Virus record (IMG/VR): IMGVR_UViG_3300017764_000097
Location: 1-24,955 of that record
Direction: 5' to 3' (one strand)
DNA: 24,955 nucleotides
DNA from: a virus
Of this stretch, positions 1-24,955 are shown one piece after another. How positions within the stretch are numbered: the stretch's first letter is position 1; each line of letters opens with the position of its first letter. The notes beneath the pieces were generated by a model. That model searched no databases and was not told where the DNA came from. It was given only the letters and a program-made list of their open reading frames with translations. Both the position numbers and the translations under genes were made by a program.

Positions 1-590
1 TCCCAAAAATGACCTTGATATTGTTCCATGAATTTTTTGAAAGCTTTAGTAAATGTTAAGTTCTCTCTATCACCGTCAATTAAAAAACAAGTTTTGGCAT
101 CTATTGATGCAAATATTTTTTTATAATAATATTCAGGTGTTTCTGATAAAGAATTATTAGCTATTAACATATCATAGCTAGTTTTAAAAATATCTGTATA
201 ACTATCTGATGTTATAAATTCAACATTATCATACTCTTTCAAAGTCTTCTTAGGTTCTTCGATACTAATAGGTGCATCAAGAATTGTATATTTAGTTATA
301 TCATAATTATCTAGGAGATGCTTTGCAAATGTACCATTACCTGGTCCTATTTCTAGACAAGTACCACCTTTAAAATTAAATTGTTCCATGTGTGTTAATT
401 CAATATAAGTTTTAGGGTTATCAAAAGTGAAGTGACCACTACCACCTTCTTGCCACATTCCTATAGTATTATTTTCTTTATTGACTACATAATCATCTTT
501 TAATATTTTATGAGGAATTAAATCAGAATCATTCCAAGAATTTGAATTAAGATCACTAAATATTAAATCACTTGTCCAGTTTTCACCCAT
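1..590 (-). CDS. SAM-dependent methyltransferase (C-terminus cut by window edge)
   Basis: The reading frame starts at the ATG at 590 and stays open to base 1, so about 196 residues are visible and the C-terminus lies outside the window. Near residue 78 it has a class I methyltransferase motif I, LEIGPGNGTFAKHL. An acidic position follows (ILDAP, the usual ribose-binding region), and then a DMLIANNSLSE stretch that looks like motif IV. The N-terminal part (GMWQEGGSGHF) resembles 'putative sugar O-methyltransferase' proteins, but that subfamily placement is tentative. It overlaps the end of the upstream oxygenase gene by 8 bases, which suggests translational coupling. The substrate is unknown; a sugar or small molecule is a reasonable inference given the oxygenase next door and the two glycosyltransferases elsewhere in the window. 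Confidence 0.75.
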   Translation of the reverse strand, partial: MGENWTSDLIFSDLNSNSWNDSDLIPHKILKDDYVVNKENNTIGMWQEGGSGHFTFDNPKTYIELTHMEQFNFKGGTCLEIGPGNGTFAKHLLDNYDITKYTILDAPISIEEPKKTLKEYDNVEFITSDSYTDIFKTSYDMLIANNSLSETPEYYYKKIFASIDAKTCFLIDGDRENLTFTKAFKKFMEQYQGHFW

Positions 591-1506
591 CTTGAATAGT
601 ATCCAATCTTTGATTATAATTTATCATTGGTACAACCTCTTTAGGTCTTTGTATCGGTTGTTCAGTTTCAAATTCATATTTATTATTTTTATCTATATAA
701 AGTATAGTTTTAAAATTTTTAGAATCATTAATAACAGTAGACTCTGTGTAATGTATAGTTTCTTCATTTGTTAGTTCTAATAAATTAGTTTCACTCTCAT
801 ACAAACATTCAACTTTAGGTGGATACCATAGGGTTTCTCTATCTTCTTCACAATCAAACTTATCTAACATTGAAAATATTTCTTCTTCTTTACCATCGTC
901 TAACTTATAGTTCCAATAATTAACCATTATAACTAATCTTTCACTATCAGGTAAAAGTTCATGCATAGCACCATGCATATATTGTCCATCAAATGTTGTT
1001 AATTTTCCTTCTTCAGGAAAAGAGAAAACTAAATTATTAAATTCTTTATCTACATTTTTAGGATTTAAATCATTATAATCTGATTTAGCATCAGCAATTA
1101 CTGTTGGTGCATCATCAATGGTTGTTAGATATAGAATGGTGGCTCTTTTTGGTTTAATTAATTCTCTTGTTAACATATAGTGGTTTTCATCACGATCAAT
1201 ATGAAGACAAATATATTCATCACTTTGAATCTCTTCTCTAAATTCATCAGGTTTAGAATGATGCACCCACCATTCAAAACCAGCTAAGTCTTCTATCTCA
1301 CCTTCATTTTTAGAAATCATTTGATAAGCATTTAATATATATTTTTCAATCATGTTTTTAGGTTTAGCATCTTTATCTAACCAGAACAACATTTGATCAT
1401 CGAAAGGAATTTCTTCTTCTGTATGTTGAATAACTTTTAATACATCTTCTTTTAAAATATTTATGTCATCTTTTGAAAAACCATTTCTGTAAGAAATTAC
1501 ATCCAT
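583..1506 (-). CDS. 2OG-Fe(II) oxygenase-like protein
   Basis: This 307-residue protein carries the pattern of an iron/2-oxoglutarate dioxygenase. It has an HxD pair (H102-I-D104 in ICLHIDRDE), a beta strand (ATILYLTTID), a distal histidine in GQYMHGAMHE (H178 or H182) and a downstream arginine (SERLVIMVNYW, R190) that would bind the 2OG carboxylate. Spacing of HxD to distal H (about 75 residues) and H to R (about 10) suits the prolyl-hydroxylase-like branch. Such genes are frequent in marine T4-like phages. The last roughly 100 residues have no recognisable motif. The start ATG lies just after the stop of the upstream small gene and the 3' end overlaps the methyltransferase gene, so the three appear co-transcribed. 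The substrate (protein, nucleobase or sugar) cannot be told from sequence. Confidence 0.7.
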   Translation of the reverse strand: MDVISYRNGFSKDDINILKEDVLKVIQHTEEEIPFDDQMLFWLDKDAKPKNMIEKYILNAYQMISKNEGEIEDLAGFEWWVHHSKPDEFREEIQSDEYICLHIDRDENHYMLTRELIKPKRATILYLTTIDDAPTVIADAKSDYNDLNPKNVDKEFNNLVFSFPEEGKLTTFDGQYMHGAMHELLPDSERLVIMVNYWNYKLDDGKEEEIFSMLDKFDCEEDRETLWYPPKVECLYESETNLLELTNEETIHYTESTVINDSKNFKTILYIDKNNKYEFETEQPIQRPKEVVPMINYNQRLDTIQDG

Positions 1507-1510
1507 ATTA

Positions 1511-1786
1511 TTACTCAGTATCTTTATCGTTATCTTTTTTTCTTAACTCAGAATCTATTTCCATTGCTTCTTCTAAAACATCTAAACTACAATTACAATA
1601 GGCATATTCAGCAATACCATTTTTAATATCTATATTATCGAATCCAAGTGTTGTCAAAACACCAACAAATTTATCAATAATATCTACTAAAGTTATTTTA
1701 TTTGTGGTTGCTGTTGCGTGTTCTCTACTTTGATTACCTTTTGGATCATGAGTAACATAATTAATTGAAATATCTAATTCTTTCAT
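1511..1786 (-). CDS. hypothetical protein, 91 aa
   Basis: I do not recognise this 91-residue protein. It has an N-terminal beta-strand-like segment (LDISINYVTHD), a predicted helix around residues 34-45 (VDIIDKFVGVLTTL), two cysteines in a YCNCS motif near residues 63-67, and a highly charged C-terminus (ELRKKDNDKDTE). No signal peptide or membrane segment is visible. It sits 4 bases before the oxygenase start and is preceded, with only 5 bases between, by a TATAAT box. If that box is a promoter, the message would begin at or next to the AUG. Confidence 0.6.
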   Translation of the reverse strand: MKELDISINYVTHDPKGNQSREHATATTNKITLVDIIDKFVGVLTTLGFDNIDIKNGIAEYAYCNCSLDVLEEAMEIDSELRKKDNDKDTE

Positions 1787-1791
1787 AAAGT

Positions 1792-1797
1792 ATTATA
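1792..1797 (-). promoter_or_regulatory. GTATAAT-type -10 box 5 bp before ATG
   Basis: On the minus strand the order is ACG-TATAAT-ACTTT-ATG, with the ATG at 1786. There is no TTGACA-like -35 element. The same box at the same 5-base distance recurs at 5131, 10928, 14123 and 23393. A start site 6-7 bases downstream of the box would give a leaderless or nearly leaderless mRNA. Confidence 0.45.
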
Positions 1798-1800
1798 CGT

Positions 1801-2970
1801 TTAGAATGACAATTTGTAACCTAGATATACTTTGTTTCTGAGAACTTCTGGTGTTGCAAACGAATTAACTTTCGTTAACATATAACTAAACTCAATGGCA
1901 TTTAATTCATTAATATTATATCCTACATTAGTCATGAAAACTGTAATTAAATCTTCTCTTTCAGTTTCTTCCCACTCATATCTAAGATAATCTTCTGTAT
2001 ACACACTTTCCATTATCATCACGTTTTGACTAACATTAATTTTTGGTGTTATTTTATATCTAACACCTAAAGCATATTTGTAACTTTCTCTCATATTAAA
2101 CTGAGGTAGAGAGGATTCAAATGTATCATAAGATATACTTGCGTTTACACTAGCATCTCTTGATAGTTGTGCCATGAGACTTAATAAGAAAGTAGGTGTT
2201 TGTATACTCTCTTCTTCACCATATTCATCTTCTAATATTGTATTTTTAAAACCTACATCTAAATTTATCATAGCTATTGGTATAGGTATATAAGTTAAAG
2301 TACTAAAAACTGATACACTATCAAGTCCTCCTCTATCTTCTTGATATTCAAGACTGGATGCTTTTGTACCAACAGATAAGAATAATTTACCTTCTTTTAC
2401 TTCATGAGCAAAAATACCAAGTGCTTTAAATTGTTCAAAATCACTATTAGTAAAAGTATTTGTTGTTAGTTGTAAATTATCAGACCAACTTTTTAGAGTA
2501 TGACCTACATCTATTGATACTGCATTTTTTCTACTAAATGAATAAGTTAAACCTAAATTAGCATTGTTATTATAATAATACATATCTTGAATAATGTTTA
2601 CTAAACTTGGTTCTTTATCTGATATGTTAAATTTGTTTGAGAAATTAATTTCTAGTCTAGGTGATATTTTATGAGAGTACATTCCCACCATATTTTGAAA
2701 GTATAAAACTTCATCATCAATAGTTCTATATCTTATTTCAGGTGACCAAAATACAGCCACATTTTTTTGAGGTGATCTAAAAGGCACACCTTGTATTACA
2801 AATACTTGACTTATAAAATCGGATGCTATCTCTTCACCAACACTTTGTGAGAATATATTATCATCATGACCATATCTTGTACTTGTTGATATTTTTAATC
2901 TCTGATCTAAAAGACCTTGTGCTGAAAAGCATAGTGCTAGTAATATTAATATTATTATTTTGTATTTCAT
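1801..2970 (-). CDS. outer-membrane beta-barrel protein with signal peptide
   Basis: This 389-residue protein begins with a clear Sec signal peptide: MKYK, a hydrophobic IIILILLALCF core, then a likely cleavage after SAQG. The mature part is a run of alternating, aromatic-rich amphipathic strands. A TRYGHDDNIF segment close to the N-terminus resembles the opening of BBP2/EpsL-type 'putative beta-barrel porin' proteins. The chain ends in YLGYKLSF, with a terminal phenylalanine, which matches the C-terminal beta-signal read by the BAM complex. These features point to insertion in the host outer membrane, not to a virion component. The gene lies between dCMP deaminase (26 bases upstream) and the 91-aa unknown, so it is in the phage operon and not in a bacterial flank. 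Its Shine-Dalgarno is inside a perfect 8-bp hairpin. The role is unknown; altering uptake or blocking further phage adsorption are inferences. Confidence 0.75.
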   Translation of the reverse strand: MKYKIIILILLALCFSAQGLLDQRLKISTSTRYGHDDNIFSQSVGEEIASDFISQVFVIQGVPFRSPQKNVAVFWSPEIRYRTIDDEVLYFQNMVGMYSHKISPRLEINFSNKFNISDKEPSLVNIIQDMYYYNNNANLGLTYSFSRKNAVSIDVGHTLKSWSDNLQLTTNTFTNSDFEQFKALGIFAHEVKEGKLFLSVGTKASSLEYQEDRGGLDSVSVFSTLTYIPIPIAMINLDVGFKNTILEDEYGEEESIQTPTFLLSLMAQLSRDASVNASISYDTFESSLPQFNMRESYKYALGVRYKITPKINVSQNVMIMESVYTEDYLRYEWEETEREDLITVFMTNVGYNINELNAIEFSYMLTKVNSFATPEVLRNKVYLGYKLSF

Positions 2971-2971
2971 T

Positions 2972-2991
2972 ATACACCTCTTCAGGTGTAT
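2972..2991 (-). promoter_or_regulatory. hairpin sequestering the RBS of the beta-barrel gene
   Basis: In the RNA, AUACACCU and AGGUGUAU form a perfect 8-bp stem closed by a GAAG loop. The second arm contains the AGGUG Shine-Dalgarno and ends one base before the AUG at 2970. No U-run follows, so this is not a standard terminator. It would be expected to lower translation until melted or bound. Confidence 0.6.
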
Positions 2992-2995
2992 TTAC

Positions 2996-3445
2996 TCATA
3001 CATATGTGATAGTTACATCAGCTTCTGTTAATAATTGTTCAGCTAATGTACAGGAATCTTTCCACCTAGATTCAGAATTATCATAAGTTTTTTTCATGAC
3101 AATGTGTTTGATTCCAACTTGTATGATACCTTTTGCACATTCATTACAAACTGGTAAACCATATACATACATTGTTGAACCTTCAAGAGATACGCCTGTT
3201 CGAGACGCATTGTAGATTGCATTCATTTCAGCATGAACAACTTTGGTATATTTTATTTCACGGTCTGTGTAGTCGCTTTCACGGTCTTCTATACCTCTAG
3301 GGAAGCCATTGTATCCTTGAGTAAGAACTTGACCGGCAGAACCAATTACAACTGCACCTATTTGTTTAGAAGGGTCTTTCGACCATTGAGAAATATATTT
3401 TGCTAAGTCTAAGTATCGCTGATGCCAATGTGACTTTATTCGCAT
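2996..3445 (-). CDS. deoxycytidylate (dCMP) deaminase
   Basis: This 149-residue protein converts dCMP to dUMP, feeding dTMP synthesis during phage replication. It has the zinc-dependent deaminase signature: HAE (H71, catalytic E73) in VVHAEMNAIYNA, and PVCNECAKGI, with C100 and C103 as the other zinc ligands. The N-terminal SKDPSKQIGAVV and YNGFPRGIED segments are typical of the dCMP deaminase/ComEB family, and the length fits. T4 carries the same activity (gene cd). The T4 enzyme has an additional zinc site, which I did not trace here. The start overlaps the upstream gene by 10 bases, so the two are probably translationally coupled. Confidence 0.92.
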   Translation of the reverse strand: MRIKSHWHQRYLDLAKYISQWSKDPSKQIGAVVIGSAGQVLTQGYNGFPRGIEDRESDYTDREIKYTKVVHAEMNAIYNASRTGVSLEGSTMYVYGLPVCNECAKGIIQVGIKHIVMKKTYDNSESRWKDSCTLAEQLLTEADVTITYV

Positions 3446-3738
3446 ACTATATTTTCTGAAGGACTACCACCTGCATAAACAGGTACGCCACTCAGATTAG
3501 GATTACTTATAGCAGGATTTGATTGACCTAAATCAGGACCAGAAATTGCAGATAACATTACTGTTGTTCCGTCTGAATAGGTTTTTGTTTGGCTTCCAGC
3601 TAAATTATTAGTTTGTACTTCATGATACTCAATAAATTCTTGATACTTTGTAGTATTTAAAATATATCTCGCAGGTTCTCTACTAGTAGATGATAGCCAA
3701 TTTGTTCTTGCTGTTTCAAGTTCTGTAATAATACTCAT
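3436..3738 (-). CDS. hypothetical protein, 100 aa
   Basis: Unrecognised 100-residue protein. The N-terminal half looks helical (SIITELETARTNWL, KYQEFIEYHEVQT). The C-terminal half is rich in Gly, Ser, Pro and Asn (SGPDLGQSNPAISNPNLSG, then GVPVYAGG) and probably forms loops or strands. The start is supported by an AAGGAG Shine-Dalgarno 8 bases before the ATG at 3738. The end overlaps the dCMP deaminase start. There is no signal peptide, membrane segment or catalytic motif. Confidence 0.65.
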   Translation of the reverse strand: MSIITELETARTNWLSSTSREPARYILNTTKYQEFIEYHEVQTNNLAGSQTKTYSDGTTVMLSAISGPDLGQSNPAISNPNLSGVPVYAGGSPSENIVCE

Positions 3739-3756
3739 AAGAAAATCTCCTTAGTA

Positions 3757-4089
3757 TTATTTACTAAATATCACTTCTTTTATTTCTGCAACAAGTGTAG
3801 CTTTCTTTTTTCTACGATCAAGTTCAATACCATAATCATGACCAAGGTCTTCTAACTGAAGTTTAGTCATTCTTTTTATTTGAGAATCAGTAGGTACATT
3901 TTTTGTTTCAGTTACCTTTACTGATGTATCAGGTTTTTTAACCGAATCTACATAGTTATAAGCAAGGTCTCTATTTTCACTTTTAGGTGTAAAAAGATCC
4001 AATGCATTATCAATAGCATCATAGTCTACACGAAACCAACTTTTAACAGTTTTTGACCAACTATCTAGTGCCTTATTTAAGTCTATCAT
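3757..4089 (-). CDS. small protein with C-terminal LEM/SAP-like helix-turn-helix motif
   Basis: This 110-residue protein has a Trp/Asp-rich helical N-terminus (ALDSWSKTVKSWFRVDYDAID), a lysine/threonine linker, and a C-terminal segment of about 40 residues: a conserved-looking KRMTKLQLEDLGHDYGIEL, then RRKKKATLVAEIKEVI. The pattern 'x-L-x-x-L-G-x-x-x-G-I-x-L-....-K-K-A-x-L-V-x-x-I' is that of small two-helix SAP, HeH/LEM or Rho-N-like domains, which often bind nucleic acid and are common at the ends of phage proteins. A GGAG Shine-Dalgarno lies 8 bases upstream of the ATG. Function is unknown; nucleic acid or protein scaffolding is a guess from the motif. Confidence 0.6.
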   Translation of the reverse strand: MIDLNKALDSWSKTVKSWFRVDYDAIDNALDLFTPKSENRDLAYNYVDSVKKPDTSVKVTETKNVPTDSQIKRMTKLQLEDLGHDYGIELDRRKKKATLVAEIKEVIFSK

Positions 4090-4116
4090 AATTATTACTC
4101 CATACTTTATTAAAAT

Positions 4117-4122
4117 ATTATA
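4117..4122 (-). promoter_or_regulatory. GTATAAT-type -10 box
   Basis: On the minus strand GAG-TATAAT-ATTTT lies 27 bases upstream of the ATG at 4089, with no -35-like element. Unlike the other boxes of this type it leaves room for a short leader that carries GGAG at 4098-4101. Probably the promoter for the 4089 gene and those downstream. Confidence 0.4.
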
Positions 4123-4141
4123 CTCTTATTTCCTTATTTTT

Positions 4142-5125
4142 TTAATATTTTTTACTTTCAAATCTTTCGTTTCTACCTTGATTTTTAGGATTATTTTCAT
4201 CAGTAAGTTTCATAAGATTGACACCACCTTCTTTAATATTTGTATATAAAGAATAATCTTTATGTCCTTCATTATAGAAACCGAATTGTATCCAATTACA
4301 AAAAGTTCCTAATGGTTTTTGAGGTGCATTGTTTACAATTTCTAAATCTTCTGTAAAACATCTCCAATATAAAACAATAAAGTTATGATCATCTTTTAAA
4401 CTATCGTTATCTAAATTAAACTTCATGTCAACATAAGTATCTTGTGGATAATTTTTAATATCAAGTGTATGAAATTTATTTTCAATAGAATCTATTTTAT
4501 CACGAACTTTACAACCTCTCATGTATATATAAGGTAAAAAAGGACTCTTACCTTTTCCTCCAATGTCTAAATAATTGACAGGAAAGTCTTTTAAGTAATC
4601 CATTTCCTTTTGAACTTCGTCTTCATAAATTGATGTCCAGTAATATTCTATTCTATCAGGAATACAAATACTATTTGGATGTTTTCTGGCTATTTTTCCA
4701 TATTCATAAGTAAAGTCACATTCTATTCCTGAATCACCTATAGTCTCAGAAATAATTACATCAAAATAATTTCTTTCATCAGGTATTTGAGATGAATTAA
4801 CACATATGTGAAATTCGATACCTTCATCAAAATCACCATTAGTTTCACATAGTCTTTTTATTAAAGGATGTAAGGTTACTTCTCTTTCAACAAACCAAAC
4901 CTCTTTTGCACCACTCATTAAAGCATAGACACCTAGTAAACCACTACCTGCACCAAAATCACATACGACTTTATCTTTACAATATTTCTTAATAGCTTTG
5001 AAGAATCCTTCACATCTATCCTGATCTTTTAACATATTTAAATGAGCATCAACATCAGAGTAAACACCATCAAATTCAGAGAATGAACCTCTATTATCAA
5101 ATATATCATTTCTATAATTACTCAT
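4142..5125 (-). CDS. protein arginine methyltransferase (PRMT)-like enzyme
   Basis: This 327-residue class I SAM methyltransferase reads like the PRMT family. A HLNMLKDQDRCEGFFKAI segment just before the fold matches the PRMT 'H..ML.D..R...Y..AI' pre-motif. Motif I is VVCDFGAGSGLLGVYAL (residues 53-69), followed by SGAKEVWFVE with the ribose-binding acidic residue E80. DVIISETIGDSGIE (residues 122-135) sits where PRMTs have the double-E loop SEWMGY...E; E127 and E135 are 8 apart, against 9 in eukaryotic PRMTs. A late NWIQFGFY resembles the THW-loop strand. PRMT-type enzymes are uncommon in bacteria and phages. The gene stands alone between a terminator and its own GTATAAT box. The substrate is unknown; small-molecule or other protein methylation remains possible. 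Confidence 0.65.
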   Translation of the reverse strand: MSNYRNDIFDNRGSFSEFDGVYSDVDAHLNMLKDQDRCEGFFKAIKKYCKDKVVCDFGAGSGLLGVYALMSGAKEVWFVEREVTLHPLIKRLCETNGDFDEGIEFHICVNSSQIPDERNYFDVIISETIGDSGIECDFTYEYGKIARKHPNSICIPDRIEYYWTSIYEDEVQKEMDYLKDFPVNYLDIGGKGKSPFLPYIYMRGCKVRDKIDSIENKFHTLDIKNYPQDTYVDMKFNLDNDSLKDDHNFIVLYWRCFTEDLEIVNNAPQKPLGTFCNWIQFGFYNEGHKDYSLYTNIKEGGVNLMKLTDENNPKNQGRNERFESKKY

Positions 5126-5130
5126 ATAGT

Positions 5131-5136
5131 ATTATA
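5131..5136 (-). promoter_or_regulatory. GTATAAT-type -10 box 5 bp before ATG
   Basis: Minus-strand order GTG-TATAAT-ACTAT-ATG, with the ATG at 5125. It lies directly after a terminator, so the methyltransferase gene needs its own promoter, which supports this box being functional. No -35 hexamer is visible. Confidence 0.5.
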
Positions 5137-5155
5137 CACTTTAAAAAATTATATT

Positions 5156-5190
5156 AAAAAAAAGAGGAAGCATCCGAAGATACTTCCCCT
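5156..5190 (-). terminator. rho-independent terminator with UUCG loop
   Basis: In the RNA, AGGGGAAGUAUC and GAUGCUUCCUCU pair over 12 positions (including G-U wobbles) around an extra-stable UUCG tetraloop (arms 5179-5190 and 5163-5174). A run of eight U follows. It ends the transcript of the small gene at 5216-5494. Confidence 0.92.
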
Positions 5191-5215
5191 TTAGAGGTTA
5201 TTTTTTTTATGAGTT

Positions 5216-5494
5216 TTAAAATGGAACTTCGTCAGAATAAAAACTAGGTCTTGGGTCATTTATCCAGTTAACATAATCTCTGAAAAAATAATCAAATGCA
5301 TCTAAGAAATTACACTTACATTCCAAACAATGAGGATTGGTTGAAGAATCGTAAGCTTGTGAAAATTCTTCAAAAACAATATCCTGATCAAGGTCAAGTT
5401 GTAGACACCAAGCTTTCGCCAATACCTTAATTTGCTTGATTGTCCATTCGTTAAAATCTATATCTTTCTTTTCTGATAAATTTAAAATAGTCAT
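5216..5494 (-). CDS. hypothetical protein, 92 aa, with acidic DEVPF C-terminus
   Basis: Unrecognised small acidic protein. I place the start at the ATG at 5494, which has AAGGA five bases upstream, and not at a GTG nine codons earlier that lacks support. It has a helical middle (TIKQIKVLAKAWCLQLDLD), a CLECKC cysteine cluster and an aromatic C-terminal part (FDYFFRDYVNWIND) ending in YSDEVPF. That tail resembles the acidic-hydrophobic C-terminal tip of bacterial SSB (DDIPF), a known docking peptide for DNA-metabolism proteins; this is a resemblance only. The gene is an isolated unit: a terminator lies just upstream and another just downstream, and I see no convincing promoter, so it may rely on read-through. 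Confidence 0.6.
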   Translation of the reverse strand: MTILNLSEKKDIDFNEWTIKQIKVLAKAWCLQLDLDQDIVFEEFSQAYDSSTNPHCLECKCNFLDAFDYFFRDYVNWINDPRPSFYSDEVPF

Positions 5495-5527
5495 TTTAGT
5501 CCTTACCGTGGAATTTTCCACACTGAT

Positions 5528-5555
5528 AAAAAATTAGGGAGGTTTGACCCTCCCT
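5528..5555 (-). terminator. rho-independent terminator after the MoxR-VWA module
   Basis: In the RNA, AGGGAGG pairs perfectly with CCUCCCU around a GUCAAA loop (arms 5549-5555 and 5536-5542), followed by AA and a run of six U. It lies 29 bases after the stop at 5584 and closes the three-gene module. Confidence 0.88.
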
Positions 5556-5583
5556 TGAGTTTTTCGAGTTTACTTGATTGTTG

Positions 5584-6450
5584 TTAGAAAGTAATTTCAT
5601 CTAATGTCTCAAGTATCTCTTTTGATTTACTCTTAATTTTTGACTTTACATTATTAGATTCTTTAATCAAGTTGCCATCAGTTGAAGCAATCTCTTTCTT
5701 AATCTTTTTAGCAATGTCATTTAAATTCTTGTCTTCAAGAATATTTAAACTCACAACTGAGTCAGTCAATTCAGACAAGTTTTGTAACGCTCTCTTGTAT
5801 CGACTTCCTTCAGTCTCAGTTTTCTTTAAGATGCCTTCAACAGACTTCTTAAGATTTGCAACCAACTCTGATTGAGCGGACCTCAAATTCGCTTCATACT
5901 CACGAATTGTTTCTGTCTTGATTGTCTCAAGTTCAGCATCAGTCAAACCTTCAATTCGAAGGTCAGTCATATCAGTGATTGGTTCGAAGAACAACACGGC
6001 AGAATATCTGTCCATAATATCTTCTTTTTCAGGAAAAGAATCATAACGGAACAAATCACCTAATCTTCTTTGAGCCATCTCTTTAAGTACATCGTACTTC
6101 ATGAAGATTTCATCATAGACATAGGAACGAAACGCCTCAACCCTCTTTTGAACTTCTTTGTTCAAAGTAGGATAATCTTTGGCAGGCATGATACGATAAC
6201 CACCGTCTTGGAAAGGAAGACTAGCTTTCGCAACTGCCTTACGAATACCGATTGAATGCTCACGAATTTGTTGTTGAACTGCCTTCGGAAACATACTCAC
6301 ACCAACATTAATTGCGTCAGCGTCGGCACTATTATTTGACGCCAGTTCATACTGACCGTCAGTTGACTTCACGTTACCGTTGAAGGAAGAAACTCTAATA
6401 CGAGTTTTAACCAACTTCTTGATAACTGAAGATGCATCTATTTTACTCAT
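5584..6450 (-). CDS. uncharacterised partner protein of the MoxR-VWA module
   Basis: This 288-residue, mostly helical protein is unknown to me by name. It may belong to the DUF3150-type proteins found beside phage MoxR ATPases, but I could not verify this. I start it at the ATG at 6450, preceded by GAGGTG at a good distance; an ATG five codons upstream lacks a Shine-Dalgarno. Visible features are a basic N-terminus (VIKKLVKTRIRVSSFNG), a middle with PAKDYPTLNKEVQKRVEAF, and a long charged coiled-coil-like C-terminal half (NLRSAQSELVANLKKSVEG, then KKIKKEIAS and KSKIKSKSKEIL). It is the last gene of the module and has its own TTGACA/TATATT promoter and terminator. Local G+C is higher than in its neighbours (28 of 60 bases in 6301-6360). 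Confidence 0.7.
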   Translation of the reverse strand: MSKIDASSVIKKLVKTRIRVSSFNGNVKSTDGQYELASNNSADADAINVGVSMFPKAVQQQIREHSIGIRKAVAKASLPFQDGGYRIMPAKDYPTLNKEVQKRVEAFRSYVYDEIFMKYDVLKEMAQRRLGDLFRYDSFPEKEDIMDRYSAVLFFEPITDMTDLRIEGLTDAELETIKTETIREYEANLRSAQSELVANLKKSVEGILKKTETEGSRYKRALQNLSELTDSVVSLNILEDKNLNDIAKKIKKEIASTDGNLIKESNNVKSKIKSKSKEILETLDEITF

Positions 6451-6502
6451 TTTCACCTCTTTCATTTTTTAAATTTAATTTATCACTCATTGTTATATTA
6501 GG

Positions 6503-6531
6503 AATATAGGATATTTCCTCTTTAATGTCAA
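6503..6531 (-). promoter_or_regulatory. sigma70-type promoter for the 5584-6450 gene
   Basis: Minus strand: TTGACA (6526-6531), a 17-base spacer, TATATT (6503-6508), ending about 52 bases before the ATG at 6450. The -35 hexamer overlaps the stop codon of the ATPase gene. Consensus -35 and exact spacing make this a strong host-sigma promoter candidate. Confidence 0.82.
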
Positions 6532-7586
6532 TCACTTATTTCAGCTAACTTTGATAATTTTTTGTAGCTTGGACAAACACATGACTCTGGGTTTTTCTCA
6601 GACATCATCGCTAAGATTGTTGCCTTATATTCGGCAGGTAATCTCATCGCATACTGATAAACTTTATCACAAAGGTCAGTATCGTCTTTTGCATACTCAA
6701 TCAAACCAGTAGTCACGGCATAAAGAACAGAAGGTTCATAATCAATTCTGGCATTTTCAACATCTGCCAGTATTTGATCAGGAGTTTCAGCTTCTTTATA
6801 AAGATCAATAAACGCCTTATACTGAATCGAGGCAGGAACACCAATCATGCCTGCCATCATTGGAAGCATAATATCTTTCGTATCAAAATTGAAACCTTTA
6901 TTGATTGAAGTAACAACTTTATCAACGAAGTCAAGTGAACGTCTTGTGGCGAAACTTTGATCTTCAAAGTCTTCGTCAGCTTCAAGAACTTCATGACCCG
7001 CAAACTTATCGAATGCTCGTCTTTCAGGTGAGATACCATTCTCACTTGCCCACTTATCATAGGAAGCATTATCACCGGAAATGTATAACATACACAATCT
7101 GTTGATGGCAGCCTTGGATAAAGGAGTCGTATACATATCACTTGAACCATTCATCGCACCGACAAAGACAACTTTATCAGAAATCTTTTCATTAGCAATT
7201 TTACGACCAAGTAAAATGTTTAGAATCACATTCTGTAACATTTGGTCACAACGATCAAGTTCATCAAAGAATATCACCGTTAAAGGATCATCATCTTTTG
7301 CATCTTTCTCAAGAGGAATCCATTCAGCACAAACTTCATGAACACGACCTTCAATCTCTTTTGGAAGAGAGAAGTTCGAAATATCCATCTGAGACAGAAT
7401 ACGAGTTTCAAGAACAGCATTAATACCATTCTTATTCAACGCACTCACGAAATCTTCAATCGCAGTAGTTTTACCACAACCAACAGGACCAACAAGAACT
7501 GGTGGTATTTTAGATTTCATCAAAACAGCAATCGCTCTTTTAGCTTGCTGAGGCGTGATTTTCAGAACTTTACTTTCACTACTCAT
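6528..7586 (-). CDS. MoxR-family AAA+ ATPase ('CobS-like')
   Basis: This 352-residue ATPase has all main AAA+ elements: Walker A GPVGCGKTT (residues 33-41), Walker B VIFFDE (104-109), sensor 1 in VVFVGAMNGSSDMY (N146) and a conserved arginine in AAINRLCMLYI (R163). The arrangement, with FDELDRCDQMLQNVILNIL after Walker B, is that of MoxR/RavA/CobS ATPases. These act with a VWA-domain partner to remodel or load metals into target proteins. Phage copies are often labelled cobS, but no other cobalamin genes are here. Its direct partners are evidently the upstream VWA/metallopeptidase gene and the downstream helical protein. It has its own sigma70-type promoter and richer G+C than most of the window. 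The target is unknown. Confidence 0.85.
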   Translation of the reverse strand: MSSESKVLKITPQQAKRAIAVLMKSKIPPVLVGPVGCGKTTAIEDFVSALNKNGINAVLETRILSQMDISNFSLPKEIEGRVHEVCAEWIPLEKDAKDDDPLTVIFFDELDRCDQMLQNVILNILLGRKIANEKISDKVVFVGAMNGSSDMYTTPLSKAAINRLCMLYISGDNASYDKWASENGISPERRAFDKFAGHEVLEADEDFEDQSFATRRSLDFVDKVVTSINKGFNFDTKDIMLPMMAGMIGVPASIQYKAFIDLYKEAETPDQILADVENARIDYEPSVLYAVTTGLIEYAKDDTDLCDKVYQYAMRLPAEYKATILAMMSEKNPESCVCPSYKKLSKLAEISD

Positions 7587-7617
7587 AATTTTTTATAACC
7601 TCACTTTCAATACCTGG

Positions 7618-7646
7618 AATATATCCTATCTTACTCGAATTGTCAA
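7618..7646 (-). promoter_or_regulatory. sigma70-type promoter for the MoxR ATPase gene
   Basis: Minus strand: TTGACA (7641-7646), 17-base spacer, TATATT (7618-7623), 31 bases before the ATG at 7586. The downstream leader contains GTGAGG as a possible ribosome site. Its geometry matches the promoters at 6503 and 9006. Confidence 0.82.
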
Positions 7647-7654
7647 CACTTATT

Positions 7655-8983
7655 TTACTTAACATGAATTGTTCTTCCTACTTCACCTTCAAGATTTGAA
7701 GTACATAACCAAATCACATCTATTCCTTTTAAATCTTTTTTGAATGACTTGGGACCTGGGTCAGCTTGATGCCAATCCCACTCAAATTCAAGGTCAGTCA
7801 TTACAATCATTAACTTTGGTTTCTTTCGAAGAGTTTGAAGTTTGTCAGCAACACATTGGAACTTAGTACCACCTCTACCAACCATTTCAATATCTTCAAG
7901 ATTTGTATTTTTGGTAATTGTTCTTTCATCTCTAATTTGAGTATCAAACTGCCATAAATCATAACTATCTAATGATAGTAAAGCATTTTGTCCTTCTGTT
8001 AATGTTGCATCAAAATCATCCTGTCTCATAGAACACGATGTATCCATAACAAACAGAATATCACCTGGTGTTTTTACTTGTCGAGTAGGCATTATAAAAT
8101 TACTTCGTATTCTTCTTGAAGGAACTAACCAATTATAACCTGCTTTTTTCTGAGACGATAAATAATTTCGAAGAAGAATCTTCCAATTAACTTCACCTTT
8201 TCCTGTTAGTTCATTTATCTTTTCTTTTATTGAACTTGGAATATGATCACCAGCTTCTTGAGAGGCCGCAATCGCTTGCATTATCATTGAATTAACTTCT
8301 TGTTCAGCTTCTTCTAAATCTTCATCTTCACAAGCTTCAAACTCACCGAAAGTTTGTGTATTACCTGAATCTTCTTCATAGTCATCAGAACTTTCTTCTT
8401 CAGAATCATCACTGTTTTCACCTGAAGAACTACCTTCTGAATCATCAGAAGAATCACCGTTTGAACTTGATGAATTTCCTGAATCGTCAGATGAATCTTC
8501 TTCTTCTGTTTCATTTTCTTGAGACTCATCTGACTGATTCTCTTTTTCTTCTTCTTTTTTCTTTTGAATTAAATCGTAATAATATTCAGCACTCTTACCA
8601 AAAGGATAGTCAGAATAATCACCTCTACCAGGAAGAAGAGCATCTTCTGGGAAACCATCTAAATCGAAAATCTCACAATTAAGTGCCAAGTCGGCAGCCA
8701 CATTAAAATCATTGTGATTATAGTTTGAAATTTTTGAACTTCTTAAATGGTGTTTAAATACAAGGTGTAAAATCTCATGCATTAAAATAACTTTAGTAGT
8801 TGAGAATTTTAGAGAACTTGCAAAATCTGGATTATAAAGTAATTCTTTATGATTGATAGCGAATGTTTTAATCTTTCTAGTTTCTATTAATTTAAGTCTT
8901 AATAAAATACTGGCATAGAATGGCTCTGTTTTAATTAGTGACATTCTTGCTTCTTTTACAATATCTTTAATGTCGAAACTCAT
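7655..8983 (-). CDS. metallopeptidase-like/VWA domain protein (MoxR partner)
   Basis: I start this 442-residue protein at the ATG at 8983. An ATG eight codons upstream (9007) overlaps the promoter -10 box and so would not be transcribed from it. Residues 1-135 resemble the putative metallopeptidase half of DUF2201-type proteins, with HEILH (H69, E70, H73), then KHHLRS and NVAADLALN, which could supply a third ligand. Residues 145-223 are a very acidic Ser/Asp/Glu linker. The C-terminal part is a VWA-like domain with a MIDAS: DTSCS (D314, S316, S318), GRGGT (T373) and MTDLEFEW (D397). Such proteins pair with MoxR ATPases, as ViaA does with RavA and CobT with CobS. Whether the HExxH site is catalytic is unknown. 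Confidence 0.85.
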   Translation of the reverse strand: MSFDIKDIVKEARMSLIKTEPFYASILLRLKLIETRKIKTFAINHKELLYNPDFASSLKFSTTKVILMHEILHLVFKHHLRSSKISNYNHNDFNVAADLALNCEIFDLDGFPEDALLPGRGDYSDYPFGKSAEYYYDLIQKKKEEEKENQSDESQENETEEEDSSDDSGNSSSSNGDSSDDSEGSSSGENSDDSEEESSDDYEEDSGNTQTFGEFEACEDEDLEEAEQEVNSMIMQAIAASQEAGDHIPSSIKEKINELTGKGEVNWKILLRNYLSSQKKAGYNWLVPSRRIRSNFIMPTRQVKTPGDILFVMDTSCSMRQDDFDATLTEGQNALLSLDSYDLWQFDTQIRDERTITKNTNLEDIEMVGRGGTKFQCVADKLQTLRKKPKLMIVMTDLEFEWDWHQADPGPKSFKKDLKGIDVIWLCTSNLEGEVGRTIHVK

Positions 8984-9005
8984 ACTTTTCTCACTTTCTA
9001 TGGAC

Positions 9006-9034
9006 ATCTTATCCTAGATATGGTGGAAAGTCAA
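9006..9034 (-). promoter_or_regulatory. sigma70-type promoter for the VWA gene
   Basis: Minus strand: TTGACT (9029-9034), 17-base spacer, TAAGAT (9006-9011). Transcription would begin near 9000, upstream of the ATG at 8983. Third promoter of this type in the module, each in front of one gene. Confidence 0.75.
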
Positions 9035-9037
9035 CAG

Positions 9038-9736
9038 CTAAATTGATATATTTTTAAGATCATTTATTAAGTGAAAATCCCATTTAGGATGGACTCTCTC
9101 TTCAATAGCTTGTATGTTTTGATTTTTACATAGAACTCTTGCACCACACATTGCACCAAAATAAGGTACGAAACCTTCAGGTGATATGACTGTACAAGCT
9201 GATGCGATTATATCAATTAATTCTTGAATCGATGTTTTGTTATAAACAGAGTTTTTATATTTTGAGTATTTGTGTTCATCATCACCTCTACCAACTATAA
9301 AGGTATCAGGAAATTGTTCCATAAAAATCTCTATTTCTTCTTCACTAAATTCTTTCTTTCCGTAATCAACGCCACCTGATCTTGGGTTAAGAACTAAATC
9401 TACATCAAGTCTAGGATGAAAAGATATATGAGGATAAGGTTTTATTTCCCAAGAGTCTTCATCACCTGGATTTTTTTCTGACCAACCTGTTCCTAAGAAT
9501 ATATCAAATTCATCTCTATGTTCTTTCTGCCAGTTCCATGAATCAATAGTTTTTACTTCATTTTTTATATATTGAGTATTATAAAAATCACTTATAACTT
9601 TATTAAGTCCGTCATCTCTTGTTCTTACATGAGTTATATGAACATCTTTGATTTCTGTTTCATTAAAAGTGGCATGAAGTTTTGCAAAAGATAATGCTGA
9701 GTCTCCGAATCCACCGTTTGTTAAAGCTTTTATCAT
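9038..9736 (-). CDS. glycosyltransferase, GT9/heptosyltransferase-like (GT-B)
   Basis: This 232-residue protein has the skeleton of a GT-B glycosyltransferase related to family 9. It has an N-terminal glycine-rich NGGFGDSALSFAKLH, a mid-protein LVLNPRSGGVDYG strand, a TFIVGRGDDEHKY nucleotide-sugar loop, and a C-terminal SIQELIDIIASACTVISPEG followed by FVPYFGAMCGARVLC. In GT9 enzymes this last region senses donor and acceptor. It is shorter than bacterial heptosyltransferases (about 320-350 residues), mostly in the N-terminal domain. The start overlaps the end of the upstream glycosyltransferase by 4 bases, so the two are coupled. The acceptor could be a virion protein, host lipopolysaccharide or modified DNA; the sequence does not say. 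Confidence 0.6.
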   Translation of the reverse strand: MIKALTNGGFGDSALSFAKLHATFNETEIKDVHITHVRTRDDGLNKVISDFYNTQYIKNEVKTIDSWNWQKEHRDEFDIFLGTGWSEKNPGDEDSWEIKPYPHISFHPRLDVDLVLNPRSGGVDYGKKEFSEEEIEIFMEQFPDTFIVGRGDDEHKYSKYKNSVYNKTSIQELIDIIASACTVISPEGFVPYFGAMCGARVLCKNQNIQAIEERVHPKWDFHLINDLKNISI

Positions 9737-10569
9737 TTCTTATATATAGTCCTAAAATCTTTTATTTCTGGTAAAATACTATCTTCTATATAATGAGGAT
9801 GTTCACCTTCATGATTAAATAATAATCCATCATTTGTAATGAAATCACTTATTTGAAAAGGTGTTCTATATCCGAACAACTGTTCATTTTTATTAACCCA
9901 TGTTTCTTGGTCATTTAAATCAAACTTTAAATATACTTCATCCATCCAATGTACTTTATAGTTTTGTTCAGTCGGATATTCTGTTGACCAAAATGCTTTC
10001 TTACAATATGGATCAAGTAATAAACTATAGTGATACATATAACTATCATGTTTAAAAACATTTTCTTTTGGTCTATTCCATCTTTGTAGTGGAACATAAT
10101 GGTCGGACTTATCAGTAATTTTAAAAAGTCTTCGTCTATCATTTAGTAGGTAATTTTCCATATTAACATAGAAAAACTTTTCTTTAGTTTCAACACAATC
10201 ATATTCGGAATCAAAGATGTTTTTCTTAATATCTTCCCAATCTTCTCTAAAGTAAAACTCATCACAATCTAACAACCATATCCAATTACCAACTTCAAAG
10301 TTATCACTAGCTTCTAACATGGCATTCAAGGTAGGTGTTTTTGATTCATAGTGTGTGCCACCAAAATGAGTAGGTACATATTTAACTTTATCGTTATCTA
10401 TAAATTTAGATACAATATCATAAGTATTATCTTCGAATTTTTTAACTTCTTCAGAATGAAAACCAACGGACACAATTACTTCATCGCAATACTCTATTGC
10501 TTGTAACATTGCTGGTTCTATGAAAGTTTCACATGACCATGCATTAATAAGTCCGATTACTTTATTCAT
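9733..10569 (-). CDS. GT-A family glycosyltransferase
   Basis: A 278-residue protein with a nucleotide-diphospho-sugar transferase (GT2-like) fold. The N-terminus (KVIGLINAWSCETFIEPAML) leads to CDEVIVSVGFHS, a beta strand typical of the fold. WIWLLDCDEFYF supplies the metal-binding D-x-D/E motif. It then has a long aromatic C-terminal part with several His/Tyr motifs (MYHYSLLLDP, NHEGEHPHYI). No membrane segment is seen, so it should act in the cytoplasm. It directly precedes and overlaps a GT-B-type gene, which suggests sequential sugar additions. The TATAATG at its start is formed by the junction with the previous stop codon and is too close to act as a promoter. Confidence 0.72.
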   Translation of the reverse strand: MNKVIGLINAWSCETFIEPAMLQAIEYCDEVIVSVGFHSEEVKKFEDNTYDIVSKFIDNDKVKYVPTHFGGTHYESKTPTLNAMLEASDNFEVGNWIWLLDCDEFYFREDWEDIKKNIFDSEYDCVETKEKFFYVNMENYLLNDRRRLFKITDKSDHYVPLQRWNRPKENVFKHDSYMYHYSLLLDPYCKKAFWSTEYPTEQNYKVHWMDEVYLKFDLNDQETWVNKNEQLFGYRTPFQISDFITNDGLLFNHEGEHPHYIEDSILPEIKDFRTIYKK

Positions 10570-10574
10570 TATAC

Positions 10575-10826
10575 TTATAGTCTTTTCATTATGTGAGATG
10601 TTTGACCAAGATTAATAATTCTACCTATAATCTCTTCATAGCTACCAAGAACATGAAGTCTTCTATCAGCAGACATCATAATTTCTGCTCGATCATTATG
10701 TTGAGGTGATGTTTGAATATATTCAATCCTATCAATAGGAACTAGAATTTTATTCTCATCTTTTTTTAATTCATCGTCTTCTTTTGACCAATCATTAACA
10801 CTTACTCTATAACATTCAATAAACAT
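10575..10826 (-). CDS. hypothetical protein, 83 aa (FlbD-like strand pattern)
   Basis: Unrecognised small protein. The middle (ILVPIDRIEYIQTS, then RAEIMMSADRRLHVLGSYEEII) follows the pattern of tiny beta-rich proteins such as FlbD, in which two strands define a residue-position rule and a final helix begins with 'SYEEI'. This is a fold-level resemblance and says nothing about flagella here. The start is well supported: AAAGGAGG lies 7 bases upstream of the ATG at 10826, inside the end of the 30-residue peptide gene. It is followed 5 bases later by the glycosyltransferase gene. Confidence 0.65.
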   Translation of the reverse strand: MFIECYRVSVNDWSKEDDELKKDENKILVPIDRIEYIQTSPQHNDRAEIMMSADRRLHVLGSYEEIIGRIINLGQTSHIMKRL

Positions 10827-10829
10827 TTA

Positions 10830-10922
10830 TTATCCTCCTTTTGTGAAGATGTCTAACTTGAGTATGTATGTAGTAAAAATGACTACAGCCAGTACTCCTA
10901 AAAATATATCAATATTTGTCAT
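10830..10922 (-). CDS. 30-residue membrane peptide
   Basis: A short frame encoding about 30 residues: MTNID, a hydrophobic span IFLGVLAVVIFTTYIL (one transmembrane helix), then KLDIFTKGG. The last codons double as the AAAGGAGG Shine-Dalgarno of the next gene, and the stop lies 3 bases before that ATG. The ATG at 10922 has no Shine-Dalgarno but sits 5 bases after a TATAAT box, matching the repeated pattern in this window. Either a real leaderless small membrane protein, or a chance frame in a leader whose main job is to carry the next ribosome site. Confidence 0.5.
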   Translation of the reverse strand: MTNIDIFLGVLAVVIFTTYILKLDIFTKGG

Positions 10923-10927
10923 AGGAT

Positions 10928-10933
10928 ATTATA
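10928..10933 (-). promoter_or_regulatory. GTATAAT-type -10 box 5 bp before ATG
   Basis: Minus-strand order TAG-TATAAT-ATCCT-ATG, with the ATG at 10922. It sits in the 42-base gap after the YRG-repeat gene. No -35-like hexamer. Confidence 0.5.
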
Positions 10934-10964
10934 CTAGACCGTAGCCATTTTTATTATTTTTAGT

Positions 10965-11129
10965 TTACGCTTCCCAAGACGCACCACGGTATTGTCCGTG
11001 TGTTGCCTTTGGAGTTGCTTCAACTACATTTGGATCGTAAGTTGAACCTCTATAAGAAGCGATGCTAGGTTTTACCACCGCTACTTTAGAAGGTACAACT
11101 TCGGATCCTCTATACATTAAAGTACCCAT
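10965..11129 (-). CDS. 54-residue YRG-repeat protein (DUF4278-like)
   Basis: A small protein with three related segments: MYRGSEV at the start, SYRGSTYD in the middle and QYRGASWEA at the C-terminus. The tyrosine-arginine-glycine plus aromatic pattern resembles the short DUF4278 motif known from cyanobacteria and their phages; the assignment is by eye. The start ATG at 11129 has an AGGAG Shine-Dalgarno 7 bases upstream. Expression looks strong and late: a TATAAATA box lies about 110 bases upstream, and the leader between them folds into three hairpins. Codons use more G and C than the neighbours. Function is unknown; abundant small structural or regulatory protein is plausible. Confidence 0.72.
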   Translation of the reverse strand: MGTLMYRGSEVVPSKVAVVKPSIASYRGSTYDPNVVEATPKATHGQYRGASWEA

Positions 11130-11237
11130 TGTTATTCTCCTATTTACGGTGCGTTCCTTCGTTGGAGGTTATCCTCCCCGAGTTGGATAATTGTTCCAAC
11201 TACTTCCGTCTCTACTGAGAGATGAACGATATACTAT
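11130..11237 (-). promoter_or_regulatory. structured 5' leader of the YRG-repeat gene
   Basis: This roughly 100-base leader contains three simple hairpins: UCUCU/AGAGA at 11209-11222, GUUGGA/UCCAAC at 11182-11200, and GGAGG/CCUCC with an AUAA loop at 11164-11177. The last one masks a GGAGG that resembles a ribosome site but has no start codon near it; the true AGGAG lies at 11137-11141. The leader is markedly less A+T-rich than the intergenic DNA elsewhere. It could stabilise the message or control translation. Confidence 0.5.
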
Positions 11238-11245
11238 TATTTATA
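11238..11245 (-). promoter_or_regulatory. T4-late-type promoter box TATAAATA
   Basis: Minus strand AATAG-TATAAATA-ATAG, the exact T4 late promoter octamer, lying between the end of the Hsp20 gene and the structured leader. A second ATAGTATA repeat follows immediately, so two overlapping starts are possible. Confidence 0.6.
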
Positions 11246-11251
11246 CTATTT

Positions 11252-11698
11252 TTATTGTATTTTTATAGTACGAGGTTTCTTATTATCAGGAATTATTTTC
11301 TCAAGAGAAACAGTTAGAAGTCCATCTTTTAATTCAGCTTCATTGATTTCAATATCATCTGCTAAAGTAAAAGTTCTTGTGAACTTTCTTTTACTAATAC
11401 CTTGATGTACAAGACTCTGTTTCTTATCATCGTCCCATTTCTCATGATTAGATGAAATGGTTAATTCGTTATCAGCATACTTAACACTCACATCTGTCTT
11501 CGTAAATCCTGCTAACGCAAGCTGAATATCATAAGTGAAATCACCAGTCTTTTCTATATTATATGGTGGATAATTTCCTTGTTGATGTGTTTGGTGTAAG
11601 TCACCTCTAAACATTTGTTCGAATAGGTCAAAAGCACTATCGAATCCGATTGTTAATGGTCTTAATTGATTAAAGACCGATACATAATTTGCTGTCAT
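11252..11698 (-). CDS. Hsp20 small heat-shock protein
   Basis: A 148-residue alpha-crystallin-domain chaperone of the IbpA type. It would bind unfolding proteins in the host cytoplasm and hold them for refolding. Visible marks are NYPPYNI before the domain, ALAGFTKTDV, the RKFTRTFTLADDI strand, the consensus AELKDGLLTVSLEK and a C-terminal KPRTIKI carrying the I-x-I tail. I start it at the ATG at 11698, which has AAGGAG six bases upstream, and not at an ATG seven codons earlier. T4-like marine phages commonly carry an Hsp20. The gene follows a terminator, so it needs its own promoter; a TATAAT box lies about 75 bases upstream and the leader between contains an imperfect hairpin. Confidence 0.9.
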   Translation of the reverse strand: MTANYVSVFNQLRPLTIGFDSAFDLFEQMFRGDLHQTHQQGNYPPYNIEKTGDFTYDIQLALAGFTKTDVSVKYADNELTISSNHEKWDDDKKQSLVHQGISKRKFTRTFTLADDIEINEAELKDGLLTVSLEKIIPDNKKPRTIKIQ

Positions 11699-11724
11699 TT
11701 TTTTCTCCTTATTAAGCAAGTTAA

Positions 11725-11753
11725 GTACTAAATCCCATTAGGCAATCTAGTAC
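11725..11753 (-). promoter_or_regulatory. imperfect hairpin in the Hsp20 leader
   Basis: In the RNA, GUACUAGAU pairs with the AUUUAGUAC arm (one G-U wobble), continuing past a small bulge into CC/GG around a UAAU loop. It lies 14 bases upstream of the Hsp20 Shine-Dalgarno and does not include it. Possible regulatory or stability element. Confidence 0.4.
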
Positions 11754-11772
11754 GCATTTTTATTTACATCTT

Positions 11773-11778
11773 ATTATA
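11773..11778 (-). promoter_or_regulatory. TATAAT -10 box for Hsp20
   Basis: Minus strand ACTA-TATAAT-AAGATG in very A+T-rich DNA just after a terminator. No clear -35. Predicted start near 11766, giving a leader of about 70 bases. Confidence 0.4.
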
Positions 11779-11798
11779 TAGTATATTTTGTATTTTTA

Positions 11799-11832
11799 TA
11801 AAAAAAAATGCACCCTCTTTCGAAGGTGCATT
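11799..11832 (-). terminator. rho-independent terminator with GAAA loop
   Basis: In the RNA, AAUGCACCUUC pairs with GAGGGUGCAUU (11 bp, one wobble) around a GAAA tetraloop (arms 11822-11832 and 11807-11817), followed by a run of at least eight U. It lies 22 bases after the stop at 11855 and ends the operon from the right. Confidence 0.93.
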
Positions 11833-11854
11833 ACTAATTTTTGAACTAACTAAC

Positions 11855-12064
11855 TTATACAGTAAGTGCAATAGCATCTGTACGAGCATGACGGACTTGT
11901 CCACCTGGACGGTAACACTTATAATAAAAGTGACCGTTTGTGTCAGTTAAGTGACCGTCACGACAGATTTTCCAAGTTCGAGAATCTCTCTTACCTTTTC
12001 CAATCTTAACACTGTCGCCTGCACTGAATCTCAATGGACGACCTCTCATTTCGTTCTTAACCAT
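11855..12064 (-). CDS. small basic protein, 69 aa
   Basis: Unrecognised 69-residue basic protein. It has FSAGDSVKIGKGK, which reads like the first strand and turn of a small SH3/KOW-type barrel, then RTWKICRDGHLTDTNG and a FYYKCYRPGGQVRHARTD segment with two cysteines and two histidines. The many Arg, Lys and aromatic residues suit nucleic-acid binding, but no specific family is recognised. An AAAGGAG ribosome site lies 7 bases upstream of the ATG at 12064. It is the last gene before the strong terminator. Confidence 0.65.
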   Translation of the reverse strand: MVKNEMRGRPLRFSAGDSVKIGKGKRDSRTWKICRDGHLTDTNGHFYYKCYRPGGQVRHARTDAIALTV

Positions 12065-12082
12065 AATATACTCCTTTGTGGT

Positions 12083-12295
12083 TTATTTGTAACGATTTGA
12101 TAAAGACATTAAAGTCGGAGCCCAAAGTCCAACAAAAATACCTGTTAACTTAGACATGGTTTGATGAGTACCAAATAAAGGAACTTCCAACCAAATTAAA
12201 ATAGATATTACCACTGAAGCTAAAGACAAATAGAAGAACCATTCGCTTTTTGTCATTGATATTACCTCTTTTAGATATTTAAGAATATCTTTCAT
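12083..12295 (-). CDS. small membrane protein with two transmembrane segments
   Basis: A 70-residue protein with two hydrophobic spans, WFFYLSLASVVISILIWL (about residues 19-36) and LTGIFVGLWAPTLMSL (about 50-65), joined by a short loop with GTHQT. The ATG at 12295 has AGGAG five bases upstream. An internal ATG at codon 14 also has an AGAGGT site, so two starts are possible; both include the membrane spans. It would sit in the host inner membrane. Size and topology are holin-like, but no lysis enzyme lies beside it, so a lysis role is not supported. Confidence 0.6.
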   Translation of the reverse strand: MKDILKYLKEVISMTKSEWFFYLSLASVVISILIWLEVPLFGTHQTMSKLTGIFVGLWAPTLMSLSNRYK

Positions 12296-12297
12296 AC

Positions 12298-12642
12298 TTA
12301 CTCCTGTTCTTGTTTTTCTTCTGATCTTTTTTGTTGCTCTTCAACTAAATCATGAATAGTTTTATCTAGTGATGATTTAAATTCTTCGCAAGCACCTTTA
12401 AGATGTTTTGCACCAGTTTCTCCGTGTAAAGGTAAAGTATTACCATTATCATCACGAACTGTTGTCATCGCAACATATATTGGATCACGACTACCATCTA
12501 CAACATCAACACCTAATTCATCAACAGGTATTAATGCTTTAATAGAACCATTATTTACGTCTGTATAAAGTTCTTCTCTATACAATCCATCTTTGTCAAT
12601 TAAAGATTGAATACCAATCTCTTTATTTTCTTCTTTTGCCAT
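12298..12642 (-). CDS. hypothetical protein, 114 aa
   Basis: Unrecognised 114-residue acidic protein. The middle appears to be a small beta-rich fold (SIKALIPVDELGVDVVDG, then PIYVAMTTVRDDNGNTLP). The C-terminus is a charged helix (SSLDKTIHDLVEEQQKRSEE) likely to be a coiled coil. A TTAGGAG ribosome site overlapping the previous stop precedes the ATG. Its N-terminal GIQS motif also occurs in the preceding Ser/Thr-repeat protein, the only visible link between the two. Confidence 0.6.
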   Translation of the reverse strand: MAKEENKEIGIQSLIDKDGLYREELYTDVNNGSIKALIPVDELGVDVVDGSRDPIYVAMTTVRDDNGNTLPLHGETGAKHLKGACEEFKSSLDKTIHDLVEEQQKRSEEKQEQE

Positions 12643-12654
12643 TTTTTATTTCTC

Positions 12655-12831
12655 CTAACCTGATGTACCTGAAGTTGATGTACTACTTGTGCTTGTACTA
12701 CTTGTACTTGTACTACTTGTGCTTGTGCTACTAGTAGAACTTGTAGTTTGTGTTTCAGAACCTTCGGGATTTTTTGGATCATATCCCAATGAACTTTGAA
12801 TTCCTACACTACCTGTTGTCATTTTTCCCAT
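12655..12831 (-). CDS. 58-residue protein with Ser/Thr repeat tail
   Basis: A short gene with a good GGAG ribosome site before the ATG at 12831. Residues 1-28 (MGKMTTGSVGIQSSLGYDP, then KNPEGSETQ) look like an ordinary protein start. The last 30 residues are almost only Ser and Thr, built from a TSTSS repeat. Such tails are flexible linkers or glycosylation targets in other proteins. The repeat makes the gene prone to length change. Unknown function; the position between unknown small proteins gives no more information. Confidence 0.6.
   Translation of the reverse strand: MGKMTTGSVGIQSSLGYDPKNPEGSETQTTSSTSSTSTSSTSTSSTSTSSTSTSGTSG
12681..12725. repeat. 15-bp tandem repeat, three copies
   Basis: Three consecutive 15-bp units (plus strand TACTACTTGTGCTTG; the middle copy has one G-to-A change) with a degenerate fourth to the right. 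They encode the TSTSS repeats of the small protein. Copies differ only at a synonymous third position. Confidence 0.85.
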
Positions 12832-12840
12832 AATTAACTC

Positions 12841-13551
12841 CTAACCTTCTTTTTTCCATAAATTAATCCAACTACCTTTACCTCTTGTTTCGAAATCTCC
12901 TAGTTCATCGACAATATCATCATCATACAATAAGTTTTCAACTAATGCAGAACCATCTGGTAACGTCAAGCAGGAAAATTCAATTTTATTTTTATCAAAA
13001 TCTGTATCAGGTATTGCATAACCACCAAAGATACCTTTTTCACTTGATGTCATTTCTATTAAATGAGATTTTTTGAGTGTATCTTTTATTATAGTTTCAT
13101 CACCTCTGATTTCAAAATCTTGAATTTCAATATAGTCGTTTCCATCATCGTCTCTTGTTAAGACTACTTCGTTTTTAGGACTATCAAATACTAAAGAATG
13201 AGATTCAAAATCTTCAGGTTTAATATCTGGATAGTGAGTAATTCTCATAACACCAGTAGCATAGTCTACACCTGTATGATGATAGATTTGACCATCAGGT
13301 TCATACCATTCAGTCCACTCATCTAAAAATTGTGCATCTTCAAGTATTGGATTATCTTGTGCGTGTTCGGCACTATTAATTAGTTCACCTCTATCAGAAC
13401 TCCATACATAGTCGTCTAAGTTGTATTCAGATTCACCTTCTTCATACTTTTCTTCATTCTCTTTCCAAAATTTATATGTTGGTTCGTCAATCTCTACTAC
13501 AGAAACTTCAGCTCCAAAACCCATTAATTGTATATAAATCGTACCCGCCAT
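12841..13551 (-). CDS. hypothetical acidic protein, 236 aa
   Basis: Unrecognised 236-residue, strongly acidic protein. It starts with a beta strand (TIYIQLMGFGAEVSVVEID), followed by tryptophan-rich segments (FLDEWTEWYEPDG) and a second half of mixed strands (DYIEIQDFEIRGDETIIKD). No catalytic motif, signal peptide or membrane span is visible. The start overlaps the dNMP kinase stop by one base and the end overlaps the ribosome site of the Ser/Thr-repeat gene, so it is embedded in the operon. Confidence 0.65.
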   Translation of the reverse strand: MAGTIYIQLMGFGAEVSVVEIDEPTYKFWKENEEKYEEGESEYNLDDYVWSSDRGELINSAEHAQDNPILEDAQFLDEWTEWYEPDGQIYHHTGVDYATGVMRITHYPDIKPEDFESHSLVFDSPKNEVVLTRDDDGNDYIEIQDFEIRGDETIIKDTLKKSHLIEMTSSEKGIFGGYAIPDTDFDKNKIEFSCLTLPDGSALVENLLYDDDIVDELGDFETRGKGSWINLWKKEG

Positions 13552-14117
13552 TATAACTCCTCTAATATTGTTTTTATATTTTCACAAGTTTCTTTAGGTG
13601 TCTCACCTATATTATTATACACTATATCAAAATTTTTATAGTCATCTAATACATTTTCTGAACAGTGTGACATATGAGAAGTATTTCTTGTTAAACGGAT
13701 TACAAGTCCACCAGATTTTTGAATAGCTTCTACTTCATCTACGAATCTTACATCTGTACAAACTACGCTATCATATTCTTTACATGATCTTAAAAACATA
13801 TCAGTCCACACACTAGAGTAAAAAGACCTTACAACATCTGTACCAAAATATTGTAATACTTCTCTTACTGTTAAATTAGTACCTATTCTTTCTGAACCTA
13901 ACTGTGAATTATCACATAACCAATCTGTAACTTTTATGTGTGTTTCTTTCTCTTTATTATCATACATATAGTCATTAGGTATACCAAATAATTTACTACA
14001 TAAGTCTTTAAGACTTTTTGCTAATGGTATTTTTGCTTGAACAAGATTACCTCTTAATAGATAGTCACCTACTGTGTCTTTACCTGAACCTGCTTTTCCC
14101 GATATGCCGATAATCAT
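13551..14117 (-). CDS. deoxynucleoside monophosphate kinase (T4 gp1-like)
   Basis: This 188-residue P-loop kinase converts dNMPs to dNDPs for phage DNA synthesis. It has the Walker A GKAGSGKDT (residues 7-15), a LTVREVLQYFGTDVVRS substrate segment, and the characteristic DVRFVDEVEAIQKSGG motif followed by LVIRLTRN, as in T4 gene 1 and related phage dNMP kinases. T4's protein is 241 residues, so this is a shorter version. It acts in the same pathway as the dCMP deaminase at 2996-3445. A GTATAAT box lies exactly 5 bases before its ATG and there is no Shine-Dalgarno, so it may be translated from a leaderless message. Confidence 0.85.
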   Translation of the reverse strand: MIIGISGKAGSGKDTVGDYLLRGNLVQAKIPLAKSLKDLCSKLFGIPNDYMYDNKEKETHIKVTDWLCDNSQLGSERIGTNLTVREVLQYFGTDVVRSFYSSVWTDMFLRSCKEYDSVVCTDVRFVDEVEAIQKSGGLVIRLTRNTSHMSHCSENVLDDYKNFDIVYNNIGETPKETCENIKTILEEL

Positions 14118-14122
14118 AGAAG

Positions 14123-14128
14123 ATTATA
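14123..14128 (-). promoter_or_regulatory. GTATAAT-type -10 box 5 bp before ATG
   Basis: Minus-strand order CAG-TATAAT-CTTCT-ATG, with the ATG at 14117. It lies in the 28-base gap after the 77-aa gene. No -35-like element. Confidence 0.5.
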
Positions 14129-14145
14129 CTGAGAAAAAATATTAA

Positions 14146-14379
14146 TTAAAGTGCTTCATCCATATTAAAAGGGAACGCCGGAGTTTTAACAACAAGTGAA
14201 GTACCGTCTGAGAGACCTGCTACATCCATAACACCATAATCGTAATCGTGTGAGTCAAGTATACTGTCATAATGAAAATTAACTTCTGCACCTTGTTTTA
14301 TATACTTAACACCTTGTTTAGTGATGTATATATCACCTTCTTCCATTGCTTCTATTATATTCCATATATTATCTGTCAT
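14146..14379 (-). CDS. hypothetical protein, 77 aa
   Basis: Unrecognised 77-residue acidic protein. It has an N-terminal helix (NIWNIIEAMEEGD), two strands (IYITKQGVKYIKQGAEV), an aspartate/tyrosine-rich loop (SHDYDYGVMD) and a C-terminal SLVVKTPAFPF. An AAAGGATG ribosome site precedes the ATG at 14379. It follows the protease gene by 12 bases and is presumably co-transcribed. Confidence 0.6.
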   Translation of the reverse strand: MTDNIWNIIEAMEEGDIYITKQGVKYIKQGAEVNFHYDSILDSHDYDYGVMDVAGLSDGTSLVVKTPAFPFNMDEAL

Positions 14380-14391
14380 TTTATCATCCTT

Positions 14392-17300
14392 TTAATAGGC
14401 TCTGTAATAAGTATTTATCCAAATATTTTGATTTGTTACATCTGAGTGAGCAGAAGCATATGCTGTAAATGAAGGTAAATCTACTGCTGATGTTGCACTA
14501 GTAGGAATACCACTAGCTGTATAAGAGACAGTAGCGATAGATGTTGTACCTGCTACGGTTCCACTTACATATTCTTCTATTGGTACTTTTGTTAGTCCTG
14601 TTATTCCACTAATAACACTACCGGTTATAACGAAAGAATCTGAACTATTATATCTATTAAATAAAACTCTTGATTTTGAATTATCTTTTATATTCACACC
14701 TGCGACTACTAATGTACTAAAACGAGTATCTCGAAAAGTATTTCTACCTTCCGGTTCTGGTTTTGGTCCTGATAAAGGATAGAATCTAGGAAATTTACCA
14801 TCATCAACTGCATGATGTGAAAAATTACCACTCATTAAATATTTATAATTGTGATTATCATAATTTCTATCAAAAATACTATCTAATCTTCCACCATTAA
14901 GCATAACACCTGTTACAGCATCAGATAATATAGCTTGTTTTGCCTGTTCAACTGTATATTCAGGGTGTGCCTGTAAATAACAAGCTAATACACCTGCAAC
15001 TTGAGGTGAAGCCATTGAAGTACCTTGTAAAACTCTAGTGCCTGCTGATGTATGAGTAAATCTATTTTGACCTGGGTATCTATGACTGTTATTAAGTGGA
15101 TTGTAGTATGTTGTAGCACAACTTCTAATAAAAGTTCCGGCTGCCCAAATATCACAACCTGCACCATAATTTGAAAAGTTAGCAGGTGCAAAAATAGCAC
15201 CAGAAATGTTAGAAGATGGATTTTGAAATAATGCACCTGATACAATACCACCCATAGTAGGTCTATAGTATTCATGATTCGCAACATGAACACCTCTTTG
15301 ACCGTTTGTCTTACTTTCTAACTTCCAAGGTTCATTGAACAACCATCTATATTTATAAAATTTATCAACAGTATAATGTGCAGATAAAGGACTGTTTGAA
15401 TAACCACTTGCACTAGGAGTGATGTTAGTTACTCTTGGCCGTCTGTGTTTAGGAATACCGTCAGCATCATATTTTGTTGCAGTATGCGTAGGTAAAAAAC
15501 CTGACATAACGTGAAGTTGATTAAGTCCGTATCCGCTCCATATCATACGATCCTTAACAGTATTTTGATCAATAGCACCTACTGTAATATTTCTTTGTTT
15601 AAGTCCGTCTGTTGTCCTATCACCTGGAGAAGCTCCTCTTGAGTAATGTTGACCGTCACGATCAGCAAAACTAGCTAGATGTAAATTAGCACCGGATAAA
15701 CTCGTACCAGAAACAGGAGTATTTTCATAATTAGGATTAGGTCTTGCAGAAGGGACTAATCCTATAACATTACCCCAATTAGGATGATCAGTAGATGCTA
15801 TATAAGTAGAATCATTACCGGCGGCCTTAACAAAGTGTACACCTTCATCAAGTAATTTTCCTACGTTTTCATCATCAATTCCTATTCTGCTAATTTGACC
15901 AAATGTTATACCTCCGTGAAATCCGTTCTTTATTTCACCATGATGTGGGACGGTTATAGCCCTAGTTTCATTAACTCCATATGAAGTTATCGAATTGTAA
16001 GGATTATTACCAATGAAAGAACCGGTTTTTATTTTTGAGCCATAGAGACTAATAAACAATGATATTTCAGAAGTAGAGCCGTCAGGCTGTCTGGCACCTC
16101 CTAAGTCATAATATCGACCTAAACTTCTTTTTATATCCCATCCTGTAAAATTACTCCAAGGTACAGAAGCACGACCGGTAGAATCATCAGAATGATACCC
16201 GGCACCTACTCCAGTTATTGGTATAACTGAACTTCCAGAACCTCCAACAGTGTCATTATGTATAGGTGAATTATACCAACTAGATACAGGTAAAGATACT
16301 AGTTGTGTTCCACTTGTAGGTGAACTTAATACATGACTATAACCAGGTATGATATTACCTGATATTTTATCATAATAAGTAACACCTGAAAATGTAATAT
16401 TAGTAACCCTACTTGCACTATGACTTCTTGGACCCATATAAACTGGAACTGCCTCCAGTATTCTACCGAGTGTTGAAACATAACTTAGTGATTGAAGGTC
16501 TCCATTACCATAACTTGCGTGGAATGATCCGTAAGATCCTCTATTTTCATGCATAGTCATTACTCTTCGAAACTCATTTCTAGAGTCAGATAAAGGGTGT
16601 GTTTGTGTAATACCAGTAGGTGCCAAAGATGATAAAGGACCTCTTGCAAGAGTACCTGTTATAGGTAAAAAATTATTAATTGTTGCAGAACCGGCATTTG
16701 TACTTGATAAACTTACATTTCTTAATCTTTCGTAAAATATTGAATTACGACTACTTTTACCTGATAAAGGAGTATTGCATCTATTCCAACCAGGCATGAA
16801 AGATTTTCCATCTCCATTTAAATAATAAAAAGACCAACCCCAACTCGCATTAATAACTGTAGGTCTTTTGTATCCTGTTTCAGGGTCTATAGGTTTATTT
16901 CTATGCCATAATCTCATTAAATCATATGAATCATATAGAGGCATGGTTGGACAACCTGCATGAGGAGATAATATTTTCATTGAATATATACTAGCCTCTT
17001 TTGCCCAACCGAATTGTCTACCTGCAACTGTTCCTGCAACATGAGTTCCGTGACCAGAAAAATCTTTATAAAAACCTGAAGGCATAGCACATAGAGAACC
17101 ATTTGATGTTCTATAGGCTGATGTTGCTGGTCCTATTGCAGAACTATGAAACCAATTAATTGTCTGAACTCTTGAATTTCCATTCTGATCACGAAAATCT
17201 GGGTGTTTATAATCAACACCGGTATCTTGTATAATTACATCTACACCTTTTCCGTTCATAGAATAATTGTAGGTAGTAGGTACTGCTCCATGTTTTTTAG

Positions 17301-18012
17301 GTGAAACAGATGAAAGTGGATTTGCAAAGTGACCAGAACCGTCACCTTTTTTTTGTATTACAATACCTTCATTACAACCCCAAGTATCAGAAATCAATGC
17401 TGAAGTAGCCGTTGCAGATAAAATAGAACCACTTACCACTTTACTATACTGCCAAAATCTAGGATAACCTGTTAGTGCTAAGGCGTGTTGATGTCTATTT
17501 ACAGCTTTTGTTGAATGCATTATTTTAGCATAATCGTTGTAACCACTAGTGATTGAATTCCATGGTGCCATTCCGGATGTTGGTTGAGAATACTTGATAG
17601 CCGTAATACCTGCCCGAAAAGAATTAATTCCTGACGTAGCTCCAGAACCTGTTTGTGAACGACTTAAATTAAATGTTCTCTGAAAGTGTCCATGATACCA
17701 GTCAGGACAAGTAGAAAATCCATGTGGTTTACCACCAAATTGATGTCCTAATATTCTGGGTCCTCCTAGTTTATTTTGTTCAGGTGTTATAGATAATGTT
17801 TTAACTCTATTATCTTTTAAAAGTTCTTTTGCTTCTGAGTCGGTTAAATCGAAATGAACTTGGTTTTCAGAACCAGGTCTGTGATTACATATATGAACAC
17901 ATCTGTCGGGTGTATATTCACAATTACTTTCATGACACATTTCTTTACAAAAACTATCATAGTCTTTTTCATTGTCTAAATGAATTACATATTCTTTTTT
18001 TTCTTCCGACAT
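14392..18012 (-). CDS. giant subtilisin-family (S8) serine protease
   Basis: A 1206-residue protein with a complete S8 active site: Asp263 in IIQDTGVDYKHPDF, His321 in SGHGTHVAGTVAG, the oxyanion Asn733 in VKAAGNDS, and Ser999 in GTSMASPQVAGV. NYGAGCDIWAAGT (949-961) is another subtilase landmark. Residues 6-76 (EYVIHLDNEKDYDSF to NRVKTLSITP) resemble an I9-type inhibitory propeptide, though with four clustered Cys. The His-Asn gap (about 410 residues) and Asn-Ser gap (about 265) are several times those of subtilisin, so large insertions rich in Gly, Ser and Asn decorate the core. The last 150 residues are a beta-rich domain (FVITGSVISGITGL). There is no signal peptide, so a virion-borne enzyme is more likely than a secreted one. 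A tail/decoration-type gene lies directly upstream. Confidence 0.9.
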   Translation of the reverse strand: MSEEKKEYVIHLDNEKDYDSFCKEMCHESNCEYTPDRCVHICNHRPGSENQVHFDLTDSEAKELLKDNRVKTLSITPEQNKLGGPRILGHQFGGKPHGFSTCPDWYHGHFQRTFNLSRSQTGSGATSGINSFRAGITAIKYSQPTSGMAPWNSITSGYNDYAKIMHSTKAVNRHQHALALTGYPRFWQYSKVVSGSILSATATSALISDTWGCNEGIVIQKKGDGSGHFANPLSSVSPKKHGAVPTTYNYSMNGKGVDVIIQDTGVDYKHPDFRDQNGNSRVQTINWFHSSAIGPATSAYRTSNGSLCAMPSGFYKDFSGHGTHVAGTVAGRQFGWAKEASIYSMKILSPHAGCPTMPLYDSYDLMRLWHRNKPIDPETGYKRPTVINASWGWSFYYLNGDGKSFMPGWNRCNTPLSGKSSRNSIFYERLRNVSLSSTNAGSATINNFLPITGTLARGPLSSLAPTGITQTHPLSDSRNEFRRVMTMHENRGSYGSFHASYGNGDLQSLSYVSTLGRILEAVPVYMGPRSHSASRVTNITFSGVTYYDKISGNIIPGYSHVLSSPTSGTQLVSLPVSSWYNSPIHNDTVGGSGSSVIPITGVGAGYHSDDSTGRASVPWSNFTGWDIKRSLGRYYDLGGARQPDGSTSEISLFISLYGSKIKTGSFIGNNPYNSITSYGVNETRAITVPHHGEIKNGFHGGITFGQISRIGIDDENVGKLLDEGVHFVKAAGNDSTYIASTDHPNWGNVIGLVPSARPNPNYENTPVSGTSLSGANLHLASFADRDGQHYSRGASPGDRTTDGLKQRNITVGAIDQNTVKDRMIWSGYGLNQLHVMSGFLPTHTATKYDADGIPKHRRPRVTNITPSASGYSNSPLSAHYTVDKFYKYRWLFNEPWKLESKTNGQRGVHVANHEYYRPTMGGIVSGALFQNPSSNISGAIFAPANFSNYGAGCDIWAAGTFIRSCATTYYNPLNNSHRYPGQNRFTHTSAGTRVLQGTSMASPQVAGVLACYLQAHPEYTVEQAKQAILSDAVTGVMLNGGRLDSIFDRNYDNHNYKYLMSGNFSHHAVDDGKFPRFYPLSGPKPEPEGRNTFRDTRFSTLVVAGVNIKDNSKSRVLFNRYNSSDSFVITGSVISGITGLTKVPIEEYVSGTVAGTTSIATVSYTASGIPTSATSAVDLPSFTAYASAHSDVTNQNIWINTYYRAY

Positions 18013-18020
18013 ATCTAATC

Positions 18021-18710
18021 CTAATGTAAGTCAACCCAAGAACCGTTGACACGAGCTTGTACTTTATTAGTTGTAGTATTTAAGATTAAATCTCCATTTA
18101 ACGGTGACAGTGCATCTCGTTCAGTGGTAGTAAATGATGCAAGCTGAAAAGGAGTTTTAGATACAACAACACGAGTGGTACCCGATAAATTTAAGTTATT
18201 AGCAGAAACACTAAAAGTACTACCATTACTTTTTATTTCAACATTATTTGTGGATGATAAGGATACTGTATTACCTGATATTAAGGGATTAAGAGTAGTA
18301 CCTCTATTTATTAATGGTGAATGCCAACCTGATACTAGAGGTGTGGTTGAAGAACCAGTATAAATTTGAAAAACACCTAAAGTATTATTATAAATTGTGT
18401 CACCTACACCAGGTGTTAGTAAATTTCTTTTTGCCGTTGTAAGTGATGCTAATCTTAAAACTGAGTCTGTAATATAAACACCGTCTTGAGCAGATAATTT
18501 AATAGTTGAATTACTTGCGATGACAGGTGCACCTACACCTATATTTTGTAAAGCTGAGAATGAACCGTTAATTGTACCGGATACATTACCATTAAAAGTT
18601 CCATTATAAACATTCGATAAATTCGTAAAAGATAAAGCATCCGAGACTGCACTTGTTGATACTGTTTTTGTTACCGTTTGATATGTTGCTGATACTGGAA
18701 ATGAAGGCAT
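18021..18710 (-). CDS. tail-fibre/decoration-type structural protein
   Basis: A 229-residue beta-rich protein dominated by Ser, Thr, Asn and Gly, as in phage fibre and decoration proteins. A motif is duplicated: LRLASLTTAKRNLLTPGVGD plus TIYNNT...FQIYTG (residues 86-118), and FQLASFTTTERDALSPLNGD plus LILNTTTNKVQARVNGSWVDL (188-228). This 'L..LTT..R..L....G...YNT....Q...NG.W' unit recurs in structural proteins of marine phages. The NGTFNGNVSGTINGSFSAL repeat near residue 36 adds a short strand-turn pattern. The start has AGGAG upstream, and the gene is followed 8 bases later by the protease, which it may help display on the particle. Confidence 0.65.
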   Translation of the reverse strand: MPSFPVSATYQTVTKTVSTSAVSDALSFTNLSNVYNGTFNGNVSGTINGSFSALQNIGVGAPVIASNSTIKLSAQDGVYITDSVLRLASLTTAKRNLLTPGVGDTIYNNTLGVFQIYTGSSTTPLVSGWHSPLINRGTTLNPLISGNTVSLSSTNNVEIKSNGSTFSVSANNLNLSGTTRVVVSKTPFQLASFTTTERDALSPLNGDLILNTTTNKVQARVNGSWVDLH

Positions 18711-18711
18711 T

Positions 18712-19737
18712 TTATTTTATTCTCCTATCTATTTTTTTAAGTTTATCGATAGCAGAAGGACTCATGCTTTTTGAATATGCACCATAAGGTAATCTAACAT
18801 CAGTAGCATCTATATCTGTTGTTCCACTTTTCATACCAACTGATGTTGTTGACATTTGTTCTTCTTTCTTCATAATTCTTTTTACTTCTGAAGTTGACCA
18901 TGTTTGAGCATTTGGTACATAGTTTGTAATTTTAGCCAAAATATTTTTATCTATTTTATCTTTTGTCAGTGCTGGTTGACCTGATTTTTTAACATAAAAA
19001 TAATCAGCTTCTTTGATATACTTACCACCACTTTTTCCTATTTTTAGTTCGCTATCAACATTGATTTTATTGAATGCAAAAACAATATCACCATCCATAT
19101 ATCGTTTGAGACCTTTACCCATATTAATAATATCTAACATAGTTTGAGATGCACCTCTATGTGTATTAACTAGAATTTCAACTGGTACTACTCTACCTCT
19201 AGCTGGATCAAGGTTTTGTTTCTTTGCAACTTCTATATCATTAACAACCCACACTATGTGAATATTTTTAGGATTATAATTAAATTGTCTTGCAAGACGT
19301 GTTATATTATCTAGTTTTGTTAAATCTTTTAAAGTTACATCAAATATTACATTTGGTTTTTCTTTTGCACCACTATAAAACATACTTCTAAAGAAAGCGT
19401 GTTGTGCCTTATTTGATAGATTTAATTCTTTACCAATTATATCATGTAGTTTAGCTACATCATCACCTTTTAATAAATTTATTTTGGATAAGTCTACCCC
19501 AAATTCATCTTGAACTTTCTTGTTAAGTTTAGGTGCTTTTAAGGCTTTTGATTTTAAATCATCAACATCGAATACTTTACCCTCTAAACCTATTAATTCT
19601 TTTAAAATAAATCCTTTACCTGAACCTGCACCACCAGCCAATATAAGCAAGTTTCCTGATTTAGGATAGGCTTTGTTTGCAAAAGTAATTAACTTTTCGT
19701 CTACTTGCTGTGTTTCATAAAATTTTTTAAATCGCAT
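18712..19737 (-). CDS. P-loop kinase/zeta-toxin-like NTPase
   Basis: This 341-residue protein has a Walker A motif GGAGSGKG (residues 35-42) in LLILAGGAGSGKGFILKELI and a Walker-B-like VIFDVTLKDL. A further strand IHIVWVVNDIEVAKKQN precedes RGRVVPVEILVNTH, which resembles the kinase region of zeta-toxin and related small-molecule kinases. The second half is lysine-rich and unassigned. The N-terminus MRFKKFYETQ resembles the MKxYxEF start of T4 capsid-targeting sequences, but no good prohead-protease site (I/L-x-E) follows. The start lies inside the end of the cupin gene with a GAGG ribosome site. A nucleotide- or protein-phosphorylating role is possible; substrate unknown. Confidence 0.65.
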   Translation of the reverse strand: MRFKKFYETQQVDEKLITFANKAYPKSGNLLILAGGAGSGKGFILKELIGLEGKVFDVDDLKSKALKAPKLNKKVQDEFGVDLSKINLLKGDDVAKLHDIIGKELNLSNKAQHAFFRSMFYSGAKEKPNVIFDVTLKDLTKLDNITRLARQFNYNPKNIHIVWVVNDIEVAKKQNLDPARGRVVPVEILVNTHRGASQTMLDIINMGKGLKRYMDGDIVFAFNKINVDSELKIGKSGGKYIKEADYFYVKKSGQPALTKDKIDKNILAKITNYVPNAQTWSTSEVKRIMKKEEQMSTTSVGMKSGTTDIDATDVRLPYGAYSKSMSPSAIDKLKKIDRRIK

Positions 19738-19990
19738 CTTTTTCCTCTATCTCTATAACTAAATCTGAACTACCTTTTATTATTCTGTGATACTCATACT
19801 TATTTACATGAATTATGTCACCTTTATCAATGTTTATTGGTAATTGATTGTCATATTGAAACTTCCAATCTTTACCTTCTAAAACCGTAATTTTTCTATT
19901 TTCAGTATCTCTATGCCAAACAAAATATTCTTCTGGTTCTTCTATACTGAAATGTCTAATATTATCTTTATCTGTATATGGGTTTACCAA
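19727..19990 (-). CDS. small cupin-like protein with TTG start
   Basis: This 87-residue protein looks like a single cupin barrel. It has EEYFVWHRDTENRKITVLEG, then WKFQYDNQLPINIDKGDIIH and EYHRIIKGSSDLVIEIEE, with histidines in WHRD and YHR at the places where cupins bind metal. Similar short cupins occur in T4-like phages. The only start codon that fits is TTG at 19990, overlapping the previous stop; it has a strong GGAGG nine bases upstream. It overlaps the next gene by 11 bases. A sugar- or metal-binding role would fit the fold, but nothing here fixes a substrate. Confidence 0.65.
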   Translation of the reverse strand: MVNPYTDKDNIRHFSIEEPEEYFVWHRDTENRKITVLEGKDWKFQYDNQLPINIDKGDIIHVNKYEYHRIIKGSSDLVIEIEEKDAI

Positions 19991-20553
19991 AAATAATTTC
20001 CTCCGCCTTGAAGTCCAAGTTCTTTTGCGTACATAGGTAATCTACAAGACCAGTATCCTGGTTTTGTTTTATCTTTTTTAGTATCACATTGATGTCTTGC
20101 TGAAAAGCTTCTTGCTTTATCTCTATCGTTTATTTTTGCATTTAGACCGGAAACATCACCATATTCAACCTTGATAACATTACCTTTATCGTTTTTCACA
20201 TATACATAGAATTTTTTAGAACCACCTCTTCTAGGTTTTCCAAGTTCTACTTCTCTTCCATTATATTCAGCTTCAACAAGTGGTAAGTCTAAAGGTACTA
20301 ACTCACCTTCATATGTTTCCCATTTTCCTAGATCAGTTTCTTCAAATATAGTTCTTGTGAGTTTATCAACATTAGGTAAACGATTTATATTTTCGGAAAG
20401 TTCCTCTATTAGTTCATAGTAGGCTGCCGAATGAGGTCTGTAGACATTATGTACAGGTATGTTATTTTTATTTGCGTATTCGATTATCTTGTTTAAATCT
20501 TCATGAATATAATCAGAATTATAATCTCTATACACCTCTTTGAAACTTTTCAT
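19984..20553 (-). CDS. probable late virion/prohead protein with capsid-targeting-like N-terminus
   Basis: This 189-residue protein begins MKSFKEVYRDYNSDYIHE. In T4, internal head proteins start MKTYQEF and are cut by the prohead protease after L/I-x-E; the I-H-E at residues 16-18 here fits such a site. The C-terminal part has KKFYVYVKNDKGNVIKVEYG and then a DKARSFSARHQCDTKKDKTK, GYWSCRLP motif with His and Cys, which I recall from proteins conserved in marine T4-like phages. Its expression is late by sequence: a TATAAATA promoter box sits within the hairpin that otherwise masks its ribosome site. The stop overlaps the TTG start of the cupin gene. Packaging into the head is an inference. Confidence 0.6.
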   Translation of the reverse strand: MKSFKEVYRDYNSDYIHEDLNKIIEYANKNNIPVHNVYRPHSAAYYELIEELSENINRLPNVDKLTRTIFEETDLGKWETYEGELVPLDLPLVEAEYNGREVELGKPRRGGSKKFYVYVKNDKGNVIKVEYGDVSGLNAKINDRDKARSFSARHQCDTKKDKTKPGYWSCRLPMYAKELGLQGGGNYFW

Positions 20554-20607
20554 AATCTTTCTCCAATACTTGTTATTATTTATAAAATAACGATGAGAAA
20601 AGATTAT
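20552..20607 (-). promoter_or_regulatory. RBS-masking hairpin around a late promoter
   Basis: In a read-through RNA, AUAAUCUUUUCUC (20607-20595) pairs with GAGAAAGAUUAU (20563-20552) over 12 bp with one bulged U. This covers most of the GGAG ribosome site and the AU of the AUG at 20553. A nested 6-bp GUUAUU/AAUAAC hairpin lies in the loop. A transcript starting from the TATAAATA box in the loop lacks the first arm, so its ribosome site is free. This is the arrangement known for T4 genes e and soc. Confidence 0.7.
20577..20584 (-). promoter_or_regulatory. T4-late-type promoter box TATAAATA
   Basis: Exact TATAAATA on the minus strand, 24 bases upstream of the ATG at 20553. A start 6-7 bases downstream gives a leader of about 17 bases with an unmasked GGAG. 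It lies in the loop of the masking hairpin. Confidence 0.7.
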
Positions 20608-21920
20608 CTACCGACATTACTAAGGTATTTTTCTTTTGCTTCTTCCCAATCCATATGAAGCATATCAGAATAGAAAAGACTTTCGTTTAGATTTAAACGG
20701 TCTTGATTCTCAAGAGACTTAAATCTTTTTGAGGCATATTTATTTTTCCAACGATTAACAATATTATCAACACTAAAGTCTACATTCTTTTTAAGTTCTT
20801 CATGTGAAATTTCATTACGGAGATATGCATCTGTATTTTCATAGAATCGACAGAAGTAAACACCTCGTCTATGTTCTGATCTAATTTCATCTCTATCAAT
20901 ATTTAAATTCTTTTTAGCAAATGCTGTTATGATAAATCTAGTTTTAGAATCTTTGAAGCCTGTCCAACCTTTTGGTCCTGGTTTCAATGCAAGATTATAC
21001 TTCCAATAATTCCAAGGGTCATTAACTTTCATCCAATCTTTAACTAATTTTCGATTAGCAGGTGTAGGGTCAACCATTACAGTACCATTAGAAAAACCCA
21101 TAGTTTTCCAATATGGTTTAAGACCTGAATATTGAGAAACTGGTTTATCACCGGCAGATTTATCATATAAACTAGTTGTAGTGCAACCACCTGGGAAGTC
21201 ATCATATTTTTCATACCATGCTTTTTGTACAACATCAGATGTTACTAGCATTGCTAATAATTTACCACCTGTAAAGTTAAAACCAAGAGGTTGAGTAGGT
21301 ACTATCGTAGAACCAATATAAGTTCTATTAATTAAATGTTCCATTGATCTTTGCTCACGAGTCCAACCAATCTTCTCATCTCTACAAGTTAAGTCGAGAA
21401 AGTCTGAAGATACACAAAAGACACCTAGGTATTTTCCGGTAGGTTTGTCTCTAACAATAAAGAATAAGTTTCTACCTAAGTTTTGATTATTAGGCATTGT
21501 ACTAGTAAATGTTCTTAAAGTATTCCAAACAAATAATAAGTTTTTACTTTCTTTTGTTGATATTACTTCTACATCTAGTTTTTCAAAATCTTCAAACGAT
21601 GTTGGTCTCCAAATATTATCACGAATCTCAAGTATTTGTTGCATCACTTTAGGTTTTACCCAGGCAAATTTCGTTTGTATTTCATTCCATTTTGTCCATA
21701 AAGTATACTCTTCAACTGGCATAGTTCTTTTGAATCTGAAATCTTCAAGTAATGTACTACGAAGTTCTTCAGTATCTGTTGGATAATCTGGAACAAACTC
21801 TTGAGGATATAATCTTCTACATTCTTCGTATGATGCTTCTAGAAATTCATTTCTTTCATCTAAAGAAAGACTTGTCCACCTTATACCTTCATATTTTTCA
21901 GTATTGTGTGTGTATCTCAT
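20604..21920 (-). CDS. DruA-like (DUF4338) protein
   Basis: This 438-residue protein matches by eye the core of DUF4338, the family of the Druantia defence protein DruA. It has NLFFIVRDKPTGKYLGVFCV, then DLTCRDEKIGW and REQRSMEHLINRTYIGSTIV, then PTQPLGFNFTGGKLLAML, a W..KY, TTTSLYD, and YSGLKPYWKTMGFSNG. DruA shows the same order RD.WIGW, QR..NL..V.NN.R, ILP, LAS.L, W...YG, FVD, GT.Y.A.NW...G.T.G. The C-terminal third (GVYFCRFYENTDAYLRNEI, KNKYASKRFKSL) is phage-specific. No druB-E partners are present, so this is not a Druantia system. Similar free-standing proteins occur in T4-like marine phages, as far as I recall. The start has an AGAGGA site and overlaps the upstream stop. Confidence 0.65.
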   Translation of the reverse strand: MRYTHNTEKYEGIRWTSLSLDERNEFLEASYEECRRLYPQEFVPDYPTDTEELRSTLLEDFRFKRTMPVEEYTLWTKWNEIQTKFAWVKPKVMQQILEIRDNIWRPTSFEDFEKLDVEVISTKESKNLLFVWNTLRTFTSTMPNNQNLGRNLFFIVRDKPTGKYLGVFCVSSDFLDLTCRDEKIGWTREQRSMEHLINRTYIGSTIVPTQPLGFNFTGGKLLAMLVTSDVVQKAWYEKYDDFPGGCTTTSLYDKSAGDKPVSQYSGLKPYWKTMGFSNGTVMVDPTPANRKLVKDWMKVNDPWNYWKYNLALKPGPKGWTGFKDSKTRFIITAFAKKNLNIDRDEIRSEHRRGVYFCRFYENTDAYLRNEISHEELKKNVDFSVDNIVNRWKNKYASKRFKSLENQDRLNLNESLFYSDMLHMDWEEAKEKYLSNVGR

Positions 21921-22153
21921 ATTTCCTCTATGTTAACTATACAGCCTTTCGGTATTACTATTCTATCTGCTAAGAGTCTATCATCTAAATATCTACTAGT
22001 TATAATTCTTGTATACTTTTCGGTTACACTTTCTATCCAACCTACACTCTGTGCTTTACAAGGTTCTATAAGTTCTTCAGAATGTAAATCAGCTACTATG
22101 TCTTCCCAATCAATAAGTACTCTAGTGCCTTTTTTAAATTTCTTATGACTCAT
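21917..22153 (-). CDS. hypothetical protein, 78 aa (small barrel-like)
   Basis: Unrecognised small protein. I start it at the ATG at 22153 (MSHKKFKKGTRVLIDWEDIV); an ATG 18 codons further up would only add a lysine-rich segment read in another frame of the preceding gene. The sequence KKGTRVLIDW, AQSVGWIESVTEKYTRIITS and DRIVIPKGCIVNIEEI reads as short strands of an SH3-like barrel. It overlaps the upstream 42-residue gene by 11 bases and the DruA-like gene by 4, and has no clear Shine-Dalgarno, so translation is probably coupled. Confidence 0.6.
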   Translation of the reverse strand: MSHKKFKKGTRVLIDWEDIVADLHSEELIEPCKAQSVGWIESVTEKYTRIITSRYLDDRLLADRIVIPKGCIVNIEEI

Positions 22154-22271
22154 AATTTTTTTTTGTTTTAGATGAAACTTTTTGTTTATGTTTAATTTTT
22201 CTTTCAACTTTATCAGAGTCGAATGATTTTTTATGTTTCGCCTTTGTTTTTATTTTTCTGTCGTAACCCAT
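22143..22271 (-). CDS. 42-residue highly basic protein
   Basis: A short frame starting at the ATG at 22271, five bases after the gp32 stop. It encodes MGYDRKIKTKAKHKKSFDSD, followed by KVERKIKHKQKVSSKTKKNYES. About two fifths of the residues are Lys, Arg or His, and no hydrophobic core is evident, so it is probably unstructured and could bind nucleic acid or the acidic tail of gp32. It exactly fills the gap between gp32 and the next gene and overlaps the latter by 11 bases, which supports it being real. Confidence 0.55.
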   Translation of the reverse strand: MGYDRKIKTKAKHKKSFDSDKVERKIKHKQKVSSKTKKNYES

Positions 22272-22276
22272 TGTCT

Positions 22277-23368
22277 TTAAAAAAGATCGTCAATATCCGG
22301 AATATCTGCTAACACATCGTCAACATTTATTTCACTTGTAACTAAATCTTCTTTCTTTTCATTTTTAACTTCTTTTGGTTCTGAATTAACATCACTTATA
22401 TCAATATCGTCTACATCAATATCATCTGAATCAGACTCTTTTGTGGAACCCATTTCAATAACATTTTCTTTAGAAGTTGGTGTATCTGTAGAAGGTATTG
22501 TATCTACAGTTGGTTTATCTTCAGATATTGTAATATCAAAATCATCTTCAGGTACATCTACTGGTGTAGTATGCTTTGCCAAAAACGCCTTTAATTCTAT
22601 TTCAGAAGAATATGAATATAAAGAATCAAAATCCATAGTTTCTATCTGTTCTACTGGTATTGAAATATCATGTGCTTTACTACCAAATTGGAACTTAAGT
22701 TCTTTTCTAGTATATGCCTTACCAGTATATTGATTAATTCTTTCAGAACCGTCTTTATTTTTTTGAGGAACATCTTGAACAACAACTGCTAAATCTACTG
22801 CACCTTCACCGTTGAAAACAGGTAACTCATGTTCTTTACCCTTAACTTGTTCACATAATCTCTTATATGTATCACGGTCACGAATTAAGAAAAGCATAAC
22901 TCGACCATTGTTTTCAGGTACATTAGGATCTGAAATAATATAAGCTGGTATGAATGCAACAAATTGCCTACGCATTTTTCTATGATTAGCACTAGCTACT
23001 TTATTAGTAAAGTTGGTAGACTTTGCAAGTTCAAACTGATTATTTGCATATTGACAAATAGGACAGTTCTGCCATGCATCCTTAATATTAAGATATGGTG
23101 ATGTAGGACAAGTTACAAAATCAACTGTTAACTTTCCATTTTCATCTCTATCATAAACTGTATGATTGTATTGTTCTATAAAAGGTATAGAACGATTACT
23201 ACTTTCATCCATAAACCATAGAAGTCTCATTCTATAATAAGAACCTTCAGGTGTTGGTTTTGGTGTTAAAAAGTTTTTCCACATTTGGTCATTTTTATTA
23301 TTGTTATTAGCACCTGATTTTTTAAGTGCATCTGTTAATGAACCTGTCGTCAATTTAATATTACTCAT
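22277..23368 (-). CDS. 32: single-stranded DNA-binding protein (T4 gp32-like)
   Basis: This 363-residue protein coats single-stranded DNA at the replication fork and organises recombination and repair. It has the gp32 zinc site: His69 (QYNHTVYD), Cys87 (VTCPTSPY) and a CPIC pair, Cys102 and Cys105, matching H-C-C-C of T4 gp32. The aromatic and basic DNA-binding core spans about residues 30-240 (SYYRMRLLWFMDE, NHRKMRRQFVAFIPAYI). The last 110 residues form a very acidic tail ending DIPDIDDLF, the region through which gp32 recruits helicase loader and polymerase. It is longer than T4 gp32 (301 residues), mainly in the tail. The neighbours gp59 and gp41 fit. The leader carries a TATAAT box and a tiny overlapping frame, so a regulated start is likely. 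Confidence 0.93.
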   Translation of the reverse strand: MSNIKLTTGSLTDALKKSGANNNNKNDQMWKNFLTPKPTPEGSYYRMRLLWFMDESSNRSIPFIEQYNHTVYDRDENGKLTVDFVTCPTSPYLNIKDAWQNCPICQYANNQFELAKSTNFTNKVASANHRKMRRQFVAFIPAYIISDPNVPENNGRVMLFLIRDRDTYKRLCEQVKGKEHELPVFNGEGAVDLAVVVQDVPQKNKDGSERINQYTGKAYTRKELKFQFGSKAHDISIPVEQIETMDFDSLYSYSSEIELKAFLAKHTTPVDVPEDDFDITISEDKPTVDTIPSTDTPTSKENVIEMGSTKESDSDDIDVDDIDISDVNSEPKEVKNEKKEDLVTSEINVDDVLADIPDIDDLF

Positions 23369-23387
23369 ACTTTACTCCTTTTGTCAT
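23361..23387 (-). CDS. possible 8-codon leader peptide overlapping the gp32 start
   Basis: The frame reads MTKGVKYE and stops within the first codons of gp32 (ATGAGTAA overlap). Its ATG lies 5 bases after a TATAAT box, as with other genes here, and it contains the AAAGGAG ribosome site of gp32. Ribosomes that load leaderlessly would pass over the site and could re-initiate at the gp32 AUG. It may equally be a chance frame. Confidence 0.3.
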   Translation of the reverse strand: MTKGVKYE

Positions 23388-23392
23388 AAGAT

Positions 23393-23398
23393 ATTATA
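23393..23398 (-). promoter_or_regulatory. GTATAAT-type -10 box upstream of gp32
   Basis: Minus-strand order ACG-TATAAT-ATCTT-ATG (the ATG of the short leader frame), 24 bases before the gp32 ATG. It lies just after the gp59 stop. No -35-like element. Confidence 0.5.
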
Positions 23399-23407
23399 CG
23401 TATTATT

Positions 23408-24073
23408 TTATTTTTTTAATACTTTTTCTATATTAGTATTCACTACGGCTGATACACTTGGTAATTCTACACCTCGTATATCAACAAAAGCTTTTATGGT
23501 GTTATCTCTTAAGGCATCTCTATGTTTTATCACTGTATTATCTAATATATTGGATATATCTGGTTCAATACTATATTTGATTGAATTTAAAACTTTCATT
23601 GGTATTAAAGATAGAAAGTATTTTGATAATCTCCCGGTTGCTATGTGTAAACCTAAAACTTCACCTTTAATTGATTCTTCAATATATTCTTGTAGGTTTC
23701 TTAAATCATTATCTTTACAAAACTTAACTATAAACTTCATACTCTTAAGTGTTTTATCTACTATCTTTTGAGAGTTATTAAGTTCTTCACCTTTTTTATT
23801 ACGATGTTGCCACATTTCTAAATTAGATGGATTAATAAGTTGTTTAGGGTGGAAAAATTTACCACCAAATTTCTTGGCAATCATAGGTATGTATTCATTT
23901 AAATTTATATTATAATCATTGGCTATAATAGACAACTTCTCATAGCAAACCCATTTGTTTACATCTTCTTTGTGTTTATCAAAGTTTTTAAATCTTCTGA
24001 TAAAAATACCTTTAGATTCTTTTTGATAATATTTCCAATATAACCAACAAACTTCTTCTGACGTATACTTCAT
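23408..24073 (-). CDS. 59: helicase loader (T4 gp59-like)
   Basis: A 221-residue basic, mainly helical protein, nearly the length of T4 gp59 (217). In T4 it binds fork DNA and gp32 and loads the gp41 helicase. The N-terminal segment (YTSEEVCWLYWKYYQKESKG) has the aromatic 'V..LY' start of the family. The middle FGGKFFHPKQLINPSNLEMW and the C-terminal helices (IKHRDALRDNTIKAFVD) are consistent with the two-domain helical fold. I see no strong short motif, so the call leans on size, charge and position directly between gp41-like and gp32-like genes, the classic order. It ends just before the gp32 promoter box. Confidence 0.75.
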   Translation of the reverse strand: MKYTSEEVCWLYWKYYQKESKGIFIRRFKNFDKHKEDVNKWVCYEKLSIIANDYNINLNEYIPMIAKKFGGKFFHPKQLINPSNLEMWQHRNKKGEELNNSQKIVDKTLKSMKFIVKFCKDNDLRNLQEYIEESIKGEVLGLHIATGRLSKYFLSLIPMKVLNSIKYSIEPDISNILDNTVIKHRDALRDNTIKAFVDIRGVELPSVSAVVNTNIEKVLKK

Positions 24074-24076
24074 AAT

Positions 24077-24373
24077 TTAAAATGGATAATTAGGTTTTTC
24101 ACTAATCTTTTCGTTAAGCTCTCTTTTTAAATGTGGTGTTATTATAGTAGTATTATAATTATATGTTAATATCACTAAGTATTTTAGATCAACTTTCATT
24201 CTATTTAAAAAATCAATTAATAATTCTTTATCACGATATATATCTTTCATTTTTGAAATCATTTTTTCTTTCTTAAAAGTACCTGCATACTCAGAAAGTG
24301 TATCTTCAAATAATTTCATATCTATTCTTACATGAGTCGATTGTTCTTCATCGTTAAAAAAGTTCCCTAGCAT
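24077..24373 (-). CDS. candidate late-transcription co-activator (gp33-like)
   Basis: This 98-residue helical protein lies between the helicase and helicase-loader genes, near where T4 keeps gene 33. T4 gp33 is 112 residues and bridges RNA polymerase, the late sigma gp55 and the sliding clamp. Here the segment DIYRDKELLIDFLNRMKVDL followed by ITPHLKRELNEKI loosely recalls the 'FLEE....PS...EKI' helices of gp33. The end EKPNYPF is hydrophobic but not the LDFLF-type clamp tail. The start overlaps the helicase stop (TAATG). The late-type TATAAATA promoters in this window mean a gp55/gp33 system should exist in this phage, but the match is weak and another small replication protein is possible. 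Confidence 0.45.
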   Translation of the reverse strand: MLGNFFNDEEQSTHVRIDMKLFEDTLSEYAGTFKKEKMISKMKDIYRDKELLIDFLNRMKVDLKYLVILTYNYNTTIITPHLKRELNEKISEKPNYPF

Positions 24374-24955
24374 TAAAATAACCCTTCAAAGTTTTCATCA
24401 TCTTTTTTTACCGAATCAACTACACTACCTGTGTCGTCACCTGTTTGAACTAACTTATCAAAGTCATCAATAACTAATGTCTCATAATCAATCGATAGTC
24501 TATTTCTAATATGATTTTTACCATATCTGTTCTTTAAAAATTTTGCATTAATACAACCAGCTTCAATATCATCTTCTTCTTGAGATAAGGCAATAACTAC
24601 ATCGGCTGTATGTGCTATACCTTTTGACTCACTTGTATTCTCAAGACCTATATTTGATGTGTTGTATCCTTCAGTATTAACCTGTGTTGCAGTAACAACT
24701 GGTCTTCCAAACTTGGCACTTAATGCTCTTAAGTCACGAGCAACATCACCGACTCTTTCATACATTGTAGAGTTGTAAGTTTTATTTTTAGGTAACATTA
24801 AATTTAAATAATCTACGAAAATAATATCAGGTGTTCTACCTATAGTTTTTATTAATTTGTCTACGTAGTTGTCAAGATTCATTGTTGTGACACTATTTTC
24901 TGGAAATCTTTTTACAACAAGTTTAGCACCAGGATGTTTTGAGAAATATTTTTCA
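24373..24955 (-). CDS. 41: replicative DNA helicase, DnaB family (T4 gp41-like), C-terminal part
   Basis: The frame is open to the right window edge, so the N-terminal domain and Walker A lie outside; about 193 residues are visible. They contain the Walker B strand PDIIFVDYLNLM, a Q-containing motif RPVVTATQVN, SKGIAHTADVVIALSQ and the late FLKNRYGKN motif with conserved basic residues that act as DnaB arginine fingers. This order is that of the RecA-like motor of DnaB/gp41 helicases, which unwind DNA 5'-3' ahead of the polymerase. An internal ATG at 24882 is not the start, since the frame continues upstream with plausible helicase sequence. The C-terminus ends in an acidic DDENFEGLF, similar to the gp32 tail end. 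Confidence 0.92.
   Translation of the reverse strand, partial: EKYFSKHPGAKLVVKRFPENSVTTMNLDNYVDKLIKTIGRTPDIIFVDYLNLMLPKNKTYNSTMYERVGDVARDLRALSAKFGRPVVTATQVNTEGYNTSNIGLENTSESKGIAHTADVVIALSQEEDDIEAGCINAKFLKNRYGKNHIRNRLSIDYETLVIDDFDKLVQTGDDTGSVVDSVKKDDENFEGLF

Follow-up and report, generated by a model that had tools for sequence, protein, structure and literature searches.

The barrel locus and its recurrence in phages

The window, by which we mean the whole stretch of DNA analysed, is the IMG/VR virus record IMGVR_UViG_3300017764_000097 and comprises 24,955 nucleotides. Its minus strand carries a run of tightly packed genes for a dCMP deaminase, a predicted outer-membrane barrel, a 91-aa protein and a 307-aa protein. 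The features of this locus are as follows.

2996..3445, minus strand: upstream neighbour, dCMP deaminase (PF00383, phrog_174); order the same in a relative phage
2977..2983, minus strand: putative ribosome-binding site GAAGAGG, 6 nt before the barrel ATG (from sequence)
1801..2970, minus strand: barrel coding sequence, 389 aa, ATG start (open reading frame, homologues, structure model)
2914..2970, minus strand: predicted Sec-type signal peptide, residues 1-19 (MKYKIIILILLALCFSAQG) (sequence and hydropathy; helix 2-19 in the model)
2857..2865, minus strand: DDN motif, residues 36-38, at the end of predicted strand 1 (alignment)
2317..2337, minus strand: DRGGLDS motif, residues 212-218; the barrels of bacterial exopolysaccharide (EPS) operons have DRGGYDS (alignment)
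1804..1827, minus strand: C-terminal strand and beta-signal YLGYKLSF, residues 382-389 (sequence; last model strand 376-388)
1511..1786, minus strand: downstream neighbour, 91 aa; order the same in the relative phage
583..1506, minus strand: second downstream neighbour, 307 aa, phrog_23934-like; 39% in the relative phage, same order

The signal peptide was called from a sequence heuristic together with hydropathy. A lipoprotein reading of it was rejected, as both the window protein and its closest phage relative lack a lipobox and have a Leu before Cys14. T4 late-promoter octamers are no more frequent in the window than expected by chance and none precedes the barrel gene. A gp32-like SSB and a dNMP kinase are encoded in the window itself. 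The 307-aa protein gave weak matches to Asp/Arg-hydroxylase-like proteins and to phrog_23934, and its gene is a fast-evolving one near the barrel. At 6528-9007 (minus strand) an AAA ATPase and a DUF2201/VWA metallopeptidase-like protein lie in tandem and are 87-95% identical in the relative; the metallopeptidase-like protein has counterparts in many other phages.

When the single window protein was used as the query, no matches were obtained in viral contigs, annotated phages or PDB sequences, and the first small alignment found nothing in genome contigs; relatives surfaced via the neighbouring genes and then via profiles. The closest comes from a phage represented by two near-identical IMG/VR contigs (55.9 and 88.6 kb) from two samples. 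Its barrel gene is 62% identical over 390 columns and also lies between a dCMP deaminase and a 91-aa gene, so that recurrence at the same locus, which the initial annotation had proposed as a check, was indeed found. The best conserved neighbours of the barrel are 77-95% identical between the two phages, with dN of 0.03-0.08 and dS of about 0.7, and the barrel itself has dN 0.29 and dS 1.08. The barrel gene thus diverges faster than its conserved neighbours, yet it is under purifying selection (dN/dS about 0.26); retention in place at 62% identity with such a ratio argues for a real gene under selection. The syntenic contigs of the relative encode a T4-type terminase large subunit, UvsX, a replicative helicase of the DnaB type, an SbcC/SbcD-type nuclease and contractile-tail genes (baseplate wedge subunit and tail-sheath stabilizer). 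T4-like myovirus, the background already assumed when the gene was first annotated, is therefore a fair description. That the window is a stray bacterial fragment was considered and rejected, because its gene order is common to independent contigs with T4-like structural genes.

A third, distant phage (IMGVR_UViG_3300030117_005233, 56.5 kb) has a full-length barrel homologue (31%, E 7e-63) in a different neighbourhood, among genes related to those of the window phage and its relative. The barrel was not found in 43 other contigs reached via the dCMP deaminase or in 50,697 annotated phage records; diverged copies can escape pattern-based scans.

Evidence for a beta-barrel

The initial annotation had described a Sec signal peptide, an amphipathic body rich in strands and a beta-signal YKLSF at the C-terminus. 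All three are borne out by the sequence, which ends in VYLGYKLSF. Alternation of inside and outside residues in the window barrel exceeded that of shuffled sequences (z 2.55 for the single sequence), and for family alignments z rose to 5.8-6.6; the same test on nine other window proteins gave z of -0.95 to 0.90. An AlphaFold2 model was built from the three phage sequences only, with the bacterial homologues left out; an earlier model from effectively two sequences (pLDDT 28) was set aside. The model has 17 strands, with short turns alternating with longer loops, at pLDDT 55.3 and pTM 0.50. At residues 93-180 the pLDDT is below 50, and the low-confidence stretch 118-168 has space for one or more missing strands. 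A total of 18 strands is more likely by topology of the model than the 16 or so first suggested.

A Foldseek search with this model returned 374 PDB chains at E <= 0.001, and the best 50 of these 374 were all outer-membrane barrels, which upholds the original call of an outer-membrane barrel. Among the matches listed, TM-scores to the PDB barrels were low (0.27-0.42). OpdQ came first by E-value, and OmpT, OpdO and FadL-type barrels also preceded AlgE, the 18-stranded exopolysaccharide channel of alginate export, which had the highest query TM-score (0.42) of the matches listed. AlgE belongs to a synthase-dependent pathway and has only 7-8% identity to the phage barrel in the structural alignment. 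Given the low TM-scores and the position of AlgE behind the OpdQ, OmpT and FadL-type barrels by E-value, fold comparison alone cannot single out polysaccharide export.

The predicted outer loops have diverged no further than the strands (69% vs 59% and 37% vs 30%), as would be expected of a working channel more than of a decoy. Two of these loops, LEYQEDRGG (residues 208-215) and SSLPQFN (286-292), are conserved as well as the strands or better. As LEYQEDRGG is held in common with the bacterial barrels (DRGGYDS), these loops may line the channel.

Bacterial relatives and probable host

In a profile-profile comparison, the phage pair matched 20 bacterial BBP2-like proteins with a probability of 99.3% (E 1e-20) over 349 columns, which supports the kinship to BBP2/EpsL proposed at the outset. 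Phage and bacterial proteins have two patterns in common, the family hallmark RxGYDDNI towards the N-terminus and RNxxxxG towards the C-terminus, and the DDN is invariant in an alignment of 22 phage and bacterial sequences. The same N-terminal DDN and C-terminal RNxxxxG recur in EpsL (TIGR03014), TIGR03016 and BBP2_2 (PF10082), and Verrucomicrobiota proteins of the PF10082 type align end to end with the phage barrel by profile. The phage proteins differ from these families in scoring below all curated cut-offs: the window protein reached 10.1 bits against Pfam PF10082 BBP2_2 (gathering cut-off 23.7 bits) and 18.2 bits, over residues 9-47, against the NCBIfam equivalog model TIGR03014 EpsL (cut-off 275 bits). 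It is accordingly related to PF10082 by profile-profile comparison, not a member by threshold.

With the phage trio as a profile, 32 of the 43 genomes of the best-matching order (Verrucomicrobiota/Kiritimatiellota) gave full-length matches (best 2.8e-42). In the phylum of a Kiritimatiellaeota MAG, 36 of 358 genomes matched. Matches were weak in the class of an Opitutaceae MAG (16 of 355 genomes, best 1.8e-11), and there were none among 369 Pseudomonadota. A profile that included bacterial members matched 255 of the 374 genomes sampled from one class in the same phylum. In all nine bacterial neighbourhoods read, the barrel adjoins a Wzz/tyrosine-kinase gene of about 700 aa, and both such neighbours that were scanned have Wzz, GNVR and tyrosine-autokinase domains. 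Beyond this gene, eight of the nine neighbourhoods have a lipoprotein of about 200 aa, and the ninth contig ends first; the one lipoprotein scanned has Poly_export and SLBB domains. By sequence, this is the gene set of a composite OPX/beta-barrel translocon of the EpsX/EpsY type. The nine EPS-operon barrels as a profile, without any phage sequence, detected the window protein (195 bits, E 4e-59). A single bacterial barrel, from the AT-rich genome G646, detected it at 3e-32; both searches were made in a small database. In a tree, the phage trio forms one clade (support 100) inside the EPS-operon barrels (99). Kinship to barrels of OPX/PCP operons is thus seen both in the profile search and in the tree, and we are highly confident that the window protein is an outer-membrane barrel of the EpsX/WzpX/EpsL family.

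Within the tree, the phage clade stands beside G646 (support 93), and the third phage is one long branch. A single capture by an ancestor of these phages is the likeliest history, and the donor was most likely a bacterium of the order of G646 and G529 (Verrucomicrobiota/Kiritimatiellota), judging from the sequences. The 62% relative also encodes a full GroEL of 543 aa (L005:3803-5434, plus strand), flanked on one side by a methyltransferase gene and on the other by the dCMP deaminase region. This GroEL reads as 567 aa in an otherwise identical contig (G001), and groEL is missing from the corresponding place in the window. The best match of the relative's GroEL is that of G529 (72%), from the same order as the barrel relatives; the branch that joins the two in a tree is weakly supported (80/49) and lies within a Verrucomicrobiota/Kiritimatiellota group supported at 94/93. 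From these two genes, the barrel and the relative's GroEL, a host in the order of G646 and G529 is probable. The first GroEL matches had suggested Opitutia as the nearest host group; this was rejected, since the barrel matches there are weaker (1.8e-11 vs 2.8e-42). The two genes link these viruses with a group of bacteria that has few cultured members.

Proposed role in polysaccharide export and the alternatives

In Myxococcus xanthus, the 18-stranded barrel EpsX and the short OPX protein EpsY bind and stabilise each other, and AlgE is the nearest structure (PMC9601211). EpsX and WzpX each work with a short OPX protein in a composite OPX/beta-barrel translocon, described in 2022, in which the OPX protein is without a membrane-spanning part of its own (PMC9601211, PMC9603273). 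The phage barrel can be likened to these proteins by description and operon layout: the type of signal peptide, a predicted total of 18 strands and the presence of AlgE among the structural neighbours agree, and the bacterial relatives of the phage barrel likewise adjoin genes for a PCP/tyrosine kinase and for an OPX lipoprotein of the short type. The phages differ in carrying the barrel alone; no OPX, PCP or Wzz/kinase gene was found in the phage contigs (25, 89, 56 and 56 kb). We therefore file the window protein as a barrel homologue, not as a complete system, and any OPX partner must come from the host.

Sec export, folding by BAM and outer-membrane insertion are established for proteins of this kind. 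We infer that the phage barrel would be exported by the host Sec system and inserted by the host BAM machinery via its C-terminal signal. It would then serve as the membrane-spanning half of a composite translocon beneath which a short periplasmic OPX lipoprotein docks, pairing with the host's short OPX protein and displacing the host's own barrel. Such a pairing is suggested by the kinship to translocon barrels and by the finding that the phage contigs have neither OPX nor PCP genes of their own. Export of surface polysaccharide could thereby be changed, throttled or redirected, and the cell surface altered in the phage's favour. That the phage carries its own version of its probable hosts' export channel suggests tampering with the host coat during multiplication. 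We put the probability that the barrel acts on polysaccharide export during infection at roughly 0.55. The roles named in the initial annotation, a block of superinfection, nutrient uptake and release, are generic ones, whereas the genes around the nearest bacterial homologues suggest export of surface polysaccharide. The 62% relative also encodes a GT8 glycosyltransferase, a sulfotransferase, NAD-dependent epimerases and a UDP-glucose-dehydrogenase-like domain. These are compatible with work on surface glycans, but genes of these kinds are frequent in large marine phages.

Other readings were weighed against this one. The barrel could have no role with polysaccharide and instead replace or crowd out a host barrel that serves as a phage receptor, thereby excluding superinfection. 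Outer-membrane barrels are common receptors of T4-like phages, and overexpression of ompF is reported to inhibit T4 infection (PMC8594841). A protein that takes the place of a receptor could share ancestry with a host outer-membrane protein, and the phage barrel does. That a host barrel of this type is a receptor is, however, an assumption, and outer loops at least as conserved as the strands are unlike those of a receptor mimic escaping recognition. Exclusion is also more useful to a prophage than to a virulent T4-like phage. We consider this explanation unlikely; its purest form, a decoy receptor, is not favoured by the loop conservation and is retained only as a rival. An auxiliary metabolic gene for a general diffusion or substrate porin, raising nutrient uptake in infection, would agree with the lead of OpdQ, OmpT, OpdO and FadL-type barrels by E-value among the fold matches listed and with the existence of phage-encoded OmpC-like and phosphate-selective porins. 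Yet the sequence kinship is to EPS-operon barrels rather than uptake porins, and solved porins give no convincing sequence match, so that we judge a porin quite improbable.

EpsL-type barrels are known to be linked in genomes with PEP-CTERM systems, and the third phage fits this pattern: directly before its barrel lie two small ORFs (L241:2-307 and L241:304-864, plus strand) with PEP-CTERM ends (VPEPATIGLFLGGIGTLLLIRKRIHG and IPEPYAAGLIVVGGLSLLIGRRLFR), the first of which scores above the TIGR02595 and PF07589 cut-offs. By these ends, the two ORFs probably encode exosortase substrates. The barrel might then partner such phage-encoded exosortase targets, barrel and cargo together decorating the host surface, and the bacterial relatives do match PEP-CTERM-associated EpsL and TIGR03016 models, below cut-off. 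Against this, no PEP-CTERM ORF is present in the window or the 62% relative, the contigs of both being incomplete, and we give the idea of such a partnership little credence. Least probable, and only barely credible to us, is that the protein forms part of the virion or helps lysis: with its signal peptide it could work in the envelope when the cell lyses, but the gene sits among nucleotide-metabolism and unknown genes instead of tail or lysis genes, and members of the family are cellular outer-membrane proteins. Returning to an action on polysaccharide export, a broader form, in which virulent T4-like phages of uncultured Verrucomicrobiota/Kiritimatiellota swap the host's translocon barrel for their own and one lineage adds exosortase-anchored (PEP-CTERM) surface proteins, is a tentative proposal that we hold to be possible but on balance doubtful. 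If true, the phage would directly control what the infected cell displays on its surface.

Where phages act on the surface polysaccharide of their hosts, they usually do so through virion depolymerases or sugar-modifying enzymes. An exit channel carried by a phage would intervene in the same process by another route and would name a concrete partner, the short OPX protein; as a strongly diverged natural variant, it could also serve to ask how much change a translocon barrel tolerates before it stops working. Both phage-borne outer-membrane barrels, including those of T4-like phages, and this type of translocon barrel in bacteria are already known. The view that a barrel is unusual in a T4-like phage is accordingly weakened: cyanophages have the outer-membrane protein family PF24653, the BFVD library holds several phage porins, one of them named outer membrane protein in Aeromonas phage phiAS5, and OmpC-like porins are known from uncultured Caudovirales. 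These are likewise barrels in tailed phages, some T4-like, but they belong to other barrel families, many are small, and none was found to be related to an EPS translocon. We found no report of a phage-encoded polysaccharide-translocon barrel in the open-access literature, which is not proof of absence.

A separate observation concerns a cell-wall-hydrolase-like protein with its own signal peptide, recognised by eye, at G002:56244-56723 (minus strand) and G438:49837-50373 (plus strand). It is 69% identical between these two otherwise very different phages and is a candidate secreted endolysin.
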